Positions 1-64,000 of a stretch of DNA of 64,000 bases are shown piece after piece. The number at the start of each line of letters is the position of its first letter. The first letter of the stretch is position 1. The notes below the pieces were generated by a model that saw only the letters and a program-made list of their open reading frames with translations, searched no databases and had not been told where the DNA came from. Both the position numbers and the translations under genes were made by a program. The stretch covers positions 5,742,911 to 5,806,910 of the forward strand of contig NZ_JAUDRJ010000003.1 in NCBI RefSeq assembly GCF_030382115.1, written 5' to 3'. This stretch comes from Nostoc sp. GT001. GTDB lineage: Bacteria; Cyanobacteriota; Cyanobacteriia; Cyanobacteriales; Nostocaceae.

Positions 1-407
1 GGCTTTACAGCTCTTTCGCTATCCCGACAATCTGCACTTACATCTAATGTAATATATTTTACACATTTGATAGCAGTGGTTGAAAGGATTATAAAAGCAA
101 GCCGCATCATTGTGCGCCAAGAGGGGGTGGGTTTGTCAATGCTGCGAAATGTTAAAAACGATGGTATAAAAAATAAATGCGAACGAAAGAATAGGTATTT
201 GAGTCCACTTTTTGTTACTTTACTTTATAAAAACTCAGTCCTTAAACTTCTTTGCTGCTTGTAATCAACAATCCCCAGTAAGACAGTAAGAAGCCTATTA
301 GCTCGTATAGCACCTGTGGAAAACTGCTAAAATCCCTGTGGAAACCCTGTGGAATGAATGAGGAAAATAGTAACCAATGATAAGAATTACAAAAATGTCA
401 TCAAACT
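1..407. other. Intergenic stretch with three DnaA-box-like repeats
   Basis: No convincing gene is visible. A 65-codon open frame at 67-264 has no recognisable product and a weak start. At 315-356 the sequence TGTGGAA occurs three times in the same orientation (315, 337, 348). The first is TGTGGAAAA, the exact reverse complement of the DnaA box TTTTCCACA used in cyanobacteria. The last two are 11 bp apart, one helical turn. The MFS gene follows at 408. Confidence 0.4.
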
Positions 408-1685
408 ATGACATTTAAGCTCATGAAATTAGCTTCTCAATCGCAGTTATCATCGTGGTTGCCTTCGATACATCCCCAGGTCTGGATTTTCGCAATTGGG
501 AGATTTCTCTCGGAAGTTGGTACCAGCTTTACCCTGTTTTATGCGCCCATCTTTTTTGTTAATCAACTTGGTTTATCTGCAACCAGTGTTGGGGTAGCCT
601 TGGGTAGCGCCTCGATTTCCGGCATTATAGGGCGGATTGCGGGTGGTTCTTTGGCTGATTCTGAAGATTGGGGACGCCGCCGCACTTTGTTGCTAGCGAC
701 GGCGATTTCAGCAATTGCTTCTCTAGTTTTAGCTGCAACCGATAATTTTACTTCTTTGGTAATCGGTAGCAGCTTGATTAGCGGTTTAGGGATAGGTTTC
801 TATTGGCTAGCAGCTGAAGCTGTGGTTGCTGACGCCAGCCAAATTGACAATCGCCGCGAAACTTTTGCGATCGCCAGACTAGCTGATAATCTGGGGTTAG
901 CGATCGGAATTGTGCTAGCAGGGTTTTTGATTGCGATAATTGGGAGTTATCGCTGGCTATTTGTGATTGATGCCATCTCTTTTATGGTATTTTTTGGAGT
1001 TGTGTATTTAGGGATTAGTGAAACTGAACACCAGCAGATAGAGGAACCTGAAAAGACAGAACTTTTTGCTGCTTGGATGGCAGTATTAAGAGATGGGCGT
1101 TTCCTAGTCTACATAGTAGTTAATATATTTTTTACAATCTATATTTCTCAAATCCACAGCACCCTACCGCTTTACTTCAAAAACTTTGTTTTTGTCGAAA
1201 GTACCACCAAGGGATTTACTGAAACTACCATTAGCGGACTATTTGCTTGGCATCTAGTGTTCGCAATTATTTGTCAGTTGCCTGTCACCAGCATTTTAAA
1301 ACGCTGCTCTCACACACTTGCGCTCACTGTTTCCGCGATTTTCTGGGCAATTGGTTTCGGACTGATTTGGGTTAGCGGTATAGCCCCATCTCATCATCTG
1401 CTTTGGGTAACATTGGCATTGGGAGTATTTGCTGTGGCGATTGTTTCTTATACCCCATCTGCTGCCTCTTTAGTGACTGAGTTAGCCCCAGAAAATCAAC
1501 GCGGCGTGTATTTTTCTATCAACGCTTTGTGCTGGGCTATTGGCTCTTTTATTGGTCATCCCTTGGGTGGATGGGCATTAGATCGACCACAAATTATTAC
1601 TAATACTTACTGGCTAGGCTTCATTTTGAGCGTAGCGATCGCTGCGGCAATTTTACAGTACCTGAATCGAATTTTGGCTGATTAA
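408..1685 (+). CDS. MFS transporter
   Basis: A 425-residue polytopic membrane protein with about 12 hydrophobic segments, the usual size and topology of the major facilitator superfamily. A motif-A-like loop (GGSLADSEDWGRRR, about residues 78-91) lies between helices 2 and 3, as expected for MFS drug or metabolite exporters. The substrate cannot be read from the sequence. ATG at 408 and a second in-frame ATG at 423 are both possible starts. It stands alone, followed by a 160-bp gap and an unrelated kinase-fold gene. Confidence 0.85.
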   Translation: MTFKLMKLASQSQLSSWLPSIHPQVWIFAIGRFLSEVGTSFTLFYAPIFFVNQLGLSATSVGVALGSASISGIIGRIAGGSLADSEDWGRRRTLLLATAISAIASLVLAATDNFTSLVIGSSLISGLGIGFYWLAAEAVVADASQIDNRRETFAIARLADNLGLAIGIVLAGFLIAIIGSYRWLFVIDAISFMVFFGVVYLGISETEHQQIEEPEKTELFAAWMAVLRDGRFLVYIVVNIFFTIYISQIHSTLPLYFKNFVFVESTTKGFTETTISGLFAWHLVFAIICQLPVTSILKRCSHTLALTVSAIFWAIGFGLIWVSGIAPSHHLLWVTLALGVFAVAIVSYTPSAASLVTELAPENQRGVYFSINALCWAIGSFIGHPLGGWALDRPQIITNTYWLGFILSVAIAAAILQYLNRILAD

Positions 1686-1846
1686 TCACCAAAATGGTAT
1701 TATATCCATGTTTAGCGATTTTTTAGGGAGTTAAATACAGTGGTACGTTGATACAACAAACAGGCAAATCATTATAAGTTGCTGCGATCGGCTAAAAATC
1801 CGATAAATTCTGATTTTTGTTTGTTGTGATTGCGTCAGGATTTACT

Positions 1847-2740
1847 GTGAATATTCCTTCCTCGTATCTCGAAAAAATTCGTGCTGTCTATCCCAATATC
1901 TCTGTTAAGCATCTTGACTTTAATCAAGATGGAATGGTTAACGATGTGGTGATTGTTAATCATGAGCTTGTATGTCGCTTTACCAAAGATGATTGGGGAA
2001 AACAGGTACTTTCCCATGAATCTAAGGTGTTGGAAGTGGTGCAAAAGTATGTTGAACTGCGAGTTCCGCACTTTGAACACCTGGAAGAAGACTTTGCTAG
2101 CTACAGATTTATTAAAGGTGAACCGCTATCTCGTAACACCTTGCTAAAGCTGAGTGAAGCATCGCAAGCGTGTATCATCTCCCAACTAGCCAGATTTCAT
2201 CAGCAATTACACAGCATCCCCTATGAAGTTTTAGTTAATGCTGAGGTATCTTCATCTGGTGCAGAACGTTCTCATGAAGATTGGTTGCAGCTGTATGAGC
2301 AAGTTCAGGAAACTCTCTTTCCTCACTTATGGCGTCATCAGCAAACTTGGATACATGAACTTTTTACGCCCGTAATTACAGGTGAACTTGACCTCAACTA
2401 CACACCCGTACTGATAGATGGCGACAAGCCAGTGTATCACATTCTATTTGACCCGATTTCAGAAAGCATCAGCGGTCTGATTGATTTTGGTACAGCTGGT
2501 TTGGGAGATGCAGCTTGTGATATTGCAGTGCAACTCGGTAATTACGGTGAAAGTATTGTGCGGCGTATGGAAAGCGACTATCCGATGTTACCAGATGTCA
2601 TCGACCGGGCGCGTTTCTGGATGGGGACACTTGAACTTCAGTGGGCTTTGGCTGGAGTAAAGTTTAACCATATCTCATTGTCATTGGCACATATTGGTTT
2701 AGCCAGAGAGGTTCAACCTTTAGGTACACGCTTAAGTTAA
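1847..2740 (+). CDS. Aminoglycoside-phosphotransferase-fold kinase
   Basis: The protein has the phosphotransferase (APH/choline kinase-like) fold. The C-terminal lobe carries DGDKPVYHILFD (about residues 191-202), which matches the catalytic HxD....H/N segment, followed by GLIDFGTAG (about 211-219), the metal-binding DFG equivalent. The usual HGD is DGD here, so the first His of the loop is lost while the putative catalytic Asp remains. The frame is open from a TTG at 1817, but GTG at 1847 is preferred because AGGA lies six bases upstream. The substrate is unknown. Antibiotic phosphorylation should not be assumed, since many family members act on small metabolites. Confidence 0.7.
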   Translation: MNIPSSYLEKIRAVYPNISVKHLDFNQDGMVNDVVIVNHELVCRFTKDDWGKQVLSHESKVLEVVQKYVELRVPHFEHLEEDFASYRFIKGEPLSRNTLLKLSEASQACIISQLARFHQQLHSIPYEVLVNAEVSSSGAERSHEDWLQLYEQVQETLFPHLWRHQQTWIHELFTPVITGELDLNYTPVLIDGDKPVYHILFDPISESISGLIDFGTAGLGDAACDIAVQLGNYGESIVRRMESDYPMLPDVIDRARFWMGTLELQWALAGVKFNHISLSLAHIGLAREVQPLGTRLS

Positions 2741-2856
2741 CCTGCCATAGCCAATAACAAAGGGCACGCTTGTTTAATTTTAGAGACTGACAGAGTTGGG
2801 GAAAAAGTTGTTTATCTACACATTCCCCTACTCGCTCATTCATTTGTCTACATTCT

Positions 2857-3507
2857 TTATTGACGACGTTCTTGGAGTTTGCGATATACCGATTTTAAAT
2901 CCACTTGATGGTGAGCTAGGGCGACCAAAGTATGATATAGCAAATCAGCCACTTCACCTGCGATCGCATCTTCTTCATTATCCTTAAAAGCCATTACCAC
3001 CTCAGCAGTTTCCTCACCAATCTTTTTCAAAATTTTGTTATCGCCACCTGCGAATAGTTTACAGGTATAAGAACTTTCAGTAGGATTGTCGCGGCGATCG
3101 CATATTATTTGAAACAATTGCGACAATGTATCTCCTGGAGGTGCAGCAATTTTTCCTTCTATTTGGTGAAAGCAACTGCGCTCTCCAGTATGGCAGGCAA
3201 CATCTCCTAATTGTTCTACGCCAATGAGCAGGGCATCACTATCACAGTCATAACGGATACTTTGTACTTTTTGGATATGCCCAGAAGTCGCTCCCTTGTG
3301 CCACAATTCTTGCCGGGAACGACTCCAAAACCAAGTTTCTTCAGTTTCTAAAGTTTTTTGTAACGACTCCTGATTCATCCACGCCATCATCAGGACAGTA
3401 CCATCTAGATAGTCTTGGACAATTGCAGGCACTAGACCCCGTTCATCGTAGCGAATTTTCTCAACCGGGATAGTGTAATGCAGCGATCGCGAATCGTTAG
3501 AAGACAT
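2857..3507 (-). CDS. hisIE: Bifunctional phosphoribosyl-AMP cyclohydrolase / phosphoribosyl-ATP pyrophosphatase
   Basis: A 216-residue fusion catalysing steps 2 and 3 of histidine biosynthesis in the cytoplasm. The HisI half (about 1-115) has [17 protein letters not shown], the metal-binding CDSD at 88-91 and the zinc cysteines of ACHTGERSC (Cys105, Cys112). The HisE half (about 125-216) has [11 protein letters not shown] and EVADLLYH, the nucleotide-pyrophosphatase metal-binding motifs. Length and order match the usual HisIE. It is a lone gene, convergent with the APH-fold kinase, and has no other his genes nearby, as is usual in cyanobacteria. Confidence 0.96.
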
Positions 3508-3737
3508 ACCAGCTAGTTTGCTCTCATGAGAATAATTTATGGATTCACGATACCATTCAAAATAGGGCAGCTGGTATGTTTTTTTGAATTAAATATCTAA
3601 AGTCAAGTCTTCAATTGGACTTGCATAACATAATGTTATTTTTTTGGTTCCGCTAATTTTATAGGATAGAAATTCTAAGCAGTGTTTGACCCTATCCTAA
3701 GATAGAGCTTTTTATTGCCCACTGTTAGGAGAGAACT

Positions 3738-5036
3738 TTGGTAAATACCACAATTAAAACAACAAAATCACAAGAAGTCTTCGCCGCTGCTCAAAATCTC
3801 ATGCCCGGAGGAGTCAGTTCTCCAGTTCGTGCCTTTAAATCTGTGGGCGGACAACCCATCGTTTTTGATCGTGTCAAAGGCGCTTATATTTGGGATGTAG
3901 ATGGCAATAAATACATAGACTATGTAGGCACTTGGGGCCCAGCTATTTGTGGTCATGCTCATCCAGAAGTCATTGCAGCGTTGCATGAAGCTTTAGAAAA
4001 AGGCACCAGTTTTGGCGCTCCCTCAGTCCTAGAAAATGTTTTGGCAGAAATGGTCATTGATGCCGTTCCTAGTATCGAAATGGTCAGATTTGTTAACTCT
4101 GGAACTGAAGCCTGTATGGGAGTTTTGCGACTGATGCGGGCTTTTACCAACCGGGAGAAAATCATCAAGTTTGAAGGTTGCTACCACGGACACGCCGATG
4201 CGTTTCTAGTAAAGGCGGGTTCTGGTGTTGCTACACTTGGTTTGCCAGACTCACCGGGAGTACCTAAATTAGCAACTAGCACTACTCTAACTGCACCTTT
4301 CAATGACCTAGAAGCAGTCAGAGCTTTATTTGAAGAAAACCGTGACGAGATTGCCGGTGTGATTCTTGAGCCAGTCGTCGGCAATGCTGGATTTATCGCA
4401 CCTGACGCTGGCTTTCTAGAAGGTTTACGAGAACTAACTCACGAGTATGGAGCGTTGTTGGTATTTGACGAAGTGATGACAGGCTTCCGCATTGCTTACG
4501 GTGGCGCTCAAGAAAAATTTGGCGTCACTCCCGATTTAACAACTTTGGGTAAGGTGATTGGTGGTGGTTTGCCAGTAGGGGCTTATGGTGGTCGTCGAGA
4601 TATTATGTCAATGGTTGCGCCCGCCGGCCCCGTATATCAAGCTGGGACTCTTTCTGGTAATCCTTTAGCGATGACTGCTGGTATTAAGACTTTAGAATTG
4701 CTGCAAAAGCCAGGTACTTACGAGTCTCTTGAGCGGATTACTAAAAAGCTAGCAGATGGTTTGCTGCAAATTGCCAAAGAAAGTGGTCATGCAGCTTGCG
4801 GTGGTCAAATCAGCGCCATGTTCGGCTTATTCTTTACCGCCGGCCCAGTTCATAACTACGAAGATGCGAAAAAGTCTGATACAGCCAAATTCGGACGCTT
4901 CCATCGCGGGATGTTAGAGCGCGGTGTTTACTTAGCACCTTCTCAATTTGAAGCTGGGTTTACGTCTTTTGCTCACACTGAAGAAGACATTGAGCAGACT
5001 TTAGCAGTTGCACGGGATGTAATGTCTAGTCTGTAA
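3738..5036 (+). CDS. hemL: Glutamate-1-semialdehyde 2,1-aminomutase
   Basis: A 432-residue PLP enzyme that converts glutamate-1-semialdehyde into 5-aminolevulinate, the precursor of haem, chlorophyll and bilins. NSGTEA (120-125), DEVMTGFR (244-251) and the PLP lysine in [10 protein letters not shown] (Lys272) are all present, and the length is normal. The start is TTG at 3738: AGGAGAG sits five bases upstream and the translation from there has the expected N-terminus (VNTTIKT). A monocistronic layout is likely, with 230 bp of upstream sequence and an inverted-repeat element directly downstream. Confidence 0.97.
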
Positions 5037-5619
5037 CCTTTTAAGGGTAAGGGATTTCCAAATAAAAATATCCTGTTAACTTCTGTGGGGTGGGTATCTT
5101 GCCCCACAAAATGGATGATTTATAGGAAGTCCCTTTTTTGAGACAGAAACAAGGGTGCGGAATTTTCAGACTCACTCTAAAGCATTATTTGCAGAATTTT
5201 CAGCAGTTAATGGTGTTCAATCCTCTGACGCTGCTGGGGATCGAAGAAATTTTTTAACAGGTCTGCTCTCTACCGTCATTACTCAATAAAGGTCACATCT
5301 TCGTCATCATTTCGCAATGGCTTCGTCAAGAGAATATGCAATATTTAGCCTACATTAAGATTCATAGTTAATGAGGCAGGATTAATAAATTATAGGGGGC
5401 TAAGTCCCTGGCAAATAAGAAGTGTCGAGTTTTGTGGCTCTTGTTTGGATTTCCGTTGCAAAACTTATATAAGGTATTTTTTCAGAGTCAGGGTTGGAGC
5501 TAACTTAAAAAAAATATACCAGTCATAACTGTAGCTTGTATGGCAAGGCTTACAGAGTAGAAAAAGCTGCCATAAGTATTGTGAAAAAAAAGACGGTTCG
5601 ACATGGAAGGAGCTATGAA
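5037..5619. other. Intergenic region with one inverted-repeat element
   Basis: Apart from the small repeat element at 5049-5135 I see only AT-rich sequence here. It probably contains the promoter of the deacetylase gene that starts at 5620. Confidence 0.5.
5049..5135. repeat. MITE-like element, AGGGACTTCC family (copy 1)
   Basis: The ends are AAGGGATTTCC (5049-5059) and GGAAGTCCCTT (5125-5135), inverted with one mismatch. An inner hairpin pairs TGTGGGG (5084-5090) with CCCCACA (5102-5108). The same termini recur at 24615-24806 and 45241. The hairpin may double as the hemL transcript end, though no T-run follows the inner stem. Confidence 0.55.
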
Positions 5620-6540
5620 GTGGACGACAATAAGTCATTTTTTGGTCTGCAAAAAATATTAGTTACGTTGCTTGTCTTGAGTGGGAGTGTGAGTGTAAGC
5701 ACGATGATGCTTATTAAGTCAAGCTCCTCTAATGCTCAAAGTACAGAGAATATAAATGTAAACAATCAACCAAGCAAAGTTGGAATTCAGCAGCAGATTG
5801 AAGAACTAAAAGCGACGATGCTTAGAAGTTGGCAGCAGCAAGTACAAACAAAAGGTTTTTCATATACTGTGCCACAGCGTTTTCAAGGAGCAATAGTTGA
5901 TGCGGCAAAATTGACTCCCGAACAGAAAGTAATTGCGCTCACCTTTGATGATGGGCCATGGCCTGAAAGTACCGGGCAAGTACTAGATATTCTCAAAAAA
6001 AATCAGATTAAAGGGACATTTTTTCTGATTGGACAAAACGTGAAGAATTATCCAGGCTTAGTAAAGCGGGAGATTGCTGAGGGTCACGTAATTGGTAATC
6101 ACACTTGGCATCATTGGTATCAATTCTTAAATCCACAAGCAGCTGCATATGAAATTGACCACACAGCAGACTTGATTTATCAAGTGACAGGGATTAAAAC
6201 AAATTTATTTCGACCACCAGGGGGAATCATGCACAATGGGGTGGCTAGTTACGCTAGAAATAGCAAATATGCCATCATTCGCTGGTCATCTGACTCTGTA
6301 GACTACTCACGTCCTGCTGTACCAAAATTAATTAATAATGTGTTTAGGAGAGCCAAGCCAGGTGGAATTGTGCTAATGCATGATGGTGGTGGTAATCGCT
6401 CTAAAACTGTGCAAGCTTTACCAGAAATTATTGCCAACTTTCGGAAACAGGGCTATAAGTTTGTTACTATTCCTGAACTTTTAGAAATGCAAGATAAAGA
6501 TCAAAAACTAACTGCAAACAAAAAAACCGTCCAAAACTAA
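5620..6540 (+). CDS. Secreted polysaccharide deacetylase (NodB domain)
   Basis: A carbohydrate esterase family 4 protein that removes acetyl groups from N-acetylhexosamine polymers such as peptidoglycan or exopolysaccharide. Motifs, numbered from this start: TFDDGP (108-113, catalytic base and metal Asp), HTWHH (161-165, metal ligands), RPPGG (198-202) and MHDGG (253-257). The frame is open from 5536, but GTG at 5620 is chosen because AAGGAG lies seven bases upstream. From there residues 1-40 form a charged stretch, a hydrophobic core and a likely signal peptide or anchor. It acts in the periplasm or at the cell surface. The substrate is not determined by the sequence. Confidence 0.9.
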   Translation: MDDNKSFFGLQKILVTLLVLSGSVSVSTMMLIKSSSSNAQSTENINVNNQPSKVGIQQQIEELKATMLRSWQQQVQTKGFSYTVPQRFQGAIVDAAKLTPEQKVIALTFDDGPWPESTGQVLDILKKNQIKGTFFLIGQNVKNYPGLVKREIAEGHVIGNHTWHHWYQFLNPQAAAYEIDHTADLIYQVTGIKTNLFRPPGGIMHNGVASYARNSKYAIIRWSSDSVDYSRPAVPKLINNVFRRAKPGGIVLMHDGGGNRSKTVQALPEIIANFRKQGYKFVTIPELLEMQDKDQKLTANKKTVQN

Positions 6541-6616
6541 CATCTGAACGGAATTTTAACGTATTAATACTTTATGCCAATCTAGTTATGTTGCCAGTTG
6601 TGCTGAGACCTTACAA

Positions 6617-7441
6617 CTACAAGTCAGGAGGTAAAATCACCTGATCGATTGCGTGGATTACGCCGTTACTACCTGTGATATCTGCCTGTGTCACTTTAGC
6701 ATCATTAACAGTTACAGCGGTAGCAGGATCGACTTTAACGTTGATTACGCCACCTTCGAGGCTTTTAACTTCGCCAGACTTTAAATCAGTGGACAATACC
6801 TTACCAGCCACCACATGGTAAGTTAAAATCTTGAGCAATACTTCTTTATTATCTGGCTTTAACAATTCTTGCAAAGCATCTGCTGGCAACTTAGCAAAAG
6901 CTGCATCAGTGGGTGCGAAAATAGTTAAGTTATCTTTGCCTTGTAAAGCTCCGGTTAATCCTGCTGCTTTCAAAGCCTTGGTCAAGGTGGTAAAGGAAGC
7001 GTTTGACTCTGCCAAGGCTAACAAGTTTTTGCCTTGATTGCTGGTTGCCCCTGGTGCTGGTGGAGTTATGGTCGGTGTCTCAGTGGGTGGAGTACCTGGG
7101 GTGACGGGTGTAGGTTCACTAGGTGTAACACTACCACCACCACGGTTATAGGGAGGCTCGTTGAAAATACTTGGTTTGGGATTTAGGGTTGCACCACTTT
7201 TCTGTGCTACTAGTTTGCGTTTGGTATTGCCCTTTTCTATTTGGGAAACGGCTTCAGCAGGTGTGTATTGATTGTTTGCTTGAAGGCGTTGACCTTGGTT
7301 ATAGGGAGCTTCGTTGAAAATACTGGGGTTAGGATTTAGTACCTCTTTCGCATCAGATGGTAAAGTAATGAGGACGCTGAAACTAGTAAATCCTACTATG
7401 CCTGCCAACGTGGTCAGAAATTTGCTGTAATTTGTCTTCAT
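6617..7441 (-). CDS. Secreted fasciclin (FAS1) domain protein
   Basis: About 274 residues. It has an N-terminal signal peptide, then two copies of a short motif (LNPNPSIFNEAPYN and LNPKPSIFNEPPYN, separated by a Lys/Gln-rich stretch), a Pro/Thr-rich linker and one FAS1 domain (about 135-270). The domain has both conserved boxes, NLTIFAPTDAAFAKLP and GVIHAIDQVILP. FAS1 domains mediate adhesion or surface attachment. The frame runs up to 7504, but the ATG at 7439-7441 gives a proper signal peptide. A 22-bp perfect palindrome lies about 115 bp upstream (7556-7577) and could be its operator. Confidence 0.88.
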   Translation of the reverse strand: MKTNYSKFLTTLAGIVGFTSFSVLITLPSDAKEVLNPNPSIFNEAPYNQGQRLQANNQYTPAEAVSQIEKGNTKRKLVAQKSGATLNPKPSIFNEPPYNRGGGSVTPSEPTPVTPGTPPTETPTITPPAPGATSNQGKNLLALAESNASFTTLTKALKAAGLTGALQGKDNLTIFAPTDAAFAKLPADALQELLKPDNKEVLLKILTYHVVAGKVLSTDLKSGEVKSLEGGVINVKVDPATAVTVNDAKVTQADITGSNGVIHAIDQVILPPDL

Positions 7442-8179
7442 AAATTTTGTTTTTCTTGTTGTCCACACATTACATAAAGATTTATAACATTTTGCTATGC
7501 ACAAAATCTAACTCAAGAGGGAAGTAAGATTTTTATCTAGAAGACTTTGCGCTAGCGAGGTAAAATATTTTACCTCGATTCACGCTGATCAGGTATGAAA
7601 TATATCTACCATATATTTAATGTAAATTGAGCAAATTTTCTTGATCACACGCAAATTTAAAAATCCCACTCGTGTAACGTAAATTCTCAGAAAGTGTGAA
7701 AATCTCACCTCTACAAGCTAGGAGTGACAATTAGCTCAGGAGCAAAATTATACTTATAAAGACAATTTATATATAAATTTGTACGTAAATTAATAGTTGA
7801 TTCATAAATCCTGAATTACATAGGGAAAAAAGCTATATTTCCAAATTAACCATTGATTATTCAGCAAAAACACAGAAATGAATTACCGAAATATTTTAAC
7901 GTAGGCTAACGCTGACAAAAATTGAAGTAACTGTTGAAGACCCGCGAATGAGGGGTTGAGTTTATTTATATGCTGAATGAAATTACTTAATTATTTAATA
8001 TTGTAATCAATCAGAAAACAATATTTTTTTAAATCGATAATTTTGCCAAAAATCAGGCATCGGTTAAACCTTAATGTCAATTAAATAGACAGCTAACCAA
8101 CTAATACCAATAAAAATTACTTAAACTAAAGATACAATTGTAAAGTTAATAAGTTGACCAGTTACAAGAGATAGAACAC
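7442..8179. other. AT-rich intergenic region
   Basis: This 738-bp gap separates the fasciclin gene from the divergent GST-like gene. Besides the palindrome at 7556-7577 I see no gene, repeat family or RNA that I can support. It probably holds both divergent promoters. Confidence 0.5.
7556..7577. promoter_or_regulatory. 22-bp perfect palindrome, candidate operator
   Basis: CGAGGTAAAAT is followed immediately by its exact reverse complement with no loop. This is the geometry of a dimeric regulator site rather than a terminator. It lies upstream of the fasciclin gene on the minus strand. No known consensus is recognised. Confidence 0.4.
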
Positions 8180-8974
8180 ATGCTGGAATTATACCAATGG
8201 GAACTCTCTCAATACTCAGAGAAAGTGCGCCTAATTCTAGATTTCAAAGGACTAGATTACCGCAAAATAGAGGTTACACCTGGGATTGGACAGGTAGAAC
8301 TGTTCCGGCTGACTGGTCAAAGACAAGTGCCTGTATTAAAGGATCGTAATAAATATATTGCGGATTCTACGGAAATAGCTAAGTATTTAGACTTAGAGTA
8401 TCCCGATCGCCCCATAATACCGCAAGATCCTAAACAACGGGGTTTAACTTTATTAATAGAAGAATGGGCGGATGAGTCCATAGGCATCAAAGGTCGCAAA
8501 GCACTATTTGCAGCCGTAAGTCAAGACCAAAATTTCCGTAAATCTTTATTACCCACCTCAACACCAGATATATTTAAAAGTCTGGTTCAAGGAGTACCTA
8601 GTGACTTACTGTCAGTGTTGGGTTTTGGCGTAGGTTACAGCCCAGATGTGATACAGTCAGCGATCACATCTTTAAAACAAGACTTGGAAGCCTTAACGTT
8701 ATTATTGGCAGATAGTCCTTATTTAACAGGAGATGAGCCGACTTTAGCTGACTTAGCGGTGGCTGGATTATCGATATTACTCAAGTTCCCCTCTGGGCCC
8801 TATCTGGATTTACCAGCTTCTATCAGAGGCAAAGGATTGCCAATCTTTGCCGAGAATATAGATTATGAACCATTCTTCACCTGGCGCGATCGCCTTTATG
8901 CCCAATTCCGCAAACCGTTAATTAGTACCACTCCATCAACAGGAAGTGCGCCAACCTCAATTCAGATTGATTAG
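8180..8974 (+). CDS. Glutathione S-transferase-like protein
   Basis: A 264-residue protein with an N-terminal thioredoxin-fold GST domain (about 1-80). Ser10/Ser13 in the ELSQYSEKVRL active-site region, the cis-proline segment RQVPVL and the gamma-Glu-binding DSTEIAKYL are visible. An all-helical C-terminal domain follows, with a TLADLAVAGL motif typical of the GST_C fold. It probably conjugates or reduces with glutathione in the cytoplasm. The substrate is unknown. ATG at 8180 follows a long AT-rich leader. Confidence 0.85.
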   Translation: MLELYQWELSQYSEKVRLILDFKGLDYRKIEVTPGIGQVELFRLTGQRQVPVLKDRNKYIADSTEIAKYLDLEYPDRPIIPQDPKQRGLTLLIEEWADESIGIKGRKALFAAVSQDQNFRKSLLPTSTPDIFKSLVQGVPSDLLSVLGFGVGYSPDVIQSAITSLKQDLEALTLLLADSPYLTGDEPTLADLAVAGLSILLKFPSGPYLDLPASIRGKGLPIFAENIDYEPFFTWRDRLYAQFRKPLISTTPSTGSAPTSIQID

Positions 8975-9062
8975 ATAATTGGGCATGGGGAATTGGGCAT
9001 AGGGCATAGGGGATGGAGAAGAAAAACAAATGACAAATGACAAATGACCAATGACTAATCAG

Positions 9063-10793
9063 ATGAATTCGGCACAGCCATTAGGTTCGGTCATTCAAGG
9101 TTCTTTAACTGAAGGTTTAGAAGTACGATTGCATCCTGACATTTCTGTAGAAGATATGCGGGTGGGTAAATTTCTTGTTGTGCAAGGGATGCGATCGCGT
9201 TTTTTTTGTATGCTGACAGATGTAGCATTGGGAGCTGCTAATGCCCGAATTATTGCTAATCCCCCCAGTTGGGAAGACACTTTTTTACGAGATGTTTTAG
9301 CCGGAAGTGGTACTTACGGTACTATCAACCTCGCGCCGATGTTGATGTTCACTCCCGAAGCGGAAGAATCTTTCTCCCCAACAAATGGCAAATCGGCCAA
9401 TCCTTTCCTCCCATCGGTGACGGGTTTGGCTTCATTTGTGCCCCAAACCAGCACAACGATGGAATTGTTGCCTGTTAAAACTATTCCTAGTCACTTTAGT
9501 CAAGTTTACGAAGCCAGTGTTGACGATTTTCGCCGGGTATTTGGTTGGGAAGATGACCCCCAAAGGCGCAACTTTTCCATCGGCAAACCTTTGGATATGG
9601 ATGTGCCAGTTTGTATCGATTTGAATCGCTTTGTAGAACGGAGTAATGGGGTTTTTGGGAAATCGGGTACTGGTAAATCTTTTCTAACGCGGTTACTTTT
9701 AGCTGGCGTTATCCGTAAAAATGCAGCAGTTAACTTGATTTTTGATATGCACTCCGAGTATGGCTGGGAAGCCGTTGCAGAAGGTAAGAACGTTAATACC
9801 GTTAAAGGCTTAAAGCAACTTTTTCCTAGTAAGGTAGAAGTTTACACCCTCGACCCGGAATCGACAAAGCGTCGGGGTGTGCGTGATGCCCAAGAACTTT
9901 ATTTGAGCTATGAGCAAATAGAAGTTGAAGATATTAAGTTATGTAGCCGAGATTTAGGACTCTCTGACGCAGCCTTAGATAACGCCAATATTCTGTATAG
10001 CGAATTTGGCAAGTCTTGGATTGTCCAGTTGTTGAATATGACCAACGAAGAAATCGAGATGTTCTGCGACGAGAAGCGCGGACACAAAGGCTCGATTATG
10101 GCATTGCAGCGCAAACTCTTGCGGATGGATAGCTTGAAGTATATGCGAGCAGTTTGCCCCCAGAATTATATTAGTAAAATTGTGCAATGCCTGGAATCTG
10201 GGAAGAATGTTGTGATAGAATTTGGTTCCCAGTCTAATATGCTCTCTTATATGTTGGTGACAAACATGATCACCCGACGTATCCACGAGCATTACGTCAA
10301 AAAAGCAGACAAATTTCTGCAAAGCAAAAATCCTAGCGATCGCCCGACCCCATTGATGATTACCATTGAAGAGGCGCACCGTTTCCTTGACCCGGCTATC
10401 GTCCAAAGTACTATCTTTGGGACTATTGCCCGCGAACTGCGAAAGTATTTTGTCACACTTTTGGTAGTTGATCAACGTCCATCAGGCATAGATAATGAAG
10501 TTATGTCCCAAATTGGGACTCGTATTACTGCTTTGTTGAATGATGAAAAAGACATTGACGCGATTTTTACAGGTGTATCTGGTGGTAGCGGACTGCGATC
10601 GGTATTGGCAAAGCTAGACTCGAAGCAACAAGCCTTAATTTTGGGTCACGCCGTTCCCATGCCAGTAGTAGTACGTACCCGTCCTTACGACGCAACTTTT
10701 TACGCAGAAATTGGTGAGCCAGCCTGGGAAGAAAAACCTGACGCAGAAGTATTCGCCGCTGCGGAACTAGCCAAAGCTGATCTGGGATTTTAG
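9063..10793 (+). CDS. HerA-like ATPase (DUF87)
   Basis: A 576-residue P-loop ATPase of the HerA/FtsK superfamily. An N-terminal beta-barrel-like region (about 1-100) precedes Walker A GKSGTGKS (about 199-206), DMHSEYGW, Walker B LMITIEEAH (about 431-439) and an RELRK segment followed by DQRPSGID. These are HerA-type motifs for a hexameric DNA translocase. The frame also opens at ATG 9051, but that codon lies in a TGACAAATGACC repeat, so Met5 at 9063 is preferred. No NurA nuclease is adjacent. Cyanobacterial members of this family occur alone and their role is not established. Confidence 0.85.
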   Translation: MNSAQPLGSVIQGSLTEGLEVRLHPDISVEDMRVGKFLVVQGMRSRFFCMLTDVALGAANARIIANPPSWEDTFLRDVLAGSGTYGTINLAPMLMFTPEAEESFSPTNGKSANPFLPSVTGLASFVPQTSTTMELLPVKTIPSHFSQVYEASVDDFRRVFGWEDDPQRRNFSIGKPLDMDVPVCIDLNRFVERSNGVFGKSGTGKSFLTRLLLAGVIRKNAAVNLIFDMHSEYGWEAVAEGKNVNTVKGLKQLFPSKVEVYTLDPESTKRRGVRDAQELYLSYEQIEVEDIKLCSRDLGLSDAALDNANILYSEFGKSWIVQLLNMTNEEIEMFCDEKRGHKGSIMALQRKLLRMDSLKYMRAVCPQNYISKIVQCLESGKNVVIEFGSQSNMLSYMLVTNMITRRIHEHYVKKADKFLQSKNPSDRPTPLMITIEEAHRFLDPAIVQSTIFGTIARELRKYFVTLLVVDQRPSGIDNEVMSQIGTRITALLNDEKDIDAIFTGVSGGSGLRSVLAKLDSKQQALILGHAVPMPVVVRTRPYDATFYAEIGEPAWEEKPDAEVFAAAELAKADLGF

Positions 10794-10818
10794 ATTGTCA
10801 GTTGTCCTTTGTCTTTTG

Positions 10819-11033
10819 CAAATGACCAATACTTCTCTACGAACGCGAACAGTGTTTCGGAGACAGACATTGCGCCCGAAGCGAAGCTATGCCGCAGGCT
10901 TTACGACTTACTTCGGTTCCGGCTCCATCGAGCGAAGTCGAGATGCTCGGCACGAGTCGCTCAGTACAAATGACCAATACTTCTCTACGAGAGGCTACGC
11001 CCGAAGCGAAGCTATGCCGCAGGCTTTACGACT
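10819..11033. repeat. Pair of imperfect direct repeats
   Basis: Two blocks recur in the same order: a 24-bp block (CAAATGACCAATACTTCTCT followed by ACGA) at 10819 and 10967, and a 36-bp block starting CGCCCGAAGCGAAGCTATGC at 10873 and 10998. This sort of GC-rich repeat is common between cyanobacterial genes. Open frames over it are artefacts. Confidence 0.75.
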
Positions 11034-11553
11034 ACGCGGTAGTTGAATCTCGACTTCGCTCGATTACCGCGCAGTCGAAACTCTGTACAAGTGACCAATG
11101 ACAAATGACCAATTCGTGACATCCCTCCATTGTCACAGCAAATTAAGTTCGGTTATCTGGCTAGTTTTTGGCAACAGAAGAGGGGTTTTTGGCGTCACTA
11201 TAGATGTAGTAAGTAATTTCAAGGAAGTTTAAATTTTTTTCTATAACTGCTGCTTTTGATTTATAATGATAGGTTTTATCTAAAGATAGTTTACTATTTG
11301 CCTGATTTATCGTATCATAAGTTAAGTGGAACTCATACCGACTTCGGATTTACCGCTCGGTGTTAGTAACTGTCCAAGAGAAGAATTCTCAAAAATAACC
11401 AGCGTGCTTATAAAAGATTGAAAATTTAGGGAAGGTAGGGGAACCTATCATTGGGGGCTTACCGTCTTAACAACGGCTGTATCAATTAACTAATTGCTTT
11501 TGGTAGCTCCCGACATTTCGTGATAGATGTACTACTTTTTTCCCTCCATTTTA

Positions 11554-11567
11554 GTAATAAAACATAC
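11554..11567 (+). promoter_or_regulatory. NtcA-box-like site GTA-N8-TAC
   Basis: GTA, eight bases, TAC: an exact match to the core NtcA consensus, 33 bp before the sigma-factor ATG. NtcA is the global nitrogen regulator of cyanobacteria. The short distance to the start codon is awkward for class II activation. The match could be chance in AT-rich DNA. Confidence 0.3.
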
Positions 11568-11599
11568 ATTATCTTTACGAAGTAGAGGACATCGCACCA

Positions 11600-12583
11600 A
11601 TGCCTACTGTCAATACCCAAACCGAAAATCTCAACACCAAATTCACGGCTGATATGGTGCGAACCTATCTGCGAGAAATTGGTCGTGTACCACTGCTAAC
11701 CCGCGAACAAGAAATTGTCTTTGGGAAGCAAGTGCAACAAATGATGACGCTGATCGACGCCAAGGAAGCTTTGGCGAAGAAGTTGCAACGCGAACCGGAT
11801 ATTTCAGAGTGGGCCGATCACGTTCAACAATCGGAAACCGATGTGCAACAAACAGTAGCACAAGGTAAGCGCGCAAAGCAAAAAATGATCGAAGCGAATT
11901 TACGCTTGGTTGTTGCTATTGCTAAAAAATATCAAAAGCGAAATATGGAGTTTCTGGATTTAATCCAGGAAGGAACACTGGGATTAGAGCGGGGTGTGGA
12001 GAAATTTGACCCGATGAGGGGTTATAAGTTCTCGACTTATGCTTACTGGTGGATTCGCCAAGCAATTACTCGTGCGATCGCTCAACAAGGACGTACCATC
12101 CGCTTACCGATTCACATTACCGAGAAGCTGAACAAAATCAAAAAAGTACAGCGCGAGTTGGCTCAAAGTTTGGGGCGATCGCCGACTCCAGCCGAAATTG
12201 CCAAAGCACTAGAACTAGAACCTGCCCAGATTCGCGAGTACTTGAATATGGCTCGTCAACCAGTTTCTTTGGATGTGCGGGTTGGGGAGAACCAAGATAC
12301 TGAGTTGCAAGAAATGCTCGAAGATGATGGCCCATCACCAGAGTATTACACCAACCAGGAATTCTTACGCCAAGACTTGAACAATCTGCTAGCAGAACTA
12401 ACCCCGCAACAGCGAGAAGTTGTAGCCCTACGCTTTGGTTTAGAAGATGGTAATGAAATGTCATTGGCGAAAGTCGGTGAGAGATTGAATCTCAGCCGCG
12501 AACGTGTCCGCCAGTTAGAGCATCAAGCTTTGGCTCATCTGCGTCGCCGTCGTGCCAATGTCAAAGAATACGTTGCTAGTTAA
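11600..12583 (+). CDS. Group 2 RNA polymerase sigma-70 factor
   Basis: A 327-residue sigma-70 protein with regions 1.2 (DMVRTYLREIGRVPLLTREQEI), 2 (EANLRLVVAIAKKY, DLIQEGTLGLERGVEKFDP, KFSTYAYWWIRQAITRAI), 3 and 4. The region 4 helix-turn-helix is in MSLAKVGERLNLSRERVRQLE (about 289-309). It lacks the long N-terminal region of the primary sigma factor, and region 2 differs from SigA, so it belongs to the non-essential group 2 factors (SigB/SigD-like), which redirect RNA polymerase under nutrient or light stress. I cannot assign the exact paralogue. Confidence 0.92.
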   Translation: MPTVNTQTENLNTKFTADMVRTYLREIGRVPLLTREQEIVFGKQVQQMMTLIDAKEALAKKLQREPDISEWADHVQQSETDVQQTVAQGKRAKQKMIEANLRLVVAIAKKYQKRNMEFLDLIQEGTLGLERGVEKFDPMRGYKFSTYAYWWIRQAITRAIAQQGRTIRLPIHITEKLNKIKKVQRELAQSLGRSPTPAEIAKALELEPAQIREYLNMARQPVSLDVRVGENQDTELQEMLEDDGPSPEYYTNQEFLRQDLNNLLAELTPQQREVVALRFGLEDGNEMSLAKVGERLNLSRERVRQLEHQALAHLRRRRANVKEYVAS

Positions 12584-13182
12584 AACAAGAGACGCGGAAC
12601 TTCGCGTCTCTACACCACCTTGGTGATGCGCTTCCTGAATTCAGGGGGCGATTTTTTTTTGCTGAAAACCAGGAAACGCAGTTAATCAGGTATTCGCTAT
12701 CGGTTCGATACCTGCGCTATGCGTTTGTTGAGAAACAAAACCCAACATTTTGCAGGGTTTGTCGAATAACGTTTATGCTCCAACCTACGAATATTTTTAA
12801 CTGAGCAGTTAATCAGAAATTTGGGAACGTATCCGAAAAACTATAGATTCAGAATGTAGACATAAGTGTTAGTTTTTTGCTCATTGTGGTTTAGGTCATT
12901 TGGAAAAACCTAACTCCCTTCCGACACAAAAAGGAGGAAAATTCAAAGTCTCTCCTTTGAGGAGAGAGAAATAGAAGAGAGGTTTTCCAGATACCGTGAA
13001 AAGTCAACTGTTATCAGTTCTGCAATAATTTGAGGTAAATATCTTCAAATATTCCAGAGATAATAACAGGGTCAAAAGCTATGTTATTTTTCGATGTAAC
13101 TAGCTATTTATTTTTTAAACCTACTTATCAGCAATTACTTTCTATCAAAGAAAAGTTAATTATATTTATCTAACAATGTAGT
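12584..13182. other. Intergenic region, palindrome and short repeats
   Basis: It holds the palindrome at 12589-12610 and a short CTCTCCT/AGGAGAG hairpin near 12952-12966. No gene is visible. Confidence 0.5.
12589..12610. repeat. Dispersed GAGACGCG palindrome / possible terminator
   Basis: GAGACGCG and CGCGTCTC pair around a six-base loop, starting five bases after the sigma-factor stop codon. No T-run follows. A 28-bp perfect version of the same palindrome is at 59587-59614. This is a dispersed repeat that may act as a transcript end. Confidence 0.5.
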
Positions 13183-13929
13183 ATGAGTCAGAAAATAGTT
13201 GAAAACATTAAAAATTCTTTTCAGCCCAACCTCAGAAACTTAGCTAAAAAATGGGCATTAGCCTCTAGGATGATCGTAAGTATCGTGGTTTTAGGTTACT
13301 TAGTGTTTATTCCATTTAAAGGAGTTGATAAAAACAGGAGATTAGAGACAACAGAAGTAGGACTTCTAACAATTATACTATTGTTAAACTCTTCAGTTCT
13401 TGAAAGAATAGAAAAATTTCAGTTTGGTAGCAATGGAGTAGAACTTAACCTAGTACATAGTAAAATCAAAGCTAATATAGAGGCTAATCAAAAGGAGTCA
13501 AAAGCTTTAGCCTTATTAGGAACTTTAATAGAAAATGATGAAAACCAAAGAAAGTTTTTTGACTCTTTGCTAGACGATGGAGAGCGAACAACTCTGGAAA
13601 ACTTATTTAATGCTGAAAAAGATCAAAGACAGTTTCCATACAAAAAAGAACAATCCTGTGAGCAACGATTGAGACATTTACGAGTATTAGGCTTTATTGA
13701 ATCTTTAACAAATTATCAAATTAACGAATTGCCTCCTCAAGGCAATTTAAGAGACTATTTTAAGCTTACTTGTACTGGAAAAATATCTTTGGCTTTAGGT
13801 TCTAGCAACATTGCTGCACAAGACATATTAAATCAATGTGGAAGTGACTGTCATTGCCGCAAAATTTTGACTCAGATTATAGAAAAACAAGGTCAATATG
13901 GGACAAAAATGAATAGCATTAATAATTGA
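13183..13929 (+). CDS. Unrecognised membrane protein
   Basis: I do not recognise this 248-residue protein. Two hydrophobic segments (about 25-45 and 58-75) lie near the N-terminus. They are followed by a charged, Lys/Glu-rich helical stretch (about 90-150), a region with winged-helix-like character (EQRLRHLRVLGFIES, then LTCTGKISLAL) and a small Cys cluster (CGSDCHCRK, about 223-231). The gene is AT-richer than its neighbours and isolated between two long gaps, which could mean transfer. A membrane-tethered sensor or DNA-binding protein is possible but unproven. Confidence 0.6.
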   Translation: MSQKIVENIKNSFQPNLRNLAKKWALASRMIVSIVVLGYLVFIPFKGVDKNRRLETTEVGLLTIILLLNSSVLERIEKFQFGSNGVELNLVHSKIKANIEANQKESKALALLGTLIENDENQRKFFDSLLDDGERTTLENLFNAEKDQRQFPYKKEQSCEQRLRHLRVLGFIESLTNYQINELPPQGNLRDYFKLTCTGKISLALGSSNIAAQDILNQCGSDCHCRKILTQIIEKQGQYGTKMNSINN

Positions 13930-14045
13930 TATAAGTAGAAACCCTTGAGATTACAGATAAAACCCGCAGATGCGGGTTGCAAACCATTAATTTTTTGTAT
14001 GAGCGGACGAAAGTAATGTGTAGCCACGATTTAGAATCCCCAGAG

Positions 14046-16244
14046 CTACATTCGTTTCAAATCTTGTAAAACTGCGGTGGCTGATTGATAGCGATCGCTA
14101 AAATGATAGCAAACCATTTTATCTAAAATTGCCGCTAATTCTTCGCTAACTTGCACTGTTTGTCGCCACATCACATTCCCCGTTTCTGGATGTGGGTAGA
14201 GTTCTTGCGGTGGTATCCCAGTTATGGCTTGAATAGCAATCATTCCTAAAGCATAAATGTCACTGCATAAACGGGGATGACCGGCAAATTGTTCTGGAGG
14301 TGCATAACCCCGCGTCCCGATGGCTACTGTGGCTAATTCTGTTTGCTCGCTACTCGGCGGTTGCATCAATTTGACAGCACCAAAGTCAATCAATACCAAG
14401 CGATTATTCTGAGCGCATCTAATAATATTAGTCGGTTTGAGATCGCGATGAATCACTCGATGCTGATGAACAAATTCTAGAACTTCTAAAACTTGTTTGA
14501 GCATTTCCATCACAAATGATTCGTTTTGGACATTTTGTACGGGTGGTAATTCTTCGCTTAGGGTATGTCCCTCAATATATTGTTGAATTAAATAAAATTC
14601 GTGGTTATCTTCAAAATAAGCAAGTAGTTCAGGAATCTGATGATGTTTACCCAAAGTTTCTAAAATTTCAGCTTCACTATGAAATAATCTGCGAGCGACT
14701 TGCAAAAATCGTGCATCTTGACGGGCTGGCATTAACTTTTTAACTACACAAGTAGGATTACCCGGTCGTTGAGTATCCTGTGCTAAATAAGTCCGACCAA
14801 ATCCACCTGCACCGAGAGTTTGAGAGATTCTGTAGCGTCCACTCAAAAGCAAATCACCTGATTTTATTTCTAGCGAATCAACTGGGGGAGGAAAGTCAAC
14901 AGACGAGTCGGGAATTGCTGTTTTATCTTCTAAGAGTACATTTAATTGGGCGATCGCTTCTTGTTGTTTTTCAACTTGCAGAATAATCACCTGAGTTTGC
15001 CGCTGATTTTGGTAGCTAGTATAAGTAATCACACAAATACTACTAATCACCAAAGCAAGAGCAGGAGGGATTAACGGCACCCATCCAGCTTGCAAAAACA
15101 AAGCAACGCAGATTACTACTAAGCTAAATAGAGTTATCGTTTCCACCACTAGCAAAAGCAGCGGATTTTGCCACCGCCATACTAAAACACCACCTAATAG
15201 CGACCACCCCCACACCCAAATAAGTTCTACCCAGTTTGGCCAATACCAAATCAAGGGTCGCCCATCTAACACTGTACTGATGAGTTGACTTGCTATCTGT
15301 GCATGAATAAATAGAGCAGGCATTCTGGCTGGTTGATCTGGCAAAGCGCTGTAGGGCGTATAAAAGCCACCTGGAGGGATATTAGTCGCTGTAGTGCCAA
15401 TAATTACTAGACGGTCTTTGAATAAACTGGGGTTGACTTGCCCACTAAGAACATCTGTAAGGGTTACTTGGTCGGCGAGGCTGTTGGGGTGACGGTAATT
15501 TAATAATATTTGATAGCCTTGTGCATCCAAATGTTGGTAGCCACCAGAATTAGGTTGTAAACGCCCAAATAAGGTTTTACCTAATATAAAATCTCCTTTT
15601 TTAGTGAAATCGTATTCAATACCTTGTTTTTCTAGATAATTAATTGCAATTAATGCACCAAATGCAAATGATGTTGTACATTTCTTGTCTGTAGAGTTAG
15701 CAAATAATAAAGTACGGCGGAGAATTTGGTCGTTTTCATTATCAGCAACCACATCGCTAAACCCAACATTATCTATAGGGACATTCGGCGGCGGGGGAAT
15801 TTCATCTCTATCCAAGCTGCTGAAAAAACACGTAGTGACAATGTTATCTTGATTTTGGAGATTAGCCGCCAAATTATTGTCTTCTGGTCGGAAAAGATAT
15901 AAACCAACAATTCGCGGTTGATAAGACTCTATTTTCTTTAATAGCTGATTGATTCTCCGATCTGATAGAGGCCATTTCTCACGTTTGATATCTTTATCAG
16001 TAATTTTAACTAGCACAATCCGCCGATCGGGTGCTTCTGATGGACGCGATCGCAACATCTGGTCATAAACTCTTAACTCCCAAGGCTGTAACCATCTAAG
16101 TTCCCGAACTCCCCAGATAAAGGCGGTCACTCCTACACTGGTAACAAAAATAATTTGCAGCCAGCTTTTGCTCTTAGAAGTTTCACGGGAATCCTGAACT
16201 TTGACAAAAGGTACACGGAGTTTTTCTAATAGTCCACTAATCAC
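14046..16244 (-). CDS. CHASE2-domain serine/threonine protein kinase
   Basis: A 732-residue receptor kinase. It has one TM near residue 30, an extracytoplasmic CHASE2 sensor (about 50-330), three TM segments (about 335-405), a coiled linker and a C-terminal Hanks-type kinase. Kinase landmarks: glycine loop LGAGGFGRTYLAQD, Lys in CVVKKL, HRDLKPTN starting at 599, DFG at 620-622 and APPEQ in place of APE. All catalytic residues are present, so it should be active. Its ligand is unknown. The first 31 codons and the upstream region lie inside a tandem duplication (copy at 16594-17024). Confidence 0.93.
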   Translation of the reverse strand: MISGLLEKLRVPFVKVQDSRETSKSKSWLQIIFVTSVGVTAFIWGVRELRWLQPWELRVYDQMLRSRPSEAPDRRIVLVKITDKDIKREKWPLSDRRINQLLKKIESYQPRIVGLYLFRPEDNNLAANLQNQDNIVTTCFFSSLDRDEIPPPPNVPIDNVGFSDVVADNENDQILRRTLLFANSTDKKCTTSFAFGALIAINYLEKQGIEYDFTKKGDFILGKTLFGRLQPNSGGYQHLDAQGYQILLNYRHPNSLADQVTLTDVLSGQVNPSLFKDRLVIIGTTATNIPPGGFYTPYSALPDQPARMPALFIHAQIASQLISTVLDGRPLIWYWPNWVELIWVWGWSLLGGVLVWRWQNPLLLLVVETITLFSLVVICVALFLQAGWVPLIPPALALVISSICVITYTSYQNQRQTQVIILQVEKQQEAIAQLNVLLEDKTAIPDSSVDFPPPVDSLEIKSGDLLLSGRYRISQTLGAGGFGRTYLAQDTQRPGNPTCVVKKLMPARQDARFLQVARRLFHSEAEILETLGKHHQIPELLAYFEDNHEFYLIQQYIEGHTLSEELPPVQNVQNESFVMEMLKQVLEVLEFVHQHRVIHRDLKPTNIIRCAQNNRLVLIDFGAVKLMQPPSSEQTELATVAIGTRGYAPPEQFAGHPRLCSDIYALGMIAIQAITGIPPQELYPHPETGNVMWRQTVQVSEELAAILDKMVCYHFSDRYQSATAVLQDLKRM

Positions 16245-16435
16245 GGCGTTGAGGCGGTAGCCTGAATTGGGTAGATGTTATAGGCGCAGAAGTCAATTTT
16301 GGGAATCTAGGTTAAAAGCTAATTAACCTAAAACTCCTATTAATGTAGCAATTTACTTATTAGTTAGAGACTTTGACGTATTCCTACTTTTAAAGCAAGC
16401 TTACGCCCAGCGTCAACCATAGAATCAGACAACCA

Positions 16436-16582
16436 CTAACCATCTGTTTGAGATGTTTGAACGTCTTCAACAGGACTGCTAATTGGGAAAGAAATCGGAT
16501 TAGTAGATGGAGTTAGTGAATCTAACTGAGGTTGTTCAAGTGATGCTTCAATGCTTGATCTGCAAAATAGGAGCCAAAAATT
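16436..16582 (-). pseudogene. Truncated 3' copy of the small membrane-protein gene
   Basis: This reads as the C-terminal 40 or so residues (SSIEASLEQPQ... to TSQTDG) of the 94-residue protein encoded at 16877-17161. It was created by the tandem duplication and lacks the hydrophobic N-terminus. An open frame extends it upstream in chimeric sequence to 16657, but that part is not homologous to the parent. Confidence 0.85.
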
Positions 16583-16593
16583 GATTGTAAAAT

Positions 16594-16685
16594 ATTTGCA
16601 GCCAGCTTTTGCTCTTAGAAGTTTCACGGGAATCCTGAACTTTGACAAAAGGTACACGGAGTTTTTCTAATAGTCCACTAATCAC
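16594..16685 (-). pseudogene. Orphan 5' end of the CHASE2 kinase gene
   Basis: Duplicated start codon and first 31 codons of the kinase. The reading frame then runs into unrelated sequence. If still transcribed it would give a short abortive peptide ahead of the real gene. Confidence 0.85.
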
Positions 16686-16876
16686 GGCGTTGAGGCGGTA
16701 GCCTGAATTGGGTAGATGTTATAGGCGCAGAAGTCAATTTTGGGAATCTAGGTTAAAAGCTAATTAACCTAAAACTCCTATTAATGTAGCAATTTACTTA
16801 TTAGTTAGAGACTTTGACGTATTCCTACTTTTAAAGCAAGCTTACGCCCAGCGTCAACCATAGAATCAGACAACCA

Positions 16877-17161
16877 CTAACCATCTGTTTGAGATGTTTG
16901 AACGTCTTCAACAGGACTGCTAATTGGGAAAGAAATCGGATTAGTAGATGGAGTTAGTGAATCTAACTGAGGTTGTTCAAGTGATGCTTCAATGCTTGAA
17001 TCTGCAAAATAGGAGCCAAAAATTTTATCATAGTTAGAAGCAACAGCTAAAAAAGCGCCACCCAAAATATAGATAGGTAATGGCAGATTAAATTCTTTCA
17101 ACCAGTCAAACAGTTCCGCTAACGCAAACAGCACCAAAAAGCAAGCAAGCCAAACCTTCAT
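16877..17161 (-). CDS. Small two-TM membrane protein of unknown function
   Basis: A 94-residue protein: two hydrophobic segments (about 1-17 and 27-44) joined by a short acidic loop, then a polar Ser/Thr/Pro-rich tail ending TSQTDG. I do not recognise the family. It lies upstream of the CHASE2 kinase on the same strand and before the duplication was its immediate neighbour, so co-transcription and a functional link are possible. The tail is the part copied at 16436-16582. Confidence 0.6.
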   Translation of the reverse strand: MKVWLACFLVLFALAELFDWLKEFNLPLPIYILGGAFLAVASNYDKIFGSYFADSSIEASLEQPQLDSLTPSTNPISFPISSPVEDVQTSQTDG

Positions 17162-17453
17162 ATTGTTATCCCCTGAATTTAAACAATTCTATTACTAGCT
17201 TAAATAGCTTGCATGATAGTTGATGTAATACATAATCACCAACTTACAAGAATGCAGAGGGGCAGATGGGAAAGACTTACTGCAACTTCTCCCCTGCTCC
17301 TCTGCTCCCCTGCCTTTTCTTGACAATCTCTATAACCTTAGATGGGTGCAGTTAGAGCCATAGCATCTGCTATATTGCATGAGAAAAATCAAAATATACT
17401 ATTACAGCAAATGGGAGAACCTGGCGAGTCGCTTTTAGCCAAATACTTTTAAA

Positions 17454-20400
17454 ATGACTGAGAACCTGAAAGCTCAAGAGGTTACTGATTTGCAGCAATA
17501 TTTGAGCGAACAGCAAGTCGCGCTGCGCGATAGTGAAGCACGCTACCGTTCACTGGCAGAGGCCAGCGCATCCATTGTCTGGAGGGCAGCACCTTCGGGC
17601 AATGTTGTTGATAATATTCCAACTTGGCAGGGGTTCACAGGGCAAAGTCCCGAACAATATAAAGGATGGGGTTGGGTTGAGGCACTGCACCCAGAAGATC
17701 GTGCCTCAATGGTGGAAATTTGGCAACAGGCGTTTTCTACACGCAGTGTTGCAGTTGCCGAGTATCGTGTTCTACGGCATGACGGCGAATATCGTTATAT
17801 GAATATACGCGGTGTGCCTATACTCGACGAAACAGGCGAAATCCGCGAATGGGTGGGAATGTGCGTCGATATTACCGAACGCAAGCAGGCTGAAGCCAAA
17901 CTGCGCGACAGTGAGGCGTGTTTTCGGCTGCTGGCTGAAAATTCAACTGATATTATTTCCCGCCTTAGAGTAGATGGAATTATTCTGTACGTTTCACCAG
18001 CTTGCTACACGGTACTGGGATATCAACCAGAGGAATTAGTCGGTCATCCCAGCCATGAATTAGTTCACCCTGACGATTTGGTACAGATTGCGAAAAATTA
18101 TCCAGTCAATGCTGATTTACCAGGTATTTATACCATTACTCACCGTGCGCGTCACCAAGAGGGACATTATATCTGGTTGGAAGCAACTGTTCGAGCTATC
18201 CGCGATCGCCAAACTCAAGAAATTTTAGAGATGCAAGCGTCTTCGCGAGATATTACTAAGCGCAAACAGGTGGAAGAGGAGCAGCGTTTCTTAGCTGAGG
18301 CTAGTGGGATTTTGGCCGCATCATTGGACTACGAGACAACCTTAGCAGGTTTGACGCGTTTAGCAGTACCGGAAATCGCTGATTGGTGCTTAGTTGATAT
18401 TATTTGTGACAATCAATTAGTTCGTCGACTTGCAGCAGCCCATGCCAATCCAGAGAAACAAGAATTGGTGGAACAGTTACAAAATTATCCCCCTGATTTG
18501 GCACAAACAGCAGGTGTTGCGAAGGTAATACGAGTCGGGCAAATCACAAATTATTCATTTGATTTCTGATGAACAGATCCAAGGGTTAAGCCACAACGCC
18601 AGTCACCGAAAAATCTTGCAAGAATTAAATCCGACATCTGGCATGAGTGTACCGCTGATCGTTCGGGGACGGGTGTTGGGAGCGATGACTTTAGTCTCTT
18701 CTTCAGGTCGTCGCTACAACACCAAAAGCCTGATGTTAGCTGAGGAGTTGGCTTGTCGTGCTGCCGTAGCCGTTGATAATGCCCGACTCTACAGAGAAGC
18801 CCAGCAATCTCAACAGGCGGCTTTACGCGCAGCATCTCGCACTACCCGTCTGCAAGCAATTACCGCTGCCCTTTCTGAATCTTTAACTCCGACACAAGTT
18901 GCTGAAGTAATTGTTGAGCAAAGTATGGCAGCATTGGGAGCTAGTTCTGTTTTTGTGGCACTACTGACTCAAAGCGGCACTGAATTAGAACTTGTCCGAA
19001 CTAGTGGCGAACAACAAGAAATAATAGATTCCTGGCGTCGATTCTCGATTAATGCATCTGCACCACTGGCAGAAGCAGTAAGAACTAAGCAGCCTATTTG
19101 GCAAGAGCCAACCGAAACAAGAATTGCTCGTTACGCAAATCTGGCTCAGGAATACGCTCAGTCCAACTACGGCGCTTGGATTTCGATTCCATTAATCATC
19201 GAGGGACGAGCTATTGGTGGAATGTCTCTAGCTTTTACCGAAATTCAGCAGTTTAATCAAGACGATCGAGCCTTTATGCTGGCACTGGCACAGCAGTGCG
19301 CTCAAGCGATGGAACGTGCCCGTTTATACGAGGCAGAGCAAACCGCCCGGAAAGCAGCAGAAAACGCCAACCGGATTAAAGACGAGTTTCTGGCAGTACT
19401 TTCTCATGAATTGCGATCGCCACTCAACCCAATTTTAGGTTGGTCAAAGCTACTCCAAACCAAAAAACTTGATGAAAAGACAATTCCTCAAGCGTTGAAG
19501 ACTATTGAGCGAAATGCGAAGTTACAGGCTCAACTGATTGAAGATTTACTGGATATCTCCCGGATTTTACAAGGTAAAATCAGCTTGAATATCTACCCAG
19601 TCGATCTGACATCTGTGATTTCGGCAGCAATGGAGACAGTGCGGCTATCGGCAGAAGCTAAGTCAATTGAGATGCACATCAGCCTGGAAGCAAATTTGGG
19701 ACAAGTTTTGGGAGACTCCAACCGATTGCAGCAAATCGTTTGGAACCTGCTTTCAAATGCGATTAAGTTTACACCTGCGGGGAGACGGGTTGATATTCGA
19801 CTATTATCATGTCCTAATTTCAACTCAGCACTGATTCAAGTCAGCGACACAGGTAAAGGCATCGACCCCAATTTTCTGCCTTACGTGTTTGAATATTTTC
19901 GTCAAGAGAACAGCAGCACCACCAGAAAATTTGGTGGATTGGGGTTAGGATTAGCGATCGTTCGTCACTTAGTCGAACTGCATGGCGGGACAGTGCAGGT
20001 AGAAAGTGGGGGCGAAGATCGGGGGGCAACTTTTACTGTGAGACTACCATTAATCCAAAATCAATTAGAGATTAAACAAGACAGTAGCAATTCTGAGCCA
20101 TCCTCAAATTTGAATGGTGTCAAAATTTTAGTAGTGGATGATGATACAGATACGCGAGAATTTATTGTTTTCTTACTGGAGCAGTATGGGGCAAATGTAA
20201 CAGCAGTCACATCAGCAAATGAAGCCCTAGCTACTTTAGCCCAATCCTTGCCAGATATACTTTTAAGCGATATTGGAATGCCAGAAGTGGATGGATGTAT
20301 GTTCATCCGACAGTTGAGAACACTGCCACCAGAGCAGGGAGGAAAAATTCGAGCGATCGCACTTACCGCCTATGCTGGAGAAATGAACGCTCAACAGGTA

Positions 20401-20487
20401 CTAAAAGCCGGATTTAACAAGCATATTCCCAAACCAGTAGAGCCAAGTGAGTTAGTAGATGCGATCGCTAACTTAATAGCTGAATAA
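17454..20487 (+). pseudogene. Hybrid sensor histidine kinase (PAS-PAS-GAF-GAF-HisKA-HATPase-REC), frameshifted
   Basis: Two open frames, 17454-18569 and 18559-20487, together encode one protein of about 1,010 residues. The first holds two PAS domains (the second ending in SSRDITKRKQ) and the start of a GAF domain. The second continues that GAF mid-domain, then a second GAF, H-box LSHELRSP (phospho-His at second-frame residue 283), N-box NLLSNAIKFTP, G-boxes DTGKGID and GGLGLGLAI, and a receiver domain (ILVVDDD, LLSDIGMPEVDG). Removing one base near 18540 restores VIRVGKSQIIHLISDEQ. The TTG start of the second frame has no ribosome site. This is either a broken gene or a sequence error. Confidence 0.88.
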
Positions 20488-20866
20488 ACCTGCCTCTAGC
20501 TGTTCACCATTACTTGATACAGTTAAAACTAATTGTCAGTTTTAAATCATATCTGTCAGAATATTTGCGATCGCTTCTTCCTTTGAGCAACTGAAAGGAT
20601 TGCCTTCAGCGTTAATTCAGTATCCTGTACTCTTATATCTAATGGTGATGCTGTCATGCTTCTAAAGTGCAGCATTTACAATCGCACCTGCGGAATGTGG
20701 GATAAAGTGCTATAAGTGACATTTATAATCCAAAAATTGTGTTGATAATGAAGTAGCGATCGCTTATTTAGCAAAAAAAATTGCTTGAAAAACCAATAGC
20801 ATCAGGGCTTTTACGAATAATATTTACATATGTTAATATTGTTTGGTTTAGGTACGGATATTCAGT
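20488..20866. other. Intergenic region, nothing recognised
   Basis: 379 bp between the histidine kinase and the amino-acid permease. I see one HIP1 octamer and no gene, repeat pair or clear hairpin. The permease promoter is presumably near 20820-20860. Confidence 0.5.
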
Positions 20867-22183
20867 ATGGTTCCCATAAAGACCGTTCTAAAAAATTCAG
20901 AGCAAGTCACTCGGTTGTTTTCTCATCTCGAATTTGATGGAAAAAAACTCAATCATCAACCGGGTAGTGTATTTGGAAGTACTGCATTGATTGCAGGAAC
21001 TACCGTTGGGGCTGGGATTCTCGCTCTACCAGCCGTTACCCTGCCATCGGGTATTGTGCCATCCACATCTGGACTAATTGCTGTTTGGCTCTACGCTTTA
21101 GTTTCGGGGTTATTGGTTGCAGAAGTTACCTTAAACACGATGCGAACAAAAGGGCTTTCAAGTATAGGTTTTTTGGGAGTTGTTGAGAATATCCTTGGTA
21201 AACTAGGAGCGCGAATTGCTGGCGGTGCATATTTATTCATGCACTATGCTCTGTTGGTGGCATACATCACCGAAGGAGGAGAGATTTTAGGAGCGGCGGC
21301 GGCAAAAATCTGGGGTATGCAGATATTGCCTACGTGGGTGGGCACAATGGCTTTCACGCTCTTATTTGGTGGCATTATGTATCTTGGGCGAGAAAAGTTT
21401 ATTGAGAAATTAAACAGCGCCTTTGTTGGAATTGTCATTGTTTCCTTCTTAGGACTATTATTTCTGGGAGGAAGGCATATTCAGAATGCCCAACTATTAT
21501 TTCAAAACTGGAGTGCCCTTGGTAGTGCCATTTCAGTGATGTCTGTGGCGCTGTTTTTCCAAAACGTTGTGCCATTGGTTGTGACGCAACTCGAAGGGGA
21601 TGCCCGCAAAATTCGTCAGTCTATCTTTATTGGTTCTGTGATTCCTCTAATTATGTTCTTGGCGTGGAATGCCGTAATTTTAGGAAGCGTCAGTCCCGAT
21701 ATGCTACATAGCACATCTGGCAGTACAAGTGTTTTTGATCCACTACAAATTCTCCGAGGAGGTAGTGCGGGGCAATGGTTAGGAGTGCTAGTATCTATTT
21801 TTTCAGAGTTTGCGATCGTCACATCATTTATTGGATTTGTGTACGGATTGCTGGATTTATTCAAAGATATTTTCCTACCTGCACAGTGGCAACTTTCTAG
21901 CCGCTTACCCCTCTATTCCCTGGTTCTTTTCCCGCCAATGACTCTCGGAACGCTTAACCCCAGCATCTTTTTTACTGCCCTAGATTACACTGGAACATTT
22001 AGTATTTCAGTTTTAGGTGGAATTATTCCGGCGTTAATGAGTTGGAAGCAACGTCAAGAACAAGAAAACTCAGATAGCACAAATCAACCACTCGTTCCTG
22101 GCGGCAAGGTTACACTCATTGCGATTGCTGGAGTGGCATTAGCCATGATGGGAAGGCAAATTCTGTCAATTTACACAAAATAA
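20867..22183 (+). CDS. Aromatic amino acid transporter-like permease (HAAAP family)
   Basis: A 438-residue inner-membrane protein with about 11 hydrophobic segments. The opening GSVFGSTALIAGTTVGAGILALP is the TM1 signature of the tyrosine/tryptophan permease family (TyrP/Mtr-like), where the broken helix binds substrate. It should be a proton-coupled uptake carrier for hydrophobic amino acids. The exact substrate is not determined. ATG at 20867, single gene. Confidence 0.85.
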   Translation: MVPIKTVLKNSEQVTRLFSHLEFDGKKLNHQPGSVFGSTALIAGTTVGAGILALPAVTLPSGIVPSTSGLIAVWLYALVSGLLVAEVTLNTMRTKGLSSIGFLGVVENILGKLGARIAGGAYLFMHYALLVAYITEGGEILGAAAAKIWGMQILPTWVGTMAFTLLFGGIMYLGREKFIEKLNSAFVGIVIVSFLGLLFLGGRHIQNAQLLFQNWSALGSAISVMSVALFFQNVVPLVVTQLEGDARKIRQSIFIGSVIPLIMFLAWNAVILGSVSPDMLHSTSGSTSVFDPLQILRGGSAGQWLGVLVSIFSEFAIVTSFIGFVYGLLDLFKDIFLPAQWQLSSRLPLYSLVLFPPMTLGTLNPSIFFTALDYTGTFSISVLGGIIPALMSWKQRQEQENSDSTNQPLVPGGKVTLIAIAGVALAMMGRQILSIYTK

Positions 22184-22251
22184 AACCATCAATAACAATT
22201 ATGTGCTACAAAAAACTATAGGTGTAGTACAAATATGCTAACCACAATCAA

Positions 22252-22812
22252 ATGAGTGATTCTCGACTTGTCAAAATCAGCAAATATCTCAGCAAATATC
22301 TGCGACATACACCGGATGCCATTGGAATTAAACTTGCTCCCGGTGGTTGGGTTGCTGTTGATGAATTACTTACCGCTTGTGCTAAAAATCAGTTTCCGAT
22401 TACCCGTCAGGAATTACAGGTGGTAGTTGAATTCAACGAGAAACAACGCTTTTCTTTTGATTCTACAGGTAATTTGATTCGTGCGAACCAAGGACATAGT
22501 GTAAAAGTCGATTTACAATTAGAAGCTGTTGTTCCTCCAGATGAGCTTTATCACGGCACGGGACGCAAATCTGTAGAGTTAATTCTGCAAACAGGACTTT
22601 GCAAAATGTTACGACATCATGTGCATTTATCAAAGGATATAGAAACAGCACAAACTGTTGGTGCTAGGCATGGAAAACCAGTAGTTTTTGCTGTAAATAC
22701 TGCGGCAATGCATCAAGCAGGTTATATCTTCTATTGTTCTGCTAATGGTGTTTGGTTAGTTGATCGCGTGCCACCTGAGTATCTACAAATAATTTTAATT
22801 TTAACAAAATAG
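22252..22812 (+). CDS. kptA: RNA 2'-phosphotransferase (KptA/Tpt1)
   Basis: 186 residues, normal for the family. KptA transfers a 2'-phosphate from RNA to NAD+. It is essential for tRNA splicing in eukaryotes and of uncertain role in bacteria. Visible motifs: KYLSKYLRHTPDAIG (first RNA-binding Arg), LYHGTGRKS (about 99-107), HVHLSKD (about 123-129) and VFAVNT. It sits 68 bp after the permease and could be co-transcribed. A nupC-like coding relic follows it. Confidence 0.93.
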   Translation: MSDSRLVKISKYLSKYLRHTPDAIGIKLAPGGWVAVDELLTACAKNQFPITRQELQVVVEFNEKQRFSFDSTGNLIRANQGHSVKVDLQLEAVVPPDELYHGTGRKSVELILQTGLCKMLRHHVHLSKDIETAQTVGARHGKPVVFAVNTAAMHQAGYIFYCSANGVWLVDRVPPEYLQIILILTK

Positions 22813-22820
22813 AATATTTA

Positions 22821-22872
22821 ACCGATATTTGCCAAGAAGTTACATAATGCGGAAGTTGCAACAATTACTGCA
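22821..22872 (-). pseudogene. Short relic of a NupC-type nucleoside transporter gene
   Basis: About 51 bp align with 26842-26889 inside the intact nucleoside transporter. On the minus strand it reads AVIVATSALCNFLANIG, against AVIITTYALCNFANIG in the intact protein. The one gap is a whole codon and most changes are conservative. This looks like the remains of a second nupC-like gene or an old partial copy. Confidence 0.6.
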
Positions 22873-22895
22873 TATTGGAATTGAACTCAGATCAA

Positions 22896-23052
22896 TAGAC
22901 CTCTTGCACAAATACAAGATTTGCCCACTCTACGGGATCTTGCTACATCCCCTTCTCCCATTTTTGGAGAAGGGGAGCTAATTTAAAAGTCCCTCTCCCA
23001 AAAATGGGAGAGGGATTTAGGGTGAGGGCTTTTAATTCATGCAAGAAGTCTA
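22896..23052. repeat. MITE-like element with TAGACCTCTTGCA ends
   Basis: The ends TAGACCTCTTGCA (22896-22908) and TGCAAGAAGTCTA (23040-23052) are inverted with one mismatch. Inside are two strong hairpins: CCCCTTCTCC/GGAGAAGGGG at 22949-22975 and TCCCTCTCCCA/TGGGAGAGGGA at 22990-23015. The second has an AAA loop and could terminate transcription from either side. Confidence 0.65.
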
Positions 23053-23288
23053 ATGGAACCATAGCGCTTGTACTCCTAATACTGTATTCTCTGATAGATT
23101 AGCGTTTGCAAAAACAGGGATTAGCAGTAATTCCATTCCGGTCTACACCAGAAAAAGTAACTTTGTAGATTTGTCTATAAAATTACAAACTCTCTATAGT
23201 AAAAATACTATCAATCTCTTAGCCTACTCACCGAATGTAGGTTAAAAATCTCACCAAACAAGCATTTTAGACCTATCCAAACCCCAAG

Positions 23289-24506
23289 ATGCCTTCTAAG
23301 CGAATCTTGTTTATCAGTAACGGCCACGGAGAGGACAACCATACCTCTCATGTTATTCAGACCCTGCGCCAATTGTGTCCTTCGATTGAGATGGCGGCAA
23401 TGCCAATTGTGGGTGAAGGAAAAGCTTACCGCAGCTTGGACATTCCCATTATTGGGCCCACACAAATAATGCCCTCTGGCGGATTCTTTTACATGAAGCG
23501 CCTCTATATACTCAAAGATTTTCAATCGGGATTGATTGGGTTAACGTGGCGACAATTACAAGCGGTGTTGCAGTATGCTCCTAACTGCGATTTAATTATG
23601 TCTACTGGGGATTTTGTCTCCCAGACATTTGCTTACTTAACAAAGCGTCCCTTCGTTTCGTTTATCTCTTGTCTTTCTGCCCTCTATGAAGGGCAATTGC
23701 GTATCAATCCACTGCTGTGGCACGACCTTAATTCTTCCCGATGTCTGGCAGTTTTTACTAGAGATTCCTATACAGCTTCCGATCTCCAACGGCAAGGTAT
23801 AGCAAAGGCTAGGTTTGGTGGGATTCCGGCTTTAGATCGCGTTGTCCCCACAGGGAAAGACTTGTACCTGAAACCGGATATTCCTGCGATCGCAATCTTA
23901 CCAGGATCGCGAATGCCGGAAGCCGCGCGAAATTTCAGTTTGCAGTTGCAACTGGTGATAGAAATCGCCAAGGTGATGCCTGAGTCAGGATTCCAGTTTC
24001 GTGCCGCCTTAGTACCAAATTTGATGGAGCAATTAGACGAAATTGCTAAAAGTCAAGGTTGGCAACTGAATCAAGGCATACTCAGCTATTTTCCTCCAGG
24101 AACTTCTGCTGAAGAATCACCGCTTGTAGAAGTGAGATGTTACTCAGATGCCTTCAGTGATATCTTGTATTACTCTACCCTCGTCATTGGCATGGCAGGG
24201 TTAGCAGTGGATTTAGCTGTAGCAATGGGGAAACCTATCATCCAGATTCCCGGAGAGGGCCCTCAATTTACCTATCAATTTGCAGAAGCGCAAACGCGGC
24301 TGTCGGGCATTTCTGCTCAAACCATCGGTACTAAGCCAGCAACCCCTGAGATTCTCAAGCAAGCAGCTAAACGAGTAGTTGAAACTTTAGAAGATTCAGA
24401 CTACCTCGCTAAGTGCAAAGTAAATGGCCCTGAGCGATTTGGCCCACCCGGCGCATCTGAGAGAATTGCCCGCTTTCTACTAAACTCTCTAGGAGAAACT
24501 GAGTAG
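23289..24506 (+). CDS. Lipid-A-disaccharide synthase-related glycosyltransferase
   Basis: A 405-residue protein of the LpxB-related family conserved in cyanobacteria. It starts with KRILFISNGHGEDN (nucleotide-sugar fold entry), has FVSFISCLSALYEG mid-domain, AILPGSRMPEA (about 201-211) and a C-terminal donor-site region GMAGLAVDLAVAMGKPIIQIPGEGPQFT. It is longer and divergent compared with true LpxB. The reaction is presumably glycosyl transfer in envelope biogenesis but the acceptor is unknown. ATG at 23289; the gene stands alone. Confidence 0.82.
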   Translation: MPSKRILFISNGHGEDNHTSHVIQTLRQLCPSIEMAAMPIVGEGKAYRSLDIPIIGPTQIMPSGGFFYMKRLYILKDFQSGLIGLTWRQLQAVLQYAPNCDLIMSTGDFVSQTFAYLTKRPFVSFISCLSALYEGQLRINPLLWHDLNSSRCLAVFTRDSYTASDLQRQGIAKARFGGIPALDRVVPTGKDLYLKPDIPAIAILPGSRMPEAARNFSLQLQLVIEIAKVMPESGFQFRAALVPNLMEQLDEIAKSQGWQLNQGILSYFPPGTSAEESPLVEVRCYSDAFSDILYYSTLVIGMAGLAVDLAVAMGKPIIQIPGEGPQFTYQFAEAQTRLSGISAQTIGTKPATPEILKQAAKRVVETLEDSDYLAKCKVNGPERFGPPGASERIARFLLNSLGETE

Positions 24507-24857
24507 AAATTGCGTCAGAATTTAGGAGTCGGCACGGTTCGGTAACATGATGTGGTAGGCTAACGCCGTAATGCATCTCAATTCTGAATCCTGACTCCTA
24601 ACTCCTACCTCTTAAGGGACTTCCAGAAAATAAATTATCCAATTTACTCAGATAATATTTTTCTTTCTCCCCCTGCCCCCTGCCCCCCGGTTACTGAGCG
24701 TAGTCGTTGGCGTGGTCACTGAGCGTAGTCGAAGTGCAGCCTCTCGTAGAGAAGTATGCTCCCCTGCCTAGACAGCGATGGGATATTTTTTTAGTTGGAA
24801 GTCCCTAACTCCTAACTCCTAACTCCTAACTCCTAACTCCTGAATTCTTACTTACCT
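24507..24857. repeat. Repeat-filled intergenic region, AGGGACTTCC element and heptamer array
   Basis: An element with ends AGGGACTTCC (24615) and GGAAGTCCCT (24806) spans 192 bp. Its right 44 bases (24763-24806) recur inverted at 45242-45285 with one mismatch. It is followed by a tandem CTAACTC heptamer run (24804-24840), the short tandem repeats typical of heterocystous cyanobacteria. No gene is visible. Confidence 0.7.
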
Positions 24858-26595
24858 ATGAAAGTCCGCTCTAGTTACTGGCAACTGTTGCCTTATCTTT
24901 GGCCCCAATGGCCGCTGTTAATTCGGGGATTGGCTTGTATCTTAGGATTTGTGTTATTCACCCTAGCAGTGCCCTATTTAGCAGGTCAGGTCGCTTTTTA
25001 TCTTGGCCAGGGAAATGTAAACCGGATTGCCTACTGGCTCGGACTAGCCACTTTAGTATTTTTGGTTCGAGGGCTTTGTCAATACGGGCAGAATGTCTTT
25101 ATGATCGCTGCTGCCCTGAACATGGTTTTAAACTTGCGTAAGCGGGTTTATGCTCACCTGCACAAACTTGGATTAGATTACTTTGAAACCACACAGACGG
25201 GAGACTTGACTTATCGCCTGACTGAAGATATTGATCGCGTCGGCGAAATTGTGGACAAGTTATCCCATCAGTTTCTTTCCAATTTGTTGCAGTTAATTGC
25301 AATTCCCATTTACATGCTCTACCTGAATTGGCCGCTTACTCTTGCGGGTTTGATTTTAGCTCCTTTAATGGCTTGGTTAATCGGGGAATTTGGTCAACGA
25401 TTACTCGTGCTATCTCGCCAAAGCCAAAATCAGGTTTCCAATTTGTCAGCGATGCTAACTGAAGTATTTAGCGGGATTCGCGTTGTTCAGGCTTTTGCAG
25501 CCCAAGAATATGAAGTGAAGCGATTCAATAAAGAAGCAGAAATCAATCGCCAAGCTAAGTATCGCGCTCTACAACTCAAATCCATTCAGTTTCCCGTTGT
25601 CGGTTTTTTGGAAGCAGTTAGTATTATACTGCTGTTTTTATTAGGAGGATGGCAGATTTCTCAGAATCAGCTCGACAGCTCAAGGGTTTATCAGTTTCTT
25701 AGCTGCTGTGGCTATACTGATTCAGCCAATCGATATGCTGATTAGCAATTACAACGAGTACAAACAGACCGAAGCTTCTGTTGAACGCATCTTTGAACTG
25801 ATGGCAAAGGAACCTAGTATCAGCGAAAAATCGAATGCTCAGGCAATGCCACGAGTTATGGGCAAGGTAGAGTATCGTCATGTCGATTTCGCTTACAATC
25901 CCGATCAGCCAGTGCTAAAGGATCTCTGCCTGAACGCTTCTCCTGGTGATGTTATTGCCTTGGTTGGTTCTTCTGGAGCTGGTAAATCGACTTTAATCAA
26001 CCTTTTACTTCGTTTTTATGACCCTCAGAGAGGTCAAATTCTGGTTGACGATCTTGATATCCGTGATGTCACACTCACTAGCTTGCGCCATCAAATTGGC
26101 ATTGTTCCCCAAGACGTTACTCTTTTTTCGGGAACGATCGCAGAAAATATCGGTTACGGTCAAGAAGAATTAAATTTAGCAGCGATTCAGGAAGCGGCAA
26201 AGATTGCCAACGCTCACTCCTTTATCACCCAGTTTTCTCAGGGTTATCATACCTGGGTGGGAGAGCGTGGAGTTAACCTATCGGGAGGACAACGCCAAAG
26301 ATTAGCTATTGCCAGAGCAGTTGCCAACGATCCGCGAATTCTCATCTTGGATGAGGCCACCTCTGCCCTCGATTCGGAATCAGAAGCACTAGTTCAAGAA
26401 GCACTAGAACGAGTGATGCAAAATCGTACCGTGTTTATTATCGCCCATCGCTTGAGCAGTGTTCGTCGGGCTGACTGCATTCTCGTCATCGAACAAGGAG
26501 AGGTGGTTGAAGCTGGTACTCACACTTCCCTCCTCTCTCAAGAAGGACGGTATGCCCGTTTTTACGCTCAACAGTTCTACTCTACAGATGAGTAA
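24858..26595 (+). pseudogene. MsbA-type ABC exporter (fused permease-ATPase), frameshifted
   Basis: Frames 24858-25745 and 25708-26595 together form one half-transporter of about 578 residues. The first holds the six-helix membrane domain. The second holds the end of TM6 and the ATPase with Walker A GSSGAGKST, signature LSGGQRQR, Walker B ILILDEATSALD and the H-loop in IIAHRLS. Deleting one base in 25671-25676 restores QNQLTAQGFISFLAAVAILIQ across the join. The exported substrate is unknown. It is either a recent loss of function or a sequence error. The ATP-binding half has every catalytic motif, which favours a very recent event or an artefact. Confidence 0.87.
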
Positions 26596-26648
26596 TGAGT
26601 AATGAGTAATGAGTAATGAGTAATACCCATTACTTATTACTCATTACT
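26588..26648. repeat. TAATGAG heptamer tandem repeat with inverted continuation
   Basis: About five tandem copies of the heptamer TAATGAG start at the ABC gene stop codon and are followed by an inverted run (CATTACTTATTACTCATTAC), so the transcript can fold into a hairpin between two convergent genes. Confidence 0.75.
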
Positions 26649-26700
26649 TCAAAATTAAAGACAGTTGGTGTCGGCGATTTATCGCGTCTCTCTAACTTTT

Positions 26701-27909
26701 TCAAATCAACACCCCAGCAATACAAGCGGTGATAAAACCCGCTAACAATCCGCCAATCATTGACCTTACACCCATACGAGCTAAGTCATGCTGGCGATTA
26801 GGTGCTATCCCCGCAATGCCGCCAATGGTAATGCCAATTGAACCGATATTTGCAAAATTACATAATGCGTAAGTTGTAATAATTACTGCCCGTTGAGAAA
26901 TTTTTCCACTTTCAATTAGTGCCTTCAAATCCAAAAAAGCAATAAACTCATTCAAAATTGTTTTTGTACCCAATAAAGCCCCAACTTGCCGACAATCAGC
27001 CCAAGGTATGCCCATTAGCCACGCCACGGGAGCCATGAGAAAAGACAAAATCCACTGTAGTGAGAGTTGTTGTAAGCCCACAAATGCCCCCAACCATCCC
27101 AGCAATGCATTCAGGGCAGCTAATAATCCCAAAAAGGCGATAATCATCACCCCAACATTAACTGCTAGCTTCACGCCGTCAATTGCTCCGGTGGTAGCAG
27201 CATCAATTACATTTACATAATTGGTTTCTACATACGCTTTTGCTTTGCCAGCCGTCTCTGATACTTCTGTTTCTGGGTAAAGTAATTTTGATACCACCAA
27301 CGATGTGGGAGCAGTCATAAAGAAAGCAGCAATCAGGTGTTCTGCTGGGATGCCAAAGGAAAGATATGCTCCTAGTACTCCCGCTGCAATTGTGGCAAAA
27401 CCACCCGTCATCACGGCATGGAGTTCCGATTGCGTCATATTCGCTATATAAGGTTTAACCATCAGCGCCGACTCTGTTGGCCCCAAAAAGATGTTACCTG
27501 CACAAGATAAAGATTCAGAACCCGATGTTTTCATCGTCTTCATCATTACCCACGCCATCACGTTTACAACTCGCTGTAAAATGCCGTAGTAATACAACAC
27601 ACTGATGAAGGCAGAGAAAAAGATAATTGTCGGCAGCACTTGGAAAGCAAAGAAATGATCCTTAAAATTTTCTCCAAAGACAAATTTTGCACCAACATCA
27701 GAAAATGCTAAAAATTGACCGACAATATCTCCCAGAGATTTAAACAGATTTAAACCCCAAGCAGTTTTAAGAATCACTAATGCAAACACAAACTCCAATC
27801 CCAAACCCCATGCCACTATTCGCCAACGCACCGCACGACGATTAACAGAAAAGGCGTAGGATATACCGATAAAAACTAAGATTCCCAACGCAGAGATGGC
27901 GCGTTCCAT
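26701..27909 (-). CDS. NupC-type concentrative nucleoside transporter
   Basis: A 402-residue inner-membrane symporter of the CNT family, which imports nucleosides with protons or sodium. Hallmarks are GPTESALMVKPYIANMTQSELHAVMTGGFATIAAGVLGAY in the core (family signature) and ALCNFANIGSIGITIGGI near the C-terminus. The frame opens at 27948, but ATG at 27909 is preferred because AGGAG lies six bases upstream. Convergent with the ABC exporter. An isochorismatase-type hydrolase, a cupin and an amidohydrolase relic nearby hint at a nucleobase-catabolism neighbourhood, though this is only suggestive. Confidence 0.93.
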   Translation of the reverse strand: MERAISALGILVFIGISYAFSVNRRAVRWRIVAWGLGLEFVFALVILKTAWGLNLFKSLGDIVGQFLAFSDVGAKFVFGENFKDHFFAFQVLPTIIFFSAFISVLYYYGILQRVVNVMAWVMMKTMKTSGSESLSCAGNIFLGPTESALMVKPYIANMTQSELHAVMTGGFATIAAGVLGAYLSFGIPAEHLIAAFFMTAPTSLVVSKLLYPETEVSETAGKAKAYVETNYVNVIDAATTGAIDGVKLAVNVGVMIIAFLGLLAALNALLGWLGAFVGLQQLSLQWILSFLMAPVAWLMGIPWADCRQVGALLGTKTILNEFIAFLDLKALIESGKISQRAVIITTYALCNFANIGSIGITIGGIAGIAPNRQHDLARMGVRSMIGGLLAGFITACIAGVLI

Positions 27910-28554
27910 GATTACTCCTGAAAAGGTATTGTTAAGGCACTTAGTCACAGAGCATACACAAAATCTGCCTTTTTTTGGGGTTTTGTAGTCAATTGCTAGA
28001 GTTTTGATGCTGTAAATAAGAATTTAGCGATGTCTACGGTGTCACTGAGCGCAGCCGAAGGGCTACGCCTACGCACATTCATATCTTGTTACAAAATTGC
28101 CTGCCCAAACCTTAAGCACATTTATATTAATAGGAACAATCAATGTAAACAGGAAAAAATTAACCTTGGAGGGAAAAGAGAACTATTGATTAATTTGCCA
28201 ACAAAGTGTCAGTGTTCAAAACCAGACAGTGGATGCTGGCGCACCCAAGCAGCAAGGCGTTCAGCATCAGACAAAGTAAAAGTGGCACTATCGGTGGATG
28301 TGGGCGTTGAAAAAGCCAGGTAGTAATAGCTTACTTTTGCCATCTATGACAGTGCCAATTACTTGTAGATTGGGGAAAATGACTACGGTTGCACCATTGA
28401 CGATCTATATATCTACCTTTGGATAATCATCACTGACGGCAATCAAAACATTCTAGATAGTGAAATTTACCATATTTAACCTTAATTAAGTAATTGTATT
28501 TTGACTTGAATTTCAAGTTACAAAATAGAAAATGGTGTTGGGTACTGGAATTTT
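27910..28554. other. Intergenic region containing an amidohydrolase relic
   Basis: The plus-strand open frame at 28030-28323 has no recognisable product and overlaps the relic, so I do not call it. The minus strand carries amidohydrolase-like coding remains at 28288-28404 (and in another frame up to about 28450). Confidence 0.5.
28288..28404 (-). pseudogene. Amidohydrolase N-terminal relic
   Basis: The minus strand reads IVNGATVVIFPN, then VIGTVIDGKSKLLLPGFF and NAHIHR before a stop. VNG...IDGKSKLLLPGFFNAHIH is the start of the metal-dependent amidohydrolase fold (cytosine deaminase/dihydroorotase superfamily), with the HxH metal ligands at its end. Upstream, the adjacent frame reads VLIAVSDDYPKVDI and also stops. 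No full-length enzyme follows. Confidence 0.55.
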
Positions 28555-29334
28555 ATGAATCTACCATTACGGACATTGGGAGTTGCGCCAAATGCGTGGA
28601 CAGTGAATGATGCGATCGCAGATATCACTCGCCCATCAAAGACCCCACAACCCGTTATCTTATCAACAGAAACTAAAACCCTGCGCCTAGACTTGGCAAA
28701 GACTGCTATCCTCGTCATTGATATGCAAAACGACTTCTGTCACCCTGATGGCTGGTTAGCGCATATCGGTGTGGACGTAACTCCGGCGCGTCAGCCTATT
28801 AAACCTTTGAACAACTTACTTCCCGAACTGCGTGAGGTTGGTGTTCCAGTCATTTGGGTAAATTGGGGAAATCGTCCCGACTTGCTCAATATTAGTGCTA
28901 GTTCGCGCCACGTCTATAATCCCACAGGGGAAGGTGTGGGTTTGGGCGATCCACTACCAAGCAATGGTGCTAGAGTACTCATGGCAGGTAGTTGGGCCGC
29001 GGCAGTAGTAGATGAGCTAGAACAGATACCCGAAGATATTCGTGTGGATAAATACCGCATGAGTGGGTTTTGGGATACACCATTAGATAGTATCTTGCGG
29101 AATTTGGGAAGGACAACATTATTTTTTGCTGGTGTTAATGCCGATCAATGTGTGCTAACTACCTTATGTGATGCCAACTTCTTAGGATATGACTGCGTGT
29201 TGGTTAAAGATTGCACCGCCACAACTTCTCCTGAATATTGTTGGCTGGCGACATTGTATAATGTCAAACAATGCTTCGGTTTTGTCACTGACTCGCAAGA
29301 GATTTTAACAGCGCTGCAAAATGGTGAGGAGTGA
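28555..29334 (+). CDS. Isochorismatase-family cysteine hydrolase
   Basis: A 259-residue hydrolase with the full catalytic triad: Asp56 in AILVIDMQNDF, the Lys in VDKYRMSGFWDTPLD, and Cys in FFAGVNADQCVLTTL. The architecture resembles RutB and N-carbamoylsarcosine amidases, which hydrolyse ureido or amide bonds of nucleobase breakdown products. An N-terminal extension of about 45 residues is present. The cupin gene 230 bp downstream is on the same strand and may be a partner. True isochorismate hydrolysis is unlikely without a siderophore or menaquinone context. Confidence 0.87.
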   Translation: MNLPLRTLGVAPNAWTVNDAIADITRPSKTPQPVILSTETKTLRLDLAKTAILVIDMQNDFCHPDGWLAHIGVDVTPARQPIKPLNNLLPELREVGVPVIWVNWGNRPDLLNISASSRHVYNPTGEGVGLGDPLPSNGARVLMAGSWAAAVVDELEQIPEDIRVDKYRMSGFWDTPLDSILRNLGRTTLFFAGVNADQCVLTTLCDANFLGYDCVLVKDCTATTSPEYCWLATLYNVKQCFGFVTDSQEILTALQNGEE

Positions 29335-29566
29335 ATCAATTTTGGATTTTAGATTTTAGATTGATCCCATGCATGAATGCTCTTTCTTTGAGCAAAAATT
29401 TTAGATTTTAGATTTGTTCTCGCGTTTCAATTCGCTTTCTCTGGGATAATTTTAAATTTTGAATTATTCAATCCAAAATTTACAATCTAAAATCTAAAAT
29501 TATGTGATTTAAGACTCAAATTTTAAGAATTTTCATGCCCATCGATAACTCAGAGGGGATAAATAA
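29335..29566. repeat. TTTTAGATT-type repeats
   Basis: Several copies of TTTTAGATTTTAGATT and an inverted ATCTAAAATCTAAAAT run lie between the hydrolase and cupin genes. They can fold back on each other. Confidence 0.6.
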
Positions 29567-30022
29567 ATGTACGCTACTCGTTGTGTAATTCCGGTTATCA
29601 AATCTAGCAAAGATTACCAAGTATATCGCATCAGTCCCGACGCCTCTAATCGATTAGCAATTATCTTCGATTCGACGAATGCTAATACTTCTTTGACTTG
29701 CTGCATAGAAATTTTTGATGTTGGTGGGCAAACACCCCCAAATCGCCATCAGTGGGCGGTGGAAATGTTTTTTGTTCTCAAAGGAGAAGCGATCGCTATA
29801 TGTGATGGCAAGAGTGCCACGATCAAAGCTGGAGATAGTTTATTGGTCCCTCCCACTGGTACTCATTTGATTAAAAATACTGGTTCTACTCGCTTGTACA
29901 CGTTGACTGTGATGATTCCCAATGAAGACTTTTCGGAATTGATTCGCAGTGGGATTCCGGCGGAGTTAGATGAAGAAGATATGGCAGTAATAGGGAGATT
30001 TGATGCTTTGATGCCTTGTTAA
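29567..30022 (+). CDS. Cupin-domain protein
   Basis: A 151-residue single-domain cupin. The metal-binding motif is recognisable as PPNRHQWAVEMFFVLKGEAIA (His and Glu ligands) with the second motif GDSLLVPPTGTHLIKNTG. ATG at 29567 has GAGGGGAT upstream. Small cupins act as dioxygenases, isomerases or sensors, and the reaction here is unknown. Its position after the isochorismatase-type gene suggests a shared pathway. Confidence 0.82.
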   Translation: MYATRCVIPVIKSSKDYQVYRISPDASNRLAIIFDSTNANTSLTCCIEIFDVGGQTPPNRHQWAVEMFFVLKGEAIAICDGKSATIKAGDSLLVPPTGTHLIKNTGSTRLYTLTVMIPNEDFSELIRSGIPAELDEEDMAVIGRFDALMPC

Positions 30023-30482
30023 AATAATTTTTATAGCAGTTCTCAGTTGAGTGAGGTACAAAAACCCCACCCCTCTCCCCGCAAGCGATGAGCAGGGTGG
30101 TTTCATACAACGAGAGAAAAACTAAAACTGGGTTTCAAAGCCTCTCTCCGCTTGCCTAACGGCAGGCTGACGCCAACGTGGAGAGGAATGGAAGTGGGGT
30201 CAAAATCTATGGTTATACATGAAGAATCAAGACTTATATATTTTTCTTTTTTCGTATGAAACCACCCTGAGCCTCCCCGCAAGCGATGAGGGGGCTATGA
30301 CATACCTCAATACTGCTCGGTTAAGAATTTATCTGTTGAGGCAAGCAGTTATTGAGCAGGGAGGTTCAATTATTGTTGTGCGATTTACCAGGCTTGTTGA
30401 TGAAGTTAGCGATTCTCTCTCTTATGGAAGTGATGAAAAAGCGCTAAATTAGTGGGTAAAGCTAAGTCTCCCGTAACCTAAA
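30023..30482. other. Repeat-rich intergenic region
   Basis: Contains CCCCGCAAGCGATGAG twice (about 30077 and 30276) and other G/C-rich inverted segments. An open frame at 30219-30452 ends in a protein-like stretch (YLLRQAVIEQGGSIIVVRF) that could be a gene remnant. It begins inside repeat DNA and I cannot assign it. Confidence 0.4.
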
Positions 30483-30821
30483 ATGTCTCTTACCGTAGCA
30501 ACTGATCCCATACCTCTATCACCTGATTCTGATGGTGTTGTGCGTGTTAGTAATACTCGCGTAACTCTTGATACTTTAGTTACCGCCTTCTTGGAGGGTG
30601 TTACAGCAGAAGAGATTGTCGAGCAATATCCATCTCTTCAGCTTGCAGATGTGTACTTGGTGATAGGCTACTACCTTCGACGGAAAACTGAAGTTGATGC
30701 TTATCTAAAAATTCGACAAGAGCGTGGCATCCAAGTTCGTCAACAAAATGAGCGTCGTTTCAATCCAATTGGGATACGCGATCGCCTTATGGCAAGACTT
30801 ACCCACCAAGGGCAGAGTTGA
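30483..30821 (+). CDS. DUF433-domain antitoxin
   Basis: A 112-residue protein with the DUF433 helix-turn-helix core (RVSNTRVTLDTLVTAFLEGVTAEEIVEQYPSLQLADVYLVIGYYL). DUF433 proteins are usually the antitoxin and DNA-binding half of a VapBC-like pair with a DUF5615 toxin. That partner starts one base after this stop codon, so the two are translationally coupled. Autoregulation is expected from the family. Confidence 0.88.
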   Translation: MSLTVATDPIPLSPDSDGVVRVSNTRVTLDTLVTAFLEGVTAEEIVEQYPSLQLADVYLVIGYYLRRKTEVDAYLKIRQERGIQVRQQNERRFNPIGIRDRLMARLTHQGQS

Positions 30822-30822
30822 A

Positions 30823-31176
30823 ATGCTGCGCCTTTTAGCAGACGAGAACTTTAACAACCAAATTGTTCGGGGTATTCTTCGACGAAAATCTGAGATTGAT
30901 ATTGTTAGAGTTCAGGATGTAGGTTTGTCCAAAACTGATGATCGAGTCATTCTGGAATGGGCGGCGCAACAGGGCCGGGTTCTATTAACTCATGATGTAG
31001 AAACAATAACTCGATATGCTTACGAGCGTGTACAGGCAGGGTTAACAATGCCAGGGGTATTTGAGATTAGTCGCAGCGTCTCAGTGGGATTGGCAATTGA
31101 AGATATCTTGTTAATCGCGGAGGGAAGTTTTGAGGGCGAATGGGAAGGACAAGTGCAATATCTCCCTCTCCGTTAA
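30823..31176 (+). CDS. DUF5615 PIN-like toxin
   Basis: A 117-residue PIN-like nuclease toxin: MLRLLADENFNNQIV (first acidic cluster), VQDVGLSKTDDRVILEWAAQQGRVLLTHDVETI (second and third acidic clusters, Asp in THD). A longer frame exists from 30724, but the ATG at 30823 removes a non-homologous extension and places the start next to the antitoxin stop. It should degrade RNA when freed from the DUF433 protein. Confidence 0.88.
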   Translation: MLRLLADENFNNQIVRGILRRKSEIDIVRVQDVGLSKTDDRVILEWAAQQGRVLLTHDVETITRYAYERVQAGLTMPGVFEISRSVSVGLAIEDILLIAEGSFEGEWEGQVQYLPLR

Positions 31177-31666
31177 AGTCTCAGCGCGGTTTAACAATTC
31201 AAAGATTTCCCAGATTGGTTGATGTGGCGATGCCATCTATATAACATCAAGAGATATAGGGAAAATTCTATATAATCCTTCTGCAAAGGCTGATTATACG
31301 GAAAAATACTGTATAATCTCAAAATATGAATATAATAAAGAAAATTTTCGTATATTCTGACAAAACCTAAGTGTAATGCTTTTGTATCGTTAAGCTAATA
31401 ATCATTCAAATTGCATCCCTCCGTCTCGCCTTCTTCGCATCACCGCGTTTTTCTGAGGCTACGGATTATGCAACTTAAAGGCGGATTAGCTTATTAAGGA
31501 AAAGATTATATGAAAACTTTCTGTATAAGAAATAGTCAGCCTGCTAGGTTATCGATGGGACGGTGCTTGAAACCTCGCCTGTGGGATGAACACTACTGAG
31601 TACAAACTGCGGCTGACTAGTTGTTGTGCTTAATTATCTATACGTAAACAATTTTTTAGTGTTATT
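31177..31666. other. Intergenic region with hairpins and a candidate structured RNA
   Basis: No gene. GATTATA/TATAATC pair near 31290-31320. An imperfect long inverted repeat (TAAGCTAAT near 31392, ATTAGCTTA near 31485) brackets GC-rich DNA and resembles a degraded mobile element. The last 130 bp hold the candidate RNA at 31540-31620. Confidence 0.45.
31540..31620 (+). ncRNA. Candidate structured leader RNA
   Basis: TAGTCAGCC and GGCTGACTA pair perfectly over nine bases and enclose about 60 bases that include AGGTT/AACCT. The geometry is that of a closed multi-branch leader, 50 bases before the receptor-like gene at 31667. It does not match riboswitch consensus sequences I know (cobalamin, TPP, guanidine, fluoride, glutamine). 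Confidence 0.3.
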
Positions 31667-33061
31667 ATGCGGCTTAAATATTGGGCGATCGCATTACTAG
31701 CTATCCTGTTTTCATTAGTTTTTTCTGGGGTGACACAAGGACAAGTTCACCATGTATTCGAGAAAGCAATATCTGGGAACTCTAATCCTTCGATACTTGC
31801 TCAGTCAATGGATTCTAAACCTCGCATAAAATTTGGCTACATTAAAGATTCTCAACCTGTAAGTTATGAATCTCCTTACGGTGTAAAGGGATACTGCAAC
31901 CAATTAAAAAAATACTTGGAAGGGTATTATATATTTCCGGAACACGATGAAATAATACCTTATAATAATCGATTTTAAGGTTATAAAAAAATAAATATTG
32001 AGTGCGGTGCAAATACAATTTCTGAAGAAAGAACGCAGGATCTGAAAAAACATCAAGGTGTGTTTTCAGTTCCGTTCTTCACAACAGGTGCGAAGTTTAT
32101 AATTAGAAATGATAAGCGTCATTTCCTCAATGAGACTACACCGTCCTTTAAGATTGGAGTACTAGGAGAGACGACTACTGAACACGTTGTAAATAGTATC
32201 TATCCAACTGCCAAGCTTGTACCAGTTATTGATAGAGCTGATGCTATTAATAAATTGGAATCAGGCTATATTGATGCATACATTAGTGATGAAATTTTGC
32301 TGCCAAGTATCTTAAAGGAACTTGAAACAAATTCAAAAGATTCATATTCTATAGAGCCGAAAGCTTATGGATTTACTAATGAGTCTTATGGGGTTGTGGT
32401 GTACGACGACAAATTACTATTAGATAGAGTTAATAATTGGATTATTGATGAAGGACAAGAAGCGAAGAAGAGTGAATTAGAAAAACAAGCTAACTATAAT
32501 TGGATATCAGAAAGACTAAAGTTTTTGTTGTCACAAGATTACTTTTATAATCTTGTCGGCTTTCTGCTAATCTTCTTGCCATTGCTATTCTTCCTTTTAC
32601 TTGTTACTCACCCTTTATTTATCGCCTTAGTTGCAAAACTACCATTGTTTGCCAGATTTCTAAAGTGGATAAGACGTAGACCGCAAGGAGGAAAAAGAAG
32701 TTTTGTTGCTCCTTTGATTCGATGGATACTAGATGATGAAACGTTCAATGTGGTTACGTATAAGGCTAATAAGTCATTAGTACCGATGTACATTGATAGA
32801 GAGACTGTAGTCGCTTTAGTCAAGGAAGTAGGGCAACCGCTTGTGTATTTGAATAATGAAAGTGAGCCTTCTACGGTAGAGGTAGAAAAGGTTGCCCAGA
32901 ACTTAGCACAGGAAGCAGAGAAGAATCCTCACTTCGCTAAGGTGCTAGAAACAGTGAAAGATGCAGCCACCGAAGAAACAGAGAAATGGATACGTAGTGC
33001 TGTTACAAGAGCGTTTGAGTTGCTTAAACAGGCTGTTGATCCAGGAGGTAGTTCATCATAG
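31667..33061 (+). pseudogene. Solute-binding receptor-like membrane protein, interrupted by in-frame TAA
   Basis: Reads as one 464-codon gene in a single frame with one TAA at 31976-31978 and no frameshift. Before the stop: signal peptide and the start of a family-3 periplasmic-binding-type domain (IKFGYIKDSQPVSYESP). After it: the rest of that domain (ECGANTISEER, then GVLGETTTE, ending ESYGVVVYDDKLLL), one long TM segment (about 31-bp-equivalent residues near 32530-32620), a basic stretch and an acidic helical cytoplasmic tail. This is an amino-acid or ion receptor layout. GTG at 32060 could restart translation but lacks a clear ribosome site and a signal peptide. Confidence 0.75.
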
Positions 33062-33243
33062 TTACCGCAGGCTGTAATTTTATGGTCGCAGGCTAACAAC
33101 CCTATTGGAGTGGACTGGAGAGTGATCTTGGTTGTGATACAAAGGTTACTTGCAGCCGCTCAACAGGAACGTTGTGCCGCTTTAAGTTATTAGTTGGTTG
33201 TGTTGTATTTCGAGGCGATGGTTAATATTTCGGACAGGTCTAA

Positions 33244-34323
33244 TTACTGTCTTTTTGAAATAATTTCCTTAACAACGCCAACAAAGCGTTCCATGTCGGC
33301 TTGGGTAATAGCTCCCATTGTCGAGACTCGAAAGATTGATTGAGCTAAATTCCCCTGTCCAGAATAAATTATATAATCTCGTGCTTTCAGTTGGTCGTGA
33401 AATTCTTCATAGCTGAAACCGTTTGGTAAGTAATAGGCATTCAAGACAACGGATGAACAGCCAAGAGGAAGTAAGGGTTTAATTCCAATTGAGGCTAACC
33501 CGTCTCTAACTAAGCTGGCAAGTTGGTTGTAATGTTTGTGTCTAGCACGCCAACCTCCTGCTTCTGCCATTTCTTGCAAAGCTTCTGTTAAGGCATAAAA
33601 TGTCTGTACTGATTGCGTAAAAGGTGTGCCGCCTCGTTCTTGCTGCTGGTAATAAGTTGCTAAATCTAAATATAAGGTGCGGGGGATTGTGTCTACTGAA
33701 GGCAGTGTATCCCGTCGCAGAATGACAAAAGACGTTCCAGGGACACCATGCAGACATTTATTCGCTGTCGCAGCGCAAGCAGTGATTCCCCAATCTGCAA
33801 AATTTATTTCTTCAGCACCAAAGCTGCTGACTGCATCTACTAATAATTTGATACGGCGTTCTTGGCAAATTGGCGCAAGTTCCGCCAAATTATTTAGGCG
33901 ACCAGTAGTAGTTTCGTGATGGACGATCGCAAGGTGGGTGATGTCGGCGTTTTCATCTAAAAGCTTGACTAAAGCCTTGATATCGATTTCGGCATCCCAA
34001 GGATGGGAAAGTGTGATGTAATCAATGCCGTGGATTTTGGCAATTTTGGATAGTCGTTCCCCATACACACCGTTTTCAATTACTAGTAATTTCCCGTTTG
34101 TGGGTACTAAACTGCTGATCATCGCTTCCATCGCGGCAGTACCAGAACCCGTGAGGAGAACTGCTGCCCAGCCGCTTCCAAGACCATAAACTTGAAGTAG
34201 CTGTTCGCGGATTCTGGTTTGAAGTTGGGAAAATTCCACCTCACGGTGACACAAATCGGGACGCAACAGGGCATTTCTGACGCGATCGCTCAAATTGACG
34301 GGGCCGGGATTTAGTAAAATCAT
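33244..34323 (-). CDS. phnW: 2-aminoethylphosphonate aminotransferase (PhnW type)
   Basis: A 359-residue fold-type I aminotransferase of the PhnW/alanine-glyoxylate group. PLP residues are visible: Asp163 in LVDAVSSFGA and Lys189 in ATANKCLHGVPG, the NKC(L/I)xGVPG segment being typical of PhnW. In this setting it should run from phosphonoacetaldehyde to 2-aminoethylphosphonate (AEP) with an amino donor. The frame has an upstream TTG at 34329, but ATG at 34323 is used. It starts eight bases after the decarboxylase stop, so the two are one operon. Confidence 0.9.
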   Translation of the reverse strand: MILLNPGPVNLSDRVRNALLRPDLCHREVEFSQLQTRIREQLLQVYGLGSGWAAVLLTGSGTAAMEAMISSLVPTNGKLLVIENGVYGERLSKIAKIHGIDYITLSHPWDAEIDIKALVKLLDENADITHLAIVHHETTTGRLNNLAELAPICQERRIKLLVDAVSSFGAEEINFADWGITACAATANKCLHGVPGTSFVILRRDTLPSVDTIPRTLYLDLATYYQQQERGGTPFTQSVQTFYALTEALQEMAEAGGWRARHKHYNQLASLVRDGLASIGIKPLLPLGCSSVVLNAYYLPNGFSYEEFHDQLKARDYIIYSGQGNLAQSIFRVSTMGAITQADMERFVGVVKEIISKRQ

Positions 34324-34331
34324 TACCAAAG

Positions 34332-34360
34332 TTAGGAGTTAGGAGTTAGGAGTTGCCAGT
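34332..34360. repeat. AACTCCT heptamer tandem repeat at the aepY/phnW junction
   Basis: About three to four tandem copies of the heptamer (GGAGTTA on the plus strand) encode the C-terminus and stop codon of the decarboxylase and reach into the eight-base gap before phnW. The same heptamer array lies at 24804-24840. Confidence 0.75.
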
Positions 34361-35516
34361 TAGAACCAATATGGTTCATAAAGCGTTGTAAAACTTCTTC
34401 TGGGGTGAGATTGGGTCTGGGTAGCTTTTCTAAAGTTCCGGGACGGATTTTTAAATGAGCGAATTTAGGTCTGGTGTTAGCATCTGCGGTAAATAAAGTA
34501 TCTAAAAGGGCGGGATCATCTCCGGCTAATGTCACGCCGTAACCGCACGCTTCGGCAATCTTGGCAAAGGAGATACCCGCAGAAACGGTGGCTTGTGCGC
34601 CTGTGGAATCGTGGACTTCATTATCTAAAAGAATATGAGTCAAGTTAGCACCGCCATAAGTGCCGATGGTCGCAAAATTACCCATCCGCATTAATGCTGC
34701 CCCATCGCCATCAATTACTACTACCTTGAGGTCTGGACGCGCTAAGGATAATCCCAATCCCATTGAGGAAGCACAGCCCATCGAGCCGACCATATAAAGA
34801 TGATTGGCGCTGTCTTGACTGGCGAAGAGTTCCCGTCCCGTATATCCGGTGGTGGCAATTATTACAGTGTTTTCTGGATCGGTAAGTTCCACAATCCTAG
34901 CTAATGCTTCACTGCGAGAAACGCGTTGTTCTTTGTTATCCCGAAAAAAGCTTTGCTGAATATGAGCGCTAGCACTATTTTCTCGTTCGGGGATAGAAGA
35001 ACGGCTGAGGGCATGGGGGGCGATCGCTCCTTTACGCATGATTAAAGCATAAGGACAGCGCTCTTGTTGCATATAGGCTGTGGCTCTTTGCAAAACGGGT
35101 TCTATTTGTGCTACATCTGTGGGAAAAAATTCCCAAGGTATAGTCATTGTTTGCAGCAATTTCTCTGTGATTTGCCCCATTAATTGATGTTGCGGTTCAT
35201 CTTGCAATACGCGATCGCCTCTTAAAGTACAAATCAGCAACAGTGGAATCCGAAAGATATAAGTGAGGGAGGTTAGTGGGTTAACTGCATTCCCCAAACC
35301 AGAGTTTTGCATCATCACTACTGCGGGTTTACCAGCAATTGCGGCTCCAGCTGCGATCGCTACAGCATCTCCCTCATTGGCTGCGGAGATATATTTAAGT
35401 TGAACGTCATTGATGACGTAGTTAATAAAAGGCGTGAGAAAAGAACAGGGTACGCCAGTGTACCACTCAAAGCCAAGATGACGCGCAGCTTCTACAAATT
35501 CTTCTGCCTGGATCAT
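34332..35516 (-). CDS. aepY: Phosphonopyruvate decarboxylase
   Basis: A 394-residue thiamine-diphosphate enzyme that removes CO2 from phosphonopyruvate to give phosphonoacetaldehyde, the step that pulls the unfavourable PEP mutase reaction forward. It starts with the family GVPCSFLTPFINYV, has Glu48 in AANEGDAVAIAAG (cofactor activation) and the GDGAALMRMGN...LLDN ThDP/Mg motif. The last residues (QLLTPNS) and the stop codon are encoded by a heptamer repeat array. Downstream of the PEP mutase gene, upstream of phnW. Confidence 0.93.
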   Translation of the reverse strand: MIQAEEFVEAARHLGFEWYTGVPCSFLTPFINYVINDVQLKYISAANEGDAVAIAAGAAIAGKPAVVMMQNSGLGNAVNPLTSLTYIFRIPLLLICTLRGDRVLQDEPQHQLMGQITEKLLQTMTIPWEFFPTDVAQIEPVLQRATAYMQQERCPYALIMRKGAIAPHALSRSSIPERENSASAHIQQSFFRDNKEQRVSRSEALARIVELTDPENTVIIATTGYTGRELFASQDSANHLYMVGSMGCASSMGLGLSLARPDLKVVVIDGDGAALMRMGNFATIGTYGGANLTHILLDNEVHDSTGAQATVSAGISFAKIAEACGYGVTLAGDDPALLDTLFTADANTRPKFAHLKIRPGTLEKLPRPNLTPEEVLQRFMNHIGSNWQLLTPNS

Positions 35517-35520
35517 ATTA

Positions 35521-35660
35521 AGTGATGGGGGGAGCAGGGGAGCAGGGGAGCAGGGGAGCAGGGGGGGCAGGGGAAAAGGTTAAAGGGAAAAGGGAAAAGG
35601 AATAAATTTAATCTTTCCCCTTTTCCCCTTACCCTTTCCCCATGCCCCATGCCCAATGCC
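35521..35660. repeat. GGGGAGCA tandem repeat and A/G-C/T inverted run
   Basis: GGGGAGCA is repeated about four times. It is followed by AAAGGGAAAAGGG and its inverse TTTCCCCTTTTCCCC, which can form a long hairpin between aepX and aepY. The array may attenuate or process the operon transcript. Confidence 0.65.
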
Positions 35661-35673
35661 CAATGCCCCACTC

Positions 35674-37329
35674 CTATTGTTTTAATTGAAAAGCAAGGTC
35701 AAGATCGTCCAAAGAATTAACATCTAACCAGTTACCGCGAATATAAAGCACCTTGATCGGTTTGCCTTGCTCGATTAAATAATTGCATAATTCTGGTAAA
35801 CCCAGACTGTTAAATTCCGGTCGTTTTTGCAATTCATTGAGTGCTTCACTCACCCACTCTCTACCTTGACTCCGCAAGCGCAACATCCCAATCCAGCGGC
35901 CGCTAGACTTTCTTAATTGCGTTTGTGTCGTTTTAGAAACGTTCAACAGGTTGACATCCTGTCCAAACAAAGAAAGATCGTCTGGAATTGAACAATAGGC
36001 GTAGTCAGGTGAACCGCTAACAGACTTGTTGTTGGCTACAGAATCAACCACAGCCACAATTTCTCCGGGACATTCTAATAAATCCCGCAGGATGTAGCTT
36101 CTAAATAGTAAATCGCCGTAAAGCACCAGCATTTCTTCGCCAAAACTGGCTTGAGCTACGGCTAAGGATGCTAATTCTCCCGTTGTTTCATAATCTGGGT
36201 TGCGGATGACTTTAGTCCCCGGAACATTGATAGTTTCTGCTTTGTAACCTACGACAACGGTAATATCATTGATAGCAAGTTTCTTGAATTTGTCTACCAA
36301 TAACCTGAGTAAAGGTTTACCGCCAAGGGGTAACATCACCTTTGGTTTATCTTGCGTCAACCCTGCTAATTCTTGTCCTCTGCTAGCAGCCAGAACGATC
36401 GCTTGGGTATTTTGTCGTCCGTTGTTAAAGTAGCGTTTTTCAGCTTCTATGAGTTCATCCGCGCCCTGTAGCCGGAAAATTTCTTTTACGGGTGCAATAT
36501 CATCTTCAATGTTGATTAAAGTTTCGCTGGCTTTCACTTCACGTGCGATCGCTTGCATACTAGCAACAGCAGCTCGAATCAGATGGTTTGCCCAGATGAC
36601 CAAATTAACTTCAGCTTTGCGAAAAACATCAGTAGGTGTGCTGTAATATTTGGTCGGTATAAACACTAACGGAGAACGACCCCCCCATTCTTTAGCAAAG
36701 GCTAGCACTTGATCGGGGCGCGATGATTTACTGTGAATCAAGATCGCGGTTGCTCCAGCGGCGTGGTAAGCTTCAGCTCGGCGCAAAGCCTCCGAAAGAT
36801 CCCAGCCTACAATCAAAGCTTCGAGTCGGGCGACGATGCAAAAATCTGGATCTGTCTGACTATCCTTACCCGCCTTAATTTTGCCGCAGAATTCATCAAT
36901 TTCAGCCAAAGGTTGGCGACTACCGTTGATAAAGCTATTGGTTTTGGGAAAAAGCTTATCTTCAATACAGACTCCAGCGATTCCTCGCTGTTCTAACTTC
37001 TTAACTAGGCGACGCATATTATTAAAGTTGCCATAACCTGTATCGCCGTCTAATAAAATCGGGATGCTGGTGACATCAGACATGAACTCTAGCATTTCTA
37101 CAACTTGAGTCCAACTGGCTTCATTATTATCTCGAACGCCATACTGAGCCGAAAGGGCTAATCCACTCGCCCAAATTCCTTTAAATCCAGCCTCTTCCAC
37201 AATCCGGGCGCTAATCCCATTGTGAGCTTCCATGATGAAGTCGAGTTGAGGCGATTCTAGTAATAACCTTAATTGGGCACATTTATTTAATTTTGCAGAG
37301 GTATCATTGGGTGCAAATATTGGATGCAT
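35674..37329 (-). CDS. aepX: Phosphoenolpyruvate mutase fused to a nucleotidyltransferase domain
   Basis: A 551-residue fusion. Residues 1-300 are PEP mutase (isocitrate-lyase superfamily), which makes the C-P bond by turning PEP into phosphonopyruvate. DGDTGYG (94-100) and EDKLFPKTN (123-131) give the EDKx5N signature separating true mutases from relatives. Residues 308-551 are a sugar-phosphate-nucleotidyltransferase fold like PntC, the CTP:phosphonate cytidylyltransferase. Its nucleotide loop reads LAASRGQEL rather than LAAGxGxRL, so the usual Gly and Arg are altered and the domain may be weak or inactive. [13 protein letters not shown] is intact. It is the first core enzyme of the cluster. 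Confidence 0.93.
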
Positions 37330-37367
37330 TTATTCTGCTTTTTTCAACCTATAGTAATAATGAAAGA

Positions 37368-37554
37368 AGAATTCAGAAGTCAGAATTCAGAATCAATTAC
37401 TGGGAGATTCAAAATCGTCACTATATTTTGAACCACTAAATCAGATATTTAATGGGTATTTTCAACCCCTTGATTCACCCACTAGTAGCAAATATTCATA
37501 CTGACTCCTGACTCACCTCGACTGCGCTCGGCGACCACCTGACTCCTGAATTCT
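37368..37554. repeat. MITE-like element with AGAATTCAGGAGTCAG ends (copy 1)
   Basis: Ends AGAATTCAGAAGTCAG (37368-37383) and CTGACTCCTGAATTCT (37539-37554) are inverted with one mismatch. The last 47 bases (37508-37554) are identical to 46761-46807. It fills the gap between the nucleotidyltransferase and aepX genes. Confidence 0.75.
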
Positions 37555-37567
37555 TTAAAAGATATTT

Positions 37568-38323
37568 TCAGACATTTTCTGCGACTTCTATCTGAGGTAA
37601 AATATCATTTTGGGCACGTTGAATATCCTGGGGAAAATCTATTTCGAGCCAAGGTAATCCAGTAATGTCTTCGTAGCCAAATGTTTCTGGAGTTTCTAAT
37701 AATAGATCCCGAATTACTTCTTCATAAGGTTCATTATCCCGTCCGTCTGCAACATACTGTTCTGTACGAGTAGCAAGACGGTGAGCAACAGCACTTCCAA
37801 AACGAAAGAATCCCACTGACTCACCTAAAAAATCATAAGCTAAACCAGGAGCTACTTGTTTACGAAACTCCACTAGATAATTATCTCTAACACAAAGCTT
37901 CACGGGTTCATCTCCCGGTTCAAAATCTCGATCTAATAAGAAGCTGTTGGGGATATTTGTCTTTATCAATCGTTCGATGATACGGCGATCGCACAATACA
38001 TCTGCATCCATTAATAATATGTCATCGCCAGCAACTAAATGCTGACGTACAGTCCAAAGGCTGATTGTACTGCCTTTGGTGTAGTCAGGATTGTAAATTG
38101 TACTGACCCAACTTTCGGCTCCTAATGCTTTGATTTCATCCTGAATTCTTTGTGCTTGATAACCCACAGCAATCACTACTTCATCAATTTGGTAATGACG
38201 GAGATAGTGAAAATGCCGCTCTAGTAGGGATTTGCCGTTAAATTTCAGTAAGCATTTGGGTTGGATTTGCCCGTCTTTACCTAAGCGTCGTCCAACGCCA
38301 GCAGCTAAGATAATTGCCTTCAT
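37568..38323 (-). CDS. Nucleotidyltransferase, PntC/LicC-like
   Basis: A 251-residue stand-alone nucleotidyltransferase with an intact nucleotide loop (ILAAGVGRRLG, PKCLLKFNGKSLLERH at about 24-39) and metal-binding DADVL mid-protein. Among relatives, LicC activates phosphocholine with CTP and PntC activates 2-aminoethylphosphonate with CTP. Placed between the PEP mutase and the CDP-alcohol phosphotransferase genes, it is the best candidate to make CMP-AEP, especially since the loop of the fused domain in AepX is altered. Start at the ATG 38323 just after an earlier one at 38329. Confidence 0.82.
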   Translation of the reverse strand: MKAIILAAGVGRRLGKDGQIQPKCLLKFNGKSLLERHFHYLRHYQIDEVVIAVGYQAQRIQDEIKALGAESWVSTIYNPDYTKGSTISLWTVRQHLVAGDDILLMDADVLCDRRIIERLIKTNIPNSFLLDRDFEPGDEPVKLCVRDNYLVEFRKQVAPGLAYDFLGESVGFFRFGSAVAHRLATRTEQYVADGRDNEPYEEVIRDLLLETPETFGYEDITGLPWLEIDFPQDIQRAQNDILPQIEVAENV

Positions 38324-38571
38324 CGTCAAATCACCAACAGTAGCTTAGACACCAGTAAATCTGGAAATTTTCCCAGTATTTTATAATGACTGTTTTTTGC
38401 TCAAGATAATATTTGTTAATTAATTCTTAACATTGAAGAAACAGTAACTCTGTGGTAAAGTTTGTAACCATTGAATAATACTAGAGTACCAGGAGTCGAG
38501 GAGAGCGATCGCATTTCCATCTACCGTTCTGGAATATCTTTGTAAAGTTCATCTAGCTTCAAAATGTTATA

Positions 38572-40209
38572 TTAAAACGCCTGTTGTAGTTGTTCAGATG
38601 TTAGCGATTTAATCAAACTTAACGGTAGTGGTTGCTGACTAATTGTATTAACATAATCTGTACTCAAATAGGGAAGGTAACTTGGCTGTTGAGTAACATA
38701 GTTTTCAAAAAAGGGAACACTTAAAGCTTTAACATAATGACGTGCCAAAGCCGGACTTGAACCGATTACCCGTGTAGGAACAGGTATGGTTCCATTTGGT
38801 GATTCTGCAATAGTAGAAAAGTGTGTACCGCCCTGGATAAGTGCTAAAAATTTATTTGGAGTTGTTAACCAAGTGAAAGGCTGAATTTGTTCTATTAAAG
38901 CCGGAGCAACAGTATCAGAACTGCCAGATACAATCATCACGGGAATTTTTATTTGGCTGAGGCTAGCTTGACCAAAAATACTGCTATCAACTGGATTAAC
39001 TGCAATTGCTGCTTTTATTCTTACATCAGATAAGTTGTATTCAGCTTGTGGTAAATTTACTGCTAAACACTGAAGTAAAAGCGAAATATTTAACGTATTT
39101 TCCAAAGCTGGACAGTCAACTTTCAATTGCTCAAAATTAATCTTTGCACCTGCTAATGCTAATGCTGTATACCCACCAAATGATTGTCCGATTATACCAA
39201 TTTTCTCTAAATTTAAATTCCCCTGAAATGCTGGATTAGACTTTGATAAACCAGTTAATTCGTCTAGTAAGAATTTAATATCTAAAGGTCTGTCAATAAG
39301 TTCTCTAGGATTGGTCACTCTATGTGCTGTACCTGATAATAATGCTTGCAGTTGTTTTGAATCACTGCCAGGATGTTCTGGAACAGCAACTACAAAACCA
39401 TAAGAAGCCAGATGTTCGGCTAGATAAGCAAAACTTCTTCTGTCAGAACCAAGTCCGTGCGAAATGACAATTATCGGACGAGGAGTTTCAGCAATTGGAA
39501 GGTAAATATCGACTGGAAAAATCCGATCGCGCGAGAGGTCTTTAAGTGTGATAGTTTGCTTTAAGAAACGAGAAGTTCCGGTTTTTCCTAAATCCATCAA
39601 TGGAACAATATTAAGTGTAGAAGCAGTAGTTGTCTTTTGTTGGGATTGTTGGTTAATAAGTGCTACTGATTTTTGAGTTTGATTGACTAAATTATGCAAT
39701 GTTTCTGCAATTGCCAAACCCTGGTCTAAATTAATTGAAATTGCGCTCACAGGAAACTTGTGTAATACATTTAAAAGCGTAAAATCTTTTTGATCTGCGG
39801 CTGACAAAATCAGTGCTGCACGAATTGCATAAAATCCTGACAATCTAGATTCTGTTTGAATAACTTCCCCCATCTTTTTTAATAATTCTTCACCAATTGG
39901 TGTATAAAGAAACTGCGAAACTTCTACTTTATTTAAAGGAATAGGAGTTAGTAAAAGTTTTCGCAGTTGAGTTAGTTCTTTTTTATTTACATACTGAGTA
40001 TATCCAGCCAAATCATCGTCTATTTTGCCTGTTCTAGCATAAGTTTCGAGCGAACTAATTGGGATAGACCTTTCTAAAAGACCGTAATTAAATCTTAGGC
40101 GCTCTGCACCTAAAGCGGGGTAAGCAGTTAGTGTAGGCAGCAACCCGATACTAAAAATTCTCAAAGCCAATTTTAGCGAAACAGTTTGTTTGCGTATAAA
40201 ATGAGTCAT
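38572..40209 (-). CDS. Secreted DUF1400 alpha/beta hydrolase (lipase-like)
   Basis: A 545-residue exported protein with a signal peptide ending near AYPALGA (about 28-34), an N-terminal DUF1400 helical domain (about 35-200) and a PAF-acetylhydrolase-like alpha/beta-hydrolase domain. The oxyanion segment is VISHGLGSDRR, the nucleophile Ser is in GQSFGGYTAL, and GGTHFS supplies the likely catalytic His. The family is cyanobacterial and probably cleaves ester lipids in the periplasm. AAGAGG seven bases before ATG supports the start. It interrupts the phosphonate genes in the same direction, so a lipid substrate is plausible. Confidence 0.85.
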   Translation of the reverse strand: MTHFIRKQTVSLKLALRIFSIGLLPTLTAYPALGAERLRFNYGLLERSIPISSLETYARTGKIDDDLAGYTQYVNKKELTQLRKLLLTPIPLNKVEVSQFLYTPIGEELLKKMGEVIQTESRLSGFYAIRAALILSAADQKDFTLLNVLHKFPVSAISINLDQGLAIAETLHNLVNQTQKSVALINQQSQQKTTTASTLNIVPLMDLGKTGTSRFLKQTITLKDLSRDRIFPVDIYLPIAETPRPIIVISHGLGSDRRSFAYLAEHLASYGFVVAVPEHPGSDSKQLQALLSGTAHRVTNPRELIDRPLDIKFLLDELTGLSKSNPAFQGNLNLEKIGIIGQSFGGYTALALAGAKINFEQLKVDCPALENTLNISLLLQCLAVNLPQAEYNLSDVRIKAAIAVNPVDSSIFGQASLSQIKIPVMIVSGSSDTVAPALIEQIQPFTWLTTPNKFLALIQGGTHFSTIAESPNGTIPVPTRVIGSSPALARHYVKALSVPFFENYVTQQPSYLPYLSTDYVNTISQQPLPLSLIKSLTSEQLQQAF

Positions 40210-40411
40210 TACATACCTCTTAAAATAGTATATTAACGGTTAAGGAGAGCGATCGCGTTTCTGCTAATCAATGGCTGCTATAGCTTTAGCAATTTCCGTT
40301 TGAAGCTCCATTGATAATTCGATCCTGATATCAGGATTGCAAAAATAAACATACCATTCAATAAAGCTAAAAAGCCTGTTTTATTAGCTTCCTGCCCAAT
40401 GCCCCGTTAGA

Positions 40412-41017
40412 TTAGTTTGATTCCGGCTGCGGGAGTGTCCAAAATTGCCAAATTACCCATACTGCAAAGGTTGGCGCTCCAATTGTTGCTGCCATTAATA
40501 ACGGCTCTAGTCCATTTAGTAAGGTAACTATGGGAAACAAATACAGCACGTCTTCAATGTCAAACCCGGCGAAATTTGGTTGACGGCTGGCGTCTTTACC
40601 TAAACGTTGTTCCATTTGGTTTCGCAAATGAAAGATGCAAGCAACAGACACGCCAGATACTATCCCCATCACCAACGCCCACCAACCAAATTTTCCCTCT
40701 CTAAGACCATATCCAATACACACAAACAATAGAATATGGATGATGGCGTCACTAACAAGGTCATATTGATGTCCCCATTTGCTGCTTTTTCCACTCAAAC
40801 GGGCTAATTCACCGTCTGTATGATCGAGAAAGTTAGATAAAGCAAATAGCCATGCCCCAATGTTAACCCAAATGGTATTACCAACTGCGAGGGCAACAGC
40901 CGCCGCCAACCCTGTCAAAAGTCGCACTGTAGTAAGATGATTGGGGTTTACCCAACTGTCTTTTAGAGGTCGAACTAGCCAGTAAGCAAGTTGAGCATCC
41001 CAAGGCTTTGTGGTCAT
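40412..41017 (-). CDS. CDP-alcohol phosphotransferase
   Basis: A 201-residue membrane enzyme with the complete CDP-alcohol phosphotransferase motif DHTDGELAR-x8-GHQYDLVSD: Asp65, Asp68, Gly69, Ala72, Arg73, Gly82, Asp86, Asp90. Five to six TM segments are present. Enzymes of this family transfer a phospho-alcohol from a CDP (or CMP) carrier to a lipid alcohol. In a phosphonate cluster it should accept CMP-AEP and produce an AEP-headgroup lipid, by analogy with ethanolamine phosphotransferase. The frame opens at 41083, but ATG at 41017 fits the family start. Confidence 0.87.
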   Translation of the reverse strand: MTTKPWDAQLAYWLVRPLKDSWVNPNHLTTVRLLTGLAAAVALAVGNTIWVNIGAWLFALSNFLDHTDGELARLSGKSSKWGHQYDLVSDAIIHILLFVCIGYGLREGKFGWWALVMGIVSGVSVACIFHLRNQMEQRLGKDASRQPNFAGFDIEDVLYLFPIVTLLNGLEPLLMAATIGAPTFAVWVIWQFWTLPQPESN

Positions 41018-41103
41018 AGATGAACTTGAATTTGATATGGTCTTTGAATATTCATAGCACTGTAAATTACCACAGCCTCTCAATACCTATTTTACTTGTG
41101 ACG

Positions 41104-42759
41104 TTAACTACGAACTTTGGTGAGAATTTTTTGGGAATAAAACGAAGCTGATTCTTCATTTTTGGCGCAATCTTGGGCAAACTTAATCAAATGATGTCCG
41201 ACAAGTCCAACGTGAATCAAGTTTTCAATATTACCTGCTTTCAATGCTGGCTTGGCCATTTTCCAGAAAGTCTGACGATAGTTACTAAATACGCCTATCC
41301 GCAGCAAAATATTAGCTAAATAAGTTAGACCCTTGCGAATATTAGCCCCAGAAGTGCGAGATGGGCTGTTAGGAACTTCGATGCGATTTGGATAGGTGTG
41401 TTCCATATTGTAGGCAAATCGCTGATATAAAAATTCTGGCTCATAAGCAGTTGTGATGCAGCGCCGCCACATCTCAACAACTTGCTCGTAGGGCATTAAA
41501 AACTCAACATTTGATTCGCGGCTTTCATCATAGACAAGTCGTCCTTCTGCTTCTAATCTCCGCCATAATGGAGTTCTCGGCAACGCATGAAGCAGGTTAA
41601 TTGTCAACATGGGAATTTGCGATGCCCGCATAAATTCGATTATTCGGTCTGCTGTTTCTGGTGTATCTGTATCTAACCCGATAATGATTCCTGATACTAC
41701 TTCCATGCCATAACTATTTAAAACCTGAATCGCTTTTAAAATCGGCATACTCAGATTTTGGTCTTTGGAAATCGCATGGAGAGCATTTGGTTCAGGTGTT
41801 TCGATGCCACAAAAGATTGTGCAAAAATAAGCTTCGCGCATCATTTCCAAAAGCTTTGGACTTTGAGCTAAGTTGAGCGTTGCTTCACAGGCAAACTGGA
41901 TGGGATAACCATTGCGTTTTTGCCAGTCAATCAGGTGAGGAAGTAACTTCATGGCGGCGCGGCGATCGCCAACAAAGTTATCATCGACAAAATACACTGC
42001 CCCCAAATTGCCAGATTGTCGCATTGCATCTAACTCCGCAACTACTTGCTCTGGCGTTTTCATCCGGGGACTGTTGCCATAGAGTTCGGGAATATCGCAA
42101 AACTCGCAATGATAAGGGCAACCACTAGAAAACTGGACATTTGCCAAGAAATAATCATTGATATTCAGCAAATGATAAGCTGGGGTGGGAAACTCTGTTA
42201 AGGGTAAACGTTCCTTAGTTTCAAAGCGAATTTGTTGTTGCGGACGTTGAGAGTTTTGGTCGAGATATTCGATCATGCGATCGCTAGCATCTCCCAATTC
42301 GCCCAAGTGTAAAATATCAAACTCAGGATAATATTCTGGACACCCAGATACCGAGGGGCCGCCCACAACGGTAATTTTCCCCGCTCGATGGGCAAGTTCG
42401 TTAATTTGATTAATTTGTGGTTTTTGGATATGCATTCCACTCACAATCACCACATCAGCCCATTGATAATCAGCCCTCGTTGCTGATTTGACATTCTCAT
42501 CAATAAACCGCACTTCCCATTCTTTAGGTAAGTAGGCAGCCACAATTAAAATACCTTGGGGTGGCATAAAAGCCCGGACACTACCCATAAGTGGGTAAGC
42601 ATGATGAAAAGTACCAAAGGAGCGGCTGTACTTGGGAAAAATACACAGAATGCGTCGATGGTGCGAAGGAACGTAGCGGGTTCCTTGAGTGACAGAAGCG
42701 GTTTGAGAATTGTCGGCTACATTAATTTGGTTCTCTAAAGACTTTAAATTCACAGTCAT
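41104..42759 (-). CDS. hpnP: B12-binding radical SAM methylase, HpnP-like
   Basis: A 551-residue protein with an N-terminal cobalamin-binding Rossmann domain (about 35-180), a radical SAM core with CxxxCxxC in SSGCPYHCEFCDI (Cys214, Cys218, Cys221) and a C-terminal DUF4070 region. The long stretch HAYPLMGSVRAFMPPQG, the VSGMHIQ segment and the phrase GIETPEPNALHAISKDQN agree with my recollection of HpnP, which methylates hopanoids at C-2. A phosphonate methylase (Fom3/PhpK-like) cannot be excluded by eye and would suit the neighbours. TTG at 42792 is an alternative start. First gene of the minus-strand run. Confidence 0.68.
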   Translation of the reverse strand: MTVNLKSLENQINVADNSQTASVTQGTRYVPSHHRRILCIFPKYSRSFGTFHHAYPLMGSVRAFMPPQGILIVAAYLPKEWEVRFIDENVKSATRADYQWADVVIVSGMHIQKPQINQINELAHRAGKITVVGGPSVSGCPEYYPEFDILHLGELGDASDRMIEYLDQNSQRPQQQIRFETKERLPLTEFPTPAYHLLNINDYFLANVQFSSGCPYHCEFCDIPELYGNSPRMKTPEQVVAELDAMRQSGNLGAVYFVDDNFVGDRRAAMKLLPHLIDWQKRNGYPIQFACEATLNLAQSPKLLEMMREAYFCTIFCGIETPEPNALHAISKDQNLSMPILKAIQVLNSYGMEVVSGIIIGLDTDTPETADRIIEFMRASQIPMLTINLLHALPRTPLWRRLEAEGRLVYDESRESNVEFLMPYEQVVEMWRRCITTAYEPEFLYQRFAYNMEHTYPNRIEVPNSPSRTSGANIRKGLTYLANILLRIGVFSNYRQTFWKMAKPALKAGNIENLIHVGLVGHHLIKFAQDCAKNEESASFYSQKILTKVRS

Positions 42760-43098
42760 CGCAAATTTCACCCTGGAAAACTGAGCAGGCAATTTGACAG
42801 TTTATTGACATAATTCGCTGTAATTCCAACTAGCTTACCAAAGAAAGGCAGAAGGCAGAAGAGATTATAAATGTATTTTTGCTCAAAACAAAGTCTTAAA
42901 GATTATAAATCGTCCAATGTTGCCTTCTGCCTGATTCATCATGATATTTGAAAGGGTATTTAACTGGTAAAATATAAAATCTACCCTAGCAATGCAAATT
43001 TAATTGGTTGGCAAACAACTATTATGGAAATCGCGCATGGGACATAAAAAGAGAGATTTTCATTTTTTGTTGTGTCCAAATGGGTATAGGCATTTGTC

Positions 43099-44718
43099 AT
43101 GAATTTGATTTACTTTCTTTTGCGTTCTTCGTGGGGGATGGTAGCGATCGCGATCGCTACCGGATTTTTGAGTGGTGGTAGTAGTGCTGGCTTGATTGCC
43201 TTAATTAGCCATGCTGCAAGTAGCGGTAGTTCTTCCCGCCTCACATCGATAATTTGGGGTTTTGCGGGGCTGGCTATAGTTGCACTAATTACCAGTATCG
43301 TTTCTCAAGTGATGCTGATTCGCCTTTCTCAGAATGCAGTTTTACAATTACGGATGCGTTTAAGTCGCCAGATTCTCGCTTCCGAGTTGAGTCATCTGGA
43401 ACGCTTAGGTAATCCTCGATTATTGGCTACTTTAACAGAAGATATTCAGGCGGTGGCTAATGCTGTTTATCAGATGCCTTTCATCTTTATTAATTTAGCG
43501 ATCGTCTTGGGTTGTATAACCTATATAACCTGGCTTTCTTGGTTAGTATTGCTGATGGTTTGTGGGATTTCAGTAGTTGCGATCGCTAGTTGTCAGTGGC
43601 TACTAAACAGAGGCGGGCAATTACTTACTTTAGCTCGTGAAGATGAAGATCATCTGTTTAAACATTTTCGCACGATTACCGAAGGAGTCAAGGAACTCAA
43701 ACTCAACTACAAGCGGCGTGAAGACTTTTTAGAAGACAAACTACAATTAACTGCTAACGAGTTTCGTCATCACAACGTTAATGGTCTAAGCCTTTTTGCC
43801 ATAACTTCAAGTTGGGGTCAACTCATATTCTTTTTTGCTCTCGGTTTTGTACTGTTTATACTGCCTAATCTGCTTACTATCAATCCCGAAACTCTCTCTG
43901 GCTACATTTTGACCTTCACTTACTTGGTGTTACCAATGGATAACATCATCAGTAAACTTCCTCTATTAAGCAAAGCCAGCATTGCTTTACAAAAAATTGA
44001 GTCACTGGGTTTATCTCTAGCTAGTCGAACGGAAATATCCACTGTTCCACCTGCTCTGAAATCTGACTGGTATAGGTTAAAATTTCAAAGTGTCACCCAC
44101 ACTTATTACACAGAGCAAGAAGACAATAGCTTTATTTTTGGCCCCATCGATTTGACACTTTATCCTCAAGAATTGGTCTTCATTGTCGGCGGTAATGGTA
44201 GCGGTAAATCTACATTAGCCAAACTAATTACTGGGCTTTATATCGCAGAAAACGGCGAAATCTGGTTTGATGACGAGTTAATTAGCGAACAGAATCGAGA
44301 ATGGTATCGCCAACATTTTTCCGTGGTTTTTTCCGACTTCTATTTATTTGAAGAACTTCTAGGATTAAAAAATTCTCACTTGGATGCTCAAGCCAGAAAA
44401 TATTTACAAAAACTGCAACTAGACCATAAAGTGAAAGTTGAAAATGGACAAATTTCTACCACTGCTCTTTCTCAAGGACAACGAAAACGGCTAGCTTTAC
44501 TCACAGCCTACTTGGAAGATCGACCAATTTATCTATTTGATGAGTGGGCAGCCGATCAAGATCCAGTATTCAAAGAAATATTCTACACTCAACTTCTTCC
44601 AGAATTGCGATCGCGGGGTAAAACAGTACTGGTGATTAGCCATGACGATCACTATTTTCATTTAGCAGACCGAATTATCAAACTTGACTATGGAAAAATA
44701 GAGTACGATAAAGCTTAA
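43099..44718 (+). CDS. Cyclic-peptide-type ABC exporter (fused permease-ATPase)
   Basis: A 539-residue half-transporter: about six TM segments (1-300), then an ATPase with Walker A GGNGSGKST (about 364-372), signature LSQGQRKR and Walker B PIYLFDEWAADQDP. LSQGQ and DEWAADQDP instead of LSGGQ and DEATSALD are typical of the SyrD/PvdE cyclic peptide and siderophore exporters. It faces away from the phosphonate island and could export a product of it or of an unlinked synthetase. The small membrane gene downstream is probably in the same transcript. Confidence 0.88.
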   Translation: MNLIYFLLRSSWGMVAIAIATGFLSGGSSAGLIALISHAASSGSSSRLTSIIWGFAGLAIVALITSIVSQVMLIRLSQNAVLQLRMRLSRQILASELSHLERLGNPRLLATLTEDIQAVANAVYQMPFIFINLAIVLGCITYITWLSWLVLLMVCGISVVAIASCQWLLNRGGQLLTLAREDEDHLFKHFRTITEGVKELKLNYKRREDFLEDKLQLTANEFRHHNVNGLSLFAITSSWGQLIFFFALGFVLFILPNLLTINPETLSGYILTFTYLVLPMDNIISKLPLLSKASIALQKIESLGLSLASRTEISTVPPALKSDWYRLKFQSVTHTYYTEQEDNSFIFGPIDLTLYPQELVFIVGGNGSGKSTLAKLITGLYIAENGEIWFDDELISEQNREWYRQHFSVVFSDFYLFEELLGLKNSHLDAQARKYLQKLQLDHKVKVENGQISTTALSQGQRKRLALLTAYLEDRPIYLFDEWAADQDPVFKEIFYTQLLPELRSRGKTVLVISHDDHYFHLADRIIKLDYGKIEYDKA

Positions 44719-44777
44719 TCTGTTAAAACAATTCATAATTGTTAAAAGAATATTTGGAGTTTGACTAAATAAAACTA

Positions 44778-45008
44778 ATGTCTGAACAAAAGCCCATAAA
44801 TCCTTGGAACTATAAACCTTGGTGGTGTCAACCCTGGTCTATAGTTCTCACAACTGTAATACTGATTGGTGGTAGTTGGTTACTATTTAAAACTATCTGG
44901 CTAACAGTTCTCGTTTCCATCCCAATAGGAACATGGATGGTATTTTTTGTGTTTTTTTGGCCACAACTAATGATTCGCAGTGGAATTTTGGAGTCGTATA
45001 AAGAGTAG
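44778..45008 (+). CDS. Small two-TM membrane protein
   Basis: A 76-residue protein: a Trp/Pro-rich N-terminus (NPWNYKPWWCQPWS) followed by two TM segments (about 23-40 and 42-62) and a short polar tail. I believe it belongs to a small uncharacterised cyanobacterial family, but the function is unknown. It starts 59 bp after the ABC exporter, same strand, and could be an accessory subunit. Confidence 0.65.
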   Translation: MSEQKPINPWNYKPWWCQPWSIVLTTVILIGGSWLLFKTIWLTVLVSIPIGTWMVFFVFFWPQLMIRSGILESYKE

Positions 45009-45161
45009 TTTGAGCTTAATGTAATGCGGGAAATTAGTCCAGGTAGAGAAAATTATTCCACTGTGTTCAGAATTTAGCATCTCAGCTCGTAGCCATCTAT
45101 GCAGAAAGCTCAAAAAATCCTCCCATCTACTCCTCTATGGTCTTGATGATAAATCTTTAGC

Positions 45162-45219
45162 CGGACATTGTATCTATCATCTCTGCACGCCTATGCAGAG
45201 ATGATAGATACAATGTCCG
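45162..45219. repeat. Perfect 26-bp inverted repeat
   Basis: Arms at 45162-45187 and 45194-45219, starting CGGACATTGTATC and ending GATACAATGTCCG, around a six-base loop. They pair exactly. No T-run follows directly. The arm ends resemble the ATATCATGTCCG ends of the element at 54934-55188. Confidence 0.85.
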
Positions 45220-45285
45220 CTTTATTACTTACTAAACCCCAAGGGACTTCCAACTAAAAAAATATCCTATCGCTGTCTAGGCAGG

Positions 45286-45485
45286 CTACGGTGTATACAC
45301 AAGTCCTAAAATCATTGCCTGGTAAGATACAAGCTTTGGTAGGCAAGGTTTTGAGTTAAGCGAACTGATTATCAATAGTGTCAGCTTATTGATAGAGTTC
45401 TAACGGAAAATCAAGGATTTAAAAAATAATTTTCCGTTGTTTTTCGTTGATTTGATTGCCAACTAGACTTGTGTATACACGGTAG
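45286..45485. mobile_element. MITE-like element with GTGTATACACAAGTC ends
   Basis: Ends CTACGGTGTATACACAAGTC (45286-45305) and GACTTGTGTATACACGGTAG (45466-45485) are inverted with one mismatch and contain TA at the outer edge of each side, as for Tc1/mariner-IS630 insertions. Inside are hairpins TATCAATA/TATTGATA and AACGGAAAAT/ATTTTCCGTT. No transposase is encoded. It abuts the half-element at 45242-45285. Confidence 0.72.
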
Positions 45486-45656
45486 CCCCGCAGGCGGGGT
45501 GAGGTTCTTCGGGTTTAATAAGCAATCAAGCGGACATGATATAACAAGCTAAAAGGCTACAAACTCACTAAAGATTTCCTGATATTTTGCGAGTAAGCTT
45601 GAAACAACAAATAATCAGAAAGTGTCTGAATTATTGTTCTAATAGACTTGCAACTT

Positions 45657-46574
45657 ATGAAAAAATCTATAGTTTATCGATACCGTACTTATGGACTAGT
45701 TTGGTTAATATCCTTAACCGCTGTATTAAGTACAGCGACATCTGCCTTAACACAATTGGCAAGCGATTCCCCAATTGGGCAAATTCCTATCCCTGCTTCT
45801 AACTTAATCTGGCCAACTAAAGGGTTTATTTCTCAAGGCTTCCGCAAATATCAACATGAAGGAATTGATATTGCAGGGGCATCTGGAACTCCTGTTGTTG
45901 CTGCGGCATCCGGTACAGTTGTTAAAGCAGGTTGGGATAATTGGGGATTAGGAAATGCCATAACTATTAAACATCTCGATGGCAGCATTACAGTTTATGG
46001 CCACAATCGCCGTTTGTTGGTGAGCAAAGGTCAACAGGTTCTTCAAGGTCAAATGATTGCCGAAATGGGATCTACAGGCAATAGTACAGCACCTCATCTG
46101 CACTTTGAAGTTCATTCAAATGGTCGAATAGCAGTTGACCCCCTTCGTTTGTTGACATCCGTAACTGCAAGTGTTGGCTCCGGTTCTAAAGTTCAGCAAG
46201 TGGATAACCCAAACCGCCCAGTCTCGCCACCCCCAGTAGCCAATCAAGTTTCCCCCTCACAGCAGCCAATTCCAATAGATATTGCACCTGTAAGCACTGA
46301 TACTAAATGCAATGGAATTAGTCTTATTGAAGGTGAGACTACAAGCTCTCGTGTAAAAGTCTGTGAAGAAAATGGTCAATTATTTTATATTGGGCAACTG
46401 AAGCAAGCCCTAAGCAAGCCTATAAAGATAGTAGCTTTGCATATTGGTAAAGACAGATATCGAGCAGATAATGGTAGTTTTTATTATTTAGTCACTCCAC
46501 AAAGAGTTGAAGTTTGGCGAAATGGCAGTCAGATTCGTTCTGACAGTTTTTATAGTTTAACGAAATCGCCTTGA
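45657..46574 (+). CDS. LytM/M23-family peptidase
   Basis: About 305 residues. It has a signal peptide, then a zinc peptidase domain (about 50-160) whose ligands are His67 and Asp71 in YQHEGIDIAG and His149 in APHLHFEVHSNG (His147 catalytic). A Pro/Gln-rich linker and a C-terminal domain of unknown type follow. It should cleave peptidoglycan cross-links or act as an amidase activator. The frame opens at TTG 45648, but ATG at 45657 gives MKKSIVYRYR, a normal signal start. A hairpin with nine-base stem follows at 46591-46619. Confidence 0.88.
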   Translation: MKKSIVYRYRTYGLVWLISLTAVLSTATSALTQLASDSPIGQIPIPASNLIWPTKGFISQGFRKYQHEGIDIAGASGTPVVAAASGTVVKAGWDNWGLGNAITIKHLDGSITVYGHNRRLLVSKGQQVLQGQMIAEMGSTGNSTAPHLHFEVHSNGRIAVDPLRLLTSVTASVGSGSKVQQVDNPNRPVSPPPVANQVSPSQQPIPIDIAPVSTDTKCNGISLIEGETTSSRVKVCEENGQLFYIGQLKQALSKPIKIVALHIGKDRYRADNGSFYYLVTPQRVEVWRNGSQIRSDSFYSLTKSP

Positions 46575-46590
46575 TATTCTTCTTGATATC

Positions 46591-46619
46591 CCCCTGCCTA
46601 CCAAAGGTTGAGGCAGGGG
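46591..46619 (+). terminator. Hairpin after the LytM peptidase gene
   Basis: CCCCTGCCT and AGGCAGGGG pair around an 11-base loop, 17 bases after the stop codon. The tail (TGTTAT) is only weakly T-rich, so termination may be partial. Confidence 0.5.
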
Positions 46620-46641
46620 TGTTATAGCGATTAATTGAAGA

Positions 46642-46807
46642 AGAATGCAGAACTCAGAATTCAGAATCAAGACGCTTTCTACGCGCCGCGTTTCCCTTTG
46701 GGAAAAGAGAAGACTTTACGCTGCACTATCCGCCAGTCGTACAGAATACCCAACTGACTTCTGACTCACCTCGACTGCGCTCGGCGACCACCTGACTCCT
46801 GAATTCT
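46642..46807. repeat. MITE-like element with AGAATTCAGGAGTCAG ends (copy 2)
   Basis: Same family as 37368-37554. The right 47 bases (46761-46807) are identical and the left end (AGAATGCAGAACTCAG) is slightly diverged. Internal sequence differs between the two copies. Confidence 0.7.
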
Positions 46808-46846
46808 GTTCAATAAAACTTCAGTTCAAACACACTTAACTTTTAG

Positions 46847-47701
46847 TTAAGTGTTAACTGAAGCAAGTGGTTGAGAACCATTTGGTACAGAGCCATTATT
46901 TAGGATAGGCTGACGAGTTTTCAGGTCAAACTTGAAGCCATGTGGCAAAATATGAAGCTTTGCTCCACAAATCGCCAAAGACTCATCCTTCAAAATTTCA
47001 CCCATATTGTTATATGTAGCTTCCGATTCATCAACAATCGTAACCGCCCCTTCACCAATTACTTCAACTTGGTTATCTACCACTACCATAGCGGTATTTT
47101 CGTCAATCCCAAATCCTAAGACAGCAGGCTGTAGTATCAAAGCTGATATTAAACGTCCCAAGCGTCCCCGTTGGGAAAAATGCTGGTCAATTACTACCCC
47201 TGGTAAAAATCCCATACCTGGGCCCATTTCAACAGTTTCAATCCGAGGATGTGTTTCTGAGTCGCCTTCCACAATCATTACGTCTGGCATCACAGCAGCC
47301 CCGGCACTTGTCCCTGCAATAACTACACCTTCAGAAAAGCGCTGGTGAATTGCCGCATCGATTTCGGTATCCTTGAGGATGCTGGTAATACGAGCTTGGT
47401 CTCCCCCTGTAAAAAAGACTCCAGTTGCTTTCTTAATAGCTTCCAATGCGGTAGATGAAGCTGCATCTTCACGGGTTTCTGTATCAATAATACGAACAGT
47501 TTCGGCTCCCAACCGCTCAAACACTCTGATGTAATTTTCTCCCACTTCTCTTGGTAGTTCTGTGGCTGCTGTCATAATTACAATATAAGCCTTTGTACCT
47601 CCAGCGCGTCGTACAAAGTCCCGTAAAATTACGGAATCACCCTCTTTATCTTCCGCTCCCCCAATAATTACTAATTGCTTTTTAATATTACTTTCCACCA
47701 T
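46847..47701 (-). CDS. cphB: Cyanophycinase
   Basis: A 284-residue serine peptidase (S51 family) that hydrolyses cyanophycin, the Asp-Arg storage polymer, to beta-Asp-Arg dipeptides. VIIGGAEDK at the N-terminus, FFTGGDQARI (about 96-105) and the nucleophile Ser132 in IAGTSAGAAVM are visible. Length is normal. It diverges from the CphA2-type synthetase about 950 bp away, with which it would form a dipeptide recycling pair. Confidence 0.95.
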   Translation of the reverse strand: MVESNIKKQLVIIGGAEDKEGDSVILRDFVRRAGGTKAYIVIMTAATELPREVGENYIRVFERLGAETVRIIDTETREDAASSTALEAIKKATGVFFTGGDQARITSILKDTEIDAAIHQRFSEGVVIAGTSAGAAVMPDVMIVEGDSETHPRIETVEMGPGMGFLPGVVIDQHFSQRGRLGRLISALILQPAVLGFGIDENTAMVVVDNQVEVIGEGAVTIVDESEATYNNMGEILKDESLAICGAKLHILPHGFKFDLKTRQPILNNGSVPNGSQPLASVNT

Positions 47702-48115
47702 GATGTCCCCTGGGATTTGAGTTAATAAATTTCACTAAAACATGACAATTCCATGTATCAAATCATCCCTTTGATAGATTCCTTGATAAAGTAGGGTTAA
47801 CATTTGCGTAGACGCATACCCCTACGGGAATCTTGCTACGCGGAGCGTCTGTCTGCGACACGCTGCGCGTTCGCGTAAGCGTCCCGCAGGGAACGTAGAG
47901 AAGCGGCTTGTCGTTAGACATCGCAATTAGACCAAAATACTTTTCTGAAAAATTATCTAATCACTAAATAAAATCAACAATGTCAACTGCCTCTAGAAGT
48001 ATTTTCTAGAGGCATTTTTGGCTATATTGCTAATTGTTGATTGGAGATTTATCGGGCGATGTGAGTAATTGGTATTGACCCTAACTAGATGCAAAGAGAT
48101 ATCTGATGGCAAGTC
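47702..48115. other. Intergenic region with a GC-rich repeat and an orphan terminator
   Basis: 47810-47900 is a GC-rich cyanobacterial dispersed repeat (CTACGGGAATCTTGCTACGC...). A strong plus-strand terminator follows at 47988-48019 although no plus-strand gene ends here. Confidence 0.5.
47988..48019 (+). terminator. Orphan rho-independent terminator
   Basis: TGCCTCTAGAA and TTCTAGAGGCA form a perfect 11-bp stem with a five-base loop, followed directly by TTTTT. No plus-strand coding region lies upstream within 1.4 kb, so it may end an unannotated small RNA. Confidence 0.75.
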
Positions 48116-48319
48116 CTAATGAACTCGACTTCTGTAAAGCAAGTTAGTTAAGAAAAAACGTGCTTGTTCTAGTGGGAGATGCCTGGGTTTGCCTTGGTAG
48201 ACAATTTGATACTCATTCATGTCTGCCCCATCTCCATGTCCAGAGATCAGTTTTTGGTGAAAAGCTTCGTCAGCTAGTTCTCGAATTTCATCTCTTAAAG
48301 CAGCTTGTGTGCTATTCAT
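48116..48319 (-). CDS. Small conserved-looking protein of unknown function
   Basis: A 67-residue soluble protein (MNSTQAALRDEIRELADEA, then MNEYQIVYQGKPRHLPLEQARFFLTNLLYRSR). Amphipathic helices surround a short beta segment. Composition and a clean ATG argue for a real gene, but the ribosome site is weak and I do not recognise the family. Confidence 0.55.
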   Translation of the reverse strand: MNSTQAALRDEIRELADEAFHQKLISGHGDGADMNEYQIVYQGKPRHLPLEQARFFLTNLLYRSRVH

Positions 48320-48654
48320 ACTTTGCTGTCTTTTTATACTGTCTTTTTAATAACCCACATCTATTTATACGATTTTTGGATGAGTGTTGCACCTTTCAAA
48401 GGTTATATCTTTGATTATTCATGAGGATGAATTGACTGTTCTTGCTTCCTGGCAGAAGATTGGAGATTTAATTATGCCTTAAGATAGTTAAAAATGCTTA
48501 CTAATAGGGTTAGCCTGGGTTCTGATTGGCTCAGTGGCAAAGCCATTACTCTCCAAAATTAACCTGAGTCATGAGTCAATCTACAATCAATAAGTCTGAG
48601 TAACTACAACTCAGCATTAAAATTTCAGGGTGTTTAGCCGAAGGTTCGCAATCA
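48320..48654. other. Intergenic region, nothing recognised
   Basis: 335 bp between two divergent genes. No repeat pair or RNA that I can support. It presumably holds the cphA2 promoter. Confidence 0.45.
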
Positions 48655-50574
48655 ATGGTTCTACAAAAAAGCAGTGAATTAGTCCGCATTAATGCTAGAA
48701 GAACGGATGTCTTCGATATTTTCAACTTCAAGCATTACCTTGGCCCCAACCCTTATTTAGATGTAGGGGCGCTAGTATTTGATTTTGCTCTAATTGACTC
48801 TAGAGAGCCTTTGCCCATTGAAGATTATATTGCCAGCATTGGCGATCGCTATCCAAATCTTCGCGATCAAACCTACGAATCTTATGCCCATCTCTTTGCC
48901 CAAGTTGTGTCCGAAGCCGGAAAATTGGACATGGATTTACACCTGAACCGCTGGAGTGTGAAGCCATATCCAAATCTCACGCGGATTAGCATCCAATCAC
49001 TACATGAACGCACAACTAGAGAGGTAGTTTACTTTATTTGGGATTGGTTTGAAGCCATTACCCAAGACGAAGACTTTGCCTTTGATGAGCAGCTGGTGAG
49101 GCTGCAAGATAGATTTCGCGCATCTGTCTACGGAGGCCCCACGGTTTACGCCCTATTGCGAACAGCTTATGAGAAAGGTATTCCCGCCTTTTATTTGTGG
49201 GAAGAAGGCTTGATGCAATACGGTTTGGGAAAAAAACATGTCCGGGGGGTAGCAACAACATTTAACTGTGATAGCCATCTAGATTCAGAGTTTACTACCC
49301 GCAAAGATGATTGTAAGGCATTTTTGAAAACCTTGGGTTTCCCAGTCCCTGAAGGTAGTATTGTCTTTTCTGAAAAAGAAGCCTTGGCAGCAGCAAGAGA
49401 AATTGGCTACCCAGTGGCAGTTAAGCCAGTGGTAGGTCACAAAGGAATTGGCGTTACGGCTGATGTGCAAGACTCAAAAGAACTGGTATCTGCTTTTAAT
49501 CGGTCAGTGGCAGCAATTCCCGAAAATCAGCAAACCCGAATAATTGTTGAGAAAAGCATCTCAGGATCGGATTTTCGTATGTTGTGTGTCAATGGTCGAT
49601 TCGTCGCCGCCACAGAACGCCGTCCCGCATCAGTTGTGGGTGATGGGTATTTAACACTTGCAGAGTTAATTCGCCAAGAGAACCGCAAACCTGCACGTTT
49701 AGACACGCCAACTTCGCCGATGAGTAAAATTCAGATCGATGAAGCGATGGAACTTTACCTAGACGAACAGCGCTTATCATTAGACAGCGTGATTGAGAAA
49801 GAACGCACTGTTTACCTACGTAAAGTCGCCAATCTTTCAGCTGGAGGTATGAGCATCGATGCAACCCCGACAGTTCATGATGACAATATTATTTTGGCGC
49901 AAGATATTGCCCAACATTTTCAACTGACTTGTCTGGGGATTGATGTCATTACCAAAAGTCTTGCAGAATCTTGGAAATCTAGTAATTTTGCCATCCTGGA
50001 AATCAATGCTGCACCAGGCGTTTTAATGCATCTTAAACCTTCTGTTGGTGAAAGTGTTGATGTACCTTCTCATATTTTAGAAACCTTTTTTGAGTCGGGT
50101 ACAGATGCCAGAATACCAATTATGACCTTTAACAAAATCTCAGTTGAAGAACTGCAAGCAACGATTGACCATATCCTTTTGCAAAATTCCAACTTGACTA
50201 TAGGTGCTGTTTGTCGTGATGCCGTTTTTGTGAATCGCTCGAAAAAAGTATTAAGCAAAGATTACAACAGTAATGTTCAAACTTTGCTGCGTCATCCCAA
50301 ACTGGATTTACTAATTGCCGAGTATCCTGAAGAAATCCTCGAAGAACAGGGTATATTTTACCAAAATAGTAATATCGTAGTTTTGGATAATCCTACCGAA
50401 ACTGAGATGATCTTGGCGCGAGATGTTTTCGATGGTTCGACTGTGGTGATTAAAAAAGGCAACGATATTTCTATTCGCCGCAAAGGGTTGATTGAAGATT
50501 ATACTTTGGGTGAAGATGAACCATTTACGCGGGTTTATTTGAAGGAAACTGGAGCGATTTTGGAAGTTAAGTAA
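48655..50574 (+). CDS. cphA2: CphA2-type cyanophycin synthetase
   Basis: A 639-residue protein resembling cyanophycin synthetase CphA (about 900 residues) but shorter. It has the N-domain (about 1-160), the ATP-grasp domain (about 210-480; PVAVKPVVGHKGIGVT and EINAAPGVLMH) and only a truncated remnant of the C-terminal Mur-ligase-like domain (about 490-639), without the second ATP site. That architecture matches CphA2 of nitrogen-fixing cyanobacteria, which joins beta-Asp-Arg dipeptides with one ATP each. The nearby cyanophycinase supplies the dipeptides. ATG at 48655. Confidence 0.87.
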   Translation: MVLQKSSELVRINARRTDVFDIFNFKHYLGPNPYLDVGALVFDFALIDSREPLPIEDYIASIGDRYPNLRDQTYESYAHLFAQVVSEAGKLDMDLHLNRWSVKPYPNLTRISIQSLHERTTREVVYFIWDWFEAITQDEDFAFDEQLVRLQDRFRASVYGGPTVYALLRTAYEKGIPAFYLWEEGLMQYGLGKKHVRGVATTFNCDSHLDSEFTTRKDDCKAFLKTLGFPVPEGSIVFSEKEALAAAREIGYPVAVKPVVGHKGIGVTADVQDSKELVSAFNRSVAAIPENQQTRIIVEKSISGSDFRMLCVNGRFVAATERRPASVVGDGYLTLAELIRQENRKPARLDTPTSPMSKIQIDEAMELYLDEQRLSLDSVIEKERTVYLRKVANLSAGGMSIDATPTVHDDNIILAQDIAQHFQLTCLGIDVITKSLAESWKSSNFAILEINAAPGVLMHLKPSVGESVDVPSHILETFFESGTDARIPIMTFNKISVEELQATIDHILLQNSNLTIGAVCRDAVFVNRSKKVLSKDYNSNVQTLLRHPKLDLLIAEYPEEILEEQGIFYQNSNIVVLDNPTETEMILARDVFDGSTVVIKKGNDISIRRKGLIEDYTLGEDEPFTRVYLKETGAILEVK

Positions 50575-50755
50575 ATAGGCGCTTTGGGATTGGGGAGTAG
50601 GGGGAGCAGGGGAGCAGGGGGAAGTTGTAGTAAGTCTTTCCCGTCTGCCCTTCTGCCTCCTGCCTCCTGCCTCCTGCCTTGTTTCTTCGGAGAATGCCTG
50701 GAGTCAGCTAAACTAAAGAAGAAATTGCTTAAGAAGTTTTAATAATTCTGATGTT

Positions 50756-51346
50756 ATGAGTACTGATTCACCTGTTAATTCTCCTGAAAAACCTGAATCT
50801 ACATTCGGGAAGCGTCTGAGAAACTTCTTAATTGTAATGGTAGCGATCGCACTTAGCGTTTCCCTGGTCTTAGGATTGCGAACTGAAACAACCTCGGCAA
50901 CTCTAGCCAAGTTAAGCGAGAATTCCACACCGTTAGAAGTAGCAATCAGCAATGGCAAACCATCTCTAGTAGAGTTTTATGCTGATTGGTGTACTGTCTG
51001 CCAAAAAATGGCCCCAGATATCACTCAACTAGAAATAGAGTATGCTGACAAGATGAATTTTGTCATGCTGAATGTAGATAATACCAAGTGGCTGCCGGAA
51101 ATGCTGAGATTTCGGGTCGATGGAATTCCCCATTTTGTATTTTTGAGTCAGCAAGGGGAAACCATCGCCCAAGCCATCGGCGATCAACCCCGGACGATTA
51201 TGGCTAGTAACTTAGAAGCTTTGGTTACTGCTTCGCCTCTCCCTTATGCTCAAGCTAGCGGCAAAGTTTCCAAATTTTCAGCCCCAGTAGCACCAACGAC
51301 TAATCAAGATGACCCCCGCAGTCATGGCAGCCAGGTGGTAAATTAG
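50756..51346 (+). CDS. txlA: Membrane-anchored thioredoxin-like protein (TxlA/HCF164)
   Basis: 196 residues: an N-terminal TM anchor (about 21-41) and a thioredoxin fold with the redox pair Cys79-Cys82 in ADWCTVCQKMAP. The domain then reads VDGIPHFVFL (cis-Pro loop). It is the cyanobacterial counterpart of HCF164, which passes electrons across the thylakoid or inner membrane for cytochrome b6f and c assembly. The C-terminal 40 residues are low-complexity. Isolated gene with ATG at 50756. Confidence 0.9.
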   Translation: MSTDSPVNSPEKPESTFGKRLRNFLIVMVAIALSVSLVLGLRTETTSATLAKLSENSTPLEVAISNGKPSLVEFYADWCTVCQKMAPDITQLEIEYADKMNFVMLNVDNTKWLPEMLRFRVDGIPHFVFLSQQGETIAQAIGDQPRTIMASNLEALVTASPLPYAQASGKVSKFSAPVAPTTNQDDPRSHGSQVVN

Positions 51347-51403
51347 CAAAAACAACAGTATCCTGAAGTTTAGGCTATAAGAACGAAATCCGCACAGGCA
51401 GAC

Positions 51404-52744
51404 TTATACTAAATGCGATCGCCGACAAAATTTCACTTTTAAGCCATCACGAGGACAAGAGAACGGTAGTAAAACCCTCTCAAGATTTTGTCCAGGGAGC
51501 AGTTCCCACTGATAGTCACGGATTAACAAAGCTGCAAACAACTTCATTTCCAGTTTGGCAAACTCTTTGCCTAAACATTCTCGGATACCACCACCGAAGG
51601 GTATGTGGCTAAAGATTTTTTTGTCCTCAGCCCGTTCAGGAGCAAAGCGCTGCGGGTCGAAACGTTCAGGCTCAGTATAAACATTCTGATCTTGATGAGT
51701 CTCCGGGATTTGGTAATGTACATTCCAGCCCTTGGGAATTAAGTATCCACCAAATTCGCACGCCTTAATCACCTCCCTAGATCCACTGCGAACCACTGGA
51801 GGTGTCAGCCGTAAAACTTCTTTGAGAACTTGCTCTAGGTAGGTCATTCGCTTGAGGTTTTCTTGAGTCAGCGGTTCTATCAACCCTAGCTGCTCTTGTT
51901 CTATACGGGCAGCTTTTAGCACTTCTGGATGCTGGGCTAGCAGCAAACAAAAGGAAGTCAGTGCTGAAGTCAAGGTTTCATGTCCAGCTACTAGCAATGC
52001 CAAAACGTTATCCTTCACTTCCTCTAAACTCAAACAATTTCCCTCCCCGTCTCGCGCTTGCAACAAAATTCCTAAGACATCTTGATTTAAGGAAGAATTT
52101 TGCTGGCGTTGGTAGATCAGATCATCAATCCTGGCAAGAAGTTGTTCACGAGCATGTACTGCGCGATCAAACTTACTCCCAGGTAATCGAATCGGAACTG
52201 ATAACAATCCTTCTCCCCAAGTTTCATAGACTTTTTCTAAGTTCTCATCCGAGGCTGTATCAACTCCCACTAACAACTTACAGGCAACATCAAGGGTATA
52301 TTTTTTCAGTTCAGAATACCAAATCATTGTACCCAAGCGTTCCCATTTATGCAGATAGCTGCGGGTTATTTCCTCCATTCTGGAGACATATCCCGCTAAA
52401 GCTCTGGGCTGGAAAGCTTGTGACAACTGCTTACGCAGATTTTGGTGAGAGATGCCAGTTTTCATCCCAATAGAACCTGCTCCCAATAACACCTCAAAAC
52501 TTAAAGGGTTAGTCATGGCCAATATCTGACCCTCGTTAGTGAACAGAAAACGGCTGGCTTCTGCCCCAATCAGGACAATTGTCTTCTGACCCAATAAATG
52601 AGTTTTGAAGATTGTTCCATGTCTCTGCTGTCGCTGCTCAATAAAACGTCCTGGATCGCGCAAATAGCTAATTGTTTCGCCAATGATAGGTAAGCCCAAG
52701 TTACCAGGGGGTAATGGGAGGCGCTCTTTAGAGAAAGTTGTCAT
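51404..52744 (-). CDS. Cytochrome P450, CYP120-like
   Basis: A 446-residue soluble P450. Landmarks: I-helix AGHETL (about 254-259), K-helix ExxR in KEVLRLTP (about 313-320), PERFDPQRF and the haem-ligand loop PFGGGIRECLGKE with its Cys (about residue 395). The N-terminus (LPLPPGNLGLPIIGE) has the hinge without a membrane anchor. Its closest recognisable group is CYP120, retinoid hydroxylases of cyanobacteria. The substrate is not provable here. It is divergent from the TetR gene, which probably controls it. Confidence 0.88.
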   Translation of the reverse strand: MTTFSKERLPLPPGNLGLPIIGETISYLRDPGRFIEQRQQRHGTIFKTHLLGQKTIVLIGAEASRFLFTNEGQILAMTNPLSFEVLLGAGSIGMKTGISHQNLRKQLSQAFQPRALAGYVSRMEEITRSYLHKWERLGTMIWYSELKKYTLDVACKLLVGVDTASDENLEKVYETWGEGLLSVPIRLPGSKFDRAVHAREQLLARIDDLIYQRQQNSSLNQDVLGILLQARDGEGNCLSLEEVKDNVLALLVAGHETLTSALTSFCLLLAQHPEVLKAARIEQEQLGLIEPLTQENLKRMTYLEQVLKEVLRLTPPVVRSGSREVIKACEFGGYLIPKGWNVHYQIPETHQDQNVYTEPERFDPQRFAPERAEDKKIFSHIPFGGGIRECLGKEFAKLEMKLFAALLIRDYQWELLPGQNLERVLLPFSCPRDGLKVKFCRRSHLV

Positions 52745-52775
52745 TTTTATTGTGGGAAAAAAGGTATTATTTTAG

Positions 52776-52794
52776 TTACGGAACAGTATCGTAA
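52776..52794. promoter_or_regulatory. Candidate TetR operator
   Basis: TTACG and CGTAA form an inverted pair with nine bases between, in the 82-bp gap between the divergent P450 and TetR genes. TetR regulators usually bind such half-sites in their own divergent promoter. Confidence 0.35.
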
Positions 52795-52826
52795 ATTTAA
52801 AAGAGTATGTCAATCGGTAAGATTTC

Positions 52827-53420
52827 ATGAGTGAATCTGTCAAAAACTCGCCCGGACGACCTCGGAGTGTCCTATCACATCAAGCCATCCTCAAAGCGGC
52901 CTTGGATTTGTTAGCGGAAGTTGGATATGAACGCATGAGTATTGAAGCGATCGCAGCGCGTGCTGGGGTAGGAAAACCTACCATCTATAGGCGTTATAGT
53001 TCTAAAGAAGAACTCGTAGCAGATGCTATTGAAAGTTTAAGAGAAGAAATATCAATACCGGATACTGGTAGTCTTTGGAGTGATCTCGATCTCATCATTG
53101 AGAGTGCCGCCAGAACCACCCTAACTCCCTTGGGTTGTCAGATTAAAGCCTTGATCCTCAGCACCGCTTCGAGTAGTCCACAGTTTAGCCAGGTCTATTG
53201 GGCAAAATACCTACAACCGCGACGCCAAGCCTTCCGAGTCGTGATCGAGCGTGCAAAAACAAGAAACGAAATCCAGACTGACACAGACAGCGATTTAATC
53301 TTCGACTTGATGAGTGGGGCAATGCTCTACGCTCAAATCTTCCCTCCCACCTCTGAGTCTTGGGAGGCATATATTCGCCGTGCTTTGGAGCTTTTCGTGA
53401 AAAGCAATTTACCTACCTAA
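52827..53420 (+). CDS. TetR-family transcriptional regulator
   Basis: 197 residues. The N-terminal helix-turn-helix is canonical: RSVLSHQAILKAALDLLAEVGYERMSIEAIAARAGVGKPTIYRRYSSKEELVADAIE (about 13-70). The C-terminal ligand domain resembles TetR_C members with FDLMSGAMLYAQIF. It lies divergent to the P450 gene and probably represses it and itself until a small hydrophobic ligand binds. Confidence 0.92.
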   Translation: MSESVKNSPGRPRSVLSHQAILKAALDLLAEVGYERMSIEAIAARAGVGKPTIYRRYSSKEELVADAIESLREEISIPDTGSLWSDLDLIIESAARTTLTPLGCQIKALILSTASSSPQFSQVYWAKYLQPRRQAFRVVIERAKTRNEIQTDTDSDLIFDLMSGAMLYAQIFPPTSESWEAYIRRALELFVKSNLPT

Positions 53421-53454
53421 TTTCCAATCCCCAGTCCCCTGTACCCTTTCCCCT

Positions 53455-54666
53455 TCATATAAGAGATTGCCGCTTGAGCCGCTTTTGAGCATACATTAAT
53501 TCATCAGACCTAGCGATTAGTTGTTCTAGTGACATATTGCTCTCTGGAGAATAACGCTCTATGCCGATACTCATCGAAAGTTTATAACTACAGTTTTGCT
53601 GTTGATTAAAGTTGGCGATATTTGTTTGTAGACGCCCTTGGATACTATCAGCGTCCTTAAAGTAGCTAGAGATGAAAACAATGAACTCATCGCCACCCAA
53701 GCGGGCAACAATATCTGAGTTCCGAAAAGTTTGCTTAAGTAATCGACCAGCATCAATAATCAAGGCATCTCCCATGTCATGACCAAGGGTGTCGTTAATC
53801 TGTTTTAGCCCATCTAAATCAATGAACATCACCCAGCAAAACACTTTCATGCGCTGAGCAATTTTCAACTGCTGTGCAGCCATTAGGAAGAAAGCACGTC
53901 GGTTATGCAAACCTGTTAGTTCATCGGTCAGCAATAACTGTCTTCCTTCTATTTCTGCTTGTTTGCGGTTGCGAACTTCCTGAATGAGTTCTATTTGAGC
54001 GATCGCCTGACGACTTAAGCGGCGCAGTGCATCTAACTGCTGGTAAGTTAGGTGATGAGGAATGGTATCTAGAACACACAACGTCCCAATTGGAAGACCA
54101 TCGGGCGTAAGTAGAGGAACACCAGCATAAAAACGAATTTTGGGATTGCCTTTGACTAAGGGATTGTTATTAAAGCGATCGTCTTTAATGGCGTTGGGAA
54201 CCACTAATATATCTTCTGGTTGAAGAATGGCATGGGAGCAAAAAGACCCATCTCTGGGTGTTTCGCTATTTTTTAGTCCAACCTTAGATTTAAACCATTG
54301 GCGATCGCTATCAACTAAGCTAATTAAAGCAATTGGAGTCTTACAAATGTAGGCAGCAATAGCTGTTAGGTCATCAAAAGCTTGTTCGGGTAGGGTATCT
54401 AGAATATTGTAGTCCGCCAGGGCTTTGAGCCTTTCCGCTTCATTATCAGGTAGAGGAACAGCTTGAGTTTTCACCGATGAGTGTCTAAGCCTTAGCCAGG
54501 AAAGTTTGGGACACTGGAAATTTTGGAACAACCGCAGCATTACCTCTCCAGCAACAAGGCTGCCTGACATTAACATCTCTGCAACAAAAATCAACATTCG
54601 GTTGAATATACAGAAATATTTTATTACATGATGTGCTTCATGCCTTTGGTTTGCTCTGTTGTTCAT
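53455..54666 (-). CDS. GAF-GGDEF diguanylate cyclase
   Basis: About 403 residues. GAF domain (about 80-225) followed by a GGDEF domain (about 245-400) with the catalytic RLGGDEF and an inhibitory RxxD site (RNSD five residues before GGDEF), so it should make cyclic di-GMP with product inhibition. No EAL domain. The first 60 residues are poorly conserved, and later Met codons (residues 24, 31, 43) are possible starts. Convergent with the TetR gene. The GAF ligand (bilin, nucleotide or other) is unclear, since no bilin Cys is obvious. Confidence 0.87.
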   Translation of the reverse strand: MNNRANQRHEAHHVIKYFCIFNRMLIFVAEMLMSGSLVAGEVMLRLFQNFQCPKLSWLRLRHSSVKTQAVPLPDNEAERLKALADYNILDTLPEQAFDDLTAIAAYICKTPIALISLVDSDRQWFKSKVGLKNSETPRDGSFCSHAILQPEDILVVPNAIKDDRFNNNPLVKGNPKIRFYAGVPLLTPDGLPIGTLCVLDTIPHHLTYQQLDALRRLSRQAIAQIELIQEVRNRKQAEIEGRQLLLTDELTGLHNRRAFFLMAAQQLKIAQRMKVFCWVMFIDLDGLKQINDTLGHDMGDALIIDAGRLLKQTFRNSDIVARLGGDEFIVFISSYFKDADSIQGRLQTNIANFNQQQNCSYKLSMSIGIERYSPESNMSLEQLIARSDELMYAQKRLKRQSLI

Positions 54667-55296
54667 GTCACCCTAACTTTCCCTGTGCAAATTCCCTAAG
54701 TATCTAGATACTTACAAGGTCTTTTGCCCAAAAGGAACTTAAAAAATATCAATATTCGCAAAAAATTATCAAAACTTATTATATTGTTAGAGTTCTTAAT
54801 CATAAATTAATGTTTTTGATACCACTAATTTGTTTGTACGTATATAAGTTCCGAGGGTTAGAAACTGGTTAGGGGAACTTCTTCTCATAATTTGCTTGAG
54901 CGATCGCTTAACTTTGCAGCACAGCACAGTCTTATATCATGTCCGTATAATTAGTTATGATTCCCACAGTCGTTACACCCCACCCCCTCTCCCTTTCTGG
55001 GGCAGGTTTTTTTGATTAGACAAATTTTTGGGATTTTAAAACCAAAACCATTGTCTGAGAACTTAAAACTACGTTCAATAATTGAGAACATTCTCAACTA
55101 TTTATCGAAAGCCTAAAAGCCTGCCCTTGAAAGGGAGGGGGTTGGGGGTGGGGTTATTTTATTATGGGTAATTTGACGGACATGATATTAGACCTTGAAT
55201 TCACCAACGAGGTCTTGGTTTTATATCATGTCCACAGTAAAAAATGGGTGAGTTAAACTTGCCTAACCCACCCGATAAAACTAAACATTAGAGAAA
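54667..55296. other. Intergenic region with a MITE-like element
   Basis: It contains the element at 54934-55188 and one extra ATATCATGTCC end near 55213. No gene is seen in the remaining sequence. Confidence 0.5.
54934..55188. repeat. MITE-like element with ATATCATGTCCGT ends
   Basis: Ends ATATCATGTCCGT (54934-54946) and ACGGACATGATAT (55176-55188) are exact inverses. Inside, CCCCACCCCCTCTCCCTTTC near 54979 pairs with GAAAGGGAGGGGGTTGGGGG near 55129. Length 255 bp, no coding capacity. Single ends of the family occur near 45531 and 55213. Confidence 0.72.
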
Positions 55297-56305
55297 TTAA
55301 CCATTAAAAACTCGACTGCGCCACTTATTCAATCGGGCTTCTCCAATTATGGCAGACCGTCGGGAATCAGCAATTTGCTCTTGCAAAGCTGCAATCTGTT
55401 TTTCTTGGGCGTCAGCTTGCTGTTGCAAAGATGTATATTCACCTGTGCTGGTGGGCGAACTAGAAGACTGCCAACTACTACTAAATTTTGTTGTGCCGAT
55501 GCTGGCAAATGGTCTTAAGTCTGCTAATTGTTGTTGCAAAGTTGCAATCTGGCTTTCTTGCTCTTGAATCTTTTGCCGCAAGCTTTGTTCGGCTGCTGTA
55601 GGAGCTTGCAATAAAGGTATTAACTGGAGCAGCAGTTTCTGGCTTGGGCTTGAATATTTCAGCCAGCAATGCATTAATATCCGTGAGTTTCTGTCTACCG
55701 TAAGGAACGTTGGTAATTAGCGATCGCACCAGTTGAGGTTCATTATTATTTGCTAAGTTCTTATCACTGCTAGAGTTGCTCCGCAGCAATTGTAACATAT
55801 TGGTAAATTCCAATATCTTTTTGCCCGTTTGAGTTTTATAACCCCGGTAATATGGCACTATGTTCTCACCAAAGGCATCTAGATACTCGTCGCTATCAAG
55901 ATAAGAATCAATATCTGCCTCAAAACCCTCCTCATCTAGAATGTTGCTGTGATGTTTAGTTTCGGAGTAATCATCGGGAGCGCGGCCGAGTAGGTGCTTA
56001 AAGTTCAGTTCAATTGCCCGATAGCGGTAAACGTTATCAAAAAATCTAGAGCGATACAACTCTGATTTGGCAACTTGACGCACAAACTCACGCACATCGA
56101 TTATGCCTTGCTTGAGTTGAGATTCTGGAACAATAAGCCGCTCACTTTCCATGATATAGGCATTACCCAACACTTGCCGATAAACTGCCCGAATGACAAT
56201 TTCAATGTCATCAGCTGAAGCAGTAGTCCACAGTTCGATAGGTTCTGTTTGGGGAAATGCTTGATATTGGCGTCGTCTGGTTTCTTCGTCTAAGAAGGTC
56301 TGCAT
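55297..56305 (-). pseudogene. Phycobilisome rod linker polypeptide, frameshifted
   Basis: The N-terminal frame (55481-56305) encodes a rod-linker domain (about 20-155: [58 protein letters not shown]). The C-terminal frame (55297-55674) encodes a Gln-rich coiled coil ([20 protein letters not shown], then QEKQIAALQEQIADSRR) ending RLNKWRSRVFNG. Removing one T near 55620 joins them as [20 protein letters not shown], giving about 335 residues. No CpcD-like domain is present. It probably attached to phycoerythrin rods. The frameshift is either decay or sequence error. Confidence 0.82.
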
Positions 56306-56431
56306 AGTTGGGTTAGTGTGGGTAAGAGTGACTAATTTTGGAAACTAAGAATAAAATTTCTGTAGGGGAACCAGTGGGTTGGACGGGTTCCCCGGCTTGT
56401 TCACGCAGGGTCTCCGACAGGAGAAGTAACT

Positions 56432-56502
56432 GGCGTTGTGTTAGACGCATATTTCAAGATGATTTGTCACAAAAAAAATATAAATTAAAGCGCTAACGCA
56501 CC
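56432..56502. repeat. 71-bp direct repeat, downstream of the Tat gene
   Basis: GGCGTTGTGTTA ... GATGATTTGT ... CGCTAACGCACC matches 57233-57302 in the same orientation with several substitutions and small gaps. The two copies bracket the Tat-exported repeat gene exactly. Confidence 0.7.
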
Positions 56503-56525
56503 GCTATATAACTGCATTTATTGTC

Positions 56526-57095
56526 TCATATGTCCTGCCCTGGTATAAAATGCGGGAGGACGAAGTTATACCCCGCCGCTTCGTGTCCACCACCAGCAGG
56601 ACAATAGCCCTTGCTTGGATATCCGTTGAAGAACATCGCTTGACATTTGTAACAGTATCGCCACTCTGCTTGAGCGCTCGGTGTTGGAGGAACATCATGG
56701 GGGAGGACGAAGTTATACCCTGCTGCCTCGTGTCCACCACCAGCAGGACAATAGCCCTTGCTCAGGTATCCGTCGAAGAACATTACTTGACATTTTTGAC
56801 AGTATCGCCAATCTCTTTGAGCGTTAGGTGTTGGAGGAACGTCATGGGGGAGGACGAAGTTATACCCCGCTGCCTCGTGTCCACCAGCAGCAGCAGGACA
56901 ATAGCCCTTGCTCAGATATCCGTTGAAGAACATTGCTTGACATTTCTGACAGTATCGCCACTCTGTTTGCCCCGATAAAGTAGTGGATGCCAAAACAGAA
57001 GCGAGATTACTACCGAGTAGAGTCGTACACGCTGTTCCACCAAGGAAGCCGCCACCCGCCTTCAAAAGCTGACGTCGAGAAAGATCGTTAGACAC
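56526..57095 (-). CDS. Tat-exported protein with three CxxC repeats
   Basis: A 189-residue protein. A twin-arginine signal SRRQLLKAGGG (6-16) leads a hydrophobic stretch. Three near-identical repeats of about 50 residues follow (from about 46, 96 and 145). Each has WRYCQKCQ (one WRYCYKCQ), MFFNGY or MFFDGY, KGYCP and GGHEAAGYNFVLPH. Each unit has three Cys and one His at fixed spacing (CxxC ... C ... H), which suggests one metal site per unit. DNA of the three units is nearly identical, so the expansion is recent. The function is unknown to me. Flanking 70-bp direct repeats suggest the gene arrived or moved as a cassette. Confidence 0.8.
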   Translation of the reverse strand: MSNDLSRRQLLKAGGGFLGGTACTTLLGSNLASVLASTTLSGQTEWRYCQKCQAMFFNGYLSKGYCPAAAGGHEAAGYNFVLPHDVPPTPNAQRDWRYCQKCQVMFFDGYLSKGYCPAGGGHEAAGYNFVLPHDVPPTPSAQAEWRYCYKCQAMFFNGYPSKGYCPAGGGHEAAGYNFVLPHFIPGQDI

Positions 57096-57232
57096 AAAGA
57101 TACCTCCATATTTACAGTCATAAAACCAGAAAGCCGAATAGCAAAAAGCAAATTCAAGACTTAATTTGGAATTTGAGCGTAGACCAGTAGGACAGTAACT
57201 AGTGTTAGTGACGTTAGGAGCATTACCTGAAG

Positions 57233-57302
57233 GGCGTTGTGTTAAGGGGATATTTGAGATGATTTGTTACAAAAAATATAAATCAAAGCACCTAACACAC
57301 CC
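57233..57302. repeat. 70-bp direct repeat, upstream of the Tat gene
   Basis: Partner of 56432-56502 in the same orientation. See that entry for the shared blocks. Confidence 0.7.
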
Positions 57303-57427
57303 AATACGGTTTGGTTAAGGGGGAAATGGTAAAAGGAAAAGGGTAAATTCAAACATAGACCTCTTTACCCCTTACCCTTTTCCCAAACCACAAGGAAGGT
57401 TAAGAATGCTTATCCCAACCGTATTGC
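57303..57427. repeat. MITE-like element with CAATACGGTTTGG ends
   Basis: Ends CAATACGGTTTGG (57303-57315) and CCAACCGTATTG (57416-57427) are inverted with one extra T. Inside, AAAGGAAAAGGGTAAA pairs roughly with TTACCCTTTTCCC. 125 bp, non-coding. Confidence 0.55.
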
Positions 57428-57483
57428 TAAGACACCTCTCGATAACATGGTGCGTTAGGCTAAAGTCATAACACACCCTACTT

Positions 57484-57635
57484 TAACGTGAGTTCGACAA
57501 GTCTTATTTGACCTCTCCCCCAACCCCTCTCCGTCACGGAGAGGGGAGCAAAAAGCTGAATTTTTCGTTGGTTGCTCCTCCCTTTCCGTTTAGGAGAGGG
57601 AGGCTGGGAGGGAGAGGTTCATCGAACTCACGTTA
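57484..57635. repeat. MITE-like element with TAACGTGAGTTCGA ends
   Basis: Perfect 14-bp inverted ends at 57484-57497 and 57622-57635 flank C/T- and G/A-rich hairpins (CCCCTCTCCG/CGGAGAGGGG). 152 bp, non-coding. Confidence 0.7.
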
Positions 57636-57881
57636 CTTTAGATTTACTAATTACTGGTTATTGATATTAACTTATCAACTTTTTGGGATTTTTTTAGTTA
57701 CATTTTCTAACAAACTTAGACGGCTAACTATTAATAACTAACAGCTAATCACGATCGGAAATTAGCAATTAGACATTAACAATTAGCCGTCAACCCCCTT
57801 GGGGAGTATTTAAAATTCAAAACTTAATTTTGAATTCAAGTATAAACACCTGTCAGAAGAATTTCTACAAGATAGTAACTT

Positions 57882-58220
57882 TCAAGCACGCTCATCAAAT
57901 CTAGTGTAGAAACCACCGTATTTTATCCAGTATTGTTTCAAAGTATGATGAGGTGTATGTAAACTAGCTTTTGCCTGATATAAAATAACTTGGCGATGAT
58001 CTCCCATCCAAATTTTATTAATGGGGTCAACGGATATTACTGTCCCTCCTAAAGAAGCAACGCATTCAGAGAATCTCTCAATCGTTGTATATTCTAATGT
58101 CTCGAATATAAAAAAATTACCCGAACAAATCAAATGGCGGCTGCGAATCCAGCAGCGCATCTTTTTTTCAGCCAGTGGAGGCAACATTTTGGTTTTAACA
58201 GATTCAAGCTGAATCAACAT
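57882..58220 (-). CDS. cpeR: Phycoerythrin operon regulator CpeR
   Basis: A 112-residue protein that I recognise as CpeR from LPPLAEKKMRCWIRSRHLI, then SVDPINKIWMGDHRQVILY and the end KQYWIKYGGFYTRFDERA. CpeR is required for expression of the phycoerythrin genes in Fremyella and Nostoc, and related proteins are also thought to act as chaperones or bilin lyase partners. The start overlaps the cpeT stop by seven bases, so translation is coupled. ATG at 58187 is an alternative start. It is the last gene of the cpe cluster. Confidence 0.9.
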   Translation of the reverse strand: MLIQLESVKTKMLPPLAEKKMRCWIRSRHLICSGNFFIFETLEYTTIERFSECVASLGGTVISVDPINKIWMGDHRQVILYQAKASLHTPHHTLKQYWIKYGGFYTRFDERA

Positions 58221-58843
58221 AATGCGCTCACCACAGGTAATTCATCAGCAAAACTTTGCCGTTTGTCAAATTGTAATGGGCCAGCGGTAGATCCCCATAT
58301 TTGCTTGTGGGTTTCAATATCCATACCTTTATCTAGACTTATCCAAGTACGCTCGGTTATTTCTACTTCGCTGACAAGATATGTCTGGCATCCGTTGCGT
58401 TGAATCAGACATTGATTGCCCGGTTCCACACTGCCTCGAAACATTTCACCTTCTCGTTGGAAAACCATTGAACAGTGATAACGCCGTTCGATACTTTCTG
58501 GGGTGATGGTTTTGAGGATATCTAATTCACGAGCCGCACCTGCATAAAGCATAGGATCTTTCAAGCTGTAATTTTCGATATAAATGCGATCGCCCCAATC
58601 TACTACTCGATGTACTCCTTGACGATAGGGTGTCCATAAATCGTGGTCATAAGCTTGTTCAGAATAAAAACCGATACCAGAAAAAAATTCCAATGGTAAA
58701 GGACGAAAATAAATGTGAATGTGGGCGTAAAGTTGCGGATTTGCAAAAGATTGCTTGTAGTTGCTAAAATCTCCTGCCATCCAACAGGCTAAGGTGAGCA
58801 AATCGCTAGCGTTGGTGCTAGATTCGCTGGGCGCTATCGTCAC
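58214..58843 (-). CDS. cpeT: CpeT-type phycobilin lyase or chaperone
   Basis: About 209 residues of the CpcT/CpeT family, which attaches bilin to a beta-subunit cysteine or holds it: LLTLACWMAGDFSNYKQS, YAHIHIYFRPLPLEFFSGIGFYSEQ, RQGVHRVV, and YHCSMVFQREGEMFRGSVEPG. The frame extends to 58864 through TTG, but GTG at 58843 gives the expected short start (VTIAPSESS), with GGAG about nine bases upstream. Follows cpeS by about 90 bp on the same strand. Confidence 0.88.
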   Translation of the reverse strand: MTIAPSESSTNASDLLTLACWMAGDFSNYKQSFANPQLYAHIHIYFRPLPLEFFSGIGFYSEQAYDHDLWTPYRQGVHRVVDWGDRIYIENYSLKDPMLYAGAARELDILKTITPESIERRYHCSMVFQREGEMFRGSVEPGNQCLIQRNGCQTYLVSEVEITERTWISLDKGMDIETHKQIWGSTAGPLQFDKRQSFADELPVVSALC

Positions 58844-58934
58844 GTCGCTTCGCTCCAAATTCAAAATTCACGCATTACAATCCCCCTAAATAAATTTAGG
58901 AGCCTGTATCCTTTTATGTTTTAACCTGATATTG

Positions 58935-59471
58935 CTAACTTTTTGCACTTGACAAAGAGCGAATTTCTGAAGAAAAGGAAGCTGTTGTCACGCCTTTACC
59001 ATCACTGGTTTTAATCGTCGCTACCCGAAATCGGAGATTTGGGTTAGCAAACCAAATTCTTTCCTCAGCAGCAGCGAGTTCATACTCTGTTAGCAGGGTA
59101 AAAATACCATCGTCACTCAGATGATATTTAGCCACTGCTGGAATTGTTTCAGCGTACCCCTTGTCCCGCAGGAGTTTGCCTCTAGAAGGATTTTCGACAT
59201 CGGGAATTGGTACTAGTACAGTACTGCCAGAAATTGGTTTATCGTCCCAGTCTGACTCACCTTCCCAAGTCATCCGAAAGGGATGAGTGATACTGGCGGG
59301 TTCAGTGTCATACAATTGACAGATTGCCACGACTGCTGGATCGGTGGTGGATAGAGACTCAATTTCAATGTTAGATAATACCTCTTCAAAGTGGGCAAAT
59401 GCTAAATGATGAGCGCTACGCTGCGATCGCCATCGTCCAATTGAAAGTTCAAAAAATTCAGTAATTTCCAT
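58935..59471 (-). CDS. cpeS: CpeS-type bilin lyase
   Basis: 178 residues of the CpcS/CpeS lyase family (lipocalin-like barrel) that ligates phycoerythrobilin to Cys-82-type sites. FFELSIGRWRSQRSAHHLAFAH opens the fold. WEGESDWDDKPISGSTVLVPIPD, then RGYAE-like DKGYAETIPAVAKYHLSDDG, EERIWFANPNLRFRVATIK and TASFSSEIR complete it. ATG at 59471. Lies between the second linker gene and cpeT, in the order known from the Fremyella cpeCDESTR operon. Confidence 0.9.
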   Translation of the reverse strand: MEITEFFELSIGRWRSQRSAHHLAFAHFEEVLSNIEIESLSTTDPAVVAICQLYDTEPASITHPFRMTWEGESDWDDKPISGSTVLVPIPDVENPSRGKLLRDKGYAETIPAVAKYHLSDDGIFTLLTEYELAAAEERIWFANPNLRFRVATIKTSDGKGVTTASFSSEIRSLSSAKS

Positions 59472-59586
59472 TAGAAAAGTGATCTTAAAAAAGTAGCTTA
59501 AAATCCAAGAAAAATCTTGGTTAAAGAGTTATTCTCCTAGTCTATATGTTAGCCTCCTTGACTACAACCGCATTTAGGAGTTAGGA

Positions 59587-59614
59587 GTAGAGACGCGATT
59601 AATCGCGTCTCTAC
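59587..59614. repeat. 28-bp perfect palindrome of the GAGACGCG family
   Basis: GTAGAGACGCGATT followed directly by its reverse complement. Same core as 12589-12610. Sits between the second linker and cpeS, where it may process or attenuate the operon transcript. Confidence 0.7.
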
Positions 59615-59691
59615 AAGAGTTAGAGGTTAGAAAGTTTTCTTTTATCCCCTTGTCCCCATTCCCCAATCCTCACTCCCTTACTTAGACAAAT

Positions 59692-60450
59692 CTAAGCAAC
59701 TTCGGTGATACTGATAATTTTGCCGCCTGTCCGATGAATGTTTTGCACTTGTCCAGATAGTTGGTTGTAGTTAACTACATATTCCAGGTTGCCCAGACGA
59801 GTACGGAGATTACCTGCACCTTTAACAGCTTTAATCAAGAAGCGTTTGTCGGTGCTGTTGACACTAGAACCAGCTGCGGGAGCTTTGATGGATGTGGGTA
59901 AATTAGAACCAATATCGCCGATTAGTTTGGCTTTGCGATCGCTATCACTGCTAGCGAATCCTCTGACTAAACTAAAGGTGCGGTTAAAGGTAACATTCTT
60001 AATTCCGATTTGGGAGCTTGTGCTGCGAACATAAGGAACGATATTCTCGCCAAAATTTTGCTGATATTCGTTGCTATCGATATAAGAGTCGATCTCAGCA
60101 TCATAGCCCTGTTCGTTGTAGATGCGGACGTGTTCGGAAATTTCTGCTTGATCAGCAGGAGGACGCCCTAGCAGGTGTTTGAAGTTCAGTTCAATGAACC
60201 GATACTGGGAAGAAGAGTTGAAAAACAGGGATTGATAAAGTTCTGATTTGGCAACGGTGTTGACGAATTCGCGGACGCTGATTTTGCGATCGCGCAATTG
60301 CGATTCAGCAGTGGCTAGTCGCTCACTTTCCAACAAGTGAGCATTACCCAAAACCTGTTTGTAAACTGCCCGAATCAGTGTTTGTAATTCACTTTCGCTG
60401 GTGTTCGGACGCAGCTCAACAGTAGGTGAATCAATAGCCCAAAGTGACAT
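59692..60450 (-). CDS. Phycoerythrin-associated rod linker (CpeD/CpeE type)
   Basis: A 252-residue linker with the rod-linker domain (about 12-140: [56 protein letters not shown]) and a C-terminal CpcD-like domain (about 198-252) ending IHRTGGKIISITEVA. It would join phycoerythrin hexamers in the phycobilisome rod. I cannot separate CpeD from CpeE by eye, so no symbol is given. Only one such gene follows cpeC here, against two (cpeD and cpeE) in Fremyella. Confidence 0.88.
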   Translation of the reverse strand: MSLWAIDSPTVELRPNTSESELQTLIRAVYKQVLGNAHLLESERLATAESQLRDRKISVREFVNTVAKSELYQSLFFNSSSQYRFIELNFKHLLGRPPADQAEISEHVRIYNEQGYDAEIDSYIDSNEYQQNFGENIVPYVRSTSSQIGIKNVTFNRTFSLVRGFASSDSDRKAKLIGDIGSNLPTSIKAPAAGSSVNSTDKRFLIKAVKGAGNLRTRLGNLEYVVNYNQLSGQVQNIHRTGGKIISITEVA

Positions 60451-60880
60451 TGAAGTATCTCCTGAAAACGCTAATTAAATTAAATTTCCGATCATCCTAC
60501 CCGTTGTATAGGTAGAATTTTCCATCAGTTGTCAGTTATTTTTGCTACTGACTAGCTTTTGTAAAACTTTAGTTTGTGAAAGTGGGTTAAATATTTTCGG
60601 ATTTGACAACTGACAGCAGCGATCGCTTTAGCTAACTTTTGATCGATCAGGATTTACGCAAACTACAGCCGAAAAGAATAATTTTTAGGTCAGGGTAATG
60701 TATGTAGGCGCATTGCCGAAGCGTCTAACAGAGAAGCAAACTTCCCGCATATTGCCTCTGAAGTGCCTGTAGTTTTGCGTAAATCCCAGAACGAGCGACA
60801 CTGGGCATTGAAAGATTAGAGACTGAGTACAGCGGAATTATTTCCCAATCCCTAATCTCTAAATCCCCAATTTCTATTCT
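60451..60880. other. Intergenic gap inside the cpe cluster
   Basis: 430 bp between the second linker gene and cpeC, containing the repeat element 60650-60786. I see no remnant of a third linker gene. Confidence 0.5.
60650..60786. repeat. MITE-like element with GGATTTACGCAAACTACAG ends
   Basis: Left end 60650-60668 and right end 60767-60786 are inverted and differ by one A. 137 bp, non-coding. It sits inside the presumed cpe operon, where its fold could terminate or process the transcript. Confidence 0.75.
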
Positions 60881-61744
60881 TTAGTTGACAGGGGTAATAC
60901 TGGCGATCGTACCGCCCTGCTTGTGAATCCGCTGATACTCTTGTGAAAGCTTATTGTATGGGACGAAAAAGACTTGGTTACTGCGGCGAAATTTGGAAAT
61001 GTTATTTACCACATTTGCCTTGTAGCCAGTGACTTCAATCCGGTAGACCTTTCCATCATCACCAGAACCCACACCCTGACGAGTGCGAGGAGTAGATGTT
61101 GGGTTGCGGAATGTAGCGCCCTTGCTGGCTGGTGAAATTACAGGAGTAGGTGTGCTTTGAATTAGCAAACTGTTTAATTTTGGTTGTTTGCCAGCTAAGT
61201 CACCTTTCAGGCTGCTGCTAGAGGAACCACGTACCAGTTGAAACAAGTGGGTAAACTGAACCAAACTCTTGATAGCTTCGGTTTTGTAGCCCCGAATATA
61301 AGGGACAATGTTTTCCCCAAAAGTTTCTTGGTATTCGTCGCTGTCTAGATAAGAATCAATCTCACCTTCAAAGCCCTTTGTATCTAGAATAGTGCTGTGT
61401 GTACGCGTTTCTTCTAGATCCAATGGCGCACGACCAAGGAAATGTCTGAAATTTAATTCAATCGCCCGATAACGAGGGGCGCTATCAAAAAACCGCGAAC
61501 GGTAAAGTTCCGACTTCCCGACTTGACGCACAAACCCGCGAACGCTAATTTCACCCCGTTTGAGTTGAGATTCAGCAACGGAAAGCCGCTCACTCTCCAT
61601 TACATAAGCGTTGCCTAGAACTTGCTTGTAGACACTTCTAATTACGGTTTCAACATCCTCATTAGAGCGATTTGGCCACAGATCAATGGGATCGGTGTCT
61701 TCAAATAGAGCGACCCCTAATCGTGATGCTGGTCCAAAAGTCAT
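60881..61744 (-). CDS. cpeC: Phycoerythrin-associated rod linker CpeC
   Basis: A 287-residue linker: short N-terminal segment (MTFGPASRLGVALFEDTDP), rod-linker domain (about 20-155: [54 protein letters not shown]), a Ser/Thr-rich hinge and a CpcD-like cap (about 228-287: GKVYRIEVTGYKANVVNNISKF, ending TIASITPVN). This agrees with CpeC, the core-proximal phycoerythrin linker. First gene of the cluster. Upstream at 61882-61915 is a 7-bp inverted pair that may be a regulatory site. Confidence 0.92.
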   Translation of the reverse strand: MTFGPASRLGVALFEDTDPIDLWPNRSNEDVETVIRSVYKQVLGNAYVMESERLSVAESQLKRGEISVRGFVRQVGKSELYRSRFFDSAPRYRAIELNFRHFLGRAPLDLEETRTHSTILDTKGFEGEIDSYLDSDEYQETFGENIVPYIRGYKTEAIKSLVQFTHLFQLVRGSSSSSLKGDLAGKQPKLNSLLIQSTPTPVISPASKGATFRNPTSTPRTRQGVGSGDDGKVYRIEVTGYKANVVNNISKFRRSNQVFFVPYNKLSQEYQRIHKQGGTIASITPVN

Positions 61745-62189
61745 TCAAACTATCTCCCAGTTAACAACTAAATTTTATGAGAAGGATATTCAGCAGATGT
61801 TAAAAAACTTTACATCATAGTGACAAAGTAGGGGACATAGAGACTTTAAATCCTTATTAGTCGTGATGATTTTAAGTTTTTGCATCGTTTGCCTTTACAC
61901 ATTGTGATACGATGCCGAAACCATATTTATTAAAATTTGTTAAGTTAAATAATACTTTAGAGAAAATTCAGCTTTTTTTAGTATTTGATTTGCAATTGGG
62001 ATGCAAGTGATGGTATTATCCCATTCCCTTGAGCCAGAGTATTAATAATGCTGATTCACCCAAGTTTATCTCAATAAGTGGGCATGAATAAATTCAACTA
62101 TACTACGCAATGTAAAATTAATTAAGATTGTCTTTTAGCAGGAGCTTCAGCCCTGAATAGCAACCTTTAATTATTCATACCCACTTAAC
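61745..62189. promoter_or_regulatory. cpeC upstream region
   Basis: AT-rich 445-bp gap between cpeC and the phycobiliprotein homologue (both minus strand). GCATCGT (61882-61888) and ACGATGC (61909-61915) form an inverted pair with 20 bases between, about 140-170 bp before the cpeC ATG. I searched by eye for the CcaR G-box (CTTTNCGATTT) and the RcaC L-box (TTGTACA repeats) and found neither. Confidence 0.4.
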
Positions 62190-62771
62190 TTATCGAATTT
62201 GGAAAGTAGCCAATTGGCTGATTAAATGGTCAAAATAGGGAGCAAGAATTTGCTGCCGATCGGCTTGGCAGCGTTTCAAACTAGCAGCCTTGATGCTTTT
62301 TAAGCCTAAAACCATTGCATCCAACGGAACTTGTAATTCCTGATAGAGCAAGTTCATATAATGCAGTCCTGTGGTATTTGTATACTCAGTGTGGCCACCT
62401 GCTATGCCATAAGTAATACAGCGGAGAAAATGCCAAAAATCTCGCCAGCAAGCTTGGGCACGTTCAGGTGGATAAAGACCGCCTCCAGGCTGGATAATTT
62501 CGGGATAAGTCGCCAAAACTTGTTCTCTAGATTCATCAACGATTTCGGCTGCGCGATCGCGTAACAATTGAGCAACAGGAATCAACTCAGAATTATCGGG
62601 TGACAAGGTTTTAATCTGCAATAAATCTTCATCGCTCAGGTAGCGAAAAGCATCATCCGCAGCTTGAAATATGGCGATCGCTGCTTGTGGATGGGAATGT
62701 TCCCACTCAGCAAAGCTGACAATTCTAGCTTTGGCTATTAATTCTTTAACGGTTTCGCTTAATTGAGTCAT
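62190..62771 (-). CDS. Phycobiliprotein-like protein
   Basis: About 193 residues with the globin-like phycobiliprotein fold. The segment ACWRDFWHFLRCITYGIAGG matches the bilin site AC(L)RDxxxxLRYxxYAxxAGD of alpha subunits. Cys84, Arg86 and Asp87 equivalents (ACWRD) are kept, while the following GDASVLDDR stretch is changed. It is longer than true subunits and differs from ApcA-F, CpcA/B and CpeA/B. It is probably an uncharacterised phycobilisome-associated or bilin-sensing protein. The frame opens upstream at 62798 in repeat DNA; the ATG at 62771 is preferred. Confidence 0.75.
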   Translation of the reverse strand: MTQLSETVKELIAKARIVSFAEWEHSHPQAAIAIFQAADDAFRYLSDEDLLQIKTLSPDNSELIPVAQLLRDRAAEIVDESREQVLATYPEIIQPGGGLYPPERAQACWRDFWHFLRCITYGIAGGHTEYTNTTGLHYMNLLYQELQVPLDAMVLGLKSIKAASLKRCQADRQQILAPYFDHLISQLATFQIR

Positions 62772-62958
62772 TGATTTATGGGATAGGGCATGGGGCATTG
62801 GGGTGGGGGAGCGGGGGAGCGGGGGAGAGTTCTTCTACAAGTTCTTTCCCCTCTGCCTCTTGTATCCCAATGCCCTTAGATTCAATCTTCTTAGAATGCG
62901 ATCGCCATTTGGTGACATCTGTAAAATAAAGTAAAGAATAGCTGTACCAAATGCACTT

Positions 62959-63621
62959 ATGGAAATCCATAAAATCCAAGCAGAACTAAAGAACCCAGAT
63001 TTTCACTATCGTTTGAAGGCGATCGCTGCCCTCAATGATTATGAATCAGAAGTTGCAGTTCCTCTGCTCACCAGTAAACTTCATGACTCAGAATTTTTGG
63101 TGCGTTCTTTTGTGGCCAGGGGTTTGGGTAATCAACAATCAGCGGAATCTTTTGCAGCTTTGATGCAAATTATGAAATTTGATGATACTCCCAACGTGCG
63201 GGCGGAGGCGGCAAATTCTTTATCGCTATTTGGCAGAGTCGCAGTTTCTCATCTAGTTTTGGCATATTATCAGGATGACCACTGGCTAGTTAGACGGAGT
63301 ATTTTGGCTGCGATCGCTGAAATGGATTGCCCTGAAGAACTATTTGATATCTGCATTCAGGGTTTAAAAGATGAAGATTTCACTGTTCGGGAATCTTCTG
63401 TTGATGCACTTGGCTTACTGGCTAATTCTAACCAACGTGCTGCGGCATTATCCCAAATACTAAAGTTGGTAAATGATGAATCTTGGCGGATGCGCGTGCG
63501 AGTTAGCTATGCTCTCAAACGATATGATGAGCCGGAAGCCAAAGCAGCCCTGAACCAACTTAGACAGGATAAAGATCACCGAGTTGTTGGAGCTGCTTTA
63601 GAAGACCTGTTGCCACAATAG
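62959..63621 (+). CDS. HEAT-repeat protein, NblB/CpcE-like
   Basis: A 220-residue protein made of about six HEAT-like helical repeats (SEVAVPLLTSKLHDSEFLVRSFVARGLG, DDTPNVRAEAANSLSLFG, DDHWLVRRSILAAIAEMD, DEDFTVRESSVDALGLLA, DESWRMRVRVSYALKRYD). Size and repeats match the CpcE/F/NblB family, which attaches or removes bilins from phycobiliproteins. A single-chain 220-residue form is closest to NblB, needed for phycobilisome breakdown under starvation. It is divergent from the phycobiliprotein-like gene, which may be its partner. ATG at 62959. Confidence 0.78.
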   Translation: MEIHKIQAELKNPDFHYRLKAIAALNDYESEVAVPLLTSKLHDSEFLVRSFVARGLGNQQSAESFAALMQIMKFDDTPNVRAEAANSLSLFGRVAVSHLVLAYYQDDHWLVRRSILAAIAEMDCPEELFDICIQGLKDEDFTVRESSVDALGLLANSNQRAAALSQILKLVNDESWRMRVRVSYALKRYDEPEAKAALNQLRQDKDHRVVGAALEDLLPQ

Positions 63622-63772
63622 CGGCCTGGGTTTGTCCGCAATGCAATATTGTGAAAAAACTTATTAAATAAGTAGTAAATATTTTATTTTACCTTAAATT
63701 TGACCAAAATATCCGGTTACTCTGCCAAAATCTGGAAGAAAAGATCAACTTTTTCTATATGAGGAGGCATTT

Positions 63773-63973
63773 GTGACTGATATACAAGCTGGTCAAATGA
63801 CTTGGCGACTACCAGGTTCCTCAGAATGTGCCTTACATTTGCGGCATAATGCTTCGGAACCTTGGCGATCGTATAAAGAATTTCCACAATATGTTCTACC
63901 CGATCCGCCCGGTTTTTCCGAAGGATACGCGACATTTTTAGCACTCCTGAAAAAGAACTGGCAGCCGTTGTAA
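63773..63973 (+). CDS. Small conserved-looking protein
   Basis: A 66-residue soluble protein starting at GTG 63773, supported by AGGAGG about seven bases upstream. The sequence (MTWRLPGSSECALHLRHN, then SYKEFPQYVLPDPPGFSEGYATFLALLKKN) looks like a compact, folded domain. I do not recognise its function. It is 150 bp after the HEAT-repeat gene on the same strand, so co-transcription is possible. Confidence 0.6.
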   Translation: MTDIQAGQMTWRLPGSSECALHLRHNASEPWRSYKEFPQYVLPDPPGFSEGYATFLALLKKNWQPL

Positions 63974-64000
63974 ACTCGCTACAGAAAAACTGATCAAACA

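What the first reader, a model, noticed from the sequence alone, without database searches (positions are those of the whole stretch)
33244..42759. Phosphonolipid-type biosynthesis island in a cyanobacterium
Seven same-strand genes encode PEP mutase, phosphonopyruvate decarboxylase, PhnW-type aminotransferase, two nucleotidyltransferase domains, a CDP-alcohol phosphotransferase with a complete motif, a lipase-like hydrolase and an HpnP-like methylase. The first three families make 2-aminoethylphosphonate (known). Activation by CTP and transfer to a lipid by the phosphotransferase is my inference. A bacterial AEP lipid headgroup made beside a hopanoid-methylase homologue would be an unusual membrane system.
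Basis: partly seen in the sequence, partly recalled or inferred. Interest (0 to 1): 0.85.

Follow-up and report, generated by a model that had tools for sequence, protein, structure and literature searches.

The report
Putative phosphonate-headgroup hopanoid gene cluster
A Nostoc-like cyanobacterium carries genes that should make a carbon-phosphorus compound and attach it to a membrane lipid, and comparison with other bacteria suggests that the lipid is a hopanoid (a bacterial cholesterol analogue and source of molecular fossils) rather than an ordinary phospholipid.

Summary
The seven genes are real. PepM, Ppd and the AEP transaminase pass curated cut-offs, so aminoethylphosphonate (AEP) synthesis is well supported. 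A stand-alone cytidylyltransferase resembles PntC; the CDP-alcohol phosphotransferase (CDPAPT) has the complete motif and fold. Two corrections. (1) The DUF1400 'lipase' is an interloper between two remnants of a 2OG-oxygenase gene that relatives keep. (2) The radical-SAM gene is the genome's hpnP orthologue by identity and context. The main result concerns the acceptor. CDPAPT tracks this PepM-NTP lineage exactly (12 of 12 among 388 cyanobacterial genomes; the same 15 of 72,556 plasmid records). The phosphonate genes and CDPAPT repeatedly sit inside or beside hopanoid genes in cyanobacteria and alpha-, beta- and gammaproteobacteria: 58 of 80 fetched loci carry a hopanoid gene (hpnP counted), 0 of 6 loci of another PepM-NTP lineage do. 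Three same-genus genomes without the cassette have hpnP within 0.2-0.9 kb of the flanking genes. Best explanation: CMP-AEP is transferred to a hopanoid, giving a phosphonohopanoid. A diacylglycerol phosphonolipid is the main rival. The cluster was published as a phosphonolipid cluster in lichen Nostoc (2018), and a 'terpene-phosphonate' was suggested for Roseomonas (2021). The acceptor is inferred from gene neighbourhoods; no chemistry was available.

The parts
41104..42759 (-). hpnP orthologue: B12-binding / radical SAM / DUF4070 protein (putative hopanoid C-2 methylase)
   Evidence: 53-58% identity to 16 Pseudomonadota DUF4070 proteins, all 16 genomes HpnH+, 10 of 16 within 19 kb of hpnH; 46 of 46 hpnP+ cyanobacterial genomes have HpnH at E 1e-162 or better. 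CxxxCxxC present (CPYHCEFC).
40412..41017 (-). CDP-alcohol phosphotransferase (CDPAPT), proposed AEP transferase to a hopanoid
40257..40357 (-). 5' remnant of a HalD-like 2OG-Fe(II) oxygenase gene
   Evidence: 89% identity over 101 bases to nt 1-100 of the gene in L029.
38572..40209 (-). DUF1400 alpha/beta hydrolase, interloper between the two remnants
   Evidence: PF07176 146 bits; no homologue among the ORFs of the 80 related loci L026-L105. One cassette-negative hpnP locus, L240, has a 44% identical gene about 6 kb from hpnP.
38443..38552 (-). 3' remnant of the same 2OG-oxygenase gene
   Evidence: 87% identity over 110 bases to nt 509-618 of the gene in L029; the only match found in the genome at E 0.001.
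37568..38323 (-). stand-alone nucleotidyltransferase, PntC-like, proposed CTP:AEP cytidylyltransferase
   Evidence: Best PDB hit along nearly the whole length is PntC of T. denticola, 6pd1, E 8.2e-9; G13, R15, K25, D108, D110, E203, E229, D231 kept in 73-74 of 74 sequences, window included.
35674..37329 (-). PEP mutase fused to an NTP_transf_3 domain
   Evidence: TIGR02320 383.7 bits; [10 protein letters not shown]; the NTP domain lacks the signature Arg that the stand-alone enzyme keeps.
34332..35516 (-). phosphonopyruvate decarboxylase
   Evidence: TIGR03297 453.0 bits, cut-off 312.5.
33244..34329 (-). 2-aminoethylphosphonate aminotransferase
   Evidence: TIGR03301 429.1 bits, cut-off 360.8.
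43099..44718 (+). divergent ABC transporter next to hpnP (neighbour, linked to hpnP rather than to the phosphonate genes)
   Evidence: TIGR01194 497.6 bits; also beside hpnP in cassette-negative L234, L239 and L245, and as a 125-aa fragment in L228.
28555..30022 (+). isochorismatase-like and cupin genes, left flank that marks the site without the cassette
   Evidence: In cassette-negative same-genus genomes (L228-L230) the cupin gene lies 855, 442 and 189 bases after hpnP.

Best explanation
The cluster makes a phosphonate-headgroup hopanoid. Step 1 (well supported by families): PepM, Ppd and the transaminase convert PEP to 2-aminoethylphosphonate. Step 2 (inferred from PntC likeness): the stand-alone cytidylyltransferase converts AEP and CTP to CMP-AEP. 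Step 3 (inferred from fold, co-occurrence and neighbourhood): the CDP-alcohol phosphotransferase transfers AEP from CMP-AEP to a hydroxyl of a C35 hopanoid polyol made elsewhere in the genome by SHC, HpnH and further enzymes. hpnP, directly upstream on the same strand, could 2-methylate the same hopanoid. Relatives have a 2OG oxygenase that may hydroxylate AEP or the hopanoid; here it is broken.
For: (a) CDPAPT is dedicated to this phosphonate lineage: at E 1e-20 it occurs in 12 of 388 genomes of the order, exactly those with full-length PepM-NTP of this lineage, and in none of the 8 other genomes with a PepM match at E 1e-40; at E 1e-10 in 48 of 50 core-positive genomes searched, of 80 loci held, some proteobacterial ones only as a 37-45% identical subtype; and in exactly the 15 of 72,556 plasmid records whose PepM match covers at least 80% of the query, of 114 records with any PepM match. 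(b) Hopanoid neighbourhood: 49 of 80 PepM-NTP loci hold HpnA/B/G/H/I/J/L/M/N or SHC genes, 58 of 80 if hpnP is counted, and 34 of 42 among loci with at least 9 kb on both sides; 0 of 6 loci of the other PepM-NTP lineage. Representatives of HpnA, B, H, I, J, M and N pass curated cut-offs. (c) CDPAPT keeps hopanoid neighbours where it lies apart from the phosphonate genes: 10 of 20 such regions hold an hpn gene and 7 of 20 hold hpnP, 15 of 20 in all. (d) Roseomonas marmotae plasmid: PntC, aepX, aepY, AEPT and CDPAPT beside ispH, hpnH, hpnG, shc, hpnE, D, C and A; Mycetohabitans: CDPAPT to AEPT, then dxs, MMPL, ispH, hpnH, hpnA. (e) This genome has SHC (970 bits) and HpnH, and hpnP adjoins CDPAPT. 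(f) Three cassette-negative same-genus genomes have hpnP beside the flanking genes.
Against: In this genome only hpnP is adjacent; HpnH and SHC lie megabases away on the same contig. hpnP is not obligatory: cassette-positive G023 and G280 are not among the 46 hpnP matches, and 40 of those 46 genomes lack CDPAPT. HpnH is common in the order (218 of 388 over cut-off), so 12 of 12 is only mildly informative (P about 0.0009 before kinship). 5 of 20 distant CDPAPT regions and 8 of 42 well-flanked loci show no hopanoid gene; 22 of 80 loci in all, many of them short. The control set is small (6), and two controls have loosely related genes nearby (L106 a DUF4070 protein of the other group, L110 a PhyH). 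In four Burkholderia records hpnH is far from aepX and in the Cupriavidus record it is absent. Neighbourhood cannot tell a hopanoid acceptor from a glycerolipid made under the same control. Representatives of HpnG, HpnL and the squalene synthase fell below curated cut-offs. No lipid data.
Confidence: 0.62

Rival explanations
1. Diacylglycerol phosphonolipid: CDPAPT transfers AEP from CMP-AEP to diacylglycerol, giving a phosphono analogue of phosphatidylethanolamine; the hopanoid genes are near because membrane-lipid genes are controlled together.
Against: Among the neighbour groups that were named (about 20 representatives, of 145 groups) none is a glycerolipid enzyme, while hopanoid genes recur in several arrangements and phyla and follow CDPAPT away from the phosphonate genes. 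The nearest folds are AF2299 and DIPPS, not the choline enzymes.
Confidence: 0.22
2. AEP decorates a surface glycan or the sugar of a composite hopanoid, as in the Lic/Pnt logic, and CDPAPT performs another lipid step.
For: PntC logic is described for glycans (PMC6697681, sections 6 and 8 and passages read); HpnI and HpnB glycosyltransferases lie near some loci.
Against: No LicD-like gene was recognised among the neighbour groups that were named (most of the 145 groups were not); CDPAPT co-occurs strictly with the PepM lineage.
Confidence: 0.08
3. CDPAPT uses CDP-diacylglycerol as donor and joins a phosphatidyl group to a hydroxylated phosphonate or to a hopanoid; CMP-AEP has another use.
Against: The 2OG gene that could hydroxylate AEP is broken here while CDPAPT is intact; a PntC-like gene is found in 74 of 80 loci.
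Confidence: 0.08

Closest known systems
Phosphonate clusters of lichen-associated Nostoc (BMC Genomics 2018, PMC5987646, passages read)
   Same: Same genus-level cluster: CDP-APT, OG-Fe(II), NTPT, pepM, ppd and AEPT are listed in the Fig. 7 legend; strain 210A is among that work's genomes and carries a 97% identical PepM (L029).
   Different: There read as phosphonolipid; the string 'hopan' does not occur in the main text and hpnL is named only as a putative membrane protein in the legend (supplements not seen). Here the 2OG gene is broken and DUF1400 lies in its place.
Pnt pathway (Rice et al. 2019, PMC6697681; abstract, sections 6 and 8 and passages read)
   Same: AEP activation by a PntC cytidylyltransferase; PepM fused to an NTP domain together with a separate nucleotidyltransferase.
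   Different: The acceptor there is presumed carbohydrate or lipid; neither 'hopan' nor 'CDP-alcohol' occurs in the main text.
Roseomonas PepM-hopene cyclase hybrid clusters (Acetobacteraceae survey 2021, PMC8776678, passages read)
   Same: PepM linked to hopene cyclase; 'undiscovered terpene-phosphonate' suggested.
   Different: One family only; in the passages read no enzyme for the joining step is named and there is no link to cyanobacteria or hpnP.
HpnP hopanoid C-2 methylase
   Same: Orthologous by identity, domain make-up and hpn context.
   Different: Here in front of a phosphonate cassette rather than in an hpn operon.

Membership tests
Phosphonate (PepM) biosynthetic cluster | PepM with EDKxxxxxNS, Ppd, AEP transaminase over curated cut-offs | tested here: met
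PntC cytidylyltransferase | NTP_transf_3 family, nearest solved relative PntC, catalytic residues kept | tested here: met
   only 38.6 bits to 6pd1 and LicC (1jyk) is tied at 38.0, so the family is likely and the substrate unproven
PntC cytidylyltransferase | prefers AEP to phosphocholine | not testable with these tools
   E203 aligns with the amine-binding Glu196 of PntC (74 of 74 sequences, window included), D108 with Glu104 (Asp as in LicC): mixed (roles from PMC6697681)
CDP-alcohol phosphotransferase | D-x2-DG-x2-AR-x8-G-x3-D-x3-D and the family's membrane fold | tested here: met
HpnP | B12-binding, radical SAM and DUF4070 domains; CxxxCxxC | tested here: met
   sequence
HpnP | orthology with hpnP of hopanoid producers | tested here: met
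   53-58% identity to Pseudomonadota group A, 16 of 16 HpnH+; no experimentally characterised HpnP sequence was held for direct comparison, and no NCBIfam HpnP model appeared
HpnP | C-2 methylation of hopanoids | not testable with these tools
   none
Hopanoid pathway in this genome | SHC and HpnH over curated cut-offs | tested here: met
   SHC 970.3 bits (cut-off 431.1), HpnH 553.5 bits (225.05)
Diacylglycerol phosphonolipid pathway | phosphotransferase accepts diacylglycerol | not testable with these tools
   fold family allows it

The most novel reading that the evidence does not exclude
A new lipid class, phosphonohopanoids, is made by a portable gene set (CDPAPT, 2OG oxygenase, PntC, PepM-NTP, Ppd, AEPT) shared by cyanobacteria and alpha-, beta- and gammaproteobacteria; in Nostoc it is placed behind hpnP, so that the product would be a 2-methylated hopanoid with a non-hydrolysable C-P headgroup, which would give 2-methylhopanoids, the parents of a widely used molecular fossil, a concrete biochemical partner.
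Probability: 0.5. Interest if true: 0.88.

Novelty: new variant of a known kind. Interest (0 to 1): 0.72.

Why it matters
Rice et al. 2019 call the steps after AEP enigmatic; a dedicated transferase with a predicted acceptor makes one of them testable. If the acceptor is a hopanoid, it adds a charged, phosphatase-resistant headgroup to the known hopanoid headgroups, predicts a C-P signal in a lipid fraction where it may not have been sought, and links hpnP, the 2-methylhopane biomarker gene, to a specific polar lipid in some cyanobacteria.

Tried and rejected
Considered and rejected: DUF1400 as a pathway hydrolase (no homologue among the ORFs of 80 relatives; lies between 2OG remnants; a 44% relative stands about 6 kb from hpnP in cassette-negative L240, so a looser link to hpnP is not excluded). 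The radical SAM protein as a phosphonate P- or C-methylase of the PhpK type (PhpK is the best NCBIfam match but with 74.7 bits against a cut-off of 600; the gene tracks hopanoid genomes and in 40 of 46 genomes occurs without CDPAPT). The two other DUF4070 genes of the genome (L003, L004) as hpnP: 33-36% identity, another group. hpnP as an obligatory part: G023 and G280 are not among the matches (both handles fall in the range that this smaller draw appears to cover).

Weak or failed: the tree of 42 CDPAPTs plus PgsA has only 12 of 40 inner branches well supported and a very long PgsA branch; it was used only to see subtypes. Co-occurrence with HpnH alone is weak. The acceptor site was not read from the model. 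In the VIA-align list, absence of a family is not evidence. The Cupriavidus region held no annotated features; an ORF scan of its 25.7 kb found the phosphonate set and an HpnL-like gene but no hpnH; that record is also the one of 15 without hpnH. In the four Burkholderia records hpnH lies far from aepX on the same replicon.

Literature: searches pairing hopanoid or bacteriohopane terms with phosphonate, phosphonolipid, PEP mutase or CDP-alcohol terms, and phosphonolipid with enzyme terms, gave no report of a phosphonohopanoid in the titles and abstracts listed; two searches listed only 20 of 262 and 20 of 24 papers. Only the open-licence library was searched, and PMC3870699 (Yu et al. 2013) was not held.
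Full report
What is there. Between 33244 and 42759 on the minus strand lie, in transcription order, a B12/radical-SAM/DUF4070 gene, a CDP-alcohol phosphotransferase (CDPAPT), a DUF1400 hydrolase, a stand-alone nucleotidyltransferase, a PEP mutase fused to a nucleotidyltransferase, phosphonopyruvate decarboxylase and an AEP aminotransferase. The three AEP-forming enzymes pass curated cut-offs and the mutase has [10 protein letters not shown]. The genome is 7.9 Mb in 6 contigs; its PepM is 97-98% identical to those of several Nostoc genomes, so it is Nostoc or very near it (inference).

The hydrolase is not a conserved part. Relatives such as L029 have a HalD-like 2OG-Fe(II) oxygenase gene in this slot. 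In the window the first 100 and a later 110 bases of that gene are recognisable at 40357-40257 and 38552-38443, on either side of DUF1400, and no other copy was found in the genome. DUF1400 has no homologue among the ORFs of the 80 fetched relatives L026-L105; a 44% identical gene stands about 6 kb from hpnP in one cassette-negative locus, L240.

The radical-SAM gene is hpnP by orthology. It is 53-58% identical over 511-553 residues to 16 Pseudomonadota proteins, from 16 of 388 sampled genomes; all 16 genomes have HpnH over its cut-off and in 10 of 16 the gene lies within 19 kb of hpnH. In the cyanobacterial order it occurs at E 1e-130 in 46 of 366 genomes, all 46 with an HpnH match at E 1e-162 or better. 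Of 20 such loci read from genomes without CDPAPT (G295 among them has a truncated PepM), 9 show HpnH, HpnA, HpnI or HpnJ nearby (L234-L236, L239, L240, L242, L243, L246, L247). The genome's two other DUF4070 genes belong to another group (33-36% identity).

The phosphotransferase belongs to the phosphonate pathway. A CDPAPT relative at E 1e-20 or better occurs in 12 of 388 genomes, the same 12 that hold the full-length PepM-NTP of this lineage (71-100% identity). It is absent from the six genomes with another PepM-NTP lineage (53-57%), from one with a distant PepM and from G295, whose PepM is truncated. The 12 belong to 5 genera, so kinship inflates the nominal probability (5e-23; 2e-9 by genera). 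Of 50 core-positive genomes searched (of 80 loci held), 48 have it at E 1e-10: 35 of 35 cyanobacterial, 13 of 15 proteobacterial, several of the latter only as a subtype at 37-45% identity. In 72,556 plasmid records, a PepM match over at least 80% of the query is in 15 (of 114 with any match) and CDPAPT in the same 15.

The hopanoid link. Of 80 PepM-NTP loci (35 cyanobacterial, 45 proteobacterial), 49 hold at least one of HpnA, B, G, H, I, J, L, M, N or SHC within the fetched flanks, and 58 if hpnP is counted; among the 42 loci with at least 9 kb on both sides the latter count is 34 (16 of 21 and 18 of 21). In six loci of the other PepM-NTP lineage the count is 0, although 5 of those 6 genomes have a strong HpnH match; two of the six have loosely related genes nearby (L106 a DUF4070 protein of the other group, L110 a PhyH). 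Representatives of HpnA, HpnB, HpnH, HpnI, HpnJ, HpnM and HpnN pass curated cut-offs; those of HpnG, HpnL and the squalene synthase fall below them; the other members were assigned by BLAST to these representatives. Arrangements differ: hpnP, HpnI and HpnJ upstream; HpnJ-HpnI downstream; HpnH-HpnA downstream; in proteobacteria squalene synthase-HpnG-HpnN-CDPAPT-HpnA-HpnL-2OG-PntC-PepM-Ppd-AEPT (L099 is an example), or the core followed by dxs-HpnH-HpnB-HpnM-MlaA. Such recurrence in different orders argues against a single frozen accident.

CDPAPT keeps hopanoid neighbours when separated from the phosphonate genes. Of 20 regions fetched around CDPAPTs that were not seen next to the core, 10 hold an hpn gene (L147, L154, L157-L159, L161, L162, L164-L166) and 7 hold hpnP (L147-L150, L152-L154), 15 in all; L151, L155, L156, L160 and L163 show none. 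Some of these contigs are short, so the distance to the core is unknown there. Ten of the hpn proteins were checked: HpnI in L147, L154 and L162, HpnJ in L147 and L162, HpnA in L158 and HpnL in L165 pass their cut-offs; L157 HpnG, L159 HpnL and L161 HpnA do not.

Annotated records agree. Roseomonas marmotae p1318-3 has PntC, aepX, aepY, an LPG-synthase-like (HpnL-like) gene, the transaminase and CDPAPT, followed by ispH, hpnH, a hopanoid-associated phosphorylase, shc, hpnE, hpnD, hpnC and hpnA. Mycetohabitans rhizoxinica pBRH01 has CDPAPT, 2OG oxygenase, an LPG-synthase-like gene, PntC, aepX, aepY, AEPT and dxs, then an MMPL transporter, ispH, hpnH and hpnA. hpnH is in 14 of the 15 core-positive plasmid records and in 31 of 72,556 overall; in the four Burkholderia records it is far from aepX on the same replicon, and the Cupriavidus record lacks it.

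In the window's genus, three genomes without the cassette (L228-L230) show hpnP followed after 855, 442 and 189 bases by the cupin and isochorismatase genes that flank the cassette in the window. There the cassette behaves as a presence/absence block just downstream of hpnP.

Mechanism. AEP is made by PepM, Ppd and AEPT (established chemistry of these families). The stand-alone nucleotidyltransferase matches PntC of Treponema denticola (6pd1, 38.6 bits) along nearly its whole length, with LicC close behind (38.0 bits, shorter match); its signature residues are kept in 73-74 of 74 sequences (window included), among them a Glu that aligns with the amine-binding Glu196 of PntC (the role of Glu196 is from PMC6697681). 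The domain fused to PepM lacks the signature Arg, so the stand-alone enzyme is the likelier AEP cytidylyltransferase. CDPAPT has the full motif and a confident model (pLDDT 91.2) whose nearest solved folds are AF2299 and the DIPP synthase. DIPP synthase joins a CDP-activated polar group to a free hydroxyl (recalled), the polarity proposed here: CMP-AEP as donor, a hopanoid hydroxyl as acceptor. The genome has SHC and HpnH. Which hydroxyl is used, and whether the 2-methylated hopanoid is preferred, is unknown.

What was known. The cluster in lichen-associated Nostoc was described as phosphonolipid-forming (PMC5987646, passages read); PntC activation is established (PMC6697681, abstract, two sections and passages read); a hybrid of PepM and hopene cyclase with a possible 'terpene-phosphonate' was noted for Roseomonas (PMC8776678, passages read). 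No paper joining the three was seen in eight searches of the open-licence library, two of them with capped listings. The components are known kinds; the predicted product and the hpnP-coupled cassette would be a new variant.

Limits. Everything about the acceptor is guilt by association. Glycerolipid acceptors are not excluded. Many proteobacterial loci are metagenome bins. The control set is six loci. Only about 20 of 145 neighbour groups were named with family models. The CDPAPT tree is poorly resolved.

Noticed in passing
window 43099-44718: ABC transporter (TIGR01194, 497.6 bits) divergent from hpnP; also beside hpnP in three of 20 cassette-negative loci (L234, L239, L245) and as a 125-aa fragment in L228, so it tracks hpnP and is a candidate hopanoid exporter.
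   Followed up: partly
window 35674-37329, C-terminal domain: The nucleotidyltransferase domain fused to PepM lacks the signature Arg (Q319/E320 variable among 81 sequences, window included) while other residues (P329, K330, D536, N538, D542) are invariant: altered or another activity.
   Followed up: partly
L162, L164, L166: A second CDPAPT subtype (LDRADGELAR) follows HpnL-HpnI-HpnJ, and a more distant CDP-alcohol phosphotransferase (26-28% identity) lies divergently nearby.
   Followed up: partly
L114 (G295 contig C13): A decaying cluster: PepM truncated to its C-terminal third and no CDPAPT found in the genome, while hpnP is kept.
   Followed up: partly
L064-L104 (proteobacterial loci): Many proteobacterial cores are preceded by glucose-6-phosphate isomerase (24 of 45 loci) and a Ser/Thr kinase with a cNMP domain (21 of 45); meaning unknown.
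   Followed up: no
window 30483-31176: Overlapping DUF433 and DUF5615 genes (Pfam), the look of a toxin-antitoxin pair (reading recalled).
   Followed up: partly
window 35517-35673: Intergenic stretch of short low-complexity repeats (GGGGCATTGGGCAT-like and CCCCTGCT-like) between pepM and ppd (seen by eye).
   Followed up: no
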